Of a DNA stretch of 64,000 bases, positions 1 to 64,000 are shown piece by piece. A model generated the notes under the pieces. The model had not been told where the DNA came from and did not search any database. It worked only from the letters and a program-made list of their open reading frames with translations. This DNA comes from Aequorivita sp. (GTDB lineage Bacteria; Bacteroidota; Bacteroidia; Flavobacteriales; Flavobacteriaceae). A program made the position numbers and the translations under genes. Where the stretch lies: positions 124,001 through 188,000 of the forward strand of contig JAGXGE010000004.1 of NCBI GenBank assembly GCA_024637015.1. Reading direction: 5' to 3'. Every line of letters begins with the position of its first letter. The stretch's first letter is position 1.

Positions 1-1
1 T

Positions 2-946
2 GGACAGTATTCAAATTTACGTCCTCAAGCTGAAGCCCTAGGGTTGGGAGACCGTTTTGATGAAGTGAAAAAAATGTACACTCGGGTAAACGAAATGTTT
101 GGAAATTTAGTGAAAGTTACCCCCAGTTCCAAAGTGGTGGGCGATATGGCCATTTTTATGGTAACGAATAATTTGTATCCCGAGGATGTTATGGAGCGCG
201 GACAAGATATTTCCTTTCCAGAATCTGTTATCAATTTCTTTAAGGGTGACTTGGGACAACCCTTGGGTGGTTTTCCGAAAGAGCTTCAAAAAATAATCCT
301 AAAAAACAATAAAGCATATACCGATAGGCCAAATGCACATTTGGAACCCATAGATTTTGATGCGGAATTCAAAGTTTTTAGTAAAAAATTCCAGGAAGGT
401 TTTACTCGTCCCATTGAGTTTGAAGATTTTCTTTCTTATAGTTTATATCCACGGGTTTTTGAAGATGCACACGAAAAATATAAGTTATATGGAAATGTCG
501 CCATTCTTGATACCCAAAATTTCTTCTATGGAATGAAGCCTCAGGAAGAGGCCATTATTGAACTTGAGCCAGGAAAATCAATTATTGTAAAGCTTCTTTC
601 TATAGGAATCCCAAATGAGGATGGTGTGCGTATCGTTTTCTTTTCGGTAAATGGTGAAAATCGTTTTATAGAAATAAAAGACAAGTCTATTAAGGTAGAA
701 AAAGAGATTCACGCAAAGATAGATCCTCAGGACACCGCTCAATACGGAGCACCATTACAAGGAAGTTTGTATAAAATTTTGGTGAAAAAAGGGCAGGAAA
801 TAAAAAAGAACGATCACCTCTTTATTATTGAAGCCATGAAAATGGAAACTACAATAACTGCAAATAAAGCTGGGAAAGTTAAATCCATCTCCCTAAAACC
901 AGGAACAATGGTAATGAAAGATGATTTGATTTTGACTTTGGAATAG
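2..946 (+). CDS. pyc: Pyruvate carboxylase, C-terminal part (5' end outside window)
   Basis: The reading frame is already open at base 2 and ends at 946, giving the last 314 residues of a much longer enzyme. Pyruvate carboxylase adds bicarbonate to pyruvate to make oxaloacetate, refilling the TCA cycle. The start of the visible part, GQYSNLRPQAEALGLGDR, is the end of the carboxyltransferase TIM barrel, followed by the allosteric/PYC-OADA region. A biotinyl carrier domain occupies roughly the last 75 residues, with the biotin-attachment motif EAMKMET (Lys is the biotinylated residue). Length and order match the C-terminus of single-chain pyruvate carboxylases. The related oxaloacetate decarboxylase alpha subunit is possible but less likely given the close fit of the segment between the two domains. 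A hairpin terminator follows at 1005-1055. Confidence 0.9.
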   Translation, partial: GQYSNLRPQAEALGLGDRFDEVKKMYTRVNEMFGNLVKVTPSSKVVGDMAIFMVTNNLYPEDVMERGQDISFPESVINFFKGDLGQPLGGFPKELQKIILKNNKAYTDRPNAHLEPIDFDAEFKVFSKKFQEGFTRPIEFEDFLSYSLYPRVFEDAHEKYKLYGNVAILDTQNFFYGMKPQEEAIIELEPGKSIIVKLLSIGIPNEDGVRIVFFSVNGENRFIEIKDKSIKVEKEIHAKIDPQDTAQYGAPLQGSLYKILVKKGQEIKKNDHLFIIEAMKMETTITANKAGKVKSISLKPGTMVMKDDLILTLE

Positions 947-1004
947 CTCTGAAATCAATACTCTGGCTTCGCTCAGCAACCAGAATTTTGAAACTAAATT
1001 GAAT

Positions 1005-1055
1005 GCTTTGCGCTTTTGTGAGAGAAAAATTGCAAACAAAAGCGCAAAGCTTTTT
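1005..1055 (+). terminator. Intrinsic terminator after pyc
   Basis: A perfect 15-bp stem (1005-1019 pairs with 1036-1050) with a 16-nt loop is followed by TTTTTAATT. It separates pyc from the ribosomal protein operon. Confidence 0.85.
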
Positions 1056-1128
1056 AATTAACAAAAAAGTCTTTATTCTTATGTCTTTCAGCGCAGCGGT
1101 CTTTTGTCTTAAATTTTATTCCCACCCC

Positions 1129-1158
1129 TTGCTTTTCAAATAAATAACACTACATTTG
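1129..1158 (+). promoter_or_regulatory. Promoter of the rplM-rpsI operon
   Basis: TTG at 1129-1131, 19 bp, then TACATTTG at 1151-1158. This matches the Bacteroidota primary sigma factor consensus (TTG, 17-23 bp, TAnnTTTG). Transcription should start near 1165, leaving a leader of about 68 nt before rplM. Confidence 0.75.
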
Positions 1159-1232
1159 CACCCCTCTTAGGCAAAATTCGTTTTGATTTAGGGTGAGAAA
1201 ACAATGAATTATTAACAATTGACAAAGACTAA

Positions 1233-1688
1233 ATGGATACATTAAGTTACAAAACAGTATCTGCCAACAAAGGAACCGTTGTAAAAGAATGGTTATTGGT
1301 AGATGCGGACGGGCAAACATTGGGTCGTCTTGCAAGCGAAGTTGCTAAATTACTTCGCGGTAAGCACAAACCTAGTTTCACCCCTCACGTAGATTGCGGT
1401 GATAACGTAATTATTATTAATTCCAGTAAAATAAACCTTACTGGTAACAAATGGAACGACAAAACGTACATTCGCCACACAGGATATCCTGGTGGACAAC
1501 GTAGCCTTACCGCTACAGAAATGTACAAAAAAGATCCTGCAAGGCTTGTTGAAAAAGCTGTGAAAGGAATGCTTCCTAAAAACAAATTGGGCGCGGAAAT
1601 CTTCAGAAACTTAAAAGTTTATGTAGATGCAAACCACGGTCAAGAAGCACAAAAACCTAGAGCTATTAACTTTAACGACAACAAGTAA
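1233..1688 (+). CDS. rplM: 50S ribosomal protein L13
   Basis: 151-residue large-subunit protein that binds 23S rRNA early in assembly. The sequence contains the L13 core, with [18 protein letters not shown] near the N-terminus, then [18 protein letters not shown], and GMLPKNKLG in the C-terminal half. The length is normal for Bacteroidota. The stop TAA (1686-1688) shares its last A with the ATG of rpsI (TAATG), so the two genes are very probably translationally coupled. L13 and S9 genes are paired in most bacteria, which supports both calls. Confidence 0.98.
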
Positions 1689-2074
1689 TGGAGACAATTC
1701 ACAAAATAGGCAGAAGAAAAACTGCTGTTGCACGTGTGTACCTTAAAGAAGGTAAAGGAAACATTACCATCAACAAGCGTGAGTTTGAAAACTACTTTCC
1801 AACTGGAACCCTTCAGTATAAAGTAAAACAACCTTTAGTACTTACAGAAAACGAAACTACTTTCGACATTACAGTAAACGTATTTGGTGGTGGTATTACA
1901 GGACAGGCAGAAGCCATTCGTCTTGCAATCTCCCGCGCTATGTGTACACTTAATGACGAAAATCGTGGAATCTTGAAACCAGAAGGTTTGCTTACAAGAG
2001 ATCCAAGAATGGTAGAGCGTAAGAAATTCGGACAGAAGAAAGCTCGTAAGAAATTCCAATTCTCTAAACGATAA
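1688..2074 (+). CDS. rpsI: 30S ribosomal protein S9
   Basis: 128-residue small-subunit protein of the 30S head. Its basic C-terminal tail, ending KKFQFSKR, reaches towards the P-site tRNA. The N-terminal HKIGRRKTAVARVYL and the central VFGGGITGQAEAIRLAISRA are hallmark S9 segments. The start codon overlaps the rplM stop by one base. The next gene, rpsB, is separated by 172 nt that contain several hairpins (2094-2212). Confidence 0.98.
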   Translation: METIHKIGRRKTAVARVYLKEGKGNITINKREFENYFPTGTLQYKVKQPLVLTENETTFDITVNVFGGGITGQAEAIRLAISRAMCTLNDENRGILKPEGLLTRDPRMVERKKFGQKKARKKFQFSKR

Positions 2075-2093
2075 TATTAAAAATTTGTGTGTT

Positions 2094-2212
2094 GTGCCGC
2101 ACTTGTTGCGGCACCGCACAATTTTAAGTTCATATTCATTATTAATTAAAAAAGCTGTTATCCGCCTTAGGCGGAGTTAGTTTAGCATCTAAACCAAAGC
2201 TCTGCTTTGGTT
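2094..2212 (+). promoter_or_regulatory. Structured region between rpsI and rpsB (terminator or leader)
   Basis: Four perfect hairpins lie in 120 nt. They are an 8-bp stem 2094-2101/2107-2114, a 6-bp stem TCCGCC/GGCGGA at 2161-2175, a 6-bp stem 2180-2185/2189-2194, and a 9-bp stem 2192-2200/2204-2212. The last two overlap by three bases and cannot form together, which would allow a switch. The first may end rplM-rpsI transcription, although its T-tract is poor. The others may form the 5' leader of rpsB, where ribosomal protein autoregulation is common, or be intergenic palindromic repeats. Confidence 0.45.
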
Positions 2213-2246
2213 GCTATCCTTTCACAGAACGTAAACTAAAACAAAA

Positions 2247-3152
2247 ATGGCAAAAAAAGTAGTAGTAAAAGACTTACTAGAAGCTGGTGTGCACTTTGGC
2301 CACCTAACCCGCAAATGGAACCCGAACATGGCGCCGTATATCTATATGGAACGCAACGGGATCCACATTATCAACCTTTACAAAACCGCTGCAAAAATTG
2401 AAGAGGCTAGCGAAGCCCTTAAGAAAATTTCAGCTAGTGGACGCAAAATTCTTTTTGTAGCTACCAAAAAACAAGCAAAAGACATTGTTGCTGAAAAAGC
2501 AAAGAATGCAAACATGCCTTACATCACTGAAAGATGGCCTGGCGGTATGCTTACTAACTTTGTGACTATCCGTAAAGCCGTTAAAAAAATGGCTTCTATT
2601 GATAGAATGAAGCAAGACGGAACTTTCATGACTCTTTCAAAGAAAGAGCGTTTGGCAGTAGATCGTCTTCGTGCTAAATTGGAAAAAAACTTAGGTTCTA
2701 TTTCTGATATGAGTCGTCTTCCTGCAGCACTTTTTGTTGTAGATACAACTCGTGAGCACATTGCAGTTGCTGAAGCGTTGAAATTGAACATTCCAATTTT
2801 CGCAATGGTTGATACTAACAGTGACCCACGCGTTATTGATTACGTAATTCCATCAAACGATGATGCTTCAAAATCTATTGACGCTATTATGAGTTTTGTT
2901 TCAGAAGCCGTTATTGAAGGTCTTTCTGAAAGAAAATCTGGAGGCGATGATGATAGCGATGATGAAGAAGGAATGGCAAAAAAAGCTAAAGCTCCTAAAA
3001 AAGATAAAGAAGGAAAAGAAGCCAAACCAGCAAAAAAAGCAGTAAAAGCTGAAGTTCCTTCAACAGATGAAGAAGATGTGGAAGCCATGAAAGAGGCAAA
3101 ACAGCCAGTTCGTCAGAAATCGAAAAAAGAAGTTCTTAACGAAGAGGAATAA
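2247..3152 (+). CDS. rpsB: 30S ribosomal protein S2, with long C-terminal extension
   Basis: 301 residues. Roughly the first 230 are canonical S2, with LLEAGVHFGHLTRKWNP at the N-terminus, ERWPGGMLTNF in the middle and VDTNSDPRVIDYVIPSND near the end of the domain. S2 binds late at the junction of the 30S head and body and recruits S1. From about residue 233 comes a low-complexity tail of alternating acidic (GGDDDSDDEEG) and Lys/Ala-rich stretches. Such tails occur in S2 of this phylum, whereas E. coli S2 stops at 241. rpsB is followed by tsf, a very conserved pairing. A hairpin at 3172-3221 lies between them. Confidence 0.97.
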   Translation: MAKKVVVKDLLEAGVHFGHLTRKWNPNMAPYIYMERNGIHIINLYKTAAKIEEASEALKKISASGRKILFVATKKQAKDIVAEKAKNANMPYITERWPGGMLTNFVTIRKAVKKMASIDRMKQDGTFMTLSKKERLAVDRLRAKLEKNLGSISDMSRLPAALFVVDTTREHIAVAEALKLNIPIFAMVDTNSDPRVIDYVIPSNDDASKSIDAIMSFVSEAVIEGLSERKSGGDDDSDDEEGMAKKAKAPKKDKEGKEAKPAKKAVKAEVPSTDEEDVEAMKEAKQPVRQKSKKEVLNEEE

Positions 3153-3171
3153 TAACCTTAACTTAAAATCC

Positions 3172-3221
3172 AAAAGTCGTTTAGTTCTTTTCTTTAGTGA
3201 AATAAATTGAACGACTTTTTT
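3172..3221 (+). terminator. Hairpin between rpsB and tsf (terminator or attenuator)
   Basis: A 10-bp perfect stem (AAAAGTCGTT 3172-3181 with AACGACTTTT 3210-3219) encloses a 28-nt loop and is followed by further T residues. It may terminate, or partly attenuate, rpsB transcription before tsf. Confidence 0.6.
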
Positions 3222-3253
3222 ACAATAATACTAAACTTTAAAAATTTATAAAA

Positions 3254-4219
3254 ATGGCAAACATAACAGCCGCAGAAGTAAATAAACTAAGACAAACCAC
3301 CGGAGCTGGAATGATGGACTGTAAAAAGGCATTAGTAGAAGCAGACGGAAATATGGAAGAAGCAATTTCAATCCTTAGAAAAAAAGGACAGAAAATTGCC
3401 GAAAAGAGAGCAGACCGCGACTCTAGTGAAGGTGTTGCAACTGCAAAAGTGAACAGCGACAACACAAAAGGTGTTGCTATTTCATTGAATTGTGAAACTG
3501 ACTTTGTTGCTAAAAACGACTCTTACGTTGAAATGGCAAACAAAATGGCCGAAGTTGCTTTGAATACTTCATCTAAAGATGAGTTTTTGGCTGCAGATTT
3601 CGGAGGAATGACCGTTGCTGAGAAATTAACTGAGCAAACTGGTGTAATTGGAGAGAAAATAGAAATTGGTGGTTTCGAAATTTTAGAAGCTCCATATGTA
3701 GGTTCTTATGTACACGTTAACAAAATTGCTGCTTTAACTGGTCTTTCAAAAGCAGTTGATAATGCTGACGAATTAACAAAAGATGTTTCAATGCAAGTTG
3801 CTTCTATGGGCGCTACTACGCTTTCTTACAAAGATTTTGATCCAGAATTCGTTGCTTCTGAAACTGAAGCAAGAATCGCTGTTATCGAAAAAGATAATAT
3901 TGAATTGGGTCGTTTGGGCAAAACGCTTAAAAACGTCCCTAAATATATTTCAAGAGCACAATTGACTCCAGAAATTATGGCTCAGGCTGAAGCGGATGCA
4001 AAAGCTGAATTGAAAGCTGAAGGCAAGCCAGAGCAAATCTGGGATAAAATCCTTCCAGGAAAAATTGAGCGTTTCATTAGTGACAACACTACAATGGACC
4101 ACGAAAAAGCGTTGCTTGACCAAAATTTCATTAAAGACGACAAAAAGAACGTTGCAGATTACGTGAAAACGTATGGTGATGTTGAAGTTGTTGGCTTCAA
4201 AAGAGTTTCTTTGGCATAA
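3254..4219 (+). CDS. tsf: Elongation factor Ts
   Basis: 321-residue nucleotide exchange factor that releases GDP from EF-Tu. The N-terminal UBA-like domain (residues 1-55, with KLRQTTGAGMMDCKKALVEA) is followed by the family signature FVAKNDSYVEMA (around residue 80), which contacts the EF-Tu G domain. The protein is longer than E. coli EF-Ts (283), with the extra residues in the C-terminal core, as is usual in Bacteroidota. It lies downstream of rpsB and upstream of pyrH in a widely conserved order, and is followed by a strong terminator. Confidence 0.97.
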   Translation: MANITAAEVNKLRQTTGAGMMDCKKALVEADGNMEEAISILRKKGQKIAEKRADRDSSEGVATAKVNSDNTKGVAISLNCETDFVAKNDSYVEMANKMAEVALNTSSKDEFLAADFGGMTVAEKLTEQTGVIGEKIEIGGFEILEAPYVGSYVHVNKIAALTGLSKAVDNADELTKDVSMQVASMGATTLSYKDFDPEFVASETEARIAVIEKDNIELGRLGKTLKNVPKYISRAQLTPEIMAQAEADAKAELKAEGKPEQIWDKILPGKIERFISDNTTMDHEKALLDQNFIKDDKKNVADYVKTYGDVEVVGFKRVSLA

Positions 4220-4248
4220 GCTTTTGAGATTTATTCTATAAAAAACGA

Positions 4249-4282
4249 AAAGAGGCTGATTGATTTCAGCCTCTTTTTTTTT
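4249..4282 (+). terminator. Intrinsic terminator after tsf
   Basis: An 11-bp perfect stem (4249-4259 with 4266-4276) has a 6-nt loop and a run of T to 4282. Confidence 0.92.
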
Positions 4283-4342
4283 ATTCCAATTCTTGCTTTC
4301 ATATTCAATTTTATTTCCTTCCACCGCATCAATATTTTTCTT

Positions 4343-4350
4343 TATTTTTG
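4343..4350 (+). promoter_or_regulatory. -7 promoter element of pyrH
   Basis: TATTTTTG fits TAnnTTTG exactly and lies 18 bp before the ATG at 4369. No clear TTG is present at -33. The in-frame TTG at 4348 overlaps this element, so it is unlikely to be the translation start. Confidence 0.6.
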
Positions 4351-4368
4351 CCTCAGCAAAACCATAGT

Positions 4369-5076
4369 ATGCACTATAAAAGAATTCTTTTAAAACTTTC
4401 CGGCGAAGCCTTAATGGGCGATCAACAATATGGCATTGATCCCATTCGCCTTCAAGAATACGCCCACGAAATAAAACAGATTACCGAAAAAGGTGTGGAA
4501 GTGGCCATCGTTATTGGAGGCGGTAACATTTTTAGAGGTTTGTCTGGGGCCAGCAGCGGCATGGACCGTGTACAGGGCGACCATATGGGAATGCTTGCAA
4601 CTGTAATAAACGGCCTTGCATTGCAAAGTGCCTTAGAGAATGAAGATGTACCTACCCGTTTACAGAGTGCAATCAACATCAATGAAGTTGCAGAGCCTTT
4701 TATACGCAGGAAAGCAATTCGCCATTTAGAAAAAGGGCGGGTAGTTATATTTGGTGGAGGTACTGGAAACCCATACTTTACTACAGATTCTGCTGCGGTT
4801 TTACGGGCTATTGAAATTAGTGCAGATGTTATCTTGAAAGGAACTCGCGTAGACGGTATTTATACTAGCGACCCCGAAAAAGACAAGCAGGCAACAAAAT
4901 TCGATTTTATCAGTTTTGAAGATGTGTTGCGGAAGGGCCTGAAAGTAATGGATACCACAGCTTTCACGCTAAGCCAGGAAAACGAATTGCCAATCATCGT
5001 TTTTGATATGAACACCAAAGGCAATCTTTTAAAGGTTGTTTCCGGTGAAAAGATTGGAACGAAAGTGAATTTGTAA
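4369..5076 (+). CDS. pyrH: UMP kinase (uridylate kinase)
   Basis: 235-residue cytoplasmic enzyme that phosphorylates UMP to UDP with ATP, the committed step to UTP and CTP. It belongs to the amino acid kinase fold. Residues near the N-terminus ([15 protein letters not shown]) form the ATP-binding strand, [11 protein letters not shown] binds phosphates, and the segment [19 protein letters not shown] is diagnostic of bacterial PyrH. The start is set at ATG 4369 because the upstream in-frame TTG (4348) lies inside the -7 promoter element and the homologues begin [12 protein letters not shown]. It stands in the usual tsf-pyrH-frr order. Confidence 0.96.
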
Positions 5077-5147
5077 ATAAAATAGCCGCGAATTCAGGAA
5101 TATTTAAATAATTTTATTCGTGAATTTGTGATAAAAAATATAAACCT

Positions 5148-5171
5148 GTCCCCCTGAGCGCAGTCGAAGGG
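5148..5171. repeat. Copy of a dispersed CTGAGCGCAGTCGAAG-type element
   Basis: The block GTCCCC-CTGAGCGCAGTCGAAG-GG is an intergenic sequence that I recall being scattered in many Flavobacteriia genomes, usually followed or preceded by GACA/TGTC. Here it lies only 17 nt upstream of the frr start and would be in the frr mRNA leader if transcription begins upstream. A shorter related fragment (CTTCGCTCAGC) lies at about 967-977. The multi-copy nature is memory, not something this window shows. Confidence 0.5.
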
Positions 5172-5187
5172 CTGAATTTTGAATCCT

Positions 5188-5742
5188 ATGGAAGACGAAA
5201 TAGATTTTATAATTGATGGAACGCGTGAAGCCATGGACAACGCGTTGAAACATTTAGAAAAAGAATTGGTAAACATTCGTGCCGGAAAAGCTTCACCGTC
5301 AATGGTTGGTAGTGTAATGGTTGATTATTACGGAAGCCAAACTCCTTTGAGCCAAGTTGCAAATGTGAGTACTCCAGACGGAATGACCATTAGCATTCAA
5401 CCTTGGGAAAAAGGAATGATTCCAGAAATTGAACGCGGTATCCATTTAGCAAATATTGGTTTTAACCCAATGAATAACGGCGAAAGCGTTATCATCAGCG
5501 TTCCTCCTTTAACAGAAGAACGAAGAAAGGATTTGGTAAAACAGGCAAAAGCTGCTGGTGAAGAAGCAAAAATAGGCGTTCGCAACGACCGTAAAAACGC
5601 CAACAATGATTTAAAAGGATTGGAAATTTCAGAAGATTTAAAGAAAAGCCTTGAAGATGACATTCAAGAAATGACCGATCAGCACATCAAAAAGATTGAT
5701 GAGACCTTGGCTAAAAAAGAAAAAGAAATAATGACTGTGTAA
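5188..5742 (+). CDS. frr: Ribosome recycling factor
   Basis: 184-residue factor that, with EF-G, splits post-termination ribosomes. The sequence shows the family core HLEKELVNIRAGKASPSMV (domain I), the central VDYYGSQTPLSQVANV, and RKDLVKQAKAAGEEAKIGVRN with the conserved Arg-rich helix. Length matches E. coli RRF (185). An upstream in-frame TTG (5179) would add three residues, but ATG 5188 gives the usual N-terminus. A dispersed repeat ends 17 nt upstream, and a terminator follows at 5770-5796. Confidence 0.96.
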   Translation: MEDEIDFIIDGTREAMDNALKHLEKELVNIRAGKASPSMVGSVMVDYYGSQTPLSQVANVSTPDGMTISIQPWEKGMIPEIERGIHLANIGFNPMNNGESVIISVPPLTEERRKDLVKQAKAAGEEAKIGVRNDRKNANNDLKGLEISEDLKKSLEDDIQEMTDQHIKKIDETLAKKEKEIMTV

Positions 5743-5769
5743 TTCACGTTTCGTTAAACTAAATACAAT

Positions 5770-5797
5770 AAAGCGGCATATTAGCCGCTTTCTTTTT
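5770..5797 (+). terminator. Intrinsic terminator after frr
   Basis: An 8-bp stem AAAGCGGC/GCCGCTTT (5770-5777 with 5784-5791) has a 6-nt loop and is followed by CTTTTT. Confidence 0.85.
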
Positions 5798-5829
5798 ACT
5801 TTTAAGCTGCTTAAAATTAACCTTTCCGA

Positions 5830-7095
5830 ATGCGAAAACTCCTTTTTTTTGTTTTTTTCAGTGTTACTTTTTATGTTGTTGCACAGGAGCCTTCAATACA
5901 AACTGACAAGGATTCCATTTCAAGTGTTGCTGACAAAAAAGAGCACCCGCTTTCTTCGGGTTATTACCCTATTGGTTTTTTTGACATTGATCTTAAAACC
6001 TTAATAAAATATAACAATTATGAAAGCTTCCGTTTGGGAATTGGCGGACTAACCAACGACAAACTTTTTGAAAAATACAAGCTGGGTGGTTATGTTGCTT
6101 ATGGTTTTAAGGACAAAGCCCTAAAATATAGTTTAGGCGCCAGCGCCCGCATGAACAAAGAAAATAAAACCTGGGTAAGTGTATATTATGTTGATGATAT
6201 AAAGGAAATTGGAACTTTTGATTTCCTTACTGATGCGCGGGTCTATTCTATTTTTGAGCCAAGACTCGTTAATATTATCCAATTTTACAAATACCGAAAA
6301 TGGTTTGCAAACGTTACAAGCGAGCTTTCACCAAAAATACTTGGTGAATTCCGCGTTGAGCATAGCAATGTGGAGAATATTGAGAGTTATTATTTCATAA
6401 ATGACGGCATACCCTATAATGACTATCAATTGGCGGAGGCTACAGTTTCGGTTCGGATAAGTCCGAAAACGGATTTTTTTACAAATGAAGATGGCACCAA
6501 GGAATATTTTGACGGTTTTCCAAAGATAAGCGCACAAATTACACAAGGATTCAAAGACGTTGTAGGCAGTGATTTCAATTATACCAAATTTGGACTGAAG
6601 TTGGACTATTATATAAAGCGTACCAATCTATCTTCCACCAATATTCTTTTGGAAGGTACACTTGCCACGGGCGATGTGCCATTGACCCATTTATTTCATT
6701 CCTATCCCAACCAGCCAACAAAAGATGAAATTTTGCAACGTTTTTCCGTAGCTGGAGTGCAGAGTTTTGAAACGATGTATTTTGGCGAATTCTTTTCAGA
6801 TAAATTGACAACGCTACAAGTGAAACATAGTTTGAGATACTTTAAACTTGCCGAGAAGTGGAAGCCAGAACTAGTGCTTATTACGCGCCACGCTTGGGGC
6901 GATATGAACAATACTGACCGCCATTTTGGAATACCTTTTAATACCTTGGAACATCTTTATAACGAAAGCGGTTTTGAGGTGAATAAGATTCTTTTTGGGT
7001 TTGGGCTCAGTGCTGCTTACCGCTATGGGTATTACAACCTGCCAAAATTCTCAGATAATATTTCGTTTAAGTTTACTTTTAATTTAAAGATTTGA
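5830..7095 (+). CDS. Outer-membrane beta-barrel protein of the DUF5686 type, short form
   Basis: 421 residues with a signal peptide ending near residue 19 (YVVAQ). The C-terminal 250 residues, rich in alternating aromatic strands and ending in a typical barrel terminus (ISFKFTFNLKI), resemble the end of DUF5686 proteins. Those are usually about 800 residues with an N-terminal carboxypeptidase-like regulatory domain. Here that N-terminal half is absent, so this is a short family member rather than a truncation, since it has its own signal peptide and start. The likely place is the outer membrane; no substrate can be assigned. It stands alone between the frr terminator and a minus-strand gene. 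Confidence 0.65.
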   Translation: MRKLLFFVFFSVTFYVVAQEPSIQTDKDSISSVADKKEHPLSSGYYPIGFFDIDLKTLIKYNNYESFRLGIGGLTNDKLFEKYKLGGYVAYGFKDKALKYSLGASARMNKENKTWVSVYYVDDIKEIGTFDFLTDARVYSIFEPRLVNIIQFYKYRKWFANVTSELSPKILGEFRVEHSNVENIESYYFINDGIPYNDYQLAEATVSVRISPKTDFFTNEDGTKEYFDGFPKISAQITQGFKDVVGSDFNYTKFGLKLDYYIKRTNLSSTNILLEGTLATGDVPLTHLFHSYPNQPTKDEILQRFSVAGVQSFETMYFGEFFSDKLTTLQVKHSLRYFKLAEKWKPELVLITRHAWGDMNNTDRHFGIPFNTLEHLYNESGFEVNKILFGFGLSAAYRYGYYNLPKFSDNISFKFTFNLKI

Positions 7096-7137
7096 TGGTT
7101 CTTGGTTGTCAGTTAGCGGTTATCAATTGGTCGCATA

Positions 7138-7434
7138 TTAGCTTTCAATTTTCTCAATCATCTCTTTAAATAATTCTAATAAAAATTTTAGTTTTCCAGC
7201 GTCGCCAGAAGCGTTAAATTTTTGGTTCTCTATTTTTACACCATACCAATCTTGTGCTCCATTTTCGTTAAGTATCCATTCTATATTGATATTCGCTATT
7301 GAAGTGTTTGATATATCAATTTCAACTTCCCACCCAGGATTGTCCAAAGTTGTTATTTGAATACCTTCACCCTGTTCCCAATCGCCGTCACAATTATTCT
7401 TAAACCAATTCTGTATCCAGTCTAAAATTTCCAT
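7138..7434 (-). CDS. Imm53-like immunity protein, apparently orphan
   Basis: 98-residue acidic cytoplasmic protein without signal peptide. The opening MEILDWIQNWFKNNCDGDWE, followed by GIQITTLDNPGWEVEIDI, fits the Imm53 family of polymorphic-toxin immunity proteins, which protect a cell against a cognate toxin domain. No toxin gene or Rhs/T9SS toxin is adjacent: its neighbours are a barrel protein and an exporter on the other strand. It may guard against toxins of neighbouring strains or be a remnant of a lost toxin module. An inverted repeat ATATGCA-AAA-TGCATAT at 7484-7500 lies about 50 bp upstream of its start and could be an operator. Family recognition is from memory of the motif. Confidence 0.65.
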   Translation of the reverse strand: MEILDWIQNWFKNNCDGDWEQGEGIQITTLDNPGWEVEIDISNTSIANINIEWILNENGAQDWYGVKIENQKFNASGDAGKLKFLLELFKEMIEKIES

Positions 7435-7595
7435 TTGTATTGCGCTATTAAAATTGGGTGGTTCTTATAATTGTTAACAGTTTATATGCAAAATGCATAT
7501 CTAGTTATTCTTGTAAAGCTACAAAAAGGGTTTGTTATGCTTTCACCCCTTTTAAAATACCACACAAAATAAATCTCCCACTAATTGGGAATACT

Positions 7596-7603
7596 TACCT
7601 TTG
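7596..7603 (+). promoter_or_regulatory. -7 promoter element of the MMPL exporter gene
   Basis: TACCTTTG matches TAnnTTTG exactly, 21 bp before the TTG start at 7625. No TTG is seen at the usual -33 position. A 5-bp inverted repeat (TCCCA/TGGGA, 7576-7590) abuts it upstream. Confidence 0.6.
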
Positions 7604-7624
7604 CGAAGTCTTTAAAAAATTGCT

Positions 7625-10015
7625 TTGAACAAACTTTTCAGCATCGGGTTTTGGGGTTGGGTAGCCCGCTTTATTTTACGGAACCGAACCGGGATTTTAA
7701 TAGTTATTGCAGTCATTACCGTACTGCTCGCACTTCAGTGGAAGAATATGCGCTTTACTTATACCGAAGCCAATCTACTGCCAGATGATCACCCCATCAA
7801 TCTTGAGTACGATCAGTTTCTTTCACATTTTGGCGAAGAGGGCAACCTGATTGTTATGGGGGTGAAGGATTCTACCATCTTTACACCAGAGAAATTCAAG
7901 GCTTGGAACCAACTTTCAAAAGATATTGCCAAATTCAAAGAGGTAGAGCTTACGCTTTCCGTTGGCAATCTTCAAAAACTGGAAAAGAAAACGGACACCA
8001 CTGGTTTTGAATTGGTTCCTTTTATAAAAGATTCCGTTTTTACCGATGCAAATCTTGCAGCATATAAGGACGAGCTTTTCAACAAACTTCCATTTTATGA
8101 TGGACTTATTTACAGCCCAGATAAACAATCCATCCGTTCGGCCATCTATCTTAAAAAAGAAATTGTAAACACTTCGGAACGTCGTGATTTTGTTGTGGAT
8201 GATCTAATTCCGCTTATTAAAAAATTTGAGGCGGAGACGGGTGTAAAAGTACATACTTCGGGTATGCCATACATACGCACTCTGAATTCACAGAGTATTA
8301 TTGACGAGATTGGACTTTTTATTGCAGCGGCGCTTTTGGTAACCTCGCTTATCTTTTTCTTCTTTTTCCGCTCTTGGCGTGCTACATTTATTTCTATGTG
8401 TACCGTGATTATCGGGGTTATGTGGGCCTTCGGGTTTTTGGGTCTGATGCATTATGAAATTACGGTGCTAACGGCTTTGATTCCGCCTTTGATCATCGTG
8501 ATTGGAATTCCAAACTGTATTTTTCTTATCAATAAATATCAACAGGAGATAAAACTACACGGAAACCAAGCTAAATCATTACAACGCGTAATTACAAAAG
8601 TGGGTAACGCCACGTTGATGACAAACTTAACGACGGCTTCGGGGTTTGCCACTTTTATTTTGGTGAAGAGTGAACTGTTGAGTGAATTTGGTATTGTGGC
8701 TTCCATCAATATTGTAGCTATCTTTTTGTTGAGTTTGTTTATCATTCCGATTATCTATAGTTATATGCCCGTGCCCAAGGACAAACATTTGAAGCATCTG
8801 AACAAAACGTGGATAAATAAGTTTGTGAATTGGATAGAGCGCATGGTAAAAGAGCGCCGCATCACAATTTATATTGTAGCGGTTGCACTTCTTTGCGTTA
8901 GCATTATTGGAATTTTCAACATTAAAATTTCGGGCAGCCTTATTGAAGATATGCCTAAGAATACTGGCTTCTTTGAAGATATCCGCTTTTTTGAAAAGGA
9001 ATATGAAGGCATAATGCCACTGGAAATAATGGTAGATACGAAGAAACAAAAAGGTGTTATGAGCCTCGCCACTTTAAAACGTATTGACGAACTGCAAGAC
9101 CACATTAAAGAAATTCCTGAATTTGCGAAACCTCTTTCTGTAGTGGAATTGGTGAAATATTCCAAACAAGCTTATTATAATGGCAATCCGGATTATTACC
9201 AACTTCCCAATAGTCAGGAAAAGAATTTTATACTTAGTTACGCCAAAAGCAGCAATACCAATACAAATCTTTTAAGTAGCTATGTAGACAGTACTGGCCA
9301 GTTTGCACGGATTACTACGTTTATGAAAGATACTAAGCCAGACAGGTTTAGCCGTATTGAAGAAGATCTCCACAAGGAAATAACCAAAGTTTTTCCTCCC
9401 GAGCGCTATAATGTTTCGGTAACCGGAAAAGCATTGGTTTTTCAAAAAGGAACGCATTATCTGGTGAATAACCTAATCCTTTCGCTTTCACTGGCCATCT
9501 TTTTAATTGCTTTGTTTATGGCGTGGATGTTCCGAAGTTTTAAAATGATTTTAATTTCATTGATTCCAAACCTACTTCCATTAATTATAACAGCCGGAGT
9601 AATGGGCTTTGTGGGCGTTCCCATAAAACCTTCTACTATTTTGGTGTTCAGTATTGCGTTCGGAATTTCGGTAGATGATACTATTCACTTCCTCGCAAAA
9701 TACAGGCAGGAACTGATAGCCAACAATTGGAAAATCAAAAAGTCTGTCTATGCAGCACTTCGCGAGAGCACTGTAAGTATGTTTTATACTTCCATTGTGC
9801 TTTTCTTTGGGTTTTCGGTATTCACCATTTCCAGTTTTGGAGGCACGGTGGCTTTAGGAGCCTTGGTTTCAATAACATTGCTTTTTGCAATGTTGGCCAA
9901 TCTACTATTGCTTCCCACACTCCTACTTTCTCTGGAAAGAAGTATTGCGAATAAGGAAACAATGAAAAAACCTTCTATTGAGATTTTGACGGATGATGAA
10001 GAAGATGTTTCATAA
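7625..10015 (+). CDS. MMPL/RND-superfamily exporter
   Basis: 796-residue inner-membrane protein with the duplicated RND layout: TM1 at about residues 22-42, a large periplasmic loop, five TM helices (about 225-385), then TM7 near 415, a second periplasmic loop, and a final TM bundle (about 615-770). The segment SIAFGISVDDTIHFLAKYRQE carries the TM acidic residues typical of the proton relay in the hydrophobe/MMPL branch. Such two-half proteins of about 800 residues export lipids or hopanoid-like hydrophobic molecules; the substrate here is unknown. The start codon is TTG at 7625, since no ATG occurs before residue 42 and the -7 box at 7596-7603 is placed correctly. It is followed closely by asnS, which has its own promoter. 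Confidence 0.8.
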   Translation: MNKLFSIGFWGWVARFILRNRTGILIVIAVITVLLALQWKNMRFTYTEANLLPDDHPINLEYDQFLSHFGEEGNLIVMGVKDSTIFTPEKFKAWNQLSKDIAKFKEVELTLSVGNLQKLEKKTDTTGFELVPFIKDSVFTDANLAAYKDELFNKLPFYDGLIYSPDKQSIRSAIYLKKEIVNTSERRDFVVDDLIPLIKKFEAETGVKVHTSGMPYIRTLNSQSIIDEIGLFIAAALLVTSLIFFFFFRSWRATFISMCTVIIGVMWAFGFLGLMHYEITVLTALIPPLIIVIGIPNCIFLINKYQQEIKLHGNQAKSLQRVITKVGNATLMTNLTTASGFATFILVKSELLSEFGIVASINIVAIFLLSLFIIPIIYSYMPVPKDKHLKHLNKTWINKFVNWIERMVKERRITIYIVAVALLCVSIIGIFNIKISGSLIEDMPKNTGFFEDIRFFEKEYEGIMPLEIMVDTKKQKGVMSLATLKRIDELQDHIKEIPEFAKPLSVVELVKYSKQAYYNGNPDYYQLPNSQEKNFILSYAKSSNTNTNLLSSYVDSTGQFARITTFMKDTKPDRFSRIEEDLHKEITKVFPPERYNVSVTGKALVFQKGTHYLVNNLILSLSLAIFLIALFMAWMFRSFKMILISLIPNLLPLIITAGVMGFVGVPIKPSTILVFSIAFGISVDDTIHFLAKYRQELIANNWKIKKSVYAALRESTVSMFYTSIVLFFGFSVFTISSFGGTVALGALVSITLLFAMLANLLLLPTLLLSLERSIANKETMKKPSIEILTDDEEDVS

Positions 10016-10039
10016 TTCTCAATTCAGAATTAAAAAAAT

Positions 10040-10047
10040 TATATTTG
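10040..10047 (+). promoter_or_regulatory. -7 promoter element of asnS
   Basis: TATATTTG, an exact TAnnTTTG match, 19 bp before the asnS ATG. Confidence 0.6.
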
Positions 10048-10066
10048 CTCCTCTTAAAAAACGACC

Positions 10067-11509
10067 ATGCAAGACAAGACTATAGATGAATTGTTGAAAA
10101 CCGAGCCGACACATCACGATGTGATTGTTAGAGGTTGGGTGCGCTCATTTAGAAGCAACCGATTCATAGCTTTAAACGACGGATCTACCATAAAAACGCT
10201 ACAATGTGTGGTGGATTTTGAAAATTTTGAAGAAGAAATTCTGAAAAAAGTAACCGTTGGTGCGGCTATTGAAGTTTCTGGAATTTTAGTGGAAAGCCAA
10301 GGACAGGGCCAAACGATAGAAATACAGGTTTCAAAACTTACTATATTAGGAGAAGCAAATCCAGAAGATGTTAAACTAACCATCCTTTCGCCGAAAAGAC
10401 ATTCCTTAGAAACCTTGCGCGAGCAGGCGCATTTGCGAATCCGAACCAATACTTTTGGCGCGGTAATGCGTACACGTTCTAAACTTGCTTTTGCGGTGCA
10501 TGAATATTTTCAGAAAAACGGATTTAACTATATGCACGCGCCAATCATAACAGGAAGTGATGCGGAAGGTGCAGGTGAAATGTTTCGCGTTTCAGCATTG
10601 GATGCTAAAAATCCGCCGCTTGATGAAAACGGAAATGTAAATTATAAAGAAGATTTCTTCGAAAAGGAAACAAATCTTACTGTTAGCGGCCAATTGGAAG
10701 CTGAAACTTACGCGATGGCGCTTGGGAAGGTTTATACTTTCGGCCCAACTTTTAGAGCTGAAAATTCAAACACTAGCCGTCACTTGGCAGAATTTTGGAT
10801 GATTGAGCCAGAAGTTGCTTTCAACGATTTGGACGCCAATATGGATTTAGCGGAAGATTTTATAAAGTATGTTGTAAACTTTGCTTTGGAAAATTGCGCC
10901 GACGATCTTGAATTTCTTGAAAACCGTTTGCTGGAAGAAGAAAAAAGCAAACCACAAGATCAGCGCAGTGAAATGAAACTTCGCCAAAAGCTTCACTTTA
11001 TTTTGGAAAACAATTTCAAAAGAGTGACTTATACCGAAGCGATTGACATTCTAAAAAATTCAACTCCTAATAAAAAGAAAAAATTCAAATATCTAATTGA
11101 CGAATGGGGTGCCGATCTACAGAGCGAGCACGAACGCTTTTTGGTTGAAAAGCATTTTAAATGTCCTGTAATTCTTTTTGATTATCCCGCAAAAATTAAG
11201 GCATTTTATATGCGTTTGAATGATGACGGAAACACCGTTCGCGCCATGGACGTACTTTTTCCCGGAATTGGGGAAATTGTTGGAGGTTCGCAGCGGGAAG
11301 AGCGTTACGAAGTTCTAAAGCAAAAAATGGAAGCAATGGACATTAGTGCTGAGGAGCTCTATTGGTATTTGGATCTTCGCAAGTTCGGAACCGCCGTTCA
11401 CAGTGGTTTTGGGCTTGGTTTTGAACGTTTGGTACAGTTTACAACGGGAATGGGTAACATTCGCGATGTAATTCCTTACCCAAGAACTCCTGGCAACGCT
11501 GAATTTTAA
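10067..11509 (+). CDS. asnS: Asparaginyl-tRNA synthetase
   Basis: 480-residue class IIb aminoacyl-tRNA synthetase that charges tRNA-Asn. The N-terminal OB-fold anticodon-binding domain (residues about 15-110, VIVRGWVRSFRSNRFIALNDG) precedes the catalytic core. Motif 2 region TFGPTFRAENSNTSRHLAEFWMIEPE and motif 3 FGLGFERLVQFTTGMGNIRDVIPYPRTPG are present, and both are AsnRS rather than AspRS type. A separate bacterial AspS is encoded at 43545, so this organism charges Asn directly. It ends 9 nt from the convergent yceI-like gene. Confidence 0.97.
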   Translation: MQDKTIDELLKTEPTHHDVIVRGWVRSFRSNRFIALNDGSTIKTLQCVVDFENFEEEILKKVTVGAAIEVSGILVESQGQGQTIEIQVSKLTILGEANPEDVKLTILSPKRHSLETLREQAHLRIRTNTFGAVMRTRSKLAFAVHEYFQKNGFNYMHAPIITGSDAEGAGEMFRVSALDAKNPPLDENGNVNYKEDFFEKETNLTVSGQLEAETYAMALGKVYTFGPTFRAENSNTSRHLAEFWMIEPEVAFNDLDANMDLAEDFIKYVVNFALENCADDLEFLENRLLEEEKSKPQDQRSEMKLRQKLHFILENNFKRVTYTEAIDILKNSTPNKKKKFKYLIDEWGADLQSEHERFLVEKHFKCPVILFDYPAKIKAFYMRLNDDGNTVRAMDVLFPGIGEIVGGSQREERYEVLKQKMEAMDISAEELYWYLDLRKFGTAVHSGFGLGFERLVQFTTGMGNIRDVIPYPRTPGNAEF

Positions 11510-11518
11510 AAGAATCTT

Positions 11519-12061
11519 TTATTTTTTCAGAAGTTCAAAATTGAAGGCTATTTGCACTTCATCTGAAACTTTGCTTTGCACAATTTTTGGGATTTTAATA
11601 TCAAAATCGGAAGGATGTGCCGTAAAGTGTCCTGATAAAATGATTTTATCATTGGCGTATTCCAAACTAACAGGAATTTTAGAGAATTGTTTTGTTACTC
11701 CGTGAAATTCAAGTTCGCCGTCAATGAATAAATTATTTGTTGTGTTAAGCTTTTCAAAAGAGAATTCAATCAACTTTCCTTTGAAAGTAGCCTTGGGAAA
11801 TTTGTCAGATTCAGCGTAATTTTCATTAAAGTGTTCTTCCATTAAAGCATTTTTAAATCGGAAAGCCTTAACAAGCGCAAGCGCAGCTATCTCGCCATTT
11901 TCGGTATTAATAATAACAGTTACAGAATTGTTTTTTGCTGCGACCTCCTCAAAAGATGGCACGGAGGCTTCAAAATTTAATGTACCCGTTTTGGTTATAA
12001 ATTTATTTTGACCAAAGGAAATGGTGCAAATAAATAGGGAGATATAGAGTATTCTTTTCAT
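11519..12061 (-). CDS. YceI-family periplasmic protein
   Basis: 180 residues with a signal peptide (cleavage after about residue 17, SFGQ). The remainder is a YceI-like lipocalin barrel: strands around residues 25-60, KFPKATFKGKLIEF near the middle, and a C-terminal DFDIKIPKIV segment. YceI proteins bind polyisoprenoid or other amphiphilic ligands, and several are encoded next to cytochromes. This is the last gene of a tight minus-strand operon (5-nt gap to the cytochrome gene). Its ligand is unknown; a quinone-like or isoprenoid lipid would fit the redox neighbours, but that is inference. Confidence 0.8.
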   Translation of the reverse strand: MKRILYISLFICTISFGQNKFITKTGTLNFEASVPSFEEVAAKNNSVTVIINTENGEIAALALVKAFRFKNALMEEHFNENYAESDKFPKATFKGKLIEFSFEKLNTTNNLFIDGELEFHGVTKQFSKIPVSLEYANDKIILSGHFTAHPSDFDIKIPKIVQSKVSDEVQIAFNFELLKK

Positions 12062-12066
12062 AATTT

Positions 12067-12441
12067 CTATTCTTCGATTAATCCATCCTCATTCCATTGA
12101 ATGATGATATCTATTAAATTTTGGGGCAATCTTTGTCCGCCAAATGGCATCAAGAAAGCGGGATTTTGGCTGGAAATACGGCCAATCAAGTTTCTATTTT
12201 GAACTGCTTCCTTTACATTTTCATAGCTAACTAAAGGCATTGGCGCACCATTTTGCGGCGGATTGGAATGGCAAGTAATACAATTATTGTCAATTATTGG
12301 CTTTACATCCTCATTGAAAGTTAACGCTTCAGGTATTGGAGTTGCATCAATCAAATCTTCCTCACTTGCGGCAGTGCAGCCCATTAAAATCATCATTGAG
12401 CTTAACAGTATCATTTGCAATAAATTCCTTTTCATAGACAT
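12067..12441 (-). CDS. Small cytochrome c lipoprotein
   Basis: 124 residues. A lipobox ends at Cys22 (LMGC), so the protein should be lipid-anchored in the periplasm or at the surface. A single haem c site, C54-I-T-C57-H58, follows, and Met98 (AFLMPFGG) is a plausible distal ligand. The central PPQNGAPMPLVSYENV resembles the loop of single-haem domains found in many Bacteroidota c-type cytochromes. A second possible start is the Met at residue 3. It lies 4-5 nt from genes on both sides, inside an operon with a cupredoxin. Likely role: one-electron carrier at the cell envelope. Confidence 0.82.
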   Translation of the reverse strand: MSMKRNLLQMILLSSMMILMGCTAASEEDLIDATPIPEALTFNEDVKPIIDNNCITCHSNPPQNGAPMPLVSYENVKEAVQNRNLIGRISSQNPAFLMPFGGQRLPQNLIDIIIQWNEDGLIEE

Positions 12442-12445
12442 GCTT

Positions 12446-13297
12446 TTAAAATACTCTGCTTAAATTAAATCCGAAATAAATATCACCATCCCCCCAATCT
12501 CCAGAGGCTTGACCTAAAAACCCATTGGTGTTCATTGGTTGTGCGTTGGTAAAATGCATTTGGAAAACATGACCTCCCGTTTCAAGATCTATACCAACTG
12601 ACAATGGGTTTTTGAAAGGTGATGTACTGGCACGGTTTAAGTGGATACCATAATCCATATTCAGCGACCAGCGTTTTCCTAACTTGTAGCGCCCTCCTAC
12701 TCCAATTGCAAACTGGGCGTTGTCCTGTTCGTTAATCGCAACATAATTATCATGAAAATAAGTAGGTGCTATTTCCACAGAAAAATTGGTGTTCAGTTTT
12801 CTGGAAATTAAAACTTGAGTCGCGTATGACAAGCGATGTTTAAACTTCAATTTTGGAAGATTGTCTTTATCCAAAGCTGTATTAATCATCAAAGAATTAT
12901 ACCCAACAACGGTAAATGGAAATCCATTTTCCTGTTGATTTACCAATCTGTATTTTAAAGAACCTTCATAAATTTTTTGATACGAGCTACGCGAAACACC
13001 GATATTCAACCCATCAGAAATTCCATAGATAAAATTCAATCTAGTAACTGCGTCGTCGAGACCAAAAAAGCTATCGAAACCATTTTCAATACTTCCAAAC
13101 CTGTGGGAAACTATAAGTGTAAGCTCCTTTTTAGCTACTAATTTTGTGGATTCAAAATTTACAATTTTAAGGCCTTTAAAGGTAGCTGTTGTATAGTAGC
13201 CCTCTGTTAAAGAGTCATTGTCAATTTCGGCAAGAAGGTCTTCTTGGGCAAAGGCCAAAACTGGTATCCACAAAATTAGCAGTAAAAAAAATTTCAA
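12446..13297 (-). CDS. DUF5777-type outer-membrane beta-barrel protein
   Basis: 283 residues with a signal peptide ending near AFAQ (residue 18). The protein is made of amphipathic strands with a short C-terminal strand ending SRVF, typical of an outer-membrane barrel. Segments such as SHRFGSIENGFDSFFGLDDAVTR and LNFIYGISDGLNIGVSRSS are what I associate with DUF5777. Homologues sit beside cytochrome c and YceI genes in other Bacteroidota, so this may be the membrane component of that redox module. The reaction is not known. It is spaced 5 nt from the cupredoxin gene and 4 nt from the cytochrome gene. Confidence 0.75.
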   Translation of the reverse strand: MKFFLLLILWIPVLAFAQEDLLAEIDNDSLTEGYYTTATFKGLKIVNFESTKLVAKKELTLIVSHRFGSIENGFDSFFGLDDAVTRLNFIYGISDGLNIGVSRSSYQKIYEGSLKYRLVNQQENGFPFTVVGYNSLMINTALDKDNLPKLKFKHRLSYATQVLISRKLNTNFSVEIAPTYFHDNYVAINEQDNAQFAIGVGGRYKLGKRWSLNMDYGIHLNRASTSPFKNPLSVGIDLETGGHVFQMHFTNAQPMNTNGFLGQASGDWGDGDIYFGFNLSRVF

Positions 13298-13302
13298 AAG
13301 AA

Positions 13303-13893
13303 TCAGTTTTTAATGAATCTTTCCGTTTGCATGGATTCACCTGAAACTACTTTTAAGAAATAGCTTCCTGTGTTCCAACTAGAGATATTTATTGCGATGT
13401 TATCTTCTGATTCAAATTCTTGTGAATAGATCTGCTTTCCTAAAATATCATAGGCGGTTATTTGTCCCGTTTGCATATTTTTAGGCAATACCAAATTTAT
13501 GGTTGAAGATGCGGGATTTGGGTAAATACTAATTTTGTTCAATTCATTTTCTTCTACACCCAAAACTTCTAATACTGTAATATTTCCAGACATACTTGCT
13601 GCCCCATGAATTCCACAAAAATAGTTATTGTCGCCCACCACAGTAAAAGTATAGGAATAGGTTTCACCCATACCCGTAATAACCCCACTATTAAATGTCT
13701 CAACAGAATTTCCAGATTCATTTTCAACAGTATGGGGAAGAGCATCCCCCCAAGTCCAAATAACGGTATCGCCTTGATCAATGGTTAAATCTACATTGGC
13801 TCCAATGCCCGTGAACCAATCCAGGTTATAGGTAGTTTGAGCGTTTGCGGCAAAAAAGCCTAAAAAGGTCAGTAATAATAGTTTTGTTTTCAT
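13303..13893 (-). CDS. Secreted cupredoxin with T9SS sorting domain
   Basis: 196 residues. A signal peptide (1-19) is followed by a plastocyanin-like domain (about 20-110). All four type 1 copper ligands are visible: His54 (LPHTVEN), Cys93, His96 and Met101 (in YFCGIHGAASM). The last 75 residues form a type A T9SS C-terminal domain (ISIYPNPASSTINL to ERFIKN), so the protein should be exported by the type IX system and placed on the cell surface or released. It is probably a blue copper electron carrier working outside the cell, next to a lipoprotein cytochrome c. It lies in a six-gene minus-strand operon. Confidence 0.85.
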   Translation of the reverse strand: MKTKLLLLTFLGFFAANAQTTYNLDWFTGIGANVDLTIDQGDTVIWTWGDALPHTVENESGNSVETFNSGVITGMGETYSYTFTVVGDNNYFCGIHGAASMSGNITVLEVLGVEENELNKISIYPNPASSTINLVLPKNMQTGQITAYDILGKQIYSQEFESEDNIAINISSWNTGSYFLKVVSGESMQTERFIKN

Positions 13894-13908
13894 AATGATT
13901 TATTTAAG

Positions 13909-14286
13909 TTAATTAATAATACACTGGTCAAGTTTTATTTGTTCCAGTAAGTCGTCGTATCCTATAAATCGTCCTTTTACGGTGATTTTTGAATTTAGCT
14001 GTATTTCATTTTGGGTAAACTGTTCTGAAAATTGACAAAATACCATATCGCTTATTGTGATTTCGTTTTCACTGATTTCTGAAACAACTCCAGAAATTTC
14101 AATGGTTTCATTCAGGTACTTTTTTTGGGAAACCAAGGGATCATCATTAAATTCGGAATGGATTTTCTGAGCCGTCAATGAAAATTGGGCGTTTTCATTT
14201 TCAATATTTCGATGCTCTTTATATAGATAGTTATATCCTATAAAAGTTATTATTACTATCGCTATTAAAATCCAGTATCTACGCAT
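13909..14286 (-). CDS. Membrane-anchored OB-fold (tRNA_anti-like) protein
   Basis: 125 residues. One N-terminal TM or uncleaved signal segment (residues 4-20) precedes a small beta-rich domain: YLNETIEISGVVSEIS, then ITISDMVFCQF, then KITVKGRFIGYDDLLEQIKLDQC. This matches the tRNA_anti-like OB-fold family of Bacteroidota, whose members sit in the envelope and have no proven function. Two Cys residues (in VFCQF and LDQCIIN) could pair. It is between the acidic lipoprotein gene (12 nt) and the cupredoxin gene (15 nt). Confidence 0.7.
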   Translation of the reverse strand: MRRYWILIAIVIITFIGYNYLYKEHRNIENENAQFSLTAQKIHSEFNDDPLVSQKKYLNETIEISGVVSEISENEITISDMVFCQFSEQFTQNEIQLNSKITVKGRFIGYDDLLEQIKLDQCIIN

Positions 14287-14298
14287 TTGTTATTGATT

Positions 14299-15375
14299 TT
14301 AATTACAGTCGTTTACATAACGTATTTGGTCTTCGCCCAGCCTAAAGTCTACTTTTGTTCCATTCGGATTTTCTTCTATTTCGTGTAGCATCCATTCATT
14401 ATTACAGTCTGGAAGTGTAGGAATATCAATAACAACAATTATATTATTTGCTGAACCGCTGGCAGTCCATGTTCCTTCATAAGTCCATACTGAAAAAATA
14501 GAAATTACTGTTCCGTCTGGGTAAAAATTAAACACATAGTCATTATAATAATCTTCAGTATTACTGCTATCATCACGTCTTAGGCGATCTACTATCCAAT
14601 CTTGACAGCCAGTTAAATAAGTCATTAATTGATTGGTAGTACATTCATTACAATCATCGTCGTCATAATTATTGTCGTCATCTTCGTCACAGCTATCCTT
14701 ATACGTATCTATTACTGTTTCCAACTCGTTAAGATTTTCAACGTTCGTGATAGTTCCATCAGCAAGTGAAACAACTATTGGAAAATCCATGGTAACTATA
14801 TCATATTGCTCAATTTCATCTATAAAGACATAAAAGTCTTCATCATTATTAAAAATTGCAGTATCAATCATTTCACTGTTGGAATTGAATATGGACGCAG
14901 TAATTGGATATTGAAAATCTACGCATTCAATATCGTCATCGGCAATGTTTTCTCCATTGCAGTTGCTTGAAAAGCTGGAAAGTTCTTCGTAGTTGTTAAT
15001 GTTAACTTGAGAGTAGTCTTCTAAAATAATCGTGATTGGAAAGAATATCTCGATGGTATCTTCATCATCGTCAAACTCATCAAATACATCTTCAATCCTT
15101 TCATAATCCATTTCGTTATTTACTTCAATTTCGATATTGTTTGCAGAAACTGTGGCAGGCAATTTAACTTTGAAGCAATTGGCATTATCAATTATGTTAT
15201 CCACCGAGCCGTCATTGCTGATCGTTCGTTTTATTAAATTAAAAATGGGAGAATTCACTACCAAAGTTTCTTCCTCAGGTGGTTCAATAAGCTGCGTTTC
15301 CTCTTTTCGGCAAGAAGAAAATACCACTAAAAATGAGAGCGTAAGTAATGATATTTTTAGAGTTGTTATTTTCAT
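14299..15375 (-). CDS. Acidic, Cys-containing lipoprotein of unknown function
   Basis: 358 residues starting at the ATG (15375) that gives a clean lipoprotein signal: MKITTLKISLLTLSFLVVFSS then Cys22. The mature protein is extremely acidic, with runs such as DEFDDDEDT and DEDDDNNYDDDDC. It contains three repeated modules that each end in a statement of the type FPI(V/T)(I/V)xLxDxxxxxxxNxxEL. A C-terminal lipocalin-like section (YNDYVFNFYPDGTVISIF, then YEGTWTASGS) follows. No catalytic motif is seen. The Asp clusters suggest divalent-cation binding. It is the first gene of the minus-strand redox operon and is divergent from the sigma factor gene (111 nt). Confidence 0.7.
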   Translation of the reverse strand: MKITTLKISLLTLSFLVVFSSCRKEETQLIEPPEEETLVVNSPIFNLIKRTISNDGSVDNIIDNANCFKVKLPATVSANNIEIEVNNEMDYERIEDVFDEFDDDEDTIEIFFPITIILEDYSQVNINNYEELSSFSSNCNGENIADDDIECVDFQYPITASIFNSNSEMIDTAIFNNDEDFYVFIDEIEQYDIVTMDFPIVVSLADGTITNVENLNELETVIDTYKDSCDEDDDNNYDDDDCNECTTNQLMTYLTGCQDWIVDRLRRDDSSNTEDYYNDYVFNFYPDGTVISIFSVWTYEGTWTASGSANNIIVVIDIPTLPDCNNEWMLHEIEENPNGTKVDFRLGEDQIRYVNDCN

Positions 15376-15486
15376 AAAAAGATGAATAAAAATGTATTCT
15401 TTATAAATAGAACAACTCACTTCAAAAAAATCCTGAAAAAAACTGAAAGAATATTTCTATAACTTAGCAGAAGTAAAAACCTGACT

Positions 15487-16011
15487 TTGCCAAAAAAAAT
15501 TAACAACAACATCTGTGAGGAAATAATCTTTGAACGTATTTACAATAAATACGCAAAAGACCTTCATGATTTTCTTTACTATAAATTTGGGGAACAATTC
15601 AACCCGGGAGACAAAGCACAGGACGCATTTATGAAGCTTTGGGCCAATTGCAGGAAAGTCCCTCTTGAAAAGGCGAAATCATATCTCTTTACCATAGCGA
15701 ACAATATGATGCTAAACGAGGTTAAGCATCAAAAAGTGGTTTTAAAACACCAGAAAATAAAGCCCGAAAACTATACCAATGAAAGTCCAGAGTTTATTTT
15801 GGAAAAAGAACAATTTCTTGAACGGTACCAAAAAGCCTTGAAAAAACTAAGTGAGGAACAGCGTGTCGCTTTTTTGATGAATAAAGCCGAGGGGAAAAAA
15901 CACAGCGAAATAGCAGACATGTTAGGAGTAACTCGAAAAGTTGTGGAATACAGAATATATACCGCCTTTAGTTTTTTGAAAAACGAGCTTGAAGGGTTTA
16001 AAATAAAATAA
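15487..16011 (+). CDS. ECF-family RNA polymerase sigma factor (FecI-like)
   Basis: 174 residues. Sigma region 2 (about 15-80, with KAQDAFMKLWANCRKVP) and region 4 (about 110-165, LSEEQRVAFLMNKAEGKKHSEIADMLGVT, a helix-turn-helix) are separated by a short linker, the layout of extracytoplasmic-function sigmas. The start codon is TTG (15487); no ATG occurs before residue 49, which would remove region 2.1. It is followed 47 nt later by a FecR-type anti-sigma gene and then a TonB receptor with an STN domain, so it should be released when the receptor binds its ligand. Confidence 0.9.
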   Translation: MPKKINNNICEEIIFERIYNKYAKDLHDFLYYKFGEQFNPGDKAQDAFMKLWANCRKVPLEKAKSYLFTIANNMMLNEVKHQKVVLKHQKIKPENYTNESPEFILEKEQFLERYQKALKKLSEEQRVAFLMNKAEGKKHSEIADMLGVTRKVVEYRIYTAFSFLKNELEGFKIK

Positions 16012-16058
16012 TCAGGAGAAATACGGCTGAAGTTGTTATATACTAAAGTAATTGATTT

Positions 16059-16970
16059 ATGGAGAAAGAAATTTTAATCAAAAAATGGTTAAATAACGAA
16101 TTGAACGACTCTGAAAAAGAGGCGTTCGGCAAGCTTGATGATTTCGAAATCAACCAAGCAATTGTTGATAATGCTGAATATTTTAAAGCATCACATTTTT
16201 CAGAAATAGATGATTTTGAAGTGTTTAAAAAAAGATATAATTCCTATAACAAGCCAATAAAAAAATTAACCTGGCTAAACCCGTTATTGAGAATTGCAAG
16301 TGTTTTAGTGATAGGGTTCGGATTGTATTTTACATTTCTCCATAATAGTATAACTCAAGTAAAGACGGTAGCAGGCGAAAAGATTACGGTAGAATTACCT
16401 GATACATCAGAAGTAGTAATAAATGCGCTTTCAAGTATTCAGTACAACGCAAAAAAGTGGGATGAAAAAAGATCACTCCAACTTGATGGCGAGGCTTATT
16501 TTAAAGTAGCCAAAGGGAAAAAATTTGATGTGGTCACAGAAAGTGGTGTTGTTACTGTAGTGGGAACGCAGTTCAATGTAAAGCAACGCCCCAACTTTTT
16601 TGAGGTGAAATGTTTTGAGGGAAAAGTAAATGTTGTTTCAGATACAATCAAAAGAATGTTGTATCCTGGGCAAACTTTCCGCATTTCAAATCACAAATTT
16701 TCTGAAGGAACAACAAATTCTACAACTCCAAAATGGGCAGCTAATATGAGTGATTTTGAATCGGTTCCATTTAAAGAAGTTTTGGCGGAGATGGAGCGTC
16801 AATACAATATTAAAATAATAAACAAAAATGTGAATGTTGATAGGTTGTTTACCGGAGGTTTCGTTCACCATAATTTAGAAAATGCCCTTATTTCCATAAC
16901 GCAACCTATGAATATGACGTATGAATTGAGTTCATCAAATCGAGTTATAATTCGTGGAAAAAACAATTAG
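16059..16970 (+). CDS. FecR-type anti-sigma factor
   Basis: 303 residues. The N-terminal cytoplasmic part (1-75) holds the sigma, a single TM segment at about residues 79-95 (ASVLVIGFGLYFTFL) crosses the inner membrane, and the periplasmic part contains the FecR domain (about 100-205: TVAGEKITVELPDTSEVVINA, then GEAYFKVAKG). A C-terminal DUF4974-like domain (about 230-300: FKEVLAEMERQYNIKI) is the receptor-facing piece in Bacteroidota. Its 3' end overlaps the receptor gene by 17 nt, so the two are translationally linked. Confidence 0.93.
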   Translation: MEKEILIKKWLNNELNDSEKEAFGKLDDFEINQAIVDNAEYFKASHFSEIDDFEVFKKRYNSYNKPIKKLTWLNPLLRIASVLVIGFGLYFTFLHNSITQVKTVAGEKITVELPDTSEVVINALSSIQYNAKKWDEKRSLQLDGEAYFKVAKGKKFDVVTESGVVTVVGTQFNVKQRPNFFEVKCFEGKVNVVSDTIKRMLYPGQTFRISNHKFSEGTTNSTTPKWAANMSDFESVPFKEVLAEMERQYNIKIINKNVNVDRLFTGGFVHHNLENALISITQPMNMTYELSSSNRVIIRGKNN

Positions 16971-19455
16971 GAGATTCGTTTTATTTTTTGCTTTAATATT
17001 CTCTTTAAGCGGTTTTGCTCAAGAGAAGGAATCTCTTGCTTCAATAATTGTAACCCTTCAGAAAAAACACAACATTCAGTTTAACTATGCAGAGGATCTT
17101 ATTGCGGAATTATTTCTGAAACTACCACCAGTAGATATTTCGCTAGAAGAATCATTGCAATATATAGAAAAAAACAGCAACCTATCATTCACAAAAATGA
17201 ACGATACTCTTGTTTTGGTAAAACAAAAAGAGACTCGATTTCTTTGCGGATACATTAGAGATAAAGAAACTGCAAAACCCTTAATATCTGCTACCATTCA
17301 AAACAAAAAAAATTATGCGGTTAGTGATGAAAATGGTTTTTTTCAATTAAAACTCGAAAATGAAGACGAAATAATAAGCATTCGTTTTTTGGGATATAAG
17401 AGCCTTGACAGACCATTGAAAGATTTTAATAGAGGTAAATGCAATGAAATTCTTCTTCTTCCAAATTTTCAGGCTCTACCCGAGGTATTGGTTTCCAATT
17501 ATATTACTACGGGCATCAATAAAATAAGCGATGGTTCATTTGTAATAGATTTTTCAGACTTCGGAATTTTACCCGGGGTTATAGACAGTGATGTTCTTCA
17601 GGCAGTACAGGCTTTTCCAGGAATTCAGAGTATTAATGAAACTGTTTCTAACATCAATATACGGGGTGGTACTCATGACCAAAATTTAATAATGTGGGAT
17701 GGAATAAAAATGTACCAATCCGGTCATTTTTTTGGTCTAATCTCAATGTATAACCCACAAATTACGCAGAAAGTTTCTGTTCTAAAAAACGGAACTGGCG
17801 TTTCATATACTGATGGCGTTTCGGGAACTATCGCAATGCATACCAGTGAAGAACTAACTAAAGATTTTAATGCAAATGTGGGTTTGAATTTGATAGATGC
17901 AAATGCTTTTGTCGACCTTCCCATTGGGGAAAAATCATCACTTCAAATTGCTGGCCGTAAAGCCCTAAGTGATTATTTTAAAACTCCAACCTATAATGAA
18001 TTTTTCGATAGAATTTCCCAAAATACAGAAGTTCAAAATAACATTGGAAATACTATAAATTCTGATAAAACTTTTGATTTTTATGATGCTTCCTTGCGGT
18101 GGATCTATCAAATAAGTGATAAGGATATACTCCGTGTCAATTTCATAAATGTATCCAACAATTTGGAATTTAATGAAAATGCCTTCATTAACAATGAGCA
18201 AAAGTCTCGGGAAAGTAGTCTGTCACAAAACAGTATTGCGGGCGCCATTTATTACAGTCACCATTGGAACAATAGCTTACAAACCACGTTCGAAGGATAT
18301 GAAACAGATTATAAATTGAAAGCCGTAAACGAGAATGTATTGGAAACTCAGCGTTTTCTGCAAGAAAATGCAGTTTCCGAAACAAGTTTAAAATTAAAAT
18401 TGAATTATAAGTTCGATGAAAAATTCGATTTGTTGGGTGGGTATCAATTTGCGGAAACGAAAATAACTAATCTCGACGATGTTGACGATCCACTTTTTCG
18501 CTCTTTGGTTTCTGAAGTAGTGCGAAACCATAGTGCTTTTTCCGAATTAGGTTTCAAATCGGTGAGTAAGAATACAAATATTAAGGGCGGGGTTCGTCTT
18601 AATTATATTGATAAGTTTAAAAAAACATTATTGGAACCTCGCTTAAGTTTTACCCAACGGTTTCTTGAAAATTTCACTTTTGAAATATTGGGAGAGTTTA
18701 AAAATCAATACACCTCGCAGATTATAAATTTTCAGAATGATTTTTTGGGAATTGAAAAACGTAGATGGCAATTATCTAATAATAAAGATATACCCATTAT
18801 TAGGAGTAAACAATTTTCGGTTGGAATAAACTTTACAAATAACGGTTGGCTTATGAGCACTGAAGGCTATTACAAATATGTTGATGGAATTACTACCCAG
18901 AGTCAAGGATTTCTGAATCAATATGAATTTTCAAAATTCACCGGAAGTTACGATGTTAAGGGTTTGGACGTGTTGTTAAGAAAGAAAGTGAGCGAATTTA
19001 ATTTTTGGCTAAGTTATTCGTTTATGGACAATCAATATACTTTTACTGATTTGCAGCCTAATGTTTTTCCTAGCAATCTTGATATTACCCACGCCATTAC
19101 TTTTGGCACAGCTTATTCCTTAAAAAATTTAAAAATATCAGCGAGTTTCAATTGGCATTCAGGAAAACCAAGTACTTCACCTGTGATAGGTGATGAAATT
19201 TTGAACAATGAAATTAATTATACCACTTCCAATAGCTCTCGTCTGCAAAATTACATGCGGATCGATCTTTCTGCTCGCTATAATTTTAATATTACCAAAA
19301 AAATAAAAGCAGATGCGGGCATATCCATTTGGAATATTTTAGACAGAGAAAACGAAATCAATAATTTCTATCATGTGGACAATGAAGAGGTTATTGAAAC
19401 CCAGCAACGTTCATTGGGTATTACCCCAAATGCAGGGTTACGGGTCTACTTCTAA
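16954..19455 (+). CDS. TonB-dependent receptor with STN signalling domain
   Basis: 833 residues, start GTG at 16954 inside the end of the anti-sigma gene. A signal peptide (to SGFAQ, residue 23) is followed by an STN domain (about 30-88), a carboxypeptidase-like regulatory domain (about 92-165, YIRDKETAKPLISATI), a plug (about 180-310, INIRGGTHDQNLIMWDGIK) and a 22-strand barrel to the end. The STN domain contacts the anti-sigma in FecA-type systems, so the receptor both imports a ligand and signals its presence. There is no SusD partner, which argues against a glycan; a metal chelate or peptide is possible. A terminator follows at 19500-19538. Confidence 0.9.
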   Translation: MEKTIRRFVLFFALIFSLSGFAQEKESLASIIVTLQKKHNIQFNYAEDLIAELFLKLPPVDISLEESLQYIEKNSNLSFTKMNDTLVLVKQKETRFLCGYIRDKETAKPLISATIQNKKNYAVSDENGFFQLKLENEDEIISIRFLGYKSLDRPLKDFNRGKCNEILLLPNFQALPEVLVSNYITTGINKISDGSFVIDFSDFGILPGVIDSDVLQAVQAFPGIQSINETVSNINIRGGTHDQNLIMWDGIKMYQSGHFFGLISMYNPQITQKVSVLKNGTGVSYTDGVSGTIAMHTSEELTKDFNANVGLNLIDANAFVDLPIGEKSSLQIAGRKALSDYFKTPTYNEFFDRISQNTEVQNNIGNTINSDKTFDFYDASLRWIYQISDKDILRVNFINVSNNLEFNENAFINNEQKSRESSLSQNSIAGAIYYSHHWNNSLQTTFEGYETDYKLKAVNENVLETQRFLQENAVSETSLKLKLNYKFDEKFDLLGGYQFAETKITNLDDVDDPLFRSLVSEVVRNHSAFSELGFKSVSKNTNIKGGVRLNYIDKFKKTLLEPRLSFTQRFLENFTFEILGEFKNQYTSQIINFQNDFLGIEKRRWQLSNNKDIPIIRSKQFSVGINFTNNGWLMSTEGYYKYVDGITTQSQGFLNQYEFSKFTGSYDVKGLDVLLRKKVSEFNFWLSYSFMDNQYTFTDLQPNVFPSNLDITHAITFGTAYSLKNLKISASFNWHSGKPSTSPVIGDEILNNEINYTTSNSSRLQNYMRIDLSARYNFNITKKIKADAGISIWNILDRENEINNFYHVDNEEVIETQQRSLGITPNAGLRVYF

Positions 19456-19499
19456 TAACGGCCAAAACTTTCGAAACACAAACCTTAATTTTTAATTAA

Positions 19500-19538
19500 A
19501 ACTAGCTACTTAATTATTTTAGTAGCTGGTTTTTTTTA
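19500..19538 (+). terminator. Intrinsic terminator after the TonB receptor
   Basis: An 11-bp stem with one G-T pair (AACTAGCTACT 19500-19510 with AGTAGCTGGTT 19521-19531) is followed by a T run. Confidence 0.88.
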
Positions 19539-19563
19539 ACTTTATGAGGTAGTAAAACAAATC

Positions 19564-21027
19564 ATGCTAAAACAACAATTAAACTTTAAACTTTCTCAGA
19601 AATTATCGCCTCAGCAGATTCAGCTGATGAAGATGATACAACTGCCTACACAAGCTTTTGAGCAGCGTATTTCTCAGGAATTAGAGGAAAACCCAGCCTT
19701 GGAGGGTGGAAAAGAGGAAAGTGAAGACTTTGATGATGAATTTAACAACGATGAGTTTGATGATAATTATGACGAAGGGAATGAAGTAATAGAAACGGAT
19801 ATAAACGTTGACGATTACTTAAGCGACGACGAAGTGCCAAGCTACAAGCTTTCCGCAAACAACTACAGTGCGGATGACGAAGAACGGCAAATGCCGTATG
19901 CCGCTGGAACTTCATTCACTCAACATTTGATGCAGCAATTGAGCACTTATCGGATGGACGAGGAGGAAGAGGAGATAGCGCACTTTTTGGTGGGCAGTGT
20001 TGATGAAAGCGGCTATATACGCCGCGAGCTTCAGGATATTGTTGATGATTTGGCTTTCACGCAAAATGTTTACACTACCGAAGATAAGGTTGAAAAAGTA
20101 TTGAAAATAGTTCAGGAATTGGACCCTGCCGGTGTGGCTGCGCGGGATCTCCAAGAGTCTTTATTGATTCAATTGGAGCGAAAAGAACAGAATCCCTCCG
20201 TTGCTTTGGCAATTGAAATTATAGAAGATTCTTTTGACCATTTTAGCAAAAAGCATTACAAAAAACTTATTCAAAAGTTTGATATTACTGAAGACCAACT
20301 GCGTGATGCCATTCACGAAATTGAAGGACTGAATCCAAAACCTGGCGGAACCTATTCGGGAAACAACAGAATTGTGGAACACGTAGTACCTGATTTTGCA
20401 ATAAAGATTATTGATGGCGAATTGGATTTAACCTTAAACGGAAGAAACGCTCCGGAACTTCATGTGAGCCACGATTATACAAATATGTTAAAGGGCTACA
20501 AAGAATCCAAAGACAAATCGAAAGCGCAGAAAGATGCGGTTATGTTCATAAAACAAAAGCTGGATGCTGCAAAGTGGTTTATAGATGCTATTAAACAACG
20601 CCAGCAAACGCTCTTTGTGACTATGAATGCAATTATGCACTATCAGGAAGAATTCTTTTTATCGGGTGATGAGCGAAAGCTGAGGCCCATGATACTGAAA
20701 GACATTGCAGATGAAATACATATGGATATTTCAACGGTTTCGCGAGTTGCGAACAGCAAGTATGTGGACACACCCTACGGAACAAAGCTGATAAAGGATT
20801 TTTTCAGTGAGTCGATGAAAAACGACCAAGGGGAGGATGTTTCTACTAAAGAAATCAAGAAAATACTAGAAATTACCATTTCTGAAGAAAACAAAAGAAA
20901 GCCTCTAACTGATGATAAATTGGCGAAGATTTTATTGGAAAAGGGATACCCTATCGCGCGGCGCACTATTGCCAAGTATAGGGAACAATTAGACTTGCCC
21001 GTAGCACGGCTTAGAAAGGAAATTTGA
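19564..21027 (+). CDS. rpoN: RNA polymerase sigma-54 factor
   Basis: 487 residues. Region I (about 1-50) is the Gln/Leu-rich activator-interacting segment (LNFKLSQKLSPQQIQLMKMIQL), region II (about 55-115) is acidic, the core-binding region spans about 120-300, and region III ends in the diagnostic RpoN box ARRTIAKYRE (about residues 465-474). It recognises -24/-12 promoters and needs AAA+ enhancer-binding proteins, none of which lie nearby. Its TGA stop overlaps the ATG of the downstream membrane protein gene. A possible -7 element (TAACTTTA) lies at 19537-19544. Confidence 0.97.
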   Translation: MLKQQLNFKLSQKLSPQQIQLMKMIQLPTQAFEQRISQELEENPALEGGKEESEDFDDEFNNDEFDDNYDEGNEVIETDINVDDYLSDDEVPSYKLSANNYSADDEERQMPYAAGTSFTQHLMQQLSTYRMDEEEEEIAHFLVGSVDESGYIRRELQDIVDDLAFTQNVYTTEDKVEKVLKIVQELDPAGVAARDLQESLLIQLERKEQNPSVALAIEIIEDSFDHFSKKHYKKLIQKFDITEDQLRDAIHEIEGLNPKPGGTYSGNNRIVEHVVPDFAIKIIDGELDLTLNGRNAPELHVSHDYTNMLKGYKESKDKSKAQKDAVMFIKQKLDAAKWFIDAIKQRQQTLFVTMNAIMHYQEEFFLSGDERKLRPMILKDIADEIHMDISTVSRVANSKYVDTPYGTKLIKDFFSESMKNDQGEDVSTKEIKKILEITISEENKRKPLTDDKLAKILLEKGYPIARRTIAKYREQLDLPVARLRKEI

Positions 21028-21632
21028 TGAGACTATTTCTTAAAGCTGCTTCCTATATTTTTCACCCGCTGTTGATGCCACTTTTGGGCACCATAATTTA
21101 TTTTATAGTTACACCGCGATATCTTGATCTTCAATTAGTTCGCGTAAATATTTTTGCCATTGTAATTATAACTATTTTCATTCCTATTGTTATATTTTTT
21201 CTTCTAAAAAATTTAGGGGCTGTTGAAACAATTTATTTAAAGGAAGTGAAAGAACGCAAGTTCCCGTTAATGATTCAATGCATTCTCTTACTGCTTATTA
21301 TTAAAATGGTTTTTGATCCCTATGAAGACCCTGAACTGTACAATTTTTTTATCGGTATTGTTTTTTCAGCATTCAGTGCATTAGTGATGGTGTTTTTTAA
21401 ACTGAAAGTGAGTTTGCACCAAATGGGTGTTGCGAGTATTTTAATGTTTATTATTGGATTAAGTGCCCATTTCAAAATAAACCTACTTATCTCTATCAGT
21501 TTTTTTTTATTTGTGAATGGTTGGGTGGCATCTTCCAGATTAGAAGATGATTCGCATACGTATCCAGAACTTGGCATTGGTATATTATTGGGAGCATTGC
21601 CACAGTTGATTCTTTTCAATAATTGGCTATAG
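21027..21632 (+). CDS. Polytopic inner-membrane protein, function unknown
   Basis: 201 residues with about six hydrophobic helices (near residues 10-30, 40-60, 85-100, 110-128, 135-150 and 155-170). I do not recognise a catalytic motif, although the arrangement of a few polar loops (HPLLMPLLGT, then LEDDSHTYPELGIG) recalls small PAP2-like phosphatases without their full signature. The start is ATG 21027, overlapping the rpoN stop (TGATG); this tight coupling to rpoN recurs in Flavobacteriia as far as I recall. Its last 6 nt overlap the convergent porin-like gene. Confidence 0.6.
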   Translation: MRLFLKAASYIFHPLLMPLLGTIIYFIVTPRYLDLQLVRVNIFAIVIITIFIPIVIFFLLKNLGAVETIYLKEVKERKFPLMIQCILLLLIIKMVFDPYEDPELYNFFIGIVFSAFSALVMVFFKLKVSLHQMGVASILMFIIGLSAHFKINLLISISFFLFVNGWVASSRLEDDSHTYPELGIGILLGALPQLILFNNWL

Positions 21633-22328
21633 AATATAAAACATTAAACCTACTTTAAGGGTTCGGAAATCCACTTTTTCTCCATCTGTTGTTACTGCAT
21701 CTTTGAAGAAAGGATTGATACTATAAGAGGCAAAAAAATTAAAGGTATTATACCCCAAACTTAGGGTAGCAGCCATGCGAAGTGGATCAAACTCAGGAAT
21801 TTTTGTTTGGTTAACGTTGTTTCCAGATTGTTTAAATGTTGCTTTATACCAATATGCATATCCAACCCTAAAGCCGGCATAAACTCTCCAGAACTTATAG
21901 CTTGTTGGGGTAGAGTTTCGCCATCTAAACTCAATAGGGGCTTCTATTACAGCCGTATTAAAACGATTCCGTGTGTAATCAACATTATTTAAAACTCGGA
22001 AAATTGTTTCATTATTAGATGTTTCGCCTATAAAAAGGTTTTGTCCAAATTGATCTATAGAAATCCCACCTCCAATAGCGATGGCAATAGTTCGTTTTTT
22101 ATTAATGGGCATATCGCGTAAAAATCCAAGCTGAAATCCTCCGGAAAGTCCTCGAATGTTTGCTCCCGAAGGAAGGTTTAAGAGTACGTTATAGGTAACA
22201 CCTACATAAAACTGATCTTCTCTATATAATGAATCAGCCACAACGGGCTGAATGGTATCTTGGGCTATGCCACTAAAGGAAACAAAACCTAAAAGCAAAA
22301 CAACACAGAATTTAAACACTTTTTGCAT
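21627..22328 (-). CDS. Porin-family outer-membrane beta-barrel protein
   Basis: 233 residues from the ATG at 22328, which gives a clean signal peptide (MQKVFKFCVVLLLGFVSFSG, cleavage near AQ). The rest is an eight-stranded type barrel (OMP_b-brl_2/PorT-like), with VIEAPIEFRWRNSTPTSYKF and RVYAGFRVGYAYWY in the middle and a C-terminal TLKVGLMFYIL strand. It is called porin family or PorT family in many genomes, but it lacks the specific features of the T9SS protein PorT/SprT that I remember, so I do not use that name. It is convergent with the rpoN-linked membrane protein and separated from exbD by a terminator. Confidence 0.7.
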   Translation of the reverse strand: MQKVFKFCVVLLLGFVSFSGIAQDTIQPVVADSLYREDQFYVGVTYNVLLNLPSGANIRGLSGGFQLGFLRDMPINKKRTIAIAIGGGISIDQFGQNLFIGETSNNETIFRVLNNVDYTRNRFNTAVIEAPIEFRWRNSTPTSYKFWRVYAGFRVGYAYWYKATFKQSGNNVNQTKIPEFDPLRMAATLSLGYNTFNFFASYSINPFFKDAVTTDGEKVDFRTLKVGLMFYIL

Positions 22329-22362
22329 ACCTATAAAGATAAATGTATTTTCAGAATAAGCG

Positions 22363-22403
22363 AAAAAAAAACGCCTTGATCCCAAAACCTAGGAGCAAGG
22401 CGC
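22363..22403 (-). terminator. Terminator of the exbD operon (minus strand)
   Basis: On the minus strand the stem GCGCCTTG...CAAGGCG (22372-22378 with 22396-22402) is followed by nine T residues. Confidence 0.88.
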
Positions 22404-22425
22404 TTTCAATATAAAATCGATTAGT

Positions 22426-22899
22426 CTATTGGTTTATTTCATTTCCAGGAGTTGTAATATATATAATCTTCAACATATTAAGATCACGCAATTCCTGTTT
22501 AATGTCTGTTACCATTCCAGTATTTGTTTTTTCATCAACTTTCAGGGCTACCATTACCTTATCCTGTAGCTCAGGAAGCAGTTTTTGACGTGCTTCGGTT
22601 AATGCAAATTTAATATTGGTAATATCTGTATATTTATCGCCAATCTGTATTTTGGGCTCTGAACCATATTTGTCCACATATCTGGAACTTGGTTTTCCTG
22701 CATAAATATATACAGAGCGGTCTTTTTTCAATTTCTCAACCTGATCTGCTTTTGGCAATTTGTTCTGAACAAGCAAATTGTCATCGCGCAATACAGTTAC
22801 TACCATAAAAAAGAATAATAACATAAATACGATATCTGGAAGAGACGCTGTGCTTACCGGAGGTAATTCGTTGCTTTTTTTCTTTGTGAATTTTGACAT
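22426..22899 (-). CDS. exbD: Biopolymer transport protein ExbD (second copy)
   Basis: 157 residues. One N-terminal TM helix (about 20-38) carries the essential membrane Asp22 in SLPDIVFMLLFFFMV, followed by a periplasmic domain. ExbD and ExbB form the proton-driven motor that energises TonB, and so the TonB receptors encoded at 16954 and 57269. It lies 10 nt downstream of the first exbD in the order exbB, membrane protein, exbD, exbD. No tonB gene is seen in the window. Confidence 0.92.
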   Translation of the reverse strand: MSKFTKKKSNELPPVSTASLPDIVFMLLFFFMVVTVLRDDNLLVQNKLPKADQVEKLKKDRSVYIYAGKPSSRYVDKYGSEPKIQIGDKYTDITNIKFALTEARQKLLPELQDKVMVALKVDEKTNTGMVTDIKQELRDLNMLKIIYITTPGNEINQ

Positions 22900-22909
22900 A
22901 CTGTTATTG

Positions 22910-23536
22910 TTATTGTCCAGATTTTTTAGGTTCTGCTTCAGAGAGTTTTAAAGGAAATAATTTTTGAACTTCTTCTAATTGTTTCTGAAGTGCTTCTTTG
23001 GTTGCTTCCCCTTTTATTTTTCCTTCATTAAGATCTTTGGTCTTTTCGGTAAACTTCCATCCATAAAGTCTTTGTGACTCTCTATCTCTTAAAAAATTAT
23101 ATGCTGCAACCAATTCATTCTGTACAGCAATATACATTTTATAGGAAGTAAGCCTGTCGTTCTGAACAGAAATAACAGCCTTATCTGGGTTGTCTGAAGA
23201 TTCCGGGTTTCTTCTCCCTTTACAATAGTTGCAATATTCTGGGCTTCCAGAAGGAGCTCCTCCGTTATCAAGAAAAGTAATCGCAGCCTGACGAAGATCT
23301 TTTAGCTCCATCAGTTTTTCTTCAACCAATAATTGATCGTTTCGGTTCACATTTACTATGAACAGGTTTTTCTCTTTTATTTTTGGCGGGTCAACAATAT
23401 CTTCCTTTGGTGGCAACTGTCTCGCGATACCCTTGTCCTTTTCAATAGTTGTTGTAACCAAGAAAAAGATAAGCAGTAGGAAAGCGATGTCCGCCATAGA
23501 CCCTGCGTTTACTTCAGGTGTTGCTCTTCTTGCCAT
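22910..23536 (-). CDS. exbD: Biopolymer transport protein ExbD with Cys-containing insert
   Basis: 208 residues, longer than typical ExbD (about 140). The TM helix (14-30) has the essential Asp16 (SMADIAFLLLIFF). The periplasmic domain has an insert near residues 92-117 with the CxxC pair Cys102/Cys105 (SPEYCNYCKGRRN), and a charged C-terminal tail (about 165-208) rich in Lys/Glu. Its stop is 10 nt before the second exbD and its ATG overlaps the stop of the upstream membrane protein gene by one base. The role is the same proton-channel motor, but the CxxC insert could form a disulphide or bind a metal. Confidence 0.9.
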   Translation of the reverse strand: MARRATPEVNAGSMADIAFLLLIFFLVTTTIEKDKGIARQLPPKEDIVDPPKIKEKNLFIVNVNRNDQLLVEEKLMELKDLRQAAITFLDNGGAPSGSPEYCNYCKGRRNPESSDNPDKAVISVQNDRLTSYKMYIAVQNELVAAYNFLRDRESQRLYGWKFTEKTKDLNEGKIKGEATKEALQKQLEEVQKLFPLKLSEAEPKKSGQ

Positions 23537-23961
23537 TATTTTGTTACTTTTTTAATTCCGCCAAAAACCATTGCGCCTACAGCTAATAATGCTAATATAT
23601 AAAAAGCATACAATCCTGTTCCCACCCATTTTGAGCTGCTAGCCGAAAGCATTTTGCCTTCTTGCATAGTCATTGGGTTTCCCTCTGCCAATACGTAAGC
23701 GATTAATACAACAAGTAGAAAAGCCCCTACTGATATAAGCGTATTTTTGATGTTTCCTGAAAAAATTCCTTTTATTACAAAGAAGAGAACAAAAGCAATT
23801 GTAATAGCAAATGTAATATAAGCAATATACAAGAAACCATCAACTCCTTCGCCAGTTGCTATTACAACCTCATCACCTTTAGCGATGATCATTGCAAGAA
23901 AAATAACTCCCGCAATGCCAAGAAGCAACGCTACTATTTTTAAAATTTTATGTAATGCCAT
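23536..23961 (-). CDS. Four-helix membrane protein of the ExbBD operon
   Basis: 141 residues with about four TM helices (near 7-26, 43-65, 74-92 and 112-132) and no recognised domain. It sits between exbB (12 nt) and exbD (one-base overlap). The same small protein occupies this position in other Flavobacteriia ExbB-ExbD-ExbD clusters as far as I recall, so it is likely an accessory part of the TonB energising complex. Confidence 0.65.
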   Translation of the reverse strand: MALHKILKIVALLLGIAGVIFLAMIIAKGDEVVIATGEGVDGFLYIAYITFAITIAFVLFFVIKGIFSGNIKNTLISVGAFLLVVLIAYVLAEGNPMTMQEGKMLSASSSKWVGTGLYAFYILALLAVGAMVFGGIKKVTK

Positions 23962-23973
23962 CTTGTGGTTTGT

Positions 23974-24783
23974 TTAGATTTTGTTTTTTGTTTTGTAGTC
24001 GAACAACATATCGATCAGGGTAATGGAAGCATCTTCCATACTGTTAACGATACTATCAATTTTAGCGATAATATAGTTGTAGAAAACTTGAAGGATAATA
24101 GCCACGATCAAACCGAATACAGTTGTTAAAAGCGCCACTTTAATACCACCTGCCACAAGAGAAGGGTTCATATCTCCAGCCGCCTGGATTTTATCAAAGG
24201 CATCAATCATACCAATTACAGTACCCATGAAACCAAGCATCGGCGCCACTGCGATGAAAAGAGATATCCAAGAAACGTTCTTTTCAAGCTGACCCATTTG
24301 CACACCTCCGTAAGCTACAACTGCTTTTTCAGCAATGTCGATACCTTCGTGGGCGCGATCTAGACCTTGATAATAGATTGAGGCAACAGGACCCTTAGTG
24401 TTTCTGCAAACTTCTTTTGCAGCTTCAATACCGCCACTGTTCAATGCGTCTTCCACATCTTGAGCCAATTTTTGGGTATTAGTTGTAGAAAGATTAAGGT
24501 AGATAATTCTTTCAATAGCAATAGCCAATCCAAGAATTAAACACAATAGTACAATCCCCATAAAAGCAGGACCACCTTCCACGAAGCGTTCTTTCAGTAC
24601 TTGGTGAAAACTTTTTTCAGGTTCTGCTGCAGGAGCAGGTTCCTCTTGAATAATTGAAACTGTAGCTGCTGTTACCAGAGCCTGTGAACTGGTTGGCAAA
24701 GTTTGCGCTGTTGCAGCGTTCGCGTTTAATGTGCCTACAAAAACGATTGCGGCAACCGCCATAATAGAAAATAATTTTTTCAT
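23974..24783 (-). CDS. exbB: MotA/TolQ/ExbB proton channel protein
   Basis: 269 residues. An N-terminal signal-like helix (1-23) and a Pro/Ala/Glu-rich linker (to about residue 60) precede the ExbB core, with TM helices near 75-95, 170-190 and 205-230. The core holds the conserved GMIDAFDKIQAAGDMNPSLVAGGI loop and NVSWISLFIAVAPMLGFMGTVIGM. With the two ExbD proteins it forms the proton-driven motor for TonB-dependent transport. A plausible -7 element on the minus strand (TATCTTTA, 24820-24827) lies 37 nt upstream. Confidence 0.93.
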   Translation of the reverse strand: MKKLFSIMAVAAIVFVGTLNANAATAQTLPTSSQALVTAATVSIIQEEPAPAAEPEKSFHQVLKERFVEGGPAFMGIVLLCLILGLAIAIERIIYLNLSTTNTQKLAQDVEDALNSGGIEAAKEVCRNTKGPVASIYYQGLDRAHEGIDIAEKAVVAYGGVQMGQLEKNVSWISLFIAVAPMLGFMGTVIGMIDAFDKIQAAGDMNPSLVAGGIKVALLTTVFGLIVAIILQVFYNYIIAKIDSIVNSMEDASITLIDMLFDYKTKNKI

Positions 24784-24904
24784 TGCTATCGACTTAAAGT
24801 TTGTTTTTAGTTAAAGGTTTAAAGATATAAAATAATTTAGTTAATCTGCAAGAATATTAATTGACTCTCTTAAACGAGTATTATAATAATCTAAATGTTT
24901 ATCG

Positions 24905-24992
24905 CAGAGAGGAAGGGATTCGAACCCTCGATACGCTTGTGGCGTATACACACTTTCCAGGCGTGCGCCTTCGACCACTCGGCCACCTCTCT
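24905..24992 (-). tRNA. tRNA-Ser (anticodon GGA)
   Basis: On the minus strand the 88-nt cloverleaf starts AGAGAGGTGGCCGAGTGG and ends CCTCTCT plus discriminator G. The 7-bp acceptor stem is perfect, the T arm has GGTTCGAATCC, and the anticodon loop reads CTGGAAA, so the anticodon is GGA (codons UCC/UCU). The long variable arm (GTATACGCC...GGCGTATC-like) is typical of tRNA-Ser. The CCA end is not encoded. Confidence 0.95.
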
Positions 24993-25071
24993 ATTAATAT
25001 TAGCCATTTTTTGAATGGAGTGCCAAATATCACAAAAAAAATAACGCTATAAAATAATTTAGTGTGTTAAT

Positions 25072-26100
25072 TTATTGCATTTCTCCGCGCAAAGAAGTTT
25101 CGAATATGGTTTTGAAGCTGTTAGCCGAAATTTTTTGCCCTAATAAGTACATTAATTTTGCTAAAGCAGCTTCTGTAGTACAGTCTTTTCCACTTATAAC
25201 TCCCATTTTTTTAAGTTCGGTACTGGTTTCATAAAGGCCCATATTCACACTTCCGCCTGAACATTGCGTTACATTGATAACGGGAATCCCTTTTTTTATT
25301 ACTTTTTTAAGCGAGTTTATAAACCATTCGGTATTGGTAACATTTCCACTTCCATAGGTTTCAAGCACCAATCCTTTCATCTCTGGATATTCAAAAAGAT
25401 ATTTTATGGTAGCCTCATCAACCCCTGGAAACATTTTTATCAAAAGAATATTGCTTTCCAGCGTTTTGTGAACTTTCAGTTTTTTTCTCCGGTTTGGTCG
25501 ATAGAGGGCTTCATTATTTACAACCAAATGCACGCCGCTTTGAACCAAATCAGGATAATTTAACGAGGCGAAAGCTTCAAAATGCTCTGCGTTGATCTTG
25601 GTTGTTCTGTTTGCTCTATATAATTTGTATTCAAAATAAAGACAAACTTCAGCAATTTTTGAAACGCCTTTTTCCTGAAGTGCTGCAATCTGAATAGAAG
25701 TAATCAAATTTTCCTTTGCGTCTGTTCTTAAATCACCAATTGGTAATTGCGAGCCTGTAAATATGACTGGTTTGCCTAAATTTTCCAACATAAAACTTAA
25801 AGCCGAAGCAGTGTAGCTCATAGTATCACTACCGTGAAGCACAACAAAGCCGTCCATCTTTTCATAATTATCTTCAATAATTGTTACAATATCTATCCAA
25901 TACTTTGGATTCATATTGGAGCTGTCGATTGGTTTGGGGAATGTAGTGGTTGTAATGTGGCAATCCAACAGTTTAAGCTCGGGAATATGGTTCAACAGTT
26001 CATTAAAATTGAAATTGCGCAAGGCGCCAGTTTCAAAGTCTTTTATCATCCCGATGGTTCCACCAGTATATATAAGGAGTATGTTTGGTTTTTTTGTCAT
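25072..26100 (-). CDS. ansA: Type I L-asparaginase
   Basis: 342-residue cytoplasmic enzyme that hydrolyses L-asparagine to aspartate and ammonia. The nucleophile motif TGGTIG is at residues 12-17 and the second catalytic cluster HGSDTMSYTASALSFML is near residue 90. There is no signal peptide, which with the length marks it as the low-affinity type I enzyme. The C-terminal allosteric domain includes GSGNVTN. It is 14 nt downstream of the tatD-like gene and probably co-transcribed. Confidence 0.95.
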   Translation of the reverse strand: MTKKPNILLIYTGGTIGMIKDFETGALRNFNFNELLNHIPELKLLDCHITTTTFPKPIDSSNMNPKYWIDIVTIIEDNYEKMDGFVVLHGSDTMSYTASALSFMLENLGKPVIFTGSQLPIGDLRTDAKENLITSIQIAALQEKGVSKIAEVCLYFEYKLYRANRTTKINAEHFEAFASLNYPDLVQSGVHLVVNNEALYRPNRRKKLKVHKTLESNILLIKMFPGVDEATIKYLFEYPEMKGLVLETYGSGNVTNTEWFINSLKKVIKKGIPVINVTQCSGGSVNMGLYETSTELKKMGVISGKDCTTEAALAKLMYLLGQKISANSFKTIFETSLRGEMQ

Positions 26101-26114
26101 GTTGTTATGCCTAA

Positions 26115-26879
26115 TTATATCCCAAAAACTGCTTTTGAATTTTTAGTAGTTATGTGCGCTATTTCTTCTTCCGAGACATTATAAATCTCCGAAAGTTTTT
26201 TGCAGACCAAGGCTAAATAACTGCTTTCATTCCGTTTACCGCGATACGGCACCGGCGCAAGATAGGGCGAATCGGTTTCCAAAACGATATGTTTAAGCGG
26301 AATTTGATTTAAAAACGTATCTATTTTTCCGTTTTTAAATGTTACTACTCCACCTATGCCCAACTTCATATTAAAAGAAATTGCTCTTTGGGCTTGTTCA
26401 AAAGTTCCAGTGAAACAGTGAAAAATTCCGAAAAGAGAATCGTCCTTTTCAGTTTCAAGCACTTCAAAAATTTCATCAAAAGCATCACGGCAATGGATCA
26501 CGATGGGCAGTTTGTATTTCTTCGCCAATTGGATTTGTCTTTTGAAAGCGATTTTTTGTATTTCCAAAGTAGAAGTGTCCCAATAAAGATCGATGCCAAT
26601 TTCACCCACGGCATAAAAATTTCTTCTTTTGAATTGTTCTTCTACGTGCGCCAATTCCTCTTCAAAATTTTCCTTTACTGAAGTTGGGTGCAAGCCCATC
26701 ATTAAAAAAACGTTTTCTTGATATTCCTTTTCCAAAGCATACATGGCTTGAGTGTAACCGGAATCTATAGCTGGAATGAAAAACCGTTTTATGCCTAGAT
26801 CAATGGCACGTTGCATCATTTCTTTACGGTCTTCTGCAAAGCTATCACTATATAAATGGGTATGTGTGTCTGTCAACAT
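26115..26879 (-). CDS. TatD-family metal-dependent hydrolase
   Basis: 254 residues from the ATG that gives MLTDTHTHLYS at the N-terminus. The amidohydrolase TIM-barrel metal ligands are all visible: HTH near residue 5, Glu in GEIGIDLYWD, His in IVIHCRDA, His in IFHCFTGT and Asp in ETDSPYLAP. TatD proteins are Mg-dependent 3'-5' DNases or RNases acting in DNA repair and RNA quality control. It is divergent from the retropepsin gene (48 nt between starts). A minus-strand -7 element TAGCTTTG (26885-26892) lies so close to the ATG that the mRNA might be leaderless. Confidence 0.93.
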   Translation of the reverse strand: MLTDTHTHLYSDSFAEDRKEMMQRAIDLGIKRFFIPAIDSGYTQAMYALEKEYQENVFLMMGLHPTSVKENFEEELAHVEEQFKRRNFYAVGEIGIDLYWDTSTLEIQKIAFKRQIQLAKKYKLPIVIHCRDAFDEIFEVLETEKDDSLFGIFHCFTGTFEQAQRAISFNMKLGIGGVVTFKNGKIDTFLNQIPLKHIVLETDSPYLAPVPYRGKRNESSYLALVCKKLSEIYNVSEEEIAHITTKNSKAVFGI

Positions 26880-26906
26880 AGATGCAAAGCTACTTATTTT
26901 GTTTGC

Positions 26907-26914
26907 TATCTTTG
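26907..26914 (+). promoter_or_regulatory. -7 promoter element of the retropepsin-like gene
   Basis: TATCTTTG, an exact TAnnTTTG match, 13 bp before the ATG at 26928, implying a very short leader. Confidence 0.55.
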
Positions 26915-26927
26915 TATAAAAAAGTTG

Positions 26928-27362
26928 ATGCAATTACGTGAATTTATTGAAGCCCAAGGATTTTATCGTATTCCACTGAAAAGGCTCGCTACCGGCCACT
27001 ATCTTTTTTCAGCAAAAATAAATGGTGTTTCGGGTGATTTTATATTGGACACAGGCGCTTCCACAAGCTGTGTAGGCTTTATAGATAGCGCCCACTTTTT
27101 GCTGATAAGTGAAGACAGTATCATAAAGGCTGCAGGAGCTGGCGCAATAAATATGGAAACCATGCTTTCTCGAGGAAATGTATTTGTAATAAAAAACTGG
27201 GAAGTAAAAAATATGGACTTCGTGCTTTTTGACCTCTCCCATGTGAACGAAGCGCTTTCACAAGTAAATGAAGAACCTGTGCATGGTATCATTGGCGCCG
27301 ATTTTTTAAAGCAGCACCGAGCAGTGATTGATTATGGAAGAAATTGTTTCTACTTAAAATAG
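26928..27362 (+). CDS. Retropepsin-like aspartic protease
   Basis: 144 residues beginning at ATG 26928 (MQLREFIEAQGF). A single aspartic protease domain has the active-site motif Asp41-Thr-Gly-Ala (FILDTGAS), and a second glycine-rich flap-end HGIIGADFL near residue 122. Retroviral-type proteases work as homodimers, each chain giving one Asp. There is no signal peptide, so it acts in the cytoplasm. Substrates of such clan AA proteins in Bacteroidota are not known to me. It is divergent from tatD and followed by a two-component system on the same strand. Confidence 0.8.
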   Translation: MQLREFIEAQGFYRIPLKRLATGHYLFSAKINGVSGDFILDTGASTSCVGFIDSAHFLLISEDSIIKAAGAGAINMETMLSRGNVFVIKNWEVKNMDFVLFDLSHVNEALSQVNEEPVHGIIGADFLKQHRAVIDYGRNCFYLK

Positions 27363-27433
27363 AATGCTTTTCAGATATGGTTTATTTCCAATAATTTAAG
27401 TACTTTTATCTTCATCCAGATAATTCAGCGGTA

Positions 27434-29440
27434 TTGAAAAAATTATTGATTTTACTTTTCATAATTGCACTTTATCCTCTCTCAGGGTACTGCCAAGATG
27501 TTTCCCATTTTGAAAAAATTGTAAACACAACCCAAAACAAGTCCCTAAAATTAGCAGCGCTGGACAGTTTGTTGATTAGAACTTTTTCAACAAATCCAGA
27601 ATCTTTTATTGCTTATAGCCTTGAATACATAAACTTGGCTCAAGAGATGGATAGTATTGAGTGGGCTGCCAAAAAGGCAATGAATCTTCAGAATCCGCTA
27701 ACCAATTATGCAAACGATCCACTAAATGCAATAACAATAATAAACAGCGTGCTTGCACGTAAGTATAAAATAAAAGATAGCCTACTGCTGGGAGGGCTCT
27801 ACATAAAACGCGGAAAGGCCAACACAAAGGTTAATCTTAAAAAAGCGATTGAAGACTACAATCTCGCCCTCAAAAATTTTTCGTCCAAAGACTCTTTAAA
27901 TATTGCGGACACTTATCTTTTCAGGGGTCAGGCAAATTCACAGTTGGGAAAATTTGTTTTGGCTGGTGAAGATTTCACAAAAGCTTACACCATTTATGAA
28001 GCAAAAAAAGAGTATGATTATATGGTTTTTGCGCAGGAAGGCATCATCAATATGTTCAGCATGAATGGTTTTTATGAAAAAGCCAAAAAGGAAAGAAACA
28101 CTCTTATTGAAAAGATGAAGGCTTTAAACCTAAATTCATTTTTGCCTAACGAACATTATAACCAAGCTTTGGATTACAAAAAGATGGGCGAACATGATTT
28201 GGAATACAAATCATTGCTTTTGGCCGAAAAACTTTTTGATAAAAACGCTTCAAACAAATCTATTTTTATAGGTATACACTCACGGCTTATAGAATATTAT
28301 TGTGAGCACAACCAAATTATTGAAGCAAAAAAACATCTGGACCTTATAGAAAATATGGGCTTTGACCTTTCCGGAAATCCTTCCGCCATGCTTAACTATC
28401 TTGGCGGAAAAGCCAAATATTTGCAATCCACAGGAAAGTATGATGAAGCATTGGCGCTCGCAAAGGAAAAACTGGATGTTGCCAAAAAATTAGGGCTGGA
28501 AGACGAAATAATGTATTCTAATTTATTTTTGTCTGAATTATATTTTGATTTGGATGATTATAAAAAGAGCTTAGAATACAACCATGCTTCTACAGCCATA
28601 AAAGATTCCATTTACAACAGAAGCACTGCAAACGCACTTGCCTACTATCAAACCCTTTACGAGACTGAAAAAAAAGAAAAGGAACTTGTTGAAAAGACCT
28701 CAAACATTACCCTGCTTGAAAAGGACAATGAAAGTTTCAAAAAAGCAATGCTTTTTGGAGGAATTGCAATTTTATTGGGGTTTGGGGTAATATTGTTATA
28801 TCGTAACCAAAGACATTTAAAAAGCAATAAAATACTGCAGGAAAAATTCAGTCAAGAATTACTGGTTTCGCAGGAAGGAGAACGAAGAAGAATATCAAAA
28901 GACCTTCACGACGGTATTGGCCAGCAACTATTGGTTATCAAAAATAAGCTTATTGCAAGCGGTGATGAGAATACAAAAAAAATGGTAGATTACACCATTG
29001 AAGAAATACGCGCCATTTCGCGAGACCTGCACCCGTTCCATCTTCAGGAGCTGGGCATCACTAAAGCCATTGAATACACTATAAATTTAATAGACGAGAG
29101 CACAACGCTTTTCATTTCGGCCGAAATTGATAATATTGATGATATCTTTTCAAAAGAAGACGAGGTAAACATTTATAGAATTATTCAAGAAAGCCTCAGC
29201 AATATACTGAAACACGCCCACGCCGAAGCGGGCAAGGTATCAGTGAAAAAATTCACAAACAATATTCTTATCTCCATCCGTGACAACGGGGTGGGCTTTG
29301 ATTTTGCAGAAAAATACCAAGACGTAAAATCATTGGGTCTAAAAACACTTTTGGAACGTACCAAATTTTTAAAAGGCCAAATGAAAGTAACCTCTAAAAA
29401 AGATACAGGTACCGTGCTTGAATTTCAATTTCCTTTATGA
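27434..29440 (+). CDS. TPR-containing sensor histidine kinase (NarL/DesK class)
   Basis: 668 residues, start TTG 27434. A signal peptide (1-20) is followed by a periplasmic array of tetratricopeptide-like helices (about 80-410), a coiled segment, one TM helix (about 437-455) and the cytoplasmic kinase: HisKA_3 with the phospho-His in RISKDLHDGIGQQ (about residue 491), then HATPase_c (about 570-668) with the N box (IIQESLSNILKHAHAE) and DNGVGFDF. The TPR region probably senses a peptide or protein partner. Its stop overlaps the start of the response regulator (ATGA), a clear two-component operon. Confidence 0.92.
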   Translation: MKKLLILLFIIALYPLSGYCQDVSHFEKIVNTTQNKSLKLAALDSLLIRTFSTNPESFIAYSLEYINLAQEMDSIEWAAKKAMNLQNPLTNYANDPLNAITIINSVLARKYKIKDSLLLGGLYIKRGKANTKVNLKKAIEDYNLALKNFSSKDSLNIADTYLFRGQANSQLGKFVLAGEDFTKAYTIYEAKKEYDYMVFAQEGIINMFSMNGFYEKAKKERNTLIEKMKALNLNSFLPNEHYNQALDYKKMGEHDLEYKSLLLAEKLFDKNASNKSIFIGIHSRLIEYYCEHNQIIEAKKHLDLIENMGFDLSGNPSAMLNYLGGKAKYLQSTGKYDEALALAKEKLDVAKKLGLEDEIMYSNLFLSELYFDLDDYKKSLEYNHASTAIKDSIYNRSTANALAYYQTLYETEKKEKELVEKTSNITLLEKDNESFKKAMLFGGIAILLGFGVILLYRNQRHLKSNKILQEKFSQELLVSQEGERRRISKDLHDGIGQQLLVIKNKLIASGDENTKKMVDYTIEEIRAISRDLHPFHLQELGITKAIEYTINLIDESTTLFISAEIDNIDDIFSKEDEVNIYRIIQESLSNILKHAHAEAGKVSVKKFTNNILISIRDNGVGFDFAEKYQDVKSLGLKTLLERTKFLKGQMKVTSKKDTGTVLEFQFPL

Positions 29441-30075
29441 CCAAAACTACACCATCCATTATTATTGCAGATGACCACCCGCTTCTTTTAAAAGGTTTAA
29501 GCGACTTTTTAATTGAAAAAGGTTTCAATTTACTGGGAAGTGGTAAAGACGGAAGGGAAGCATATAACCTAATAATCCAAAATGAACCCGATATTGCCAT
29601 ACTAGACATTCAGATGCCTTATATGTCTGGGCTTGAAATTGCTCAAAAATGTAAAAGTATTGATATTGAAACAAAAATAGTTTTAATAACACTTCACAAA
29701 GAAAAAGAACTTTACCAAAAAGCACAGGAACTTAACCTTTTTGGATATATACTAAAAGAGTTCGCTCTTGAAGAAATTGAAAACTGTATCAAAACAGTTA
29801 CTGACGGTGTTCCTTTTTTCAGTGAAAAAATAAAGGAACTTATTGGGGTCGTTTTAATGGAAGACAACGATTTAAAAACACTTACTCCTTCGGAAAAAAA
29901 GATTTTGAAGTTAATTGCACAAGACAAAACCAATAAAGAAATTGCTTCACAACTTTTCATTTCATACAGAACGGTAGAAAAACACAGAAGCAATATCATT
30001 ACAAAACTAAACATAGAGCCCAAAACAAATAGTTTGCTTATTTGGGCAAAAGAGCATCATGAAAAGCTGTTATAG
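29437..30075 (+). CDS. LuxR/NarL-family response regulator
   Basis: 212 residues. A receiver domain (about 7-122) has phosphoacceptor Asp57 (IAILDIQMP), acidic pocket DDH near residue 12, and Lys in YILKEF. A LuxR-type helix-turn-helix (about 146-205, LTPSEKKILKLIAQDKTNKE then TVEKHRSNI) follows. It is the cognate partner of the kinase just upstream, sharing 4 nt. The target genes are unknown; the inverted repeat at 30103-30118 just downstream is a candidate site. Confidence 0.95.
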   Translation: MTKTTPSIIIADDHPLLLKGLSDFLIEKGFNLLGSGKDGREAYNLIIQNEPDIAILDIQMPYMSGLEIAQKCKSIDIETKIVLITLHKEKELYQKAQELNLFGYILKEFALEEIENCIKTVTDGVPFFSEKIKELIGVVLMEDNDLKTLTPSEKKILKLIAQDKTNKEIASQLFISYRTVEKHRSNIITKLNIEPKTNSLLIWAKEHHEKLL

Positions 30076-30102
30076 AATTGCTTAAATTGCTTTTTCGAAA
30101 AT

Positions 30103-30118
30103 TACGTGTTACCACGTA
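30103..30118. promoter_or_regulatory. Inverted repeat upstream of the small membrane protein gene
   Basis: A perfect 6-bp inverted repeat TACGTG-TTAC-CACGTA, 36 bp before the ATG at 30154 and 28 bp after the response regulator stop. Symmetric half-sites of this size suit a dimeric NarL/LuxR-type regulator. Binding is inference. Confidence 0.4.
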
Positions 30119-30153
30119 TTTCATATTTCTATATAAAGGCGGATATTTACACA

Positions 30154-30297
30154 ATGAAAGATTCAGTTTATATAGAAGACAAAGAAAAGGATTATGAAGC
30201 TACTGCCTATTCAAAAAAACCAGTAGCTATTGCTGTAATTGTTTCAGTTGTATTAATTCTTATACTCAATTTGATTAATACAATGATTTTTTACTAG
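30154..30297 (+). CDS. 47-residue single-pass membrane protein
   Basis: Starting at ATG 30154 (MKDSVYIEDKEKDYEATAYS) the product has an acidic cytoplasmic head (1-22) and one C-terminal TM helix (about 24-45, VAIAVIVSVVLILILNLINT), a tail-anchored or N-in arrangement. An upstream GTG (30106) is inside the inverted repeat and less likely. It follows the kinase/regulator genes and ends just before a bidirectional terminator. Possibly an accessory or target of the two-component system; no family is recognised. Confidence 0.55.
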   Translation: MKDSVYIEDKEKDYEATAYSKKPVAIAVIVSVVLILILNLINTMIFY

Positions 30298-30319
30298 AAG
30301 ATGTTTCCTAACTAACCAA

Positions 30320-30348
30320 AAAAATCCGGCTTAAATGGCCGGATTTTT
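30320..30348. terminator. Bidirectional terminator between the two-component cluster and odhB
   Basis: A perfect 11-bp stem AAAAATCCGGC (30320-30330) with GCCGGATTTTT (30338-30348) has a 7-nt loop. It serves the plus-strand small gene and the minus-strand odhB. Confidence 0.9.
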
Positions 30349-30369
30349 AATTTTTATCAATTTTTCAGA

Positions 30370-31641
30370 TTATAATTCCAAAGCGTGTTTAACATTGCCG
30401 TCCATTAAAAGTTCCTCAGGACTTTCCAAAGCTTCTTTTACTGCAACTAAAAATCCAACAGATTCACGACCGTCTATAATTCTGTGGTCATAAGACAATG
30501 CAACGAACATAACTGGTGCAACAACAATTCCACCATCACGAACTATTGCTCGTTCAACAATATTGTGCATTCCTAAAATTGCAGATTGTGGCGGGTTAAT
30601 GATTGGCGTTGAAAGCATACTTCCGAATACACCTCCATTAGATATTGTAAATGTGCCTCCTGTCATTTCATCAACGGTAATCTGACCATCGCGTGCTCTA
30701 ACAGCAAGTCTTTTTACTTCATCTTCCACACTTCTGAAACTTAGATTTTCCGCATTTCTAATGACAGGAACCATCAAGCCTTTTGGGCCAGAAACCGCAA
30801 TGGAAATGTCTTTGAAATCATAGGTTATCATATAATCGCCATCAACCATGGAGTTTACATCTGGATAAAGTTCCAATGCGCGAACCACTGCCAATGTGAA
30901 AAACGACATAAAACCAAGTCCTACTCCGTGTTTTTCTTTGAACTGTTCTTTGTATTGGTTTCTCAATTCATAAATAGCAGTCATATCCACTTCGTTGAAA
31001 GTGGTGAGCATTGCAGTTTCATTTTTTGCTGAAACTAGACGCTCTGCTACTTTTCGGCGAAGCATTGAAAGTTTTTTGCGTTCGCTACCACGGCTGCCAG
31101 TTCCGGGAGTTCCCATAGATGGTGTAGCATTGTTGGCATCGTCTTTAGTGATGCGACCATCACGACCGCTTCCTTTTACGTCTTTTGAAGACATTCCCTT
31201 TTCATCAAGAATTTTCTTTGCTGCAGGCGAAGGCGAGCCTGTGGCATATGTTTTTTTATCCTGCTCTTGATTAGGAGTAGAAGATTTTGAAGGGGTTTGT
31301 GTTTTGGCATCCGCCTTTTTGGATATATCTTCTTTTGGCTCTTCCTTTGGCTCTTCCTTTGGCTCTTCCTTTTTATCAGAAGAATCATCTCCGCCAGGTT
31401 TTTTAGCATCAGTATCAATAATGCAAATTACTTCCCCAACAGCCACAACATCTCCTTCTTCAGCTTTCAAAGTAATAATGCCACTGGCTTCCGCTGGAAG
31501 TTCCAATGTTGCTTTGTCGCTATCAACTTCAGCAATTGCCTGATCCTTTTCAACATAATCGCCGTCCTTTACCAGCCAAGATGCTATTTCAACTTCGGTG
31601 ATGGATTCTCCCGGAGAGGGGACTTTCATTTCTAATGCCAT
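30370..31641 (-). CDS. odhB: 2-oxoglutarate dehydrogenase E2 (dihydrolipoamide succinyltransferase)
   Basis: 423 residues. An N-terminal lipoyl domain (1-78, with the lipoylated Lys in EVDSDKATLEL) is joined by a flexible acidic linker (about 80-130, three KEEP repeats) to a peripheral subunit-binding domain (about 132-170, SPAAKKILDEKG). The C-terminal catalytic domain (about 195-423) has the active-site segment SYDHRIIDGRESVGFL. It transfers succinyl groups from lipoate to CoA in the TCA cycle. It lies 83 nt downstream of the E1 gene. The KEEP linker arises from a perfect 12-bp tandem repeat at 31337-31372. Confidence 0.96.
   Translation of the reverse strand: MALEMKVPSPGESITEVEIASWLVKDGDYVEKDQAIAEVDSDKATLELPAEASGIITLKAEEGDVVAVGEVICIIDTDAKKPGGDDSSDKKEEPKEEPKEEPKEDISKKADAKTQTPSKSSTPNQEQDKKTYATGSPSPAAKKILDEKGMSSKDVKGSGRDGRITKDDANNATPSMGTPGTGSRGSERKKLSMLRRKVAERLVSAKNETAMLTTFNEVDMTAIYELRNQYKEQFKEKHGVGLGFMSFFTLAVVRALELYPDVNSMVDGDYMITYDFKDISIAVSGPKGLMVPVIRNAENLSFRSVEDEVKRLAVRARDGQITVDEMTGGTFTISNGGVFGSMLSTPIINPPQSAILGMHNIVERAIVRDGGIVVAPVMFVALSYDHRIIDGRESVGFLVAVKEALESPEELLMDGNVKHALEL
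31337..31372. repeat. Tandem 12-bp repeat in the odhB linker
   Basis: Three perfect in-frame copies of GGCTCTTCCTTT (plus-strand sequence) encode the KEEP repeats of the E2 linker. Copy number can change by slippage without breaking the frame. Confidence 0.9.
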
Positions 31642-31724
31642 AATATTGTTATTTAATATAAACCTCGGTTTACAATTCTTTAAATTTAATTTCTTTTTGC
31701 CTTTCTATAAAATTTTCAGAAAAA

Positions 31725-34496
31725 CTAATCCATTTTTTTATCAAAAACGCTTTCAATCACTTTAGCGTGTCGCGCTTTTGATCTTACTGAGCTACCAGCT
31801 GCAGGCGCCGCATACATTTTTCTGCTACAAACCCTAAAGTTTCTGGATTCCTCAAAATGCATCATAATATGTGAATAGGCACCCATGTTTTTAGGCTCTT
31901 CCTGTGCCCAAACTACATCGTCTGCATTTTTATATTTTTTGATGGTTTTTTTCATTGTATCCGTTGGCAATGGGAACAATTGTTCAACACGTACCAATGC
32001 AACATCATCTCTTTTTAATTCTTCTCTTTTTTCGAGCAAATCATAATAGAACTTTCCGGTAACGAAAACCAAAGTTTTCACTTTTGCCACTTTTGCTTCG
32101 GCATCGTCAATTACCATTTGGAAACTTCCGTTTGCAAATTCTTCTTTTGTAGAAACCACTTTGGGATGACGGAGCAAGCTTTTTGGAGTGAATACGATTA
32201 GCGGCTTGCGGTAATTCACTTTCAATTGTCTTCTGAAAAGGTGAAAAAGATTCGCAGGTGTTGTAACATCTGCCACAAACATATTATCAGTTGCACAAAG
32301 TTGAAGGTAACGTTCCATTCTGGCTGAAGAATGCTCTGCTCCCTGCCCTTCATAACCATGTGGCAAAAGCATTACCAAACCGTTCTGTAGCTTCCACTTG
32401 TCTTCGGCTGCAGAAATATATTGATCAATCATTATCTGTGCCCCATTGCTGAAATCACCGAACTGTGCTTCCCAGATTGTTAATGTTTCTGGGCTTGCCA
32501 TTGCATAACCATAGTCAAAACCAACAACGCCATATTCCGAAAGTGAAGAGTTGTAAATATAGAAGTCGCCCTGATCACCTTTCAAATTGTTCAAAAGCAC
32601 AACTTCTTCCTCACTTTCTTCAACTTTTAATACTGCGTGGCGGTGTGAGAATGTTCCGCGTTCCACATCTTGTCCGCTCATACGCACATCATGACCTTCT
32701 TTTAAAAGAGTTCCATAAGCGAGTAACTCACCCATCGCCCAATCAAGCTTGTTGTCTTCAAAATACATGGTGTGTCTTGCTTCAACAAGTTTGGCTGTTT
32801 TTCTTAGAAATTTTTTATCCCCAGGCAATTTGGTAATCACTTCGGCAATTTCGTCCAACTTTTTCAAATCAAAAGTAGTGTCAACAGCCTCCATCATTTT
32901 ATCTTCTTCGGCATAATCATAACCATGCCACTCATCTTGCATAAATGGAGTGATAGTGGTTTTATCTTCTTTTCTGGAATCTTCAAGATTTTCTTCCAGT
33001 TTATCTTTGTATTCTTGTTCTAATTTATCTGTATATCCTTTTTCGATAATGCCTTGCGAGATCAGTTCTTCTGCATAAATATCACGTGGATTGTCATGTT
33101 TGGCTATTGCCTTGTAGAGTTTTGGCTGGGTGAAACGCGGTTCATCACCTTCGTTGTGTCCATATTTTCTATAACCCAATAAATCAATGAAAACATCACG
33201 GCCAAATTCCATCCTGAAATCCAAGGCAAAATTCATGACGTGCACCACAGCTTCCACATCATCAGCATTTACGTGAAGCACTGGGGAAAGGGTTACTTTT
33301 CCAACATCGGTACAGTAGGTTGAAGAACGTGCGTCTAAATAGTTGGTAGTGAAACCAATTTGGTTGTTCACTACAATATGAATGGTCCCCTGGGTTTTAT
33401 AGCCATCCAATTGAGCCATTTGCACAATTTCATAAACTATGCCTTGACCAGCAATTGCGGCGTCACCATGAACAATTATTGGTAGCACTTTATTGGGGTC
33501 GGCTTTATGGTGATCGTCCTGTTTAGCCCTAGTTATTCCTTCAACCACAGCGCCAACAGCCTCTAAATGCGAAGGGTTTGGGGCTATGTTCAGGTTAATT
33601 TCTTTTCCAGATTCGGTTTTCCTTTTTGAGGTCCAGCCTAAATGATATTTTACGTCACCGTCAAAAATATCCTGCGCATAATCTTTTCCATCAAATTCGC
33701 TGAAAATATCCTTGGCACTTTTCCCAAAGATATTTGTCAATGTGCTCAAGCGTCCACGATGGGCCATTCCCATCACGAATTCCACTACCCCTTTTTCGGC
33801 AGCGTTTTCAATCAATGAATCCAAAGCAGGAATCAGGCTTTCTCCACCTTCCAGTGAAAATCGTTTTTGACCAACATATTTTGTATGAAGAAAACTTTCA
33901 AAAGCTACAGCTTCATTAAGTTTTTTAAGAATGTGCTTTTTGTGTTCTTTGGAGAAATTGGGCTGATTGTTATTTATGTTCAACTTCTGCTGGATCCACT
34001 GAATCTCGTCAGGTTTACGGATGTACATATACTCAACCCCAATAGAATCGCAATAAATGCATTCGAGATGTTCTATAATTTTTTCGAGGGTAGTTTCTCC
34101 TATACCTAAAATTTCTCCTGCCTTAAAAGTAGCCTTAAGATCCTGCTGTGAAAGACCAAAATTTTCCAAAGCAAGTGTTGGCGTATATTTTCTTCGGGCT
34201 CTTACTGGATTTGTCTTGGTAAAAAGATGCCCTCGTGTTCGGTATCCATCAATGAGTTTTACAACCTGGAATTCCTTTACAACATCTTTATAGTTCGCTC
34301 CATCTGCAAATTGTGGTGCTGCAGCAGCTTCTGATACGCCAAAAAATTCATGCGCACTGTTCTCAGAACCAAAATCAAATCCTTGGAAAAAAGCTCTCCA
34401 ACTGGGCTCAACACTGTCTGGGTATTGTAAATATTTTTCGTAAAGTTCCGCGATGTGAGAAGGGTGAACCGCGTTTAAGAAGGAAAATTTATCCAT
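31725..34496 (-). CDS. sucA: 2-oxoglutarate dehydrogenase E1
   Basis: 923 residues from the ATG at 34496 (MDKFSFLNAVHPSHIAELYE). A thiamine diphosphate-dependent decarboxylase that oxidises 2-oxoglutarate in the TCA cycle and passes succinyl to E2. The N-terminal helical E2-contact segment, then GMAHRGRLSTLTNIFGK (about residue 255), the ThDP/Mg region (HGDAAIAGQGIVYE) and the transketolase-like HRHAVL and GYEGQGAEHSSARMER segments are visible. Length is normal (E. coli 933). A minus-strand -7 element TATTTTTG lies at 34533-34540, 36 nt upstream, and E2 follows downstream. Confidence 0.96.
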   Translation of the reverse strand: MDKFSFLNAVHPSHIAELYEKYLQYPDSVEPSWRAFFQGFDFGSENSAHEFFGVSEAAAAPQFADGANYKDVVKEFQVVKLIDGYRTRGHLFTKTNPVRARRKYTPTLALENFGLSQQDLKATFKAGEILGIGETTLEKIIEHLECIYCDSIGVEYMYIRKPDEIQWIQQKLNINNNQPNFSKEHKKHILKKLNEAVAFESFLHTKYVGQKRFSLEGGESLIPALDSLIENAAEKGVVEFVMGMAHRGRLSTLTNIFGKSAKDIFSEFDGKDYAQDIFDGDVKYHLGWTSKRKTESGKEINLNIAPNPSHLEAVGAVVEGITRAKQDDHHKADPNKVLPIIVHGDAAIAGQGIVYEIVQMAQLDGYKTQGTIHIVVNNQIGFTTNYLDARSSTYCTDVGKVTLSPVLHVNADDVEAVVHVMNFALDFRMEFGRDVFIDLLGYRKYGHNEGDEPRFTQPKLYKAIAKHDNPRDIYAEELISQGIIEKGYTDKLEQEYKDKLEENLEDSRKEDKTTITPFMQDEWHGYDYAEEDKMMEAVDTTFDLKKLDEIAEVITKLPGDKKFLRKTAKLVEARHTMYFEDNKLDWAMGELLAYGTLLKEGHDVRMSGQDVERGTFSHRHAVLKVEESEEEVVLLNNLKGDQGDFYIYNSSLSEYGVVGFDYGYAMASPETLTIWEAQFGDFSNGAQIMIDQYISAAEDKWKLQNGLVMLLPHGYEGQGAEHSSARMERYLQLCATDNMFVADVTTPANLFHLFRRQLKVNYRKPLIVFTPKSLLRHPKVVSTKEEFANGSFQMVIDDAEAKVAKVKTLVFVTGKFYYDLLEKREELKRDDVALVRVEQLFPLPTDTMKKTIKKYKNADDVVWAQEEPKNMGAYSHIMMHFEESRNFRVCSRKMYAAPAAGSSVRSKARHAKVIESVFDKKMD

Positions 34497-34532
34497 GATA
34501 AATATGCAAGGTCTTTTTTTTGTAAAACGGTA

Positions 34533-34540
34533 CAAAAATA
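34533..34540 (-). promoter_or_regulatory. -7 promoter element of sucA-odhB
   Basis: On the minus strand this reads TATTTTTG, an exact TAnnTTTG match. The ATG follows 36 nt downstream. No TTG at -33 was found. Confidence 0.5.
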
Positions 34541-34651
34541 CAACAATTACCTAAACTAGGTGAGTGGATTGTTTTTATTTATAGGACTGAAAATCTTAAA
34601 ATATTCACAAATATAATAGTTAGGAAAAGTCGTAATTCGCTTATCGGTTTA

Positions 34652-35626
34652 TTAAACGTTCCGCTGCATCAAACTATTTCCAAACTCATGGAGCATTTCT
34701 TTTTTTTCTTTAGAAATATTTATGCTTTCCAAAAGCGAGAAAGCATGATTATTATATTTTTCAATTTCCCTACGTGTTGCTTCTGCTGCACCCGATGTTA
34801 AGAATATTTCTTTTACTGTGCTAATTTTATCCGTTGGGTCTTTGGGATTGATACTGAAAAGATGCTCTAGTTCCTCTGCTTGTGAAGAAGAACCTTGCCC
34901 AGCGGCCATTAAATACAAAAAGGTTTTTTTGTTTGAAATAATATCACCTCCCACCTGTTTTCCAAAGGTTTCTGGATTGCCAAAAACATCTAAATAATCA
35001 TCCTGCAACTGGAAAGCGATACCCAGATTTCTTCCAAATTGATAGATTTTGCCTTTATCATTTTCAGAAGCTTCAGCAACAATGGCGCCCATTTTCATGG
35101 CTGCACCCAGTAATACAGCTGTTTTATGGTCTATCATTGTTGTGTATTCCACCAAAGTTACGTCATCACGGGTTTCAAAATCCATGTCGTGCTGCTGGCC
35201 CTCGCAAACCTGTAATGCGGTTTCGCTGAAAAGTTTAGCTAGCTCCTGAAACATTTTCGGCTCGTAGTTTTCAAAAAAACGGTATGCCAAAATCAACATC
35301 GCGTCACCGGAAAGAATAGCGGTATTCACATCCCATTTTTCATGAACTGTTTTTTGGCCCCTTCGCAAGGGTGCATTATCCATTATGTCGTCGTGAATAA
35401 GCGAGAAATTATGAAACAATTCTACGGCAAGCGCAGCATGTATGGATTTTTCAAAATCAGTTCCGAAAAAATCGCAAACCATTAATGTAAGTAAAGGCCG
35501 TAACCTTTTGCCCCCTAAAGAAAGAATATATTTTATAGGGTCGTAAAGTTGGCGCGGTTCTTTTTGGGCAACAGCACTATCGATATATTCCTGAAGTACT
35601 TGGTTGTATTTATTCAAAAAATCCAT
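34652..35626 (-). CDS. Polyprenyl diphosphate synthase (trans-prenyltransferase)
   Basis: 324 residues. The first Asp-rich motif is at residues 79-83 (DDIMD) and the second is in QLQDDYLDVFG; the conserved GGKRLRPLLTLM is near residue 38. It condenses isopentenyl diphosphate onto allylic diphosphates. Phe74, five residues before the first Asp motif, fills the chain-length pocket, which in characterised enzymes stops elongation at about C15-C20, so a farnesyl/geranylgeranyl synthase is likelier than a long-chain quinone side-chain enzyme. It stands alone, divergent from the TetR gene. Confidence 0.9.
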   Translation of the reverse strand: MDFLNKYNQVLQEYIDSAVAQKEPRQLYDPIKYILSLGGKRLRPLLTLMVCDFFGTDFEKSIHAALAVELFHNFSLIHDDIMDNAPLRRGQKTVHEKWDVNTAILSGDAMLILAYRFFENYEPKMFQELAKLFSETALQVCEGQQHDMDFETRDDVTLVEYTTMIDHKTAVLLGAAMKMGAIVAEASENDKGKIYQFGRNLGIAFQLQDDYLDVFGNPETFGKQVGGDIISNKKTFLYLMAAGQGSSSQAEELEHLFSINPKDPTDKISTVKEIFLTSGAAEATRREIEKYNNHAFSLLESINISKEKKEMLHEFGNSLMQRNV

Positions 35627-35729
35627 TCAATAAAATTTTGGCTAAAGTAAAACAAGCAAAGCAAAACCGCACAATTTAAAACCAAAAATAGGTGCATTGT
35701 TAATGCTGCGTTAAAAAATATAAAACTTT

Positions 35730-35757
35730 GGAAACTTTTTTTGTTTTTAAAGTTTCC
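35730..35757. promoter_or_regulatory. Putative operator of the TetR-type regulator
   Basis: A perfect 9-bp inverted repeat GGAAACTTT (35730-35738) with AAAGTTTCC (35749-35757) and a 10-bp spacer. It overlaps the TTG at -33 and the promoter spacer, an ideal position for repression by the regulator encoded immediately downstream. Confidence 0.7.
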
Positions 35758-35770
35758 CGACATACCTTTG
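35741..35770 (+). promoter_or_regulatory. Promoter of the tetR-tolC-RND efflux operon
   Basis: TTG at 35741-35743, 19 bp, then TACCTTTG at 35763-35770, an exact match to the Bacteroidota consensus. The ATG at 35780 follows 9 bp later, so the leader is nearly absent. Confidence 0.75.
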
Positions 35771-35779
35771 CGCCCGATT

Positions 35780-36391
35780 ATGAGAGAAAAAATTGTTCAA
35801 AAAGCAACAGATCTATTTTTAAAGCTTGGTTTTAAGAGTGTTACAATGGATGATATTGCCAATGAAATGGCCATTTCAAAAAAAACCATATATACACATT
35901 TCAAAAACAAAACAGCTTTAGTTAAAGAATGTACCCGTAATGTGATGCACAACATTACTATTGGCATCGATGAAATTTGTTCCTTGGAACAAAACCCTAT
36001 TGAGGAATTATATGAAATAAAAAAATTCGTGATGGGGAAAATTGAAGATGACAACTCGTCCCCACAATACCAACTTCAAAAATATTATCCGGAAATAAGC
36101 GAAGGCCTCAAGGAAAGCCATTTTGAAAAAATGATGGAATGTACCAGAAAAAATCTTCGTAAAGGAATTGAAGAAGGTCTTTACAGAAGCAACCTGGACG
36201 TAGAATTCATCGCAAGGCTCTATTTTTTGGGCATTCACGGAATTAAAGATCAAAACCTTTTTCCGCTTGATAAGTTTTCAACCAAATTCATCACAGAGGA
36301 ATATCTGGAATATCATTTACGCGGAATTGTAACATCTGAAGGTTTCTTAACACTAAAAAATTTCATCAAAGAGCATCAAACCAATGACTAA
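35780..36391 (+). CDS. TetR/AcrR-family transcriptional repressor of the efflux operon
   Basis: 203 residues starting at ATG 35780; the in-frame TTG at 35741 is the -33 promoter element. The N-terminal helix-turn-helix (about 1-60, KATDLFLKLGFKSVTMDDIA then ISKKTIYTHFKNK) is the TetR fold, and the rest is the helical ligand-binding domain. Its end overlaps the tolC-like gene by 8 nt, so it is the first gene of the efflux operon. The inverted repeat at 35730-35757 is a likely autoregulatory operator. The inducing ligand is unknown. Confidence 0.9.
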   Translation: MREKIVQKATDLFLKLGFKSVTMDDIANEMAISKKTIYTHFKNKTALVKECTRNVMHNITIGIDEICSLEQNPIEELYEIKKFVMGKIEDDNSSPQYQLQKYYPEISEGLKESHFEKMMECTRKNLRKGIEEGLYRSNLDVEFIARLYFLGIHGIKDQNLFPLDKFSTKFITEEYLEYHLRGIVTSEGFLTLKNFIKEHQTND

Positions 36392-37763
36392 AAAACTTTT
36401 AATATTCAGTTTTCTACTGTTCGCCACTTTAGGTTTTTCCCAGCAGCAGAAAAATTACACGTTCAGTTTGGAAGAGGCTGTAACTTTTGCACTCGATAGT
36501 AATTACACTTCCATAAATGCACAACGTGATATAGCCAAAGCAATTAAACAAAAGTGGGAAACTACGGCACAAGGCCTTCCGCAGATAGATGGAAATATAT
36601 CTTACAATAATAATTTAAAACAGCCAGTAACACTACTTCCCGCTGAAATTACCGGTGGCGAACCAGGCACATTTATACCAATTAGGTTTGGAACAAAACA
36701 AAATGCAAATGCCGTAGCAACTTTGAATCAGCTAATTTTTGACGGAAGCTATCTTGTAGGGCTAAAAGCCGCAAAAGCATTTTTGAGATATTCAGAAAAT
36801 GCCAACGAAAAAACACGTTTGGAAGTCAGGAAAGGAGTAATCAATGCTTATGGCAGTGTTCTGCTGGCGCAGGAATTGGTGGAAATTTTTGAAAAAAACA
36901 AAACTAACCTTGAGAAAAACCTCAACGAAACCAGAAAAATTTACGAAAACGGTTTGGGGGAAGAAGAAAGTGTGGAACAGCTTGAAATCACTCTTCTGGA
37001 AATCGAGACCCAACTCAGAAATGCAAGCAGAAGTCAGGTTATCGCCAAACAAATGTTCAATCTTGCTTTGGGCATAGATGTGGAAGCGGCGGTAACATTA
37101 ACAGATGATTTGGATCAATTGGCCAATCAAAATATAAGCCTTTCACTTTTAGATTCGTCAATTAAAATTGAAGATAATGTAGATTATAAAATCGCTTTTA
37201 ACCTTACTGAGCAGCGCTATTTTGAAAATAGACTGGAAAAGAGCAAGTTCCTCCCAAGGCTTTCGGCTTTTGTGAATTACGGAACTTCAGCAAACAGTGA
37301 TAATTTTAGCTTTTTTAATGGGGATCAAATATGGTATCAATCTTCTGTTTTAGGGGTTAGTTTGAATATTCCTATCTTTAGTAGTGGTATGAGAAATGCA
37401 GCTGCACAACGCACTAAAATTGCGTTGGACCAAGCAAAGACAGATCTCGATCAAACAAGGCAACAAATAAAACTTGACCTAACAACAGCACAAAGCAACT
37501 ACCAATTCGCCATAGAAAATTATGAAAATTCAAAAAAAAATCTTGCTTTGGCTGAGCGTATTGAAAACAAGAACCAAATAAAATTCACGGAAGGCCTTTC
37601 AACCAGTTTTGATTTACGTCAAGCCCAAACGCAATTATATTCAGCACAGCAGCAATTTTTTCAGTCCATGCTTAATGTAATCAATGAAAAAGCGAATCTT
37701 GAAACTGTACTTAACATTCCGAAGTTGCGTATCAATTATGAAGAAATTAAAGGTAAATACTAA
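36384..37763 (+). CDS. TolC-like outer-membrane efflux protein
   Basis: 459 residues with a signal peptide (to GFSQQQ). It has two repeats of the outer-membrane efflux (OEP) fold: FSLEEAVTFALDSNYT at the start, long alpha-helical coiled-coil segments around 155-215 and 345-440, and beta strands between. It forms the trimeric outer-membrane channel of a tripartite pump with the adaptor and RND permease encoded next. The ATG overlaps the TetR stop by 8 nt. Confidence 0.93.
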   Translation: MTKKLLIFSFLLFATLGFSQQQKNYTFSLEEAVTFALDSNYTSINAQRDIAKAIKQKWETTAQGLPQIDGNISYNNNLKQPVTLLPAEITGGEPGTFIPIRFGTKQNANAVATLNQLIFDGSYLVGLKAAKAFLRYSENANEKTRLEVRKGVINAYGSVLLAQELVEIFEKNKTNLEKNLNETRKIYENGLGEEESVEQLEITLLEIETQLRNASRSQVIAKQMFNLALGIDVEAAVTLTDDLDQLANQNISLSLLDSSIKIEDNVDYKIAFNLTEQRYFENRLEKSKFLPRLSAFVNYGTSANSDNFSFFNGDQIWYQSSVLGVSLNIPIFSSGMRNAAAQRTKIALDQAKTDLDQTRQQIKLDLTTAQSNYQFAIENYENSKKNLALAERIENKNQIKFTEGLSTSFDLRQAQTQLYSAQQQFFQSMLNVINEKANLETVLNIPKLRINYEEIKGKY

Positions 37764-37820
37764 AAACCACTCCTAAACACATCAACTCCTAAACTAATCG
37801 ACTTTTTAAAAAAATTAACA

Positions 37821-38981
37821 ATGAAAAAATCAATTCTATTATTAATAACACTTATCACACTTGCTTCCTGCGGTGGTGATAACAAATCGGTTGATGCGAT
37901 AATTGATTCCAACGACATGGCAGCAGTAAAAGCTAAGCGCACTGATCTAAACAAACAGCAACGCGAGCTTAAGGCAGACATCGATAAGCTAAACGAATAC
38001 ATAGATCAAAACGAAAAGAAAGAGCGTCCAGCTTTGGTAACTGCTGAAGTAATTAAAGACACTATTTTCAAACATTACGTTGAAGTGCAGGGCAATGTGG
38101 AAACGGATCAAAACGTAGTTTTAAATGCGGAATATTCGGGAGTACTGACGAACGTTTATGTGAAGGAAGGACAACAAGTTTCTAAAGGGCAACGCCTTGC
38201 GAAAATAGATGATGGCGGCCTGTCCAGTCAAGTGGCCCAACAGGAAGCCCAAATGGCTTTGGCACAAACCACTTTTGAGCGCCAGGAACGTTTGTGGAAT
38301 CAGAAAATTGGTTCAGAAATACAGTATTTACAAGCCAAGACTAGTTATGAATCTGCAAAAAATGTTACCCAGCAATTACGCTCACAATTGTCCAAAACAA
38401 TTATTACAGCTCCCTTCAGCGGAGTTGTTGATGAAATTATTTCTGATCCTGGGCAGGTACTAATTCCAGGGCAAACGCAAGTGATTCGATTGATAAACCT
38501 GAGCGATATGTACGTAAAAGCGTCTATCCCCGAAACCTATCTTAAAAACATAAAGAAAGGAACTCAAGTAAAAGTGAATCTTGCTTCCATAAATGAAGAT
38601 TTCACTGGAACGGTTCGCCAAGTGAGCAATTACATCAACCCAAATAACAGAAGTTTTGACATACAGGTTGAAATTCCGAACAAAGACGGGCTTGTAAAAC
38701 CAAACCTTATTGCAACAGTAAAGGTGAACGATTACAGCGCAGAAGCAGCTATAACTGTACCTGAGAACATCCTTATGGAAAACGCCGAAGGTGAAACTAT
38801 CGCTTATATCTACAAACCCGTGAATGATTCAATAGGTATTGCAAAACGTGTGCTTCTTAAAACTGGTCTTTCATACCAAAACCATACAGAAGTAAAATCT
38901 GGCTTAAAAAAAGGCGATACCATCATTAAAGAAGGTGCAAAAACCCTTCGTGACGGTCAAAAAGTAACCATCAAAAACTAA
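37821..38981 (+). CDS. RND efflux periplasmic adaptor lipoprotein (membrane fusion protein)
   Basis: 386 residues with a lipobox ending at Cys17 (TLASC). A heptad-like coiled coil lies near residues 35-68. It has the split lipoyl domain (EYSGVLTNVYVKEGQQVSKG, then ITAPFSGVVDEIISDPGQVL), the alpha hairpin between, and a beta-barrel (about 200-290). It bridges the inner-membrane permease to the TolC-like channel. Spaced 57 nt after tolC and 15 nt before the permease gene. Confidence 0.94.
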   Translation: MKKSILLLITLITLASCGGDNKSVDAIIDSNDMAAVKAKRTDLNKQQRELKADIDKLNEYIDQNEKKERPALVTAEVIKDTIFKHYVEVQGNVETDQNVVLNAEYSGVLTNVYVKEGQQVSKGQRLAKIDDGGLSSQVAQQEAQMALAQTTFERQERLWNQKIGSEIQYLQAKTSYESAKNVTQQLRSQLSKTIITAPFSGVVDEIISDPGQVLIPGQTQVIRLINLSDMYVKASIPETYLKNIKKGTQVKVNLASINEDFTGTVRQVSNYINPNNRSFDIQVEIPNKDGLVKPNLIATVKVNDYSAEAAITVPENILMENAEGETIAYIYKPVNDSIGIAKRVLLKTGLSYQNHTEVKSGLKKGDTIIKEGAKTLRDGQKVTIKN

Positions 38982-38996
38982 GAAACCCTTTGCACC

Positions 38997-41900
38997 ATGA
39001 GCAAAAACCCGTATAAAGAATTTAGTATTTCGTCTTGGGCCATTGACAATAAAATGACGGTCTATGTAATTATGGCCATCATCCTGTTTTTGGGTGCTTT
39101 CGCCTATTACAGCATGCCGCGAGAAGCTTTTCCGGAAATTATTGAAACTAAAATTTACGTTAGCTCCGTAAACCCAGGAAACTCTGCTGAGGATGTTGAA
39201 AAATTCATCACCGAACCTTTGGAAGAGGAATTTAAAGACGTAGCTGGCGTAAAGGAAATTACCTCCACAACTCTTCAGGATTATTCTATTATCATAGTTG
39301 AATTTGAGGAAAGCGTAGAAATTCCCGTAGCAAAACAGTTGGTAAAAGATAAAGTTGATCAAGTTAAGGCCGAAACAACTTGGCCAGTACTCACCAATGG
39401 AGGCAAAGTAGAACCCAACGTTTTCGATTTAAACTTTTCTGAAGAAGTACCCATCCTCAACATTAACCTTACTGGAGACTATCCGGTGCAGCAGTTGAAG
39501 GATTATGCCGAATATCTTCAAGACAAGATTGAATTGCTTCCGCAAATAAAAGAAGCTACTGTCCGCGGAGCGGAGGAAAAAGAAGTGGAAATTGCCGTGG
39601 ACATTTATAAGATGACTGCCTCAAAAGTAAGTTTTGACAATATCATCAATGCTGTGAAAGGTGAAAACAATACCATTTCCGGGGGAAACATTATCACCAA
39701 TGGCGTACAAAAAAACATCCGCATCACGGGTGAAATTGAAGACCCAAAGGAGCTGGAAAATGTTGTTGTAAAAAAAGACGACGGGGTTATTTTCCTAAAA
39801 GACATCGCCGATATAAAATTTAAGGAAAAAGACGCTACTACCTATGCCCGAGAATACGGCAAACCTGTAGTGATGCTCGACATAAAAAAACGTGCCGGTA
39901 AAAACATGATTGAAGCTGTAGAGCAGATTAAAAAAATCGTGTCCGAAGAAGAAGAAAATTACCTACCTCAAAGTTTGCATGTTAGTTTGACAAACGACCA
40001 ATCTATCAAAACAGAAAACCAAGTAAATGATTTGGTAAACAATATCATTTTCGGGGTGCTTTTGGTTGTATTGGTATTGATGTTTTTCTTAGGTTTCAGA
40101 AATGCGTTATTCGTAGGTTTCGCCATTCCGCTTTCTATGTTAATGTCGTTGTTTATCCTTTCGTCATTAGGCTTTACACTAAACACGATGGTGCTTTTCG
40201 GACTCGTTATGGGACTGGGGATGTTAGTGGACAACGGTATTGTGGTGGTTGAGAACGTGTATACTTTAATGAGCGAAGGCATGCCCCCCCGAAAAGCCGC
40301 GAAACAAGGAATGGGTGAAATTGCTTGGCCTATTATTGCCTCTACCGCAACAACACTGGCGGCATTTTTCCCACTTGGGCTTTGGCCAGGAACCATTGGT
40401 AAGTTTATGATTTATTTCCCAATAACGCTCTCGGTGGTACTTTCATCATCGCTTTTTGTAGCCTTGGTTATCAACTCTATGCTTACTTCAGAATTTATGA
40501 AAACTGAAGAAGAACCCATGACTAAAAAGAAGCTCATCCGCTGGAGTATGATTCTGTTGGGTGTGGGTATTTTGCTTTTAGTCGCTGGCTTTGCTCTGGA
40601 TGTAGCCGCTTTTCGTGGTTTCGGAAACTTGGCCATACTAACCGCCATTATGCTTTGGGTTTACAAATACTTCCTAGCAGGAGCTGTGGATTATTTTCAG
40701 TATAAATCCCTTAAAAAACTAGAGAATTCCTACGAAAAAACCCTAAAATACGCGTTGCGCGGAAGAAAAGCCTATGTGTTTTTCTTCGGAACAATTGCTC
40801 TTTTAATTCTATCTTTTGTATTGGTGTATTTAGTACAACCAAAAGTACTCTTCTTCCCAGAAAATGAACCGAATCAGATTATTACTTACATAGAATATCC
40901 ACAGGGAACAGACATTGAAAAGACTAACGAACTCACAAAACAGGTAGAGCAACGCGTTTTTGACGCTATCGAGAAATATAACAACAACGGCTACAATTAT
41001 ATGGTGGAATCTGCCATTTCGCAAGTAGGCCAAGGTGCCGGAAATCCACAGACCGATGGTGGCCAGAGCAACGAAATGCCACAAAAAGGAAAAATAACCC
41101 TTTCCATGCGTGACTACCAACTACGCCGTGGCGTTAAAAGTAGCACCGTGCTTGAAGAAGTGCGCGATGCCGTAAAAGGTTTCCCTGGAGCCTCCATTAT
41201 TGTTGAAAAAAATGCCGCCGGCCCGCCCGTTGGCTACCCTATCAATATTGAATTGAGCGGTGAAAATTATGAAGAAATGCTTCTCCAAGCCGAAAATCTA
41301 CGTTCGTATATTGAAGGGTTGGGCATAAGTGGTATTGAGGAATTGAAGATAGACGTAAACAAAAGTAAGCCCGAAATGGACGTGACCGTGGACCGTGAAA
41401 AAGCAGGCCAACTTGGCATTTCCACAGGGCAGATTGGGCAAACTTTGCGCCGTGCAATTTTTGGGGAAGAAGCTTCCACTTATAAAGAAGGCGACGACGA
41501 TTATGAGATAAACGTACGTCTTTCAGAAAAAACACGCTATGACGAAAGCGCGCTTTTCAATCAGCCAATTACCTTTAGAAACAACCAAGGGAAAATTGTA
41601 CAGGTTCCAATTTCTGCGATGGTTACGAAGAACAACACCGCTTCTTTCAGCGCTATTAAAAGAAAAGATTTAAAGCGAACCATTACTGTTTACTCCAACG
41701 TAATTGGTGGATACAACGCAACAGAAATTGTGAATGATCTAAAAACCGAATTGCAGAATTATGAACTTCCCAAAGGCATAAATCTTGCATTTACGGGTGA
41801 GCAGGAAGAACAGGCAGACAATATGGGCTTCCTATTGATGGCGTTGTTTTATGCCTTAGGCGGCATCTTGCTAATTTTGGTAGCGCAGTTCAACTCTCTT

Positions 41901-42497
41901 TCCAAACCCGTGATTATATTAACTTCGGTGGTGCTAAGTTTGGCAGGGGTGTTCCTCGGGCTGGTCATTTTCCATATGGACTTTGTGATTATTATGACGA
42001 TGATGGGTATTATTTCACTTGCAGGTATTGTGGTGAACAACGCTATCGTACTCATAGATTATACCCAGATTTTGATAGACCGAAAAATGAGCGCCCTAGA
42101 AATGGACGATGACGATATGCTCACAAAGCGTCAGTACTTCGACCTCATCGTGGCTGGAGGAAAATCGCGACTGCGTCCTGTATTGCTTACTGCAATTACT
42201 ACCGTTTTGGGGCTTATACCTTTGGCTATAGGCCTAAACATAGATTTCTTTGGACTGTTTACAGATTATAATCCCAACATCTACATTGGAGGTGACAACG
42301 TAATTTTCTGGGGTCCGCTGGCGTGGACGGTAATCTTCGGATTGATCTTCGCCACCTTCCTTACCTTGATTGTAGTTCCAGTAATGTTCTATTTGGTGAA
42401 TCGCGCCAAGATAAAATTCAGAAAAAAACGAAGAATGAAGGAGATAAAAAAGGTGAAAGAAAAAGAAGCTATTAAGCAAAGTGGTTTTCTTAAGTAA
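38997..42497 (+). CDS. RND-family multidrug efflux permease (AcrB/HAE1 type)
   Basis: 1166-residue proton-driven inner-membrane pump, longer than AcrB (1049). TM1 is at about 18-38, the first large periplasmic domain follows, and TM2-TM6 at about 340-500 contain the proton-relay pair in LVMGLGMLVDNGIVVVENVY (adjacent GxLVDN Asp). An extra region of about 100 residues between TM6 and TM7 (about 510-590, LLGVGILLLVAGFALDVAAF and a second hydrophobic stretch) is predicted to add one or two membrane helices. The second half has TM7 to TM12 and ends in a Lys-rich tail. Part of the TetR-regulated operon; a terminator follows. Confidence 0.94.
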   Translation: MSKNPYKEFSISSWAIDNKMTVYVIMAIILFLGAFAYYSMPREAFPEIIETKIYVSSVNPGNSAEDVEKFITEPLEEEFKDVAGVKEITSTTLQDYSIIIVEFEESVEIPVAKQLVKDKVDQVKAETTWPVLTNGGKVEPNVFDLNFSEEVPILNINLTGDYPVQQLKDYAEYLQDKIELLPQIKEATVRGAEEKEVEIAVDIYKMTASKVSFDNIINAVKGENNTISGGNIITNGVQKNIRITGEIEDPKELENVVVKKDDGVIFLKDIADIKFKEKDATTYAREYGKPVVMLDIKKRAGKNMIEAVEQIKKIVSEEEENYLPQSLHVSLTNDQSIKTENQVNDLVNNIIFGVLLVVLVLMFFLGFRNALFVGFAIPLSMLMSLFILSSLGFTLNTMVLFGLVMGLGMLVDNGIVVVENVYTLMSEGMPPRKAAKQGMGEIAWPIIASTATTLAAFFPLGLWPGTIGKFMIYFPITLSVVLSSSLFVALVINSMLTSEFMKTEEEPMTKKKLIRWSMILLGVGILLLVAGFALDVAAFRGFGNLAILTAIMLWVYKYFLAGAVDYFQYKSLKKLENSYEKTLKYALRGRKAYVFFFGTIALLILSFVLVYLVQPKVLFFPENEPNQIITYIEYPQGTDIEKTNELTKQVEQRVFDAIEKYNNNGYNYMVESAISQVGQGAGNPQTDGGQSNEMPQKGKITLSMRDYQLRRGVKSSTVLEEVRDAVKGFPGASIIVEKNAAGPPVGYPINIELSGENYEEMLLQAENLRSYIEGLGISGIEELKIDVNKSKPEMDVTVDREKAGQLGISTGQIGQTLRRAIFGEEASTYKEGDDDYEINVRLSEKTRYDESALFNQPITFRNNQGKIVQVPISAMVTKNNTASFSAIKRKDLKRTITVYSNVIGGYNATEIVNDLKTELQNYELPKGINLAFTGEQEEQADNMGFLLMALFYALGGILLILVAQFNSLSKPVIILTSVVLSLAGVFLGLVIFHMDFVIIMTMMGIISLAGIVVNNAIVLIDYTQILIDRKMSALEMDDDDMLTKRQYFDLIVAGGKSRLRPVLLTAITTVLGLIPLAIGLNIDFFGLFTDYNPNIYIGGDNVIFWGPLAWTVIFGLIFATFLTLIVVPVMFYLVNRAKIKFRKKRRMKEIKKVKEKEAIKQSGFLK

Positions 42498-42514
42498 GAG
42501 AAAACAAAATCTTT

Positions 42515-42557
42515 ATAAAAACCCCTTGAGAAGTCATTTCCTCAAAGGGGTTTTTAT
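42515..42557 (+). terminator. Terminator of the RND efflux operon
   Basis: A long stem (ATAAAAACCCC-TTGAG with CTCAAAGGGGTTTTTAT, one bulged base) ends in TTTTTATTTTG. Confidence 0.87.
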
Positions 42558-42661
42558 TTTGTAGGAAACGGACTTCGAAAAAAACCAGGGAAAACCCTTT
42601 TTTATTTTTGAAGTTTTTGACTTAACTTGAAAAGTGTAACTGTCGTCCAATTTTTTAGATT

Positions 42662-43374
42662 ATGAAAACACTACTATACATCCTGCTATTCAACATCAGC
42701 GCAATAGGCCTTGCGCAGGATCCCGTTCTTTTTGATACCGATTGGTTTTAATGGAACTTACGGTAGATAATACCAATATTCCTATCCCAAATAATTCAGA
42801 GATGGGTTTAGTAACTTTGAATTTATTTATGAATCGTTTAGAAAGCTCAGCATGTGATAGTTTAGGAGGTGATCTTTCTGAATTTTCCAATGATGAATTT
42901 ACGGCGATCGAATTTAATATTTTGTTATATGAGTGCAATTATCCTGAAACAAGAGATTTTCAAAATGCATATTTTTATGAATTTTATAGTGGTTACCCAA
43001 CCAATCAAACATTTACATTTAACTATATTTTAGATGCAGGGCCGAACGAGGAATTTCAGCTTACAATTATAAATGGAGGGGGAGATACTGCAATATACGG
43101 CAATGCGGCTTTAAGCATCCAGGATAATACATTCTCTCAGTTTACACTATTTCCAAACCCAGCAAAAAATGAATTGTTTTTAAATTCAAAAAACACCACA
43201 GGAAACTTAAAACTAAAAATCTTCAACATAGAGGGCAAACTGTTAAGCACCCAAACAGTAGCAATTCAAGACCAAACCTCCATAGATGTCTCCAACCTAT
43301 CAAGCGGTATGTATTTTCTAAACATTGAAGATGAAAATGGCAGTAAAGCAATTAAAAGATTTCTAAAAGAATAA
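42662..43374 (+). pseudogene. T9SS-sorted secreted protein, split by a 1-base frameshift
   Basis: The ATG at 42662 opens a 29-codon frame with a good signal peptide (MKTLLYILLFNISAIGLAQ) and DPVLFDTDWF, then a TAA at 42749-42751. The following frame (from ATG 42751) continues MELTVDNTNIPIPNNSEMG and ends in a complete T9SS type A sorting domain (FTLFPNPAKNELFL to IKRFLKE). Adding one T to the TTTT run at 42746-42749 joins the halves as DTDWFLMELTVDN, the usual start of this secreted family. In the sequence as given the second part would lack its signal peptide. The TAATG at the junction could allow re-initiation but not export. It may also be a sequencing slip in the T run. Confidence 0.8.
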
Positions 43375-43404
43375 TACCTAATAAAAGCACACACAAAGTT
43401 TATT

Positions 43405-43440
43405 AATCTGCAAGTATCCTGATACTTGCAGATTTTTTTT
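43405..43440 (+). terminator. Terminator after the frameshifted T9SS gene
   Basis: A perfect 14-bp palindromic stem AATCTGCAAGTATC (43405-43418) with GATACTTGCAGATT (43421-43434) followed by T residues. Confidence 0.9.
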
Positions 43441-43511
43441 ATAAAACTACGTGAATTCGGAACAATAAATAATAATCCCTTTAAAACCACAACTATTCAT
43501 TAATTACTTAT

Positions 43512-43519
43512 TAAATTTG
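43512..43519 (+). promoter_or_regulatory. -7 promoter element of aspS
   Basis: TAAATTTG, an exact TAnnTTTG match, 25 bp before the aspS ATG. No TTG at -33. Confidence 0.55.
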
Positions 43520-43544
43520 CACCTTTAATTTTTTTCAGAAGAAA

Positions 43545-45299
43545 ATGTACAGAACGCATAACAACGGCCAGCTTCGCTCGGCAGATATCAATAAAGAAGT
43601 AACCCTTGCGGGATGGGTGCAGAAAACCCGCGACAAAGGTTTTATGGTGTGGGTAGACCTTCGCGACCGTTACGGCATCACCCAACTTATTTTTGATGAG
43701 GAAAGAACTTCAAAAGAAGTAATTGAAAAAGCCACTAAACTGGGCCGTGAGTTTGTAATCCAGGTAAAAGGAACCGTTATTGAGCGCGAATCCAAAAACC
43801 CAAACATGCCAACTGGCGATGTGGAAATTTTGGTTTCTGAATTAAACATTCTGAATGAATCCCTAACCCCACCTTTCACTATAGAAGACGAAACTGACGG
43901 CGGCGAAGATTTACGAATGAAATATCGTTATTTAGACATCCGCAGAAAACCCGTTCGTGAAAACCTTATATTTCGTTCAAAAGTTGCAATTGCCGTTCGT
44001 AATTATTTAGCTAATGAAGGTTTCGTAGAAGTGGAAACTCCTTATTTAATAAAATCAACCCCTGAAGGCGCTCGCGATTTCGTTGTTCCTTCCAGAATGA
44101 ACGAAGGTCAATTTTATGCGCTTCCGCAGAGTCCGCAAACCTTTAAGCAATTGTTGATGGTTGGTGGATTGGATAAATATTTCCAAATAGTAAAGTGCTT
44201 CCGCGATGAAGATTTGCGTGCAGACCGTCAGCCAGAATTCACACAAATAGACTGCGAAATGGCTTTCGTAGAGCAAGAAGATATTCTGAATGCTTTTGAA
44301 GGTCTGACCAAACATTTATTGAAAGAAATTAATGGTGTAGAAATTTCCGAATTTCCAAGAATGACTTACGACGAAGCAATGGAAAAATACGGAAATGATA
44401 AACCAGACATTCGCTTCGGAATGGAGTTTGGAGAGTTAAACGCGGTTGCCCAACACAAAGATTTTGGCGTTTTCAACCAAGCAGAATTGGTTGTGGGAAT
44501 AGCAGTTCCAGGCGGAAATGCTTTCACGAGAAAAGAAATAGACAATTTAATCGATTGGCTTAAACGTCCACAGATTGGCGCAATGGGAATGGTTTACGTT
44601 CGTTGCAACGAAGACGGTACTTATAAATCTTCCGTAGATAAATTTTACGATCAAGAAGATTTGGCAAATTGGGCAGAAGCAACCGGCGCAAAATCGGGCG
44701 ACTTAATCTGCGTACTTTCCGGAGCAAAAAATAAAGCAAGAACACAGTTGAGTGCATTGCGCATGCATTTGGCAGAACAACTGGGTTTAAGAAAAAATAA
44801 TGAATTCGCCCCACTTTGGGTAGTGGATTTCCCGTTATTGGAATGGGATGAAGAAACAAACCGATACCACGCCATGCACCACCCGTTTACCTCTCCAAAG
44901 CCTGGGCAATTAGAACTTTTAGACACCAATCCCGGTGACGTAAAAGCAAACGCTTACGATTTGGTTTTGAATGGAAACGAAATTGGCGGGGGCTCGATAC
45001 GAATTCACGATAAAAAAACACAGGCGCTGATGTTTGATTATTTAGGCTTTACACCTGAAGAAGCAAAAGCGCAGTTTGGCTTTTTGATGGATGCCTTCCA
45101 ATATGGCGCGCCACCACACGGCGGTATTGCTTTTGGATTGGATAGATTAGTAGCCATTTTGGGTGGACAAGAAACCATCCGCGACTTTATTGCTTTCCCA
45201 AAAAACAACGCAGGTCGCGATGTGATGATTGACGCGCCTGCAACCATTGACCAAAAACAATTGGAAGAACTTCATTTGAAGGTTGAAATAAAATCATAA
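43545..45299 (+). CDS. aspS: Aspartyl-tRNA synthetase (bacterial type)
   Basis: 584-residue class IIb synthetase. N-terminal OB-fold (about 1-105, [20 protein letters not shown]), catalytic core with motif 2 ([22 protein letters not shown]) and motif 3 ([15 protein letters not shown]), and an inserted GAD domain (about 270-420) found only in bacterial AspRS. It charges tRNA-Asp; since AsnS is also present, it is probably discriminating, although the sequence does not show this directly. A terminator immediately follows and overlaps the upstream in-frame ATG of the CLC gene. Confidence 0.97.
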
Positions 45300-45301
45300 T
45301 A

Positions 45302-45329
45302 AAAAAATCCTGCAAATGCAGGATTTTTT
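45302..45329 (+). terminator. Intrinsic terminator after aspS
   Basis: A 13-bp stem AAAAAATCCTGCA (45302-45314) with TGCAGGATTTTTT (45317-45329), 3 nt after the aspS stop. Confidence 0.88.
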
Positions 45330-45342
45330 GATAGCTTTAAAG

Positions 45343-47139
45343 ATGCCTACGCAAAAAAGAAATTTACTTACCCGGTTTTTAATTTGGAGAATTAAATACA
45401 TCTCCCAAAACCAATTTGTATACTTAATAAGTATTGTGGTGGGCTTTTTGGCAGGAGTAGGGGCTGTAATTTTAAAGAACCTTACCCACTTTATCCAACA
45501 TTTGCTAGAAGGTAATTTGATAGAATATTATCATACAGCCTTCTATTTTATCTTTCCTATCCTTGGTCTATTACTTGTATATATTATTATTAAATATGTT
45601 ATTCGAAACAAGGTAAGTCACGGTATACCTTCAACATTATTTGCCATTTCAAAAAAGAAGGGTTTTATAAAACGCTACCAAATGTTTGGAAGTATCCTAA
45701 CGGCACCATTAACAGTGGGATTTGGTGGTTCTGTAGGATTAGAGGGACCTACCGTTGCTACTGGCGCGGCAATAAGTTCAAACTTATCTAGAGTTTTGCA
45801 CTTGAATCAAGCAAACAGAACGCTATTGATTGGTTGCGCTGCTGCGGGTGCAATGGCATCAATTTTCAAAGCACCTATCGCAGCACTGATTTTTGCAATT
45901 GAAGTTTTCAGTCTTGACCTCACATTGGCTTCCATGCTTCCACTTTTGTTAGCTTCTATTTCTGGGATACTTACTTCCTATTTCTTTTTCGGCAATGATG
46001 TATTGTTACCTTTTAAGAATACAGATCCATTTACACTTAGTGACGTTCCTTTCTTTTTAGTATTGGGTGTTGTTGCGGGTTTCACCTCGGTATATTTTAC
46101 AAAGGTCTATGCTTTTTTTCAAGATTTCTTTGAGAAAATTAAATCTCCCGCCAAACGACTGCTTATCGGAGGAATTGGCTTGGGAGTTCTCATCTATTTC
46201 ATTCCCCCACTTTATGGGGAAGGGTTTGATGTAATCAACAATTTGGTAAAAGGAAATCCCGAATTAGCCCTGCAAAACAATATTTTTCAGTTGGAACTCA
46301 CCAGTATTTGGGTTGTAATAGCTTTGTTAGGTGGTTTGTTACTCTTTAAAATAATTGCAAGTTCACTCACTTTTGGCGCTGGTGGGGTTGGAGGAATTTT
46401 TGCTCCAGTATTGTTTATGGGAAGTATAATGGGCAATGTTGTGTCAAAAATACTAAACAACTGTGGGTTATTATCCACCCCCATTTCTGAAAGTAATTTC
46501 ACGCTGGTAGGAATGGCAGGATTACTGGCGGGAGTTCTCTATGCGCCCTTAACAGCTATTTTCTTGATTGCAGAGGTGACAGGTGGTTATGAGCTTTTTA
46601 TTCCGTTGATGATTACCGCAGCCATTTCATTCTCCATTACTAAATATTTCATTCCCCATTCTGTTTACGCAATGGAACTAGGTCGGAAAGGTGACTTAAT
46701 TACACACAATAAAGATCACGCTGTACTTACGCTAATGGATATTCAGACTGTTATAGAACGAGATTTTATAGCTATATATCCTGAAATGAATTTGGGTGAA
46801 ATAGTACATCAGGCCATAGTAAAATCTAAAAGAAACCTTTTTCCTGTGTTGAACAAAAAAACAAATGCGTTGGAAGGAATCATTCTTTTGGACGATTTAC
46901 GACCTGTGATGTTCGACCAAAATTTATATGAAGAGGTAAAAGCCAGCGAATTAATGCACAGTGCACCAGGATTGATTTATCTAAATGAAGATAAAATGAC
47001 AGATGTGATGAAAAAATTCCAGGATACCGGCGCTTGGAATCTTCCTGTAATTAAAGATGGTGAATACTACGGCTTCGTTTCAAAATCAAAATTGCTTACG
47101 GCCTACCGAAGAAAATTGATTGATTTTTCTGGGAAATAA
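45343..47139 (+). CDS. CLC-family chloride channel with C-terminal CBS domains
   Basis: 598 residues from ATG 45343; the in-frame ATG at 45316 lies inside the aspS terminator. The CLC membrane core (about 15-450) has the anion filter segments SHGIP (91-95), GLEGPTV (132-138, with gating Glu134) and GGIFAPVLFMG. Two CBS domains (about 465-520 and 540-590) may sense nucleotides. Aligning to E. coli ClcA, the internal proton Glu203 is Val188 here (FAIEVF) and the central Ser107 is His93. Loss of that Glu is typical of channel-type and some fluoride-type CLCs, so this may not be a Cl/H exchanger. Confidence 0.88.
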   Translation: MPTQKRNLLTRFLIWRIKYISQNQFVYLISIVVGFLAGVGAVILKNLTHFIQHLLEGNLIEYYHTAFYFIFPILGLLLVYIIIKYVIRNKVSHGIPSTLFAISKKKGFIKRYQMFGSILTAPLTVGFGGSVGLEGPTVATGAAISSNLSRVLHLNQANRTLLIGCAAAGAMASIFKAPIAALIFAIEVFSLDLTLASMLPLLLASISGILTSYFFFGNDVLLPFKNTDPFTLSDVPFFLVLGVVAGFTSVYFTKVYAFFQDFFEKIKSPAKRLLIGGIGLGVLIYFIPPLYGEGFDVINNLVKGNPELALQNNIFQLELTSIWVVIALLGGLLLFKIIASSLTFGAGGVGGIFAPVLFMGSIMGNVVSKILNNCGLLSTPISESNFTLVGMAGLLAGVLYAPLTAIFLIAEVTGGYELFIPLMITAAISFSITKYFIPHSVYAMELGRKGDLITHNKDHAVLTLMDIQTVIERDFIAIYPEMNLGEIVHQAIVKSKRNLFPVLNKKTNALEGIILLDDLRPVMFDQNLYEEVKASELMHSAPGLIYLNEDKMTDVMKKFQDTGAWNLPVIKDGEYYGFVSKSKLLTAYRRKLIDFSGK

Positions 47140-47173
47140 GTGAGTAGTGAGTAGTGAGTAAAAATAAAATAAG

Positions 47174-47419
47174 ATGAAATATTTTTTGACAGTTCTGTTT
47201 ATTTCAATTCTCATAGCCTTGGGCATAGGCTTTTATATTAAGCCCGAGGATGAAGCTACGGGAAATTTAATTATAGGCCTTACCCTAATGGCTGGTTTTT
47301 TTGTTTTGATGCCTCTTTTTATATACCATAGATGGAAAAACAGGAGTGTAAAAGACTATATGCTAACGAAAGAGAATCTTGAAAAAATGCAGGATTACCA
47401 AAAAGATAAAAAGATTTGA
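47174..47419 (+). CDS. Small two-helix membrane protein
   Basis: 81 residues with TM helices near 3-20 and 31-51 and a basic, helical C-terminal tail (KNRSVKDYMLTKENLEKMQD). No family is recognised. It lies 34 nt after the CLC gene and could be co-transcribed, but there is no evidence that it is a subunit. Confidence 0.6.
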   Translation: MKYFLTVLFISILIALGIGFYIKPEDEATGNLIIGLTLMAGFFVLMPLFIYHRWKNRSVKDYMLTKENLEKMQDYQKDKKI

Positions 47420-47476
47420 GGAGTGGGTATTTTTAAAAAATTTTGATTTCTTTAACATATTAAATCATAATTATTA

Positions 47477-47484
47477 TACATTTG
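47477..47484 (+). promoter_or_regulatory. -7 promoter element of the cold-shock gene
   Basis: TACATTTG, an exact TAnnTTTG match, 32 bp before the ATG at 47517. The leader of about 26 nt is much shorter than the long cold-sensing leader of E. coli cspA. Confidence 0.6.
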
Positions 47485-47516
47485 CTTACTTATTATTAAT
47501 TTATTTTTTATTTACA

Positions 47517-47714
47517 ATGGAAGGAACAGTAAAGTTTTTTAACGAATCTAAAGGTTTTGGTTTTATCACAAATGATGACACCGGAAAAGACATTTTTGTG
47601 CACATAACCGGCTTAAATGGCGAAGCCCTTAACGAAGGTGACAAAGTAGAATATGTTGAAGAAGAAGGAAGAAAAGGACGTGTTGCGGCTCAAGTTCGCG
47701 TAATCCACGACTAA
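47517..47714 (+). CDS. CspA-family cold-shock protein
   Basis: 65-residue single OB-fold RNA chaperone starting at ATG 47517 (MEGTVKFFNESKGFGFIT). RNP-1 (KGFGFI) and RNP-2 (DIFVHIT) are both present. Upstream in-frame codons (from 47379) would add 46 residues of unrelated sequence and precede the promoter, so they are rejected. A terminator at 47739-47768 follows and also serves the convergent tadA gene. Confidence 0.95.
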   Translation: MEGTVKFFNESKGFGFITNDDTGKDIFVHITGLNGEALNEGDKVEYVEEEGRKGRVAAQVRVIHD

Positions 47715-47738
47715 AAAGATATACGTTACAGATTCTCT

Positions 47739-47768
47739 AAAGGCCTTTCATAAATGAAAGGCTTTTCT
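47739..47768. terminator. Bidirectional terminator between csp and tadA
   Basis: The stem AAAGGCCTTTCAT with ATGAAAGGCTTTT (one bulged G) lies between the two convergent stops. Confidence 0.8.
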
Positions 47769-47770
47769 AT

Positions 47771-48226
47771 TTAGTTTAAATTTCTTTTCTCGATAAAAAA
47801 CCGTTTTAGTAGTTGTGAGGCTTGCTCTGCCATCACACCACCCTCCATAATAGTTTTGGGATGCAATTTTGTATTCAAAGCAATACAGCCACGTTGTTCA
47901 TCCCTTGCCCCATATACTATTTTTGAGATTTGACTCCAAAATAAAGCTCCCGTGCACATTTGGCAAGGTTCGATAGTTACATAGAGCGTACAATCAATTA
48001 AATATTTTCCACCCAGATAATTTGCGGCGGCAGTAATTGCCTGCATCTCTGCGTGGGCGGTAACATCATTCAATGTTTCGGTGAGGTTATGTGCGCGTGC
48101 TATAATTTGATTGTTTATAACAATTACTGCACCAATGGGTATTTCACCCTTTTCATAGGCAGCCTCTGCTTCTTGTATGGCACGTTTCATAAAGTAGGTG
48201 TCGTCGTAAGGTTTTATTAGGCTCAA
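47771..48226 (-). CDS. tadA: tRNA-specific adenosine deaminase
   Basis: 151-residue zinc deaminase that converts A34 of tRNA-Arg(ACG) to inosine. The zinc/catalytic residues are visible: His58-Ala-Glu60 (TAHAEMQA) and Cys88/Cys91 (IEPCQMC). The start is TTG at 48226 (MSLIKPYDDTYFMKRA); the ATG giving MKRA would lose the N-terminal helix that relatives have. A guanine deaminase is possible from motifs alone, but length and the HAEMxAI segment favour TadA. It is divergent from dxs. Confidence 0.9.
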   Translation of the reverse strand: MSLIKPYDDTYFMKRAIQEAEAAYEKGEIPIGAVIVINNQIIARAHNLTETLNDVTAHAEMQAITAAANYLGGKYLIDCTLYVTIEPCQMCTGALFWSQISKIVYGARDEQRGCIALNTKLHPKTIMEGGVMAEQASQLLKRFFIEKRNLN

Positions 48227-48336
48227 AGTATATTTCTTTTATAAGTAAGTATGCGAAATTACAAATTAACAAATTCACGGATTCACAAATTCATCAAAAC
48301 CAAATAAGAAATCTTCAATAACTGTATCTTTACACT

Positions 48337-50115
48337 GTGTCAGAAAACATTTTAAATACAATAAAATTTCCCGAAGATCTTCGGGAAATTCCAAAAGAAA
48401 AATTGCCACAAGTGGCGCAGGAACTCCGTGAGTTTATAATAAATATTGTGGCGACGAAAGAAGGCCATTTGGGTGCGAGTCTTGGCGTGGTAGAACTTAC
48501 CATTGCCCTGCACTTTGTATTCAACACGCCAAATGATATTTTGGTGTGGGACGTAGGCCATCAAGCATACGGCCATAAAATATTAACGGGAAGAAAGGAA
48601 ATTTTTCATACCAATAGGCAATTGGGCGGCATTAGTGGTTTTCCGAAAAGAAGCGAAAGTGAATACGATACTTTTGGTGTGGGCCATAGCAGTACAGCGA
48701 TTTCCGCAGCACTGGGAATGGCGATCGCCTCAAAACTTAAAGGCGATGTTGAAAAACAGCACATAGCAGTTGTTGGAGATGCTTCAATAGCTAGCGGAAT
48801 GGCTTTTGAAGCGCTAAATCATGCAGGAGTAACCAACACAAATCTTTTGGTTATTCTGAACGATAATGCCATTGGCATTGACCCTAGTGTAGGCGCATTG
48901 AAAAATTATTTTACTAAAGTGAAGCTTGACGGAGCAAAGGAAGCAGACAACATTTTTGAAGCTTTAAACTTTAATTACTCCGGACCAATCGACGGTCACA
49001 ATTTAAATCTCGTCATTTCAGAATTGGAGCGATTGAAAACTATGTCGGGGCCAAAATTATTGCATATAATTACCAAAAAGGGAAAGGGCTTGCGACAGGC
49101 TGAAGAAAACCAGGTGGTGTATCACGCGCCAGGAAAATTTGATTCACTTACGGGCGATTTGCCTCCAAAAAGTACCGAACAACAACCACCAAGGTTTCAA
49201 GACGTTTTTGGCAAAACCTTAGTTGAACTGGCTTTAAAAAACGAAAAAATAATAGGCATTACCCCAGCGATGCCCTCGGGAAGTTCACTGAAATTTATGA
49301 TGGACGCTTTTCCTGAAAGAGCCTTTGATGTTGGCATTGCGGAACAGCATGCAGTTACTCTTGCCGCAGGAATGGCGACCCAAGGATTTACTGTTTTCTG
49401 TAATATTTATTCCACATTTTTGCAGCGCGCATACGATCAAGTAATACACGACGTTTGCCTTCAAAAAATTCCAGTAATTTTCTGTTTGGACCGTGCAGGA
49501 ATTGTGGGCGAAGATGGTCCAACGCATCACGGTATTTTTGATTTAGCTTATTTAAACTGCATTCCAAACCTCATCATTTTTGCGCCCCGTAATGAAACGG
49601 AACTACGAAATATCATGTACACTGCACAACAAGGATTGGACTTACCAATATTCATCCGCTATCCGCGAGGCAGGGGAACTATCCTTAATTGGCAAAACCC
49701 CTTCAGCTCCATTGAAATCGGAAAAGCAGAAATAGTAAAGGAGGGTGAAGAAGTTGCAATTTTAACCATTGGAACAGTTGCCAACAATGCCTTGGAAGCT
49801 ATTAAATCATTTCCGTTTTCATATCAGAAAAAAATTGGTTTAATTGATATTCGTTTTTTAAAGCCTTTGGATGAAACGCTTCTTCTTCAGGTTTTTAAAA
49901 ATTATAAAACAATTATTACGGTTGAAGACGGAACGATTATTGGCGGTTTGGGAACTACCGTTGCTGCTTTCGCTTCAAAGCATAAATATAAAAATCCCAT
50001 TGAAATTATAGGTATCCCAGATGTTTTCCCTGAACAAGGGACTATTTCAGAATTGCAGGACATTGTGGGCATCTCTTCAGAAAAAATAAAACAAACCCTT
50101 CAAAAATACTTATAA
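48337..50115 (+). CDS. dxs: 1-deoxy-D-xylulose-5-phosphate synthase
   Basis: 592-residue thiamine diphosphate enzyme that joins pyruvate and glyceraldehyde 3-phosphate, the first step of the MEP isoprenoid pathway. The transketolase N-domain shows EGHLGASLGVVELTIALH and the ThDP motif GDASIASGMAFEALNHAG, with NDNAIGIDPSVGALKNYF. The Pyr domain has FDVGIAEQHAVTLAAGMA and DRAGIVGEDGPTHHG. The start is GTG 48337 (MSENILNTIKFPEDLR). It is somewhat shorter than E. coli Dxs (620). It feeds prenyl synthases such as the one at 34652. Confidence 0.96.
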   Translation: MSENILNTIKFPEDLREIPKEKLPQVAQELREFIINIVATKEGHLGASLGVVELTIALHFVFNTPNDILVWDVGHQAYGHKILTGRKEIFHTNRQLGGISGFPKRSESEYDTFGVGHSSTAISAALGMAIASKLKGDVEKQHIAVVGDASIASGMAFEALNHAGVTNTNLLVILNDNAIGIDPSVGALKNYFTKVKLDGAKEADNIFEALNFNYSGPIDGHNLNLVISELERLKTMSGPKLLHIITKKGKGLRQAEENQVVYHAPGKFDSLTGDLPPKSTEQQPPRFQDVFGKTLVELALKNEKIIGITPAMPSGSSLKFMMDAFPERAFDVGIAEQHAVTLAAGMATQGFTVFCNIYSTFLQRAYDQVIHDVCLQKIPVIFCLDRAGIVGEDGPTHHGIFDLAYLNCIPNLIIFAPRNETELRNIMYTAQQGLDLPIFIRYPRGRGTILNWQNPFSSIEIGKAEIVKEGEEVAILTIGTVANNALEAIKSFPFSYQKKIGLIDIRFLKPLDETLLLQVFKNYKTIITVEDGTIIGGLGTTVAAFASKHKYKNPIEIIGIPDVFPEQGTISELQDIVGISSEKIKQTLQKYL

Positions 50116-50116
50116 A

Positions 50117-50142
50117 AAAAGAGGCTCTTTCGAGCCTCTTTT
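50117..50142. terminator. Bidirectional terminator between dxs and the first M36 protease
   Basis: An 11-bp perfect stem AAAAGAGGCTC with GAGCCTCTTTT has a TTTC loop (50128-50131), and lies between convergent stops. Confidence 0.9.
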
Positions 50143-50166
50143 AAATTTTAAAAACTATATGAAATC

Positions 50167-52776
50167 TTAGTTGATTATCAATTTAGTTGTTTGCGAACGG
50201 TCAGCACCTTCAATCTGCATTACGTAAATACCTGGATTAAGGCTGCTAGCGTTAATATTCGCGGTATGATGAATTTCAACTTCTTGATTGAAGACTTTTC
50301 TACCATTCATATCAAAGATAGAGATTGTAGCATTCCCTACATCATATCTTGATTTAATGCTTAGCTCTCCATTAGATGGGTTTGGATATACTATGAAATT
50401 GTTTTCAAGTGTGCCATTGTCTGATACACCCAATACACAGTCTACAGGAACATCAAAAGCCTCAGTACCATCTGATTTGCTATTGGTACTCCCTTGATTG
50501 GCACTAAGTCCTAAACCTCTTCTTGCAAAGGCACGCCAAATGGTACATCTGTTTGCTCCACCATTTGCAATTTCATCAGCTTCAAGAATTGCATCTCGAC
50601 CATCAACAAATCCTGGGCTACAAGGCTGTAACTTTAATCCGTCCGTAATAAGCTGTAGTGCTAGGTTATTTCCACCTGTACCATTATAGATGTCTGGGTC
50701 AAAACCATACTCATCTATCAAATCCCAAGTTAAATCCCAAAGCATTGTAGTCCATACAGAACCAACACCGTGAGGTGCTACTTGCGTTTTAATATCATCA
50801 TAAGTAAAGTCATTTAGAGCAAAATCTCTTGAGTAAATTTTTGCTCTAAGCCCTCTTCCAGCAGTTCCTTCACCAAGAGCGTAATTTCCAACACCTCTTG
50901 GGCTTTCGCCAGTATCGTCATCTTGCACTGTGAGAATTAAACCATAGTAATCACTCCAGCCTTCGCCCATTTGTTCTTGATTTTGAAGACATCCAACATT
51001 TGATGGTCCTGCTGTCAATCGGTTTGAAATACCGTGGCCATACTCATGCGCAATAATAACGTTATCAAGATCGCCATCTCTTCGGAAAGGATCATTCCCT
51101 GATCCGTCATCACGAAGGGTAGCGTTTACGGTATCGCCATTAAGAAGTGCAGTAATGATAGCCTCTCCATCGGATTGGTATATCATAATAGAAGGGATAT
51201 CTAGGGTTGAACCTCCTCCAATCATTGCTGTTGGGTCAGTAGGCACATTATTAACTACAACTACAGCGATAGCTCCCGCTGCTTGAATTTGAGAAATTTT
51301 AAATGTGTTACCACAGCCACCTAATCTAGCTACAGCAATTTTTCCATTTAGCTCAGCGGCATTTAAAATAGTATCGCAGCCATCATTCGGATCTATTGAA
51401 GAACCAGAGTTATCATCTACAACCAATACCATATCTTCAGTAATTGCGGTAGTTGGCAGCGGAGTTCCACCCACAAAGTTGGAATCGATGGCATTGTATT
51501 CACCTGCCAATGGACCGCCATTGATGTTCATTAAGGTACCTATAACTTTTCCTGGAGCGCTCCAAAGGTACATCTGCATTCTTGGTTTACCTCCATCTGG
51601 GGGTGTTGCAAAGTTTGCATTGTTCAAACCACCACCATCTTGGGCGTCGGCTAATACAAAATCATTATCTGCACCAATACCTCCGTAGTTTTTTGCTTGA
51701 AAATTACCACTCACTTCATCAAAGCCATATGCATACATTACATCGTGTAATATATTATTCCAGTAGAATAAGTTGGTGATTGCACCATCTCTAAACAATG
51801 GAGGATTTTGAGGAAGAGTGAAAGGAAAATCAAATTCTAATGTTACACCACCTTCAGCTGTGTCACCCGCTCCATTATTTCCATTTGCATCTTCCATAGC
51901 CAATACATTGTTACCGCGAGTATGAGTATATTCTGGACCAGCAACCCCATCAGTGTCGTGCCATCCAAAAGGAGATGCAATTGGATCTGATGGATCAGAA
52001 ACAATTTGGTCTGGACCATCGTTAGGGCCTATTAAAGGCATTGGAAATACACGATATGAAGACCCATCACCAAGCATACGGCTTGAATTGCTTAAATTAG
52101 TATTTGAGAAAAGTATACTCTCAGTATTGGAGTGGGAATGCGATCCTTCACCAAAGTTACAATTTACTACCCAATCGTTAGTTGCCAACAATTCACCAGA
52201 AAGGGCATCAATACGAACGCTATAGTAATGTGTTGAGTCTAAAAGATAGATACTCAAATCCCAAGCAAGCTTTAAAGCTCCGGTATCATCCATTTTTTGA
52301 TAAACAAGTTCTACAGGAATGTTTTCCTGTGAAATATTACCATTGGAAAAAATATAGCTATTGTCTGAAACTGTTTCTATCAAATTCAAATTTGAAGGGT
52401 TTTGCAGTCCAAGCCAGTTTGCAGCTTTCGATATTGCATTTACTGCAGATATTGATGGCGAGGTACTGTTTACCTTTGCGGCTGCATTCTCAGTAAAAGA
52501 GAGCTTAACACTATATACTGTCCCATCCTTTATTACGAAGGGAGAAGTAGAATTGAACAATTTAATGCCCTGGTGGCGTTGTTCAACATAAACATTGTAA
52601 ACCTTTAAGCTTTTAGAATAGCTCTGTGAGGCAATTGAAATGTCCGAAATATCCTGCTGTTGCAGCGAATATTGGGATCGATTTTGTTGAAGGTACGTTT
52701 TTACCAAATTGCTGTAATCCTGCGCAAAGGACATATTTACAGCAAAAAAGATAATTAAGTAAAGAATTTTTTTCAT
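50167..52776 (-). CDS. M36-family (fungalysin-like) metalloprotease with T9SS sorting domain, copy 1
   Basis: 869 residues. Signal peptide (1-18, SFAQ), FTP/propeptide-like region (about 30-200), M36 catalytic domain (about 270-790) interrupted by a protease-associated (PA) insert (about 430-540), then a T9SS type A C-terminal domain (FIVYPNPSNGELSI to TKLIIN). The zinc motif HEYGH is at about residue 577, followed by a second Glu in QMGEGWSDYYG. It should be a secreted, surface-attached or released endopeptidase made as a zymogen. It is a close paralogue of the next gene upstream, in tandem. Confidence 0.93.
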   Translation of the reverse strand: MKKILYLIIFFAVNMSFAQDYSNLVKTYLQQNRSQYSLQQQDISDISIASQSYSKSLKVYNVYVEQRHQGIKLFNSTSPFVIKDGTVYSVKLSFTENAAAKVNSTSPSISAVNAISKAANWLGLQNPSNLNLIETVSDNSYIFSNGNISQENIPVELVYQKMDDTGALKLAWDLSIYLLDSTHYYSVRIDALSGELLATNDWVVNCNFGEGSHSHSNTESILFSNTNLSNSSRMLGDGSSYRVFPMPLIGPNDGPDQIVSDPSDPIASPFGWHDTDGVAGPEYTHTRGNNVLAMEDANGNNGAGDTAEGGVTLEFDFPFTLPQNPPLFRDGAITNLFYWNNILHDVMYAYGFDEVSGNFQAKNYGGIGADNDFVLADAQDGGGLNNANFATPPDGGKPRMQMYLWSAPGKVIGTLMNINGGPLAGEYNAIDSNFVGGTPLPTTAITEDMVLVVDDNSGSSIDPNDGCDTILNAAELNGKIAVARLGGCGNTFKISQIQAAGAIAVVVVNNVPTDPTAMIGGGSTLDIPSIMIYQSDGEAIITALLNGDTVNATLRDDGSGNDPFRRDGDLDNVIIAHEYGHGISNRLTAGPSNVGCLQNQEQMGEGWSDYYGLILTVQDDDTGESPRGVGNYALGEGTAGRGLRAKIYSRDFALNDFTYDDIKTQVAPHGVGSVWTTMLWDLTWDLIDEYGFDPDIYNGTGGNNLALQLITDGLKLQPCSPGFVDGRDAILEADEIANGGANRCTIWRAFARRGLGLSANQGSTNSKSDGTEAFDVPVDCVLGVSDNGTLENNFIVYPNPSNGELSIKSRYDVGNATISIFDMNGRKVFNQEVEIHHTANINASSLNPGIYVMQIEGADRSQTTKLIIN

Positions 52777-52971
52777 AAGATTATATTAAGTTTTTAGGTG
52801 AATAAGATCAGATGCTGTTGATCTAAAAAATGTTTCCTACAGATAGGATTTATAAAAATATCATAAAATTGATGATAATCCCTATTAAAACTGTGATTTT
52901 AACATTTATAAGAGGCGACAATTTTAAATAATGTACTTTCCTTTTATCAAATCTTCATTTCTGTATAAAGC

Positions 52972-52995
52972 AAAAGAGGCCTTTCGGCCTCTTTT
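52972..52995 (-). terminator. Terminator of the second M36 protease gene
   Basis: A perfect 10-bp stem AAAAGAGGCC with GGCCTCTTTT, TTTC loop, just past the minus-strand stop at 53018. It is nearly the same hairpin as at 50117-50142. Confidence 0.85.
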
Positions 52996-53017
52996 AATCT
53001 AGTTATTTGAAAATTTA

Positions 53018-55609
53018 CTAATTTATAATAAGTTTCGCTGTTTGTGAGTAATTCTCAGCATCAATCTGTATTAAATAAATTCCTGTTTTCAAGCCATTTG
53101 CATTTATATTCGCAATAGTATGTAGTTCCGTTTGTTGGCTAAACACTTTTCTTCCATGGACGTCAAAGATAGAAATGTTAATATCTCCTTTGTCTTGCCT
53201 AGCTTTTATAAAGATTTCACCATTTGATGGATTAGGATATATAATGAAATTATCTTGAATACTTCCATTGTCATTTACTCCCAATAGGCAATCTACAGGT
53301 ACATTAAAAGCTTCCGCACCATCAGATCTGCTATTGGAACTTCCTTGACTGGCACTAACCCCTAGTCCTCTTCGTGCAAACGCACGCCAGATAATGCATC
53401 TGTTAGCGCCTCCGTTGGCCAAATCATCGGCTTCAAGGATAGCATCCCTTCCATCCACGAATCCAGGACTACATGGCTGTAATTTCAATCCATCGGTCAC
53501 TAATTGTATAGCTATATTATTACCGCCGGTACCATTGTACAAATCGTCATCAAAACCGTATTCATCAATTAGATCCCAAGTCATTTCCCAAAGCATGGCA
53601 TTCCATACAGAACCTACACCGTGGGGTACAGCTTCTGTTTTAATATCATCATAGGTATGCGGGTTTATTCCAAAATCCGTACTGTAAGGATATGTTCTAA
53701 TTCCGTTTGGATCACCTGAGGCATAGGAGCCCATTCCGCGAATGTCTTCCGCCTGATCGCCATTCTGAATTGTAAGTATTAAACCAAAGAAATCACTCCA
53801 GCCTTCTCCCATTTGTTCTTGGTTCTGCAGACATCCAACATTTGATGGTCCTGCTGTTAATCTGTTTGAAATACCATGACCATATTCGTGGACAACAATT
53901 TCTGTATCTAGGCTCCCGTCAAGGCTTAGTGGAACATTCGTTCCATTTATAGTTCCATTGATAGAACCACCACCATCTAATAATGTAATTATTGGATCAC
54001 CATCAACATTTGATATTGCGAATGCCGGGATAGTAACTTGACAGCCCACAACTCCGCCACCCATAAGTGGTGGATCGCCAGCCACATTATTTACAATTAT
54101 TGCTGCAACAGCACCATTGTTTTGTGCAGCCAAAACCTTAAATCCAAATTCACACTCACCTCTTCTGATTACTGCAATTTTCCCATTCAAGGAACCTCCA
54201 TTTGTAATATTGTCACAACCATCATTTGGATCTGACGAAGGCCCAGAATCATCATCCTCAATCAAAACTAAGTCTTGAGTTAGGTTAATAGGAATTCCAG
54301 CGCCAAAAGCTGCTGCAATACCACTATAAACTCCAGCGAGTGGACCACTATTAATTGTGAAAATATCTGCAACCGGCGTGCCACCACCACCCCAAAGATA
54401 CATTTGCATTCTAGGATTACTTCCATCGGGTGGAGTTGCAAAGTTTGCATTATTAGTTCCCCCTCCATCTTGTGCTTCTGCATTTACAGAATCACTACCT
54501 GCTCCGCCATTTCCGTAATTATTTTCTTGAAAGTTCCCACTGGCTTCATCAAAACCATATTGATACATTACATCGTGAATGCTATTGTTCAAATAAAACA
54601 AATTCACTGTTGAGGCATCTCTAAAGTTAGCTGGAGCTTGAGGTAAATTAAATGGAAAATCAAAATTTAAAGAAGCGCCACCATCTGGTGAATTTCCTGA
54701 ATTTGTATCACACAAATCCAAATAAGCATACGCATTATTTCCTCTTGTGATTGTATATTCTGCACCTGTAGCCCCATTTGTATCATGCCATCCGAACGGA
54801 GAGGCTGTCGCGTCTTCAGGAGTGATTACCAATGTATCCGGTCCGTCATTAGGATTCCTTAGCGGCAATGCAAAAACTCTGTATTGAGCGTCTACAAGAA
54901 TGCTTTTTTCGCCTGTAGTATTGTTTTTAAATAAAACGTTTTCGCCTTTTGTAAAGCTATGGTTGTGATTCGTAGAAAAATCTGGTAATCCGCATTGAGA
55001 AACCCAATCCATAGTTTCCAATAAATCTCCGGTCATAGCATCAATACGAACGCTGTAATAATGGCTTGCATCTAGCAAATAGATACTTAAATCCCAAGCC
55101 AATCTTAAAGAATTGCTGTTTTCTATTTTTTGATAAACCAATTGTACCGGAATATTTTCTAATGAAATATTTCCATTAGAAAAAATATAGGTATGGTCCA
55201 TTCCTTCACCAATTAAATTTAAATTAGAAGGTGCATTCAAACCAAGTGCGGTTGCCGCTTTTGAAATTGCCATGTTCGCTGTTAATGCAGGATTTACAGA
55301 ATTAACTCTGGTAGCAATGTTCTCAGCAAATGAAACTTTTGCGCTTACAACAGCTCCATCTTTTATGGCAAATGGAGATGTAGAATTAAACAACTTGATA
55401 CCTTGGTGGCGCTGTTCTACATAAACACTGTAGGCCTCCATACTTTTCGAGAAGCTCTGAGATATTACTGAAATATCAGAAATATCCTGCTGCTGAAGCG
55501 AATACTGTGATCGGTTTTGCTGAAGATACGTTTTTATCACGCCACTGTAATCCTGGGCAAAGGAAAGGTTGACTGCAAAAAAGATTAATAAGTAAAGAAA
55601 TTTTTTCAT
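53018..55609 (-). CDS. M36-family (fungalysin-like) metalloprotease with T9SS sorting domain, copy 2
   Basis: 863 residues with the same layout as copy 1: signal peptide, FTP/propeptide region, M36 core with HEYGH at about residue 573 and EQMGEGWSDFFG, a PA insert (about 430-530) and a T9SS type A sorting domain (FIIYPNPSNGEIFI to AKLIIN). The N-terminal 80 residues and the catalytic core are almost identical to copy 1. The PA insert and the region around residues 205-245 are most diverged, which could change substrate access. The two genes, on the same strand with 241 nt between them, arose by tandem duplication. Each has its own terminator. Confidence 0.93.
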   Translation of the reverse strand: MKKFLYLLIFFAVNLSFAQDYSGVIKTYLQQNRSQYSLQQQDISDISVISQSFSKSMEAYSVYVEQRHQGIKLFNSTSPFAIKDGAVVSAKVSFAENIATRVNSVNPALTANMAISKAATALGLNAPSNLNLIGEGMDHTYIFSNGNISLENIPVQLVYQKIENSNSLRLAWDLSIYLLDASHYYSVRIDAMTGDLLETMDWVSQCGLPDFSTNHNHSFTKGENVLFKNNTTGEKSILVDAQYRVFALPLRNPNDGPDTLVITPEDATASPFGWHDTNGATGAEYTITRGNNAYAYLDLCDTNSGNSPDGGASLNFDFPFNLPQAPANFRDASTVNLFYLNNSIHDVMYQYGFDEASGNFQENNYGNGGAGSDSVNAEAQDGGGTNNANFATPPDGSNPRMQMYLWGGGGTPVADIFTINSGPLAGVYSGIAAAFGAGIPINLTQDLVLIEDDDSGPSSDPNDGCDNITNGGSLNGKIAVIRRGECEFGFKVLAAQNNGAVAAIIVNNVAGDPPLMGGGVVGCQVTIPAFAISNVDGDPIITLLDGGGSINGTINGTNVPLSLDGSLDTEIVVHEYGHGISNRLTAGPSNVGCLQNQEQMGEGWSDFFGLILTIQNGDQAEDIRGMGSYASGDPNGIRTYPYSTDFGINPHTYDDIKTEAVPHGVGSVWNAMLWEMTWDLIDEYGFDDDLYNGTGGNNIAIQLVTDGLKLQPCSPGFVDGRDAILEADDLANGGANRCIIWRAFARRGLGVSASQGSSNSRSDGAEAFNVPVDCLLGVNDNGSIQDNFIIYPNPSNGEIFIKARQDKGDINISIFDVHGRKVFSQQTELHTIANINANGLKTGIYLIQIDAENYSQTAKLIIN

Positions 55610-55765
55610 AAGATTATAGATTTAGTTTTTAGCGAAGTTTAACAGTCATAACAAATTGGAAAAAACCAATTATGTGTAAATTTTTTTTTAAAAATATTGT
55701 AAAATTTTCAAAAATTTATGAAAAAGCCAACAATTAACACAATTTCCACTTATATAGTCAGCCTT

Positions 55766-57097
55766 TTATAGGTTCCCTTTTATTTTTTGAAAGATTTGCA
55801 ATGCATTTCCGTCAGTCAATCGGGAAACGTAACTGCAGCACTCCATTAAATATTCGTAAATAGATTGGTTTTTGGAAAGATCACTTTCAAACATTCGCAA
55901 TAATAATTTATCATAATGGCGAACTTTACCATTTTGATGATTTTCATAAGCTGTGGAAAAGGCATCGAGCAAGGTTGACAATATAGTGTAACCCGCAATC
56001 TCCTTTTCCATCACTTCAGTGCTTTGATACACTTTTTCGACACTTATCTTTATTATATCAGCTATCTGAGCTTTGTATTGGCTTTTGTCCAACAATGCTT
56101 CTGAAAAAGTACCTTTCAAAATTTCTTCTTCATTATCAATAAAAATTGAAGCGGCTTCAGCAATCAAGGTGTTTATAGCAAGTGAACGCAAATAAGCCAA
56201 TCGATCCTGCGAAGTTTTTAAACTGGAATAAATATCTTTTCTTAAATTATTTCGAACCAAATTAATCAAATACTCAAGCGCTATTTCTTCTTCAATCAAC
56301 CCAAGGTTGATGCCGTCCTCAAAATCAATAATTGTGTAACAAATATCATCCGCAGCCTCAACCAAAAATGCAAGTGGGTGACGCGCGAAGCCATTATTAT
56401 CTCTGTTTAAAAGACCGAGTTCGGAAACCACTTCACTGAAAAATTCTGTATCGCTTTGAAAAACACCAAATTTTTTATCGGCAACATGGGTTGTAGGTTT
56501 TTTGGGAAGCGATTGTTTTGGATATTTCATAAACGCACCCAAGGTTGCATAAGTCAACCGCAGACCACCTTCCACGCCATTTTTGGATTCTGTCAAAATT
56601 TTGAAGCCATTGGCGTTTCCTTCAAAATCTACCAAATCTTGATATTCCTTTTCGGTGAGTTGATCTTTAAAACGCTTGCCATTTCCGTTCAAAAAATAAT
56701 CGCCAATTGCCTTTTCGCCACTGTGTCCGAATGGTGGATTGCCAATGTCGTGCGCCAAAGAGGCCGCAGCCACAATCGCCCCAAAATCGTTGAATTGATA
56801 CCCGTGCACATTCTGCAATTGCGGATGTTTCTTTAATATTTCCTTTCCCACAATTCTTCCTAGAGAACGGCCCACTACCGAAACTTCCAAACTATGTGTG
56901 AGTCGAGTGTGGACAAAAGAGGTTTTTGACAATGGAATAACCTGTGTTTTATCTTGCAAACTTCGGAATGCCGATGAAAAAATAACGCGGTCATAATCTA
57001 CCTCAAAGCCCAAACGAGTTTCATTCTCTTCAATCCTAATTCTTTTTCCTGTATGTCCTTGCTTCCGTAAAGAGAGCAACTGTTCCCATTGCATCAT
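55766..57097 (-). CDS. dgt: Deoxyguanosine triphosphate triphosphohydrolase (dGTPase-like HD protein)
   Basis: 443 residues starting at ATG 57097 (MMQWEQLLSL); an upstream TTG (57106) adds three residues. The HD-domain metal ligands are visible: His in HTRLTHSLEV (about residue 70), HD in SLAHDIGNPPFGHSGE (about 118) and a later Asp (in AADDICYTIIDFED). The N-terminal RLGFEVDYDRVIFSSAFRSL is diagnostic of dGTPases. It hydrolyses dGTP (or another dNTP) to nucleoside and triphosphate, controlling the nucleotide pool. It is divergent from the phosphate-regulated TonB receptor. Confidence 0.93.
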   Translation of the reverse strand: MMQWEQLLSLRKQGHTGKRIRIEENETRLGFEVDYDRVIFSSAFRSLQDKTQVIPLSKTSFVHTRLTHSLEVSVVGRSLGRIVGKEILKKHPQLQNVHGYQFNDFGAIVAAASLAHDIGNPPFGHSGEKAIGDYFLNGNGKRFKDQLTEKEYQDLVDFEGNANGFKILTESKNGVEGGLRLTYATLGAFMKYPKQSLPKKPTTHVADKKFGVFQSDTEFFSEVVSELGLLNRDNNGFARHPLAFLVEAADDICYTIIDFEDGINLGLIEEEIALEYLINLVRNNLRKDIYSSLKTSQDRLAYLRSLAINTLIAEAASIFIDNEEEILKGTFSEALLDKSQYKAQIADIIKISVEKVYQSTEVMEKEIAGYTILSTLLDAFSTAYENHQNGKVRHYDKLLLRMFESDLSKNQSIYEYLMECCSYVSRLTDGNALQIFQKIKGNL

Positions 57098-57167
57098 AAT
57101 ATTCAAAAATTTGTAGGCAAGATAGCATTTTCAAAAAGTAAAGCAAGGATAATTTTTAGGTTGTTTC

Positions 57168-57245
57168 TTAACCTTAACCTAACACTATAGTGACGAATTG
57201 GTAATGCCTAATTAACACCGGCTTTACATTGTGGGAGTTCCTTTG
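57168..57245 (+). promoter_or_regulatory. Pho-type promoter with six phased half-sites (TonB receptor)
   Basis: 5-bp half-sites repeat every 11 bp at 57168 (TTAAC), 57179 (CTAAC), 57190 (GTGAC), 57201 (GTAAT), 57212 (TTAAC) and 57223 (TTTAC). The last ends 10 bp before the -7 box TTCCTTTG (57238-57245). An 11-bp direct-repeat array just upstream of the -7 box is what PhoB-type winged-helix activators bind. No TTG occurs at -33. Confidence 0.72.
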
Positions 57246-57268
57246 CACAAATAAATCAAACGACAAAA

Positions 57269-60094
57269 ATGAAAACAATTATTAAAGTTTTATTCTTTTT
57301 TTTAACCTCCATTTCAATAGCCCAAACAGGCTCTATTGTTGGAAAACTTACAGATACCGACTATAATAACGAACCTTTGCCTTTTGCAAATATTTTTCTG
57401 AAAGGAACCTCAAAAGGAGTTACTTCAGATATAGATGGTTTGTATTCTTTGGAAAGCATTGAACCTGGAACCTATACCGTGGTTTATAGTTTTGTAGGGT
57501 ATAAAACGGTTGAAATTCCAGACGTAAAAGTAATTGCAGACAAAGTAACAAATATAGATGTGCCTATGAGCGCCAGTGCGGCTGCTTTAGATGAGGTTGT
57601 AATTAAAACCACAACAAGAAGGGAAAGTGCAGTTGCTTTATTATTAGAACAGAAGAAAGCTGTTGGCATTACACAGTCCATCGGTGCGGAAGACCTTTCA
57701 AGAAAAGGTGTCGGCGATGCCGAAGGTGCCGTAACTAAAGTAACTGGTGTTAAAAAACAGGCAGGTATAAAGAACGTATTTGTTCGCGGTTTGGGAGACC
57801 GTTACAATTCTACCACCTTGAATGAATTACCACTTCCTTCAGAAGATCCGGAATACAAAAATATTTCTTTGGACTTTTTCTCTAGTGATGTTATTGAAAG
57901 TGTAGGCATAAACAAAACTTTTTCTGTACCGCTTTACGGCGACGTTGCGGGAGCCAACATAAATATTGTAAGCAAAGAACTTACTGGACCAGGAAGTTTA
58001 CAGTTTTCCATTTCGCCGGAAGTGAATTCACGAGCTGTTGGAAAAGAATTTTTAATTATGGACAATGCCAAATACATTGGCAATATTCACGATACGCACG
58101 TACCTATTACAGACTTGAGTGTACATGCTTTTGATAACAACTTTAAACCAAACACCCAAAACGCCCAACTAAACTCCAGTTATTCCCTTTCTGGTGGAAA
58201 GCGTTTTGATATCGGGAATAATAGGTTGAGTCTTTTTTTCGTAGGTAATTTTGACAATAAATATGAATACCGCGAAGGAACTTCTGACAGGATAAATGCT
58301 GCTGGAGGATTTAATCAACAATTTCAAAGAACCGAATACAATTACAACGTTTCAAAATTGGCTATGGCCAACATAAAATTCCGTTTTCAGGAAGGAGATT
58401 ATATCGCGGCAAACAGTATGTTCATAAAAAACAACAGCCAAAGTGTTGCTGATTATTACGGATTAAAAGCAGGACTTACCGAAAACAATGAGCCTCAAAA
58501 CCCAATTCGTGCTTTAATTAGAAGACAGCAGGAAAACGAAAATAATCTTTTTGTAAACCAGCTTTTAACTTCGCTTACCATTTCTGAAAAACTTAGTTTG
58601 GAAGCGGGCGCTTCATACAACACCATACGTGCATATGAGCCAGACCGCAGAACCAACACCTATGTTATTGATGTAAATGCAGACATAGCCCGTGCTGCTT
58701 CGGGAAGTGCGCTTAACAATCGTTTTTATTCAAATCTTGAGGAAAATGATTTGGCCGGAAAGCTTTATTTGGATTATGCTTTAAATGGAAAAAATGAAGA
58801 CAGTAAAAATAGTAGAGTCCGTCTGGGTTACAATTATAGAGATACAGACCGAGCTTTCAATTATACCCAGTTAAACTATATTTTTGACAGCCCGGCCGTT
58901 GTAGATATTGACAATCCAGACACTTCACTTTTTAACCAGCAATCTTTAAACGATGGAATATTTAGACTTACCACAAACCGTGGTGATGGTCGTGACGGGA
59001 AAGATCCTTTCATTCCTTTTTCTTATGATGGAACCAGAACCATTCACTCAGGTTTAGGAGAAGTAAGTTATGATTTTTCAAATAGCTTTTCAGCAAACGT
59101 AGGCGTTCGTTACGAAAAAGTGAAACAGGAAGTGCTTTTTGACACCAACCTTGCAACAACCAACGATCCAAACACAGATCCTTCACTTATTGATGAAAAC
59201 TTCGTTCTACCAAGTTTCAATTTGAAGTATAACTTTAACGAAAACAGCATCGTTCGTTTAGCGGGAAGCAAAACTTACACGCTTCCACAATTTAAGGAGG
59301 TAGCACCTTTCCTTTATGAAGACGTAAGCTTCAACAGTTTTGGTAATCCAGATTTGTTGACTGCTGACAATTACAACCTAGATTTGAAATATGAATACTA
59401 CTTCAGCCCAGGTGAAATTGTTGCCGTTACTGGTTTCTATAAAAACATCAAAAATGCCATAAACCGTATTGAGGTGAATTCTGCTGCAGGCGAACTTTCC
59501 TATGTAAACACTGGTGATGCAACTATTGCAGGAGTTGAGCTTGAACTGAGAAAAAACATTCTGAAACTTTCGAATGATTCTGACAGTGAAAAGACTTTGA
59601 CTTTCGGATTGAATGCTTCCTATTTATACTCAAACCAAAAATTGGAAGATGTTCCAACGGATAATCTTACCGTTCGTTTCACCAATAAAGAAGATGAACT
59701 GGAAGGTTCTTCACCATTCATTTTGGGCTCAGATTTAACGCTGAATTTGAAAAAGAAAAACAGCGGCATTACCAGCTCGGTGGTTTTCAACTATAACAGT
59801 AAAAGTATCTACTCTTTGGGAACAGGCGGTGATGATGCAAATCCAGGTTCAGGAAAGAACAACATTATGCTATCAGCCATCCCAACATTGGATTTCATCA
59901 ACAAAATTGCCATCAATGAAAATTTCGGAATCAAACTTAACATTAAAAACATATTAGATCCCGAGTACAAATTGACACAAGATGTAAACAATATTGGAGT
60001 TCCAAATCTCTCATTACCAGACGGACAGGAAGTTCCAGTAGAAACCTACAAAAGAGGCGTAGTTTTTAGTGCAGGCGTTTCCTATTCATTCTAA
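57269..60094 (+). CDS. TonB-dependent receptor of the phosphate-starvation locus
   Basis: 941 residues. A signal peptide (1-18, SISIAQ) precedes a carboxypeptidase-like regulatory domain (about 22-105, GKLTDTDYNNEPLPFANIFL), a TonB-box-like linker, the plug (about 120-240, KNVFVRGLGDRYNSTTLNEL) and a long beta-barrel ending RGVVFSAGVSYSF. There is no STN domain, so it does not signal through an anti-sigma. It is followed by a surface lipoprotein gene with a matching promoter, a receptor-lipoprotein pair like SusCD in logic although the lipoprotein is not SusD. The upstream array of phased half-sites, the OprO/P-type porin and the PstS nearby suggest import of phosphate or an organic phosphorus compound. 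Confidence 0.85.
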   Translation: MKTIIKVLFFFLTSISIAQTGSIVGKLTDTDYNNEPLPFANIFLKGTSKGVTSDIDGLYSLESIEPGTYTVVYSFVGYKTVEIPDVKVIADKVTNIDVPMSASAAALDEVVIKTTTRRESAVALLLEQKKAVGITQSIGAEDLSRKGVGDAEGAVTKVTGVKKQAGIKNVFVRGLGDRYNSTTLNELPLPSEDPEYKNISLDFFSSDVIESVGINKTFSVPLYGDVAGANINIVSKELTGPGSLQFSISPEVNSRAVGKEFLIMDNAKYIGNIHDTHVPITDLSVHAFDNNFKPNTQNAQLNSSYSLSGGKRFDIGNNRLSLFFVGNFDNKYEYREGTSDRINAAGGFNQQFQRTEYNYNVSKLAMANIKFRFQEGDYIAANSMFIKNNSQSVADYYGLKAGLTENNEPQNPIRALIRRQQENENNLFVNQLLTSLTISEKLSLEAGASYNTIRAYEPDRRTNTYVIDVNADIARAASGSALNNRFYSNLEENDLAGKLYLDYALNGKNEDSKNSRVRLGYNYRDTDRAFNYTQLNYIFDSPAVVDIDNPDTSLFNQQSLNDGIFRLTTNRGDGRDGKDPFIPFSYDGTRTIHSGLGEVSYDFSNSFSANVGVRYEKVKQEVLFDTNLATTNDPNTDPSLIDENFVLPSFNLKYNFNENSIVRLAGSKTYTLPQFKEVAPFLYEDVSFNSFGNPDLLTADNYNLDLKYEYYFSPGEIVAVTGFYKNIKNAINRIEVNSAAGELSYVNTGDATIAGVELELRKNILKLSNDSDSEKTLTFGLNASYLYSNQKLEDVPTDNLTVRFTNKEDELEGSSPFILGSDLTLNLKKKNSGITSSVVFNYNSKSIYSLGTGGDDANPGSGKNNIMLSAIPTLDFINKIAINENFGIKLNIKNILDPEYKLTQDVNNIGVPNLSLPDGQEVPVETYKRGVVFSAGVSYSF

Positions 60095-60103
60095 AAAATA
60101 CAA

Positions 60104-60159
60104 TTAACAGAACCATAATATTAACCTAAGAGTAACGAAACAAGCTAGTTGTTTCTTTG
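60104..60159 (+). promoter_or_regulatory. Pho-type promoter with four phased half-sites (lipoprotein)
   Basis: Half-sites every 11 bp at 60104 (TTAAC), 60115 (ATAAT), 60126 (CTAAG) and 60137 (GAAAC), then 10 bp, then the -7 box TTTCTTTG (60152-60159). A second, better-matching but out-of-register pair (TTAAC 60121, GTAAC 60132) overlaps it. Confidence 0.66.
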
Positions 60160-60186
60160 CACCAAACTTTTAAAACAAAACAAAAA

Positions 60187-61455
60187 ATGAAAAAATTTCT
60201 TTTATCAAGCTTTGTAATCGCAACATTAGCCCTTACTGGCTGTAGTAAAGACGATAGCCCCACACCAGTGGCAGCTACTTGTAATGATGGAGTTCAAAAC
60301 GGTGACGAAACTGGTATCGATTGTGGCGGTTCAGCATGTGAGCCTTGCGCAGTGCAAGCTGAAAAAGACGGTATAATTGCCTCTCAAGACGATCCAGATT
60401 TAGATCCTGCTGACCTTAAAGGTGATGTAACTGCAGATGTATGCTTAACAGCAGACACAGTATGGATTCTTACTGGTCCGTTACACGTTAAAAACGGAGC
60501 GACATTATGTATAGAGCCAGGCACAACCATTAAAGCTACTGCTGGTGGAACAAACGTGTATGTTGCAATAGAGCAAGGAGCAAAAATTAATGCCCCTGGA
60601 ACTGCTGCTGCACCAATAAAATTCACTTCAAGCGCAGCAAATCCAAGATCTGGAGACTGGGGTGGAATTCTTCTAATCGGAAAAGCTCCTATTAGTGGTG
60701 GTGGAACTGCAACTACTGAGGTTGTTGATTTAACTTACGGTGGAACTACTTCAAACGATAACTCTGGAGTTATGAAATATGTTGAAGCTTCATACACTGG
60801 CGCTCGTATCAATGGCGACAAGGAATTTAACGGAATCACTTTTTATGCGGTTGGAAATGAAACCGTTATTGAAAACTTAGCAGTAATTTATGGTGATGAT
60901 GATGCCTATGAATTTTTCGGTGGAACTGTAAATGTAAAGAATTTAATATCAGTAAACATTAAAGATGATATGTTTGACTGGACACAAGGATGGACTGGAA
61001 CTGCTACAAACCTTTATGGTTTAAGAGAAGCTAACTATACATCAATTACTGAAGACCCTCGTGGACTTGAAGGTGATGGAAACCTTGACGGGAATTCTCC
61101 TGGTGACGGCGGACAGTCAAATCCAACAATCAACGGTTTAGTATTGATTAACGCAGGCATCATTGATATGGCTGATATGATTAAAGTAAGAAGAGGTAGC
61201 GGACTTACCCTTACCAATGCATACGTAGCCTTTGGAAATGCTGACGCATTTGCGAGTGACTTCATAGATTTAACAGATTCTAAAGGGGATGCTAAAGGCT
61301 CTTTAATTAATCTTTCAGTAGTTGGAGATTCTTCAACTGGTCTTGATATTACAGATATCAAAACAACTGCCGACGCAACAATTAATGTAACAGACGGAAC
61401 TGTTCCAACAGTGAGCAGAGATTTGTTCAACTGGACTGGTTACGTTTTTGAATAA
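60187..61455 (+). CDS. Beta-helix surface lipoprotein paired with the Pho TonB receptor
   Basis: 422 residues from ATG 60187. A lipobox ends at Cys19 (ALTGC). A short Cys-rich motif (TCNDGVQNGDETGIDCGGSA, then CEPC) follows, as in many Bacteroidota surface lipoproteins. The rest is a repetitive, Asn/Asp/Gly-rich chain (HVKNGATLCIEPGTTIKAT, then GDWGGILLIG) that reads as a right-handed parallel beta-helix, a fold that can bind extended ligands. There is no T9SS signal. Expected place: outer leaflet of the outer membrane, acting as the lid or ligand-capture partner of the receptor encoded just upstream. It has its own promoter of the same type. The ligand is unknown. Confidence 0.82.
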   Translation: MKKFLLSSFVIATLALTGCSKDDSPTPVAATCNDGVQNGDETGIDCGGSACEPCAVQAEKDGIIASQDDPDLDPADLKGDVTADVCLTADTVWILTGPLHVKNGATLCIEPGTTIKATAGGTNVYVAIEQGAKINAPGTAAAPIKFTSSAANPRSGDWGGILLIGKAPISGGGTATTEVVDLTYGGTTSNDNSGVMKYVEASYTGARINGDKEFNGITFYAVGNETVIENLAVIYGDDDAYEFFGGTVNVKNLISVNIKDDMFDWTQGWTGTATNLYGLREANYTSITEDPRGLEGDGNLDGNSPGDGGQSNPTINGLVLINAGIIDMADMIKVRRGSGLTLTNAYVAFGNADAFASDFIDLTDSKGDAKGSLINLSVVGDSSTGLDITDIKTTADATINVTDGTVPTVSRDLFNWTGYVFE

Positions 61456-61477
61456 ATAAGTGAATTAGCAAAAAATT

Positions 61478-61511
61478 AAAACCCCGGGTTCTTAAGAAAC
61501 CGGGGTTTTTT
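61478..61511 (+). terminator. Terminator after the lipoprotein gene
   Basis: AAAACCCCGG (61478-61487) pairs with CCGGGGTTTT (61500-61509); the loop itself can pair (TTCTTAAGAA). A T run follows. It also serves the convergent minus-strand gene at 61529. Confidence 0.92.
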
Positions 61512-61528
61512 CATATTAATCTCAATCT

Positions 61529-61888
61529 TTAATTTGAAACCACTTGTGTATGGGAAGATTTCCAAGTAACTACTTTGGCTACACGTGCATCCATATAGTT
61601 TACTTCTTTAATACTATTATTTGAAAAGAAATACCAAGTGCCTACTTTTTCACCATTATTATATTCTGCTACTGCAGTTTTATTTCCTTGAAGATCATAG
61701 CTTACCCATTCTCCCGTAAGTTTGTTTTCTTTATTATAAAAACCCGTTTGGGCTATCATTCCATTATCATGATAGATTGTAGCTTCTATAACATCACCAT
61801 CTAAAAAGTAAGTGTTGCTTTTAGTATCCTGAGCCAAGGCCACAGAAGTTATAAAAACGATTGCTAAAAGTGCGAGTATATTTTTCAT
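61529..61888 (-). CDS. Small secreted protein with MORN/YwqK-type repeats
   Basis: 119 residues. A signal peptide (to VALAQ, residue 20) is followed by about four short repeats of the form Y-x-N-G-x-x-x-x-G-x-W (GMIAQTGFYNKENKLTGEW, then NNGEKVGTWYFFSNNSIKE). This is the MORN-variant or YwqK family that is often auto-named toxin-antitoxin antitoxin; with a signal peptide and no toxin gene that name should not be trusted. A minus-strand -7 element TAAATTTG lies at 61918-61925. An 11-bp-phased half-site array at 61931-61968 lies just upstream, so phosphate control is possible. Confidence 0.7.
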   Translation of the reverse strand: MKNILALLAIVFITSVALAQDTKSNTYFLDGDVIEATIYHDNGMIAQTGFYNKENKLTGEWVSYDLQGNKTAVAEYNNGEKVGTWYFFSNNSIKEVNYMDARVAKVVTWKSSHTQVVSN

Positions 61889-61930
61889 AAGTAAGTTTTT
61901 AAATATTTTGGAATATTCAAATTTACGAAA

Positions 61931-61968
61931 TTAACCTTTAAGAAACTATTACATAACGTTATAATAAC
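61931..61968 (+). promoter_or_regulatory. Phased half-site array upstream of the MORN-repeat gene
   Basis: Half-sites every 11 bp at 61931 (TTAAC), 61942 (GAAAC), 61953 (ATAAC) and 61964 (ATAAC) in plus orientation. No -7 box follows at 10 bp on the plus strand, and the array begins 6 bp upstream of the minus-strand -7 element of the 61529 gene, in the opposite orientation to that gene. It could be an operator for that gene or a chance match in AT-rich DNA. Confidence 0.4.
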
Positions 61969-62031
61969 ATTAGCATTGTAATAAATTGTATTTCAGTTAT
62001 TTAACAATAACAAAATAATAAAATTAATAAC

Positions 62032-62087
62032 TTAATGATTTGGTAAAACTAAATTTACACAAAATGAACATCTGATTATTTTCTTTG
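62032..62087 (+). promoter_or_regulatory. Orphan Pho-type promoter (predicted small RNA)
   Basis: Half-sites every 11 bp at 62032 (TTAAT), 62043 (GTAAA), 62054 (TTTAC) and 62065 (TGAAC), then exactly 10 bp, then TTTCTTTG (62080-62087). The geometry is the same as at the four Pho-type gene promoters of this locus. No gene starts between it and the terminator at 62152-62185. Confidence 0.62.
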
Positions 62088-62092
62088 TATCT

Positions 62093-62185
62093 GCCTTATA
62101 AAAGGCAAACTTTAAAATCGTTTAGTTTTTGTCGACTAGATTTTAAAAACTGGGCTGCCCCATATTGGGCAGCCCTTTATTATTT
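62093..62185 (+). ncRNA. Predicted phosphate-responsive small RNA
   Basis: A transcript from the promoter at 62032-62087 would start about 62093 and end at the terminator, about 90 nt. It folds into three consecutive stems: GCCTT/AAGGC with an ATAA loop (62093-62106), TTTAAAATC/GATTTTAAA (62111-62119 with 62139-62147), and GGGCTGCCC/GGGCAGCCC (62152-62160 with 62167-62175) followed by TTTATTATTT. It contains no ATG-initiated frame. The porin gene further on has its own promoter after this terminator, so the RNA is not simply its leader. Function unknown; base-pairing regulation of Pho or envelope mRNAs would be the default guess. Confidence 0.55.
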
Positions 62186-62219
62186 CGGGTTTTTACAAAT
62201 ATCTGAATAACTAACAAAT

Positions 62220-62264
62220 ATAACTTTTAGGAAACATTTAGTTAACATTAGTTTTAGTTCTTTG
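62220..62264 (+). promoter_or_regulatory. Pho-type promoter with three phased half-sites (porin)
   Basis: Half-sites every 11 bp at 62220 (ATAAC), 62231 (GAAAC) and 62242 (TTAAC), then exactly 10 bp, then the -7 box GTTCTTTG (62257-62264). The ATG follows 27 bp later. Confidence 0.68.
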
Positions 62265-62291
62265 CGGCGACAAAAACTAAAAACGATTTAA

Positions 62292-63491
62292 ATGAAACTT
62301 ACGTTAACTACAGTATTCTTGCTTATTCTATCCTTTAACGCTATTTCGCAAGAAATAGAAGGGCCAAAATTTGGTAAGGGCATCCTAAACATAGTAGGAA
62401 AAGACAGTACCTGGAGTATGAATATGTCCGCCAGAATGCAATTTCTTTCAACCACTGAGTGGGAATATGAAGGCGATCAATACGGAAAAGCCGAATCCAA
62501 TTTTCTTGTTCGTAGAGCGCGATTGAAATTCAGCGGTTTTGCATACTCTCCAAAACTTAAATATAAACTTGAATTGGGTCTTTCTAACAGAGACATTGCC
62601 GGTGCATCCGAATTTACAAGTGACTCTCCAAATTATATTCTCGATGCGGTCGTAATGTGGAACTTTTACGAAAACTTCGAACTTTGGGCCGGACAGACCA
62701 AATTGCCAGGTAACAGAGAGCGCGTAATTTCTTCGGCAAACCTACAATTCGTGGATCGTTCGTTGCTAAACAGCAGATTTAACATAGACCGCGACATGGG
62801 CCTTCAACTAAGACACCATATAGATTTTTCCGAAAATTTCGTGGTGAGAGAAATGGTTGCAGTTTCACAAGGCGAAGGAAGAAATGTAACCACCGGAAAT
62901 CTTGGCGGCCACCAGTATACAGGACGAGTTGAAATTTTACCCTTAGGAAATTTTAGTGGTAAAGGCGATTATGTAGGCGGGGATTTACAGAGAGAGGAAA
63001 CTCCAAAACTTGCTCTTGGCGCCACTTACGATTTTAACTACAATGCGGTTAAAAACCGAAGCAATCAAGGCTCCTACATGGTTAATGATGAAGGGTTTTA
63101 TGAAACTAATATTTCAACCATCTTTGTAGATGCAATGTTTAAATACAGCGGATTTTCTCTTATGGCTGAGTATAGTAACCGCGATGCAGAAGATGCACTT
63201 GCTAAAAATTCCGACGGTAGCTTAACAGGTGATGTTGTGCAAGTGGGCAATGGATTGAACCTTCAAGCTGGTTATTTGTTTAAAACCAACTGGGAAATTG
63301 CAGGACGTTATACTACAATTGATTTGGATCAAAATATTACTGGTAAAGACGTAGAAAGCCAATACACTTTTGGAATTTCAAAATATATTGTGGGCCATAA
63401 ATTAAAAGTACAAACAGATATTAGCTATTCCACCCTTGGCGGTGAAAATGATAATTTGATGTACCGTCTTCAAATGGATATCCATTTTTAA
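62292..63491 (+). CDS. Phosphate-selective porin (OprO/OprP family)
   Basis: 399 residues with a signal peptide (to AISQ, residue 19). The remainder is a 16-strand type barrel: MNMSARMQFLSTTEWEYEG and NFLVRRARLKFSGFAYSPKL near the start, LWAGQTKLPGNRERVISSA, and a C-terminal strand ending RLQMDIHF. Members of this family form trimeric anion channels; OprP and OprO of Pseudomonas select phosphate and polyphosphate and are induced by phosphate starvation. The Pho-type promoter and the pstS gene 118 nt downstream agree with that role. Several Arg residues in the constriction-like segment are visible, but selectivity is inferred from family and context. Confidence 0.88.
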   Translation: MKLTLTTVFLLILSFNAISQEIEGPKFGKGILNIVGKDSTWSMNMSARMQFLSTTEWEYEGDQYGKAESNFLVRRARLKFSGFAYSPKLKYKLELGLSNRDIAGASEFTSDSPNYILDAVVMWNFYENFELWAGQTKLPGNRERVISSANLQFVDRSLLNSRFNIDRDMGLQLRHHIDFSENFVVREMVAVSQGEGRNVTTGNLGGHQYTGRVEILPLGNFSGKGDYVGGDLQREETPKLALGATYDFNYNAVKNRSNQGSYMVNDEGFYETNISTIFVDAMFKYSGFSLMAEYSNRDAEDALAKNSDGSLTGDVVQVGNGLNLQAGYLFKTNWEIAGRYTTIDLDQNITGKDVESQYTFGISKYIVGHKLKVQTDISYSTLGGENDNLMYRLQMDIHF

Positions 63492-63549
63492 GAATTTGCT
63501 TTAAGCACGCAGATTACGAGCATTTTATTGGCAATTTATTCACTTTCTA

Positions 63550-63583
63550 TTAATATTCACGTAACATAAGAAGCGGTTCTTTG
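63550..63583 (+). promoter_or_regulatory. Pho-type promoter of pstS
   Basis: Half-sites at 63550 (TTAAT) and 63561 (GTAAC), with a weaker one at 63539 (TTCAC), spaced 11 bp; then exactly 10 bp, then the -7 box GTTCTTTG (63576-63583). pstS is a classic PhoB target, which anchors the meaning of this site type. Confidence 0.72.
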
Positions 63584-63609
63584 TACCGCAAAAACTAAAC
63601 CTTTTAACA

Positions 63610-64000
63610 ATGAAAAAATTAATAACAATTATTGCCTTTTCCCTTATTATTTCCGCCTGCGGAAACAAAAAAGGCGAAAACGAAACTGCCCAAAGCGATG
63701 GTGGAAATTTGGAAGGCACCATTAAAGTAGATGGTTCCAGTACTGTTTTTCCAATAACAGAAGCTGTAGCCGAGGAATTTAGGAAAGAACAACCACGCGT
63801 TAAAGTAACTATTGGTGTTTCCGGAACAGGTGGAGGCTTCCAAAAATTCTCTAGAGGCGAAACCAATATCTCTAATGCCTCCAGGCCAATCAAAGACCTA
63901 GAAAAAGCAGCCTGTGCCGAAAACAATATTAATTACATTCAGCTTGAAGTTGCTTACGATGGCCTTGCTGTAACAGTAAACCCAGAAAACACCTGGGTAG
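63610..64000 (+). CDS. pstS: Phosphate ABC transporter substrate-binding lipoprotein (3' end outside window)
   Basis: The frame opens at ATG 63610 and runs off the window after 130 codons. A lipobox ends at Cys17 (IISAC). The phosphate-binding loops of PstS are visible: [18 protein letters not shown] (about residues 38-55) and [13 protein letters not shown] with [13 protein letters not shown] (about 67-97). It captures phosphate in the periplasm for the PstCAB transporter, whose genes should lie to the right. Its position after the OprO/P porin and a Pho-type promoter supports the call. Confidence 0.92.

Follow-up and report, generated by a model that had tools for sequence, protein, structure and literature searches.

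A putative Pho-promoter small RNA in Aequorivita and the co-evolving complementarity of its core to the adjacent phosphate porin leader

The question raised by this locus is what is made from the short stretch ahead of a phosphate porin gene in Aequorivita sp., and on which message the product would act. The window, meaning the whole stretch of 64,000 nucleotides that was analysed, carries here a TonB-dependent receptor gene at 57269 that flanks the locus, a putative lipoprotein gene at 60187 (no Pfam match, lipobox recognised by eye), a minus-strand ORF at 61529-61888 that is weakly MORN-like (MORN_2 at 22.9 bits, below the 29.6 cut-off), the porin gene and, at 63610, a periplasmic-binding-protein gene, here called pstS, which is open at the window end. 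A preliminary description had proposed that an orphan Pho-type promoter between the lipoprotein and porin genes drives a small RNA (sRNA), the parts of which are placed as follows.

62032..62069, + strand: four Pho-type half-sites of the sRNA promoter at 11-bp spacing, from the window sequence and 62 representatives
62080..62087, + strand: Bacteroidota-type -7 element TTTCTTTG of the sRNA, TTTG in most relatives
~62091..62182, + strand: sRNA gene of ~90 nt, with a putative 5' end and the 3' end set at the T tract
62092..62107, + strand: 5' hairpin of the sRNA, a predicted fold
62111..62147, + strand: antisense hairpin of the sRNA, from the fold and from covariation of its arms between genomes
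62113..62134, + strand: sRNA segment complementary to the porin leader (AAAUCG, UUUAGUUUUUGUCG), from duplex energy and co-evolution
62128..62133, + strand: apical loop UUUGUC of the sRNA, proposed seed, predicted to be unpaired
62152..62182, + strand: intrinsic terminator GGGCUGCCC...GGGCAGCCC with T tract, from the fold and helix covariation

The segment ~62091-62182 has a minimum free energy of -35.7 kcal/mol (z -5.9), which none of 200 shuffles equalled, and its fold consists of two hairpins and a terminator hairpin (62152-62175) that is followed by an imperfect T tract; three hairpins and a terminator had been described earlier, of which the terminator is retained and the hairpin count falls to two. 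Over 72 sequences the 13-pair consensus is paired in 96.7% of cells, its covariation score is 0.448 vs 0.239 when shuffled (0/500), and each of the nine terminator-helix pairs is altered on both sides. In the 5' hairpin, one of the three consensus pairs is changed on both sides in 3 of 25 sequences. Covariation of the arms of the antisense hairpin is hidden by column alignment; among 45 representatives, a 5' arm pairs with its own 3' arm at -8.4 kcal/mol vs -5.4 for mismatched arms (0/5000 permutations), and the apical loop hexamer UUUGUC has a mean unpaired probability of 0.90-0.93. No ATG is present between the -7 box and the terminator in the window sequence, as had been stated before. A TTG at 62085 is followed directly by TAA in several relatives, so that no conserved ORF begins there, and a short ORF as the product of the region was rejected because there is no ATG and frames and lengths vary among relatives. 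At the level of sequence, 62091-62182 is a noncoding RNA gene, an independent transcription unit with its own promoter and terminator.

The promoter follows the spacing given in the preliminary description, as four half-sites (TTAAT 62032, GTAAA 62043, TTTAC 62054, TGAAC 62065) stand at exact 11-bp steps, with 10 bp from the last of them to TTTCTTTG at 62080-62087. The same geometry had been attributed to four genes of the locus; it is found before the porin, pstS and TonB-receptor genes, where the last half-site lies 19 nt before TTTG, but not before the lipoprotein gene, for which a spacing of 24 nt from box to TTTG fits. The 11-bp boxes of the lipoprotein promoter (window 60121-60159) are 5 bp off the register of the neighbours. 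The porin gene and the sequences ahead of it are placed as follows.

62220..62246, + strand: Pho-type half-sites of the porin promoter (ATAAC 62220, GAAAC 62231, TTAAC 62242; TTTG 62261)
62268..62289, + strand: leader CGACAAAAACTAAAaaCGATTT of the target porin mRNA, separated from the ATG by 2 nt
62292..63491, + strand: OprO/P-type porin (PF07396), the target gene, Pfam E 1.2e-15

Of 9,318 TTTG sites, counted on both strands of the window and of a 400-kb sample of its genome, just three have three or more half-sites in register, those of the TonB receptor, the sRNA and pstS, all in this locus, and four occur before the sRNA alone; the half-site pattern was written with these sites known, and the porin itself scores just two boxes by it. 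A less circular count is given by a plain pattern: TTAA lies exactly 52 nt before TTTG in 42 of 62 sRNA promoter representatives, the window sequence included, vs 0.65 expected from mononucleotide shuffles. A fitted matrix places the first sRNA box 52 nt before TTTG in 43/62, and the consensus reads TTAAT-n6-TTAAT-n6-TTACA, with poor boxes in about 7/62. The porin promoters (n=61) read GGAAACATT-n3-TTAACATT, the last box beginning 19 nt ahead of TTTG. The sRNA boxes keep the 11-bp register of the porin but stand a repeat further upstream, and a fourth, weak box is present at -19 (TGAAC in the window). The 11-bp direct repeats in phase with the core promoter that characterise a Pho regulon are found before the sRNA.

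PhoB is put forward as the putative regulator because of this shared register and because of the Pi response of the phoBR cluster of F. johnsoniae, whose TonB receptor and lipoproteins, likened to those of the window by kind and not by homology, are strongly Pi-induced (PMC8115612). On both grounds we infer that the sRNA would be controlled by PhoB and induced in the phosphate response. Another OmpR-family regulator with 11-bp repeats could instead drive both sRNA and porin in answer to a signal other than phosphate, as the sRNA boxes (TTAAT, TTACA) are unlike those of the porin (AAACATT, TTAACATT) and porin-matrix scores on the sRNA promoters are modest (median 4.9 vs 23.9 on porins; 52% of the 62 above the 95th percentile of shuffles). 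The identity of the register and of its phase to the -7 box, the sharing of that register by pstS and the TonB receptor, and the Pi-induced F. johnsoniae genes, again by kind (PMC8115612), make such a regulator quite unlikely.

By blastn, the sRNA is present in 25 of 28 Aequorivita genomes, and its core (62113-62134) is nearly invariant within the genus. The exact 23-nt core pattern was found in 34 stretches when one genome for each of 84,980 species was searched, these belonging to Aequorivita, to other Flavobacteriaceae (Patiriisocius, Cochleicola, Ulvibacter) or to entries placed no further than Flavobacteriaceae/Bacteroidetes; together with matches of the sRNA in other genera, the 25/28 count rejects an RNA confined to one species. 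A model (R1) finds matches at E <=1e-3 in 134 of 397 family genomes, a count that is noisy towards its weaker end; matches at E ~1e-4 were not taken at face value, and the loci used are those with the core. A broader model (R2), run at E up to 1e-5 with strict filters on, returned the same six genomes, all Flavobacteriaceae, among 246 order-level and 385 phylum-level genomes, sets that themselves include members of the family, and gave no match in 13 listed genomes of one large genus (g127, at a guess possibly Flavobacterium). Weaker R2 matches, at E 1e-4 to 1e-2, were discarded: of 14 loci inspected none has the core at fewer than 3 mismatches, and most share just a terminator-like hairpin with the sRNA. 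Two contigs of a single MAG (PACB-20200414-m8; L064 and L074) each carry an sRNA of the same core. The preliminary description had made its RNA depend on conservation of promoter and stems in close relatives, and both are conserved.

As to what the RNA would act on, the core at 62113-62134 is the reverse complement of the porin leader at 62268-62289, with AAAUCG-UUUAGUUUUUGUCG of the sRNA facing CGACAAAAACUAAA-aa-CGAUUU-aa-AUG of the leader. The label 'orphan' is misleading, because the adjacent porin has a leader to which the RNA core is complementary and with which it co-evolves, a relation that the preliminary description had missed. In the 3.2-Mb genome GACAAAAACTA occurs six times, once as the complement of the sRNA itself, once in the porin leader and four times at sites that are not leader-like by eye. 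Among 436 leaders, taken from mechanically called ORFs of at least 100 aa in the window and a 400-kb sample, the porin leader is first for pairing with the sRNA segment (-21.9 kcal/mol, z -6.0); when the whole sRNA is the query, the pairing is dominated by the arms of the hairpins, with the TonB receptor at rank five and the porin outside the six best leaders. The leader of an rplM-like gene, second of the 436, was taken as a chance match. A -7 box with CGACAAAA is matched 34 times in the genome, and among the 30 matches with loci those of the porin and the TonB receptor alone directly precede a gene start in a leader; the remaining ATGs lie inside longer reading frames by eye, apart from one before a 123-aa ORF with weak pairing. 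Transcription from the opposite strand, which would mark a cis-antisense RNA, is not the arrangement here, the sRNA lying on the same strand as the porin and upstream of it.

The co-evolution of the two sequences was followed in sRNA-leader pairs from 145 genomes, reduced to 45 representatives that differ from one another in at least 5 of the 16 positions of the variable arm. An sRNA pairs with its own leader at -20.4 vs -15.7 kcal/mol with other leaders (z -14.1; 0/5000 permutations), and for the part beyond the constant core alone the values are -4.6 vs -2.1 (z -9.8; 0/5000), in permutations that ignore the tree, kinship being reduced only by the choice of representatives. Control segments on the same leaders give z 0.6 (just upstream) and z -0.1 (3' flank); the variable segment read backwards is mildly significant (z -2.2, 69/5000), so that composition contributes a little. 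Compensatory switches are seen in ungapped counts over 143 genomes: the position at offset 2 beyond the constant G is T-A in 115, A-T in 12, T-T in 7, T-G in 5, C-G in 2 and A-A in 2, and that at offset 4 is A-T in 70, T-A in 40, A-A in 13 and C-G in 4, with others fewer. Ungapped pairing is 94-100% at offsets -5 to 2, 86% at 3 and 82% at 4, then 60, 21 and 30% at 5, 6 and 7, where many pairs need bulges. This co-evolution indicates that sRNA and porin leader pair, through a proposed seed that is exposed in the predicted fold, complementary to the mRNA and kept so by co-variation, as looked for in a trans-acting base-pairing sRNA. A single co-evolving target would not require a core as constant as GUUUUUGUC, which implies that other constraints or targets exist.

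The same complementarity could in principle be a DNA-level inverted repeat, that is, a binding or recombination site with no pairing of RNAs. This is highly improbable given the G-U intermediates at offsets 0-2 of the duplex and the tolerance of bulges, the covariation of hairpin and terminator, the promoter and terminator of the sRNA, and a placement fixed between -7 box and start codon; the one locus that favours it is in G148 (L156), where a 34-nt exact inverted copy of the porin promoter and leader occupies the sRNA position ~150 nt before the porin ATG. The assembly of G148 is fragmented and holds a second sRNA-like match on another contig, and the inverted copy may have arisen by inverted-repeat gene conversion or be an artefact.

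The pairing reading is joined by a co-occurrence of its two partners. From 201 family genomes with a window-type porin, 135 of those listed were taken, leaving out members of the genus and genomes already included via sRNA matches, and 134 were scored (G129 was dropped at a contig end). The leader motif and the sRNA are both present at 107 of the 134 porin loci and both absent from 24, with the motif only at 2 and the sRNA only at 1 (Fisher p 4e-23, relatedness uncorrected). A motif with no sRNA is seen in G421 and G317, and an sRNA with a degraded leader in G303 and A. vitellina (L025). The total of 107 includes eight genomes accepted on a closer look, four with the sRNA ~3 kb upstream (G384, G104, G127, G327) and four with diverged cores (G335, G227, G148, G034); the table with these eight hand-credited genomes taken out reads 99/10/1/24 for both, motif only, sRNA only and neither. 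The 24 motif-less genomes gave no convincing sRNA by R2 search and a direct pairing test. Co-diverged pairs in G330, G106 and G314, the strongest, lie >330 nt upstream in what is by eye a dGTPase-type coding stretch, and were ascribed to chance.

In all 145 pairs used, the core lies 130-233 nt before the porin start codon, adjacent and co-directional, which is the arrangement expected if read-through from upstream let the U-rich arm fold onto the porin start region as a cis-acting attenuator, the 'sRNA' being a by-product. That explanation is improbable, as a covarying terminator stands between sRNA and porin, a conserved promoter belonging to the porin directly precedes the leader, and in four genomes (G327, G384, G104, G127) the sRNA is 2.8-3.2 kb from the porin, with opposite-strand ORFs between them in L039 (G327) and L036 (G384), one of which we take to be like a carbonic anhydrase and one like a SulP transporter. 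In these four genomes the gene is separable from its target, as looked for in an sRNA, and they argue for action in trans.

The porin itself is less constant than its leader. In 10 of 25 sRNA-bearing Aequorivita (L003, L004, L005, L007, L012, L014, L019, L021, L022, L025) a distant porin that is not of the window type stands behind the leader; all ten belong to PF07396, and the one compared with the window porin has 23% identity (E 3e-5). These loci keep promoter, sRNA and leader, the leader being degraded in one (L025). In G073, sRNA and leader motif precede a 33-codon ORF, and ~220 nt further on is a 335-aa ORF with borderline beta-barrel matches, followed by a pst cluster. The porin ORF is swapped while sRNA and leader stay, so that the conserved unit is the sRNA-leader pair and not one protein. 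The idea that the porin was lost together with the sRNA in the three sRNA-less Aequorivita is weakened, because the search covered the window-type porin only and 10/25 sRNA-bearing genomes have another porin at that site; one of the three, G024, has a contig end before the porin site, and in G022 the site from the lipoprotein gene to a Pit-like gene has no core and no ORF of at least 150 aa. A separate locus in G187 (L044, ~1326-1424) has an sRNA with core AGTTTTTGTCGGCT upstream of what is by eye a Pit-like transporter ORF, the leader of which is without the target motif.

Two further messages of the locus are candidate targets.

63589..63600, + strand: candidate second target CAAAAACTAAAC within the leader of pstS, 4th of 436 leaders
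57261..57269, + strand: candidate target CGACAAAAA at the TonB-receptor start codon, from Aequorivita copies, 9th of 436 leaders

This type of pstS is present in 3 of 28 genomes of the genus, and CAAAAACTAAA in all three. In Aequorivita TonB-receptor leaders, CGACAAAAATG is found in 15 of 18 (window 57242-57271), and seven of the receptor proteins are just 41-49% identical to that of the window. One of the 15 is from G022, a genome without the sRNA, so that something else may hold the motif. The TonB receptor as a general target was rejected, since among 17 leaders from other genera partial matches occur only in G188, G087 and G285. A tentative extension, less likely than not, is a lineage-specific lock-and-key across the family, in which a local Pho-induced sRNA would time and cap phosphate uptake through the leader, whichever porin follows, and in Aequorivita would also touch the TonB-receptor message and, where present, that of pstS. 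If this is true, the phosphate island has a shared post-transcriptional brake.

The main reading, to which we give a probability of about 0.7, is that the ~90-nt Pho-promoter sRNA pairs with the porin leader, likely blocks initiation and caps the porin in an incoherent feed-forward loop. The sRNA would be transcribed from a Pho-type promoter in which the boxes are displaced upstream by one 11-bp repeat relative to the target promoter. The apical loop UUUGUC would be the first part to meet the porin mRNA, at GACAAA close to its 5' end; the duplex would then extend along the 5' arm of the antisense hairpin in the direction of the start codon and, in the window, cover the A-rich leader with ~20 bp. 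The UUUG of the loop presumably fits the U-turn pattern YUNR. Bacteroidota mRNAs are without a Shine-Dalgarno sequence, and initiation depends on leader bases and structure. In F. johnsoniae, mRNA structure and upstream bases, among them an A at -3, tune initiation, which proceeds without a Shine-Dalgarno (PMC6847099), so masking of the leader should repress; the likely result would be blocked 30S loading, perhaps with mRNA decay. Cells short of phosphate would make both RNAs, and the sRNA boxes, which are shifted and divergent, suggest that the sRNA would rise later or at higher activator levels, capping porin synthesis. Counting against this, the oprP transcript is not induced in Pi-starved F. 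johnsoniae (PMC8115612).

The sRNA could alternatively activate the porin in a coherent loop, with pairing at the 5' end that shields the mRNA from decay or keeps its leader open to ribosomes, both RNAs then being required when phosphate is scarce. The two genes share a promoter register, and the paired stretch begins only a few nt beyond the -7 box, so that a duplex could protect the mRNA at about its predicted 5' end. In many of the 45 pairs, however, the duplex approaches or enters the start codon, and the porin leader is short and A-rich, with little to open. The duplex would also mask bases such as the A at -3 that tune translation in F. johnsoniae (PMC6847099), and activation is unlikely. 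Sequence comparison suggests, in keeping with repression as the main reading, that the sRNA is a built-in brake or tuner on phosphate uptake. To our knowledge, few sRNA targets are known in Bacteroidota, and here a target is supported by intermolecular covariation over >100 genomes ahead of any experiment. Such an RNA would mean a further, RNA-based layer in the way that a family of major importance in soil, sea and fresh water acquires phosphate, would give a test bed for sRNA action on mRNAs without Shine-Dalgarno sequences and would offer a natural series of re-matched sRNA-leader pairs.

In comparing the RNA to known systems, an Rfam 15 scan gave no model at its gathering threshold on the sRNA, and only a tRNA in the window, so that identity with a known Rfam family was rejected. 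Two Bacteroides sRNAs of the same phylum, BTnc049 and GibS (RF04179, RF04182), score 24.7 bits vs a gathering threshold of 81.9 and, on the other strand, 24.5 vs 115, other families scoring about as well; BTnc049 is the best weak match for the whole element, and an AGUUuuuGuG stretch of its consensus is similar but placed elsewhere. Rfp18 of Flavobacterium psychrophilum is also a Flavobacteriaceae sRNA with predicted mRNA targets and is set apart by description, being needed for precise protease expression (PMC9723704). No description of an RNA like the present one was found in searches of open-access full text; a base-pairing sRNA on a porin mRNA is a known kind, and what was not found described is the nearby gene, the shared register and the dedicated co-evolving leader that outlives its ORF, in a host without Shine-Dalgarno sequences. 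CopA and Sok are plasmid and toxin-antitoxin antisense RNAs with U-turn (YUNR) loops, and the likeness to them lies in a small dedicated antisense RNA, an exposed loop and the joint change of RNA and target; unlike them, the sRNA here does not come from the opposite strand of its target, and it is chromosomal with a metabolic target. MicF, MicA, MicC and RybB are the porin-repressing sRNAs of enterobacteria, in which, as here, a trans-acting RNA pairs around the ribosome-loading site of a porin mRNA. We know of no link of the Aequorivita-type sRNA to Hfq, and by description it is set apart from these four by a gene near its main target, by the promoter register that it has in common with that target and by a leader without a Shine-Dalgarno sequence.
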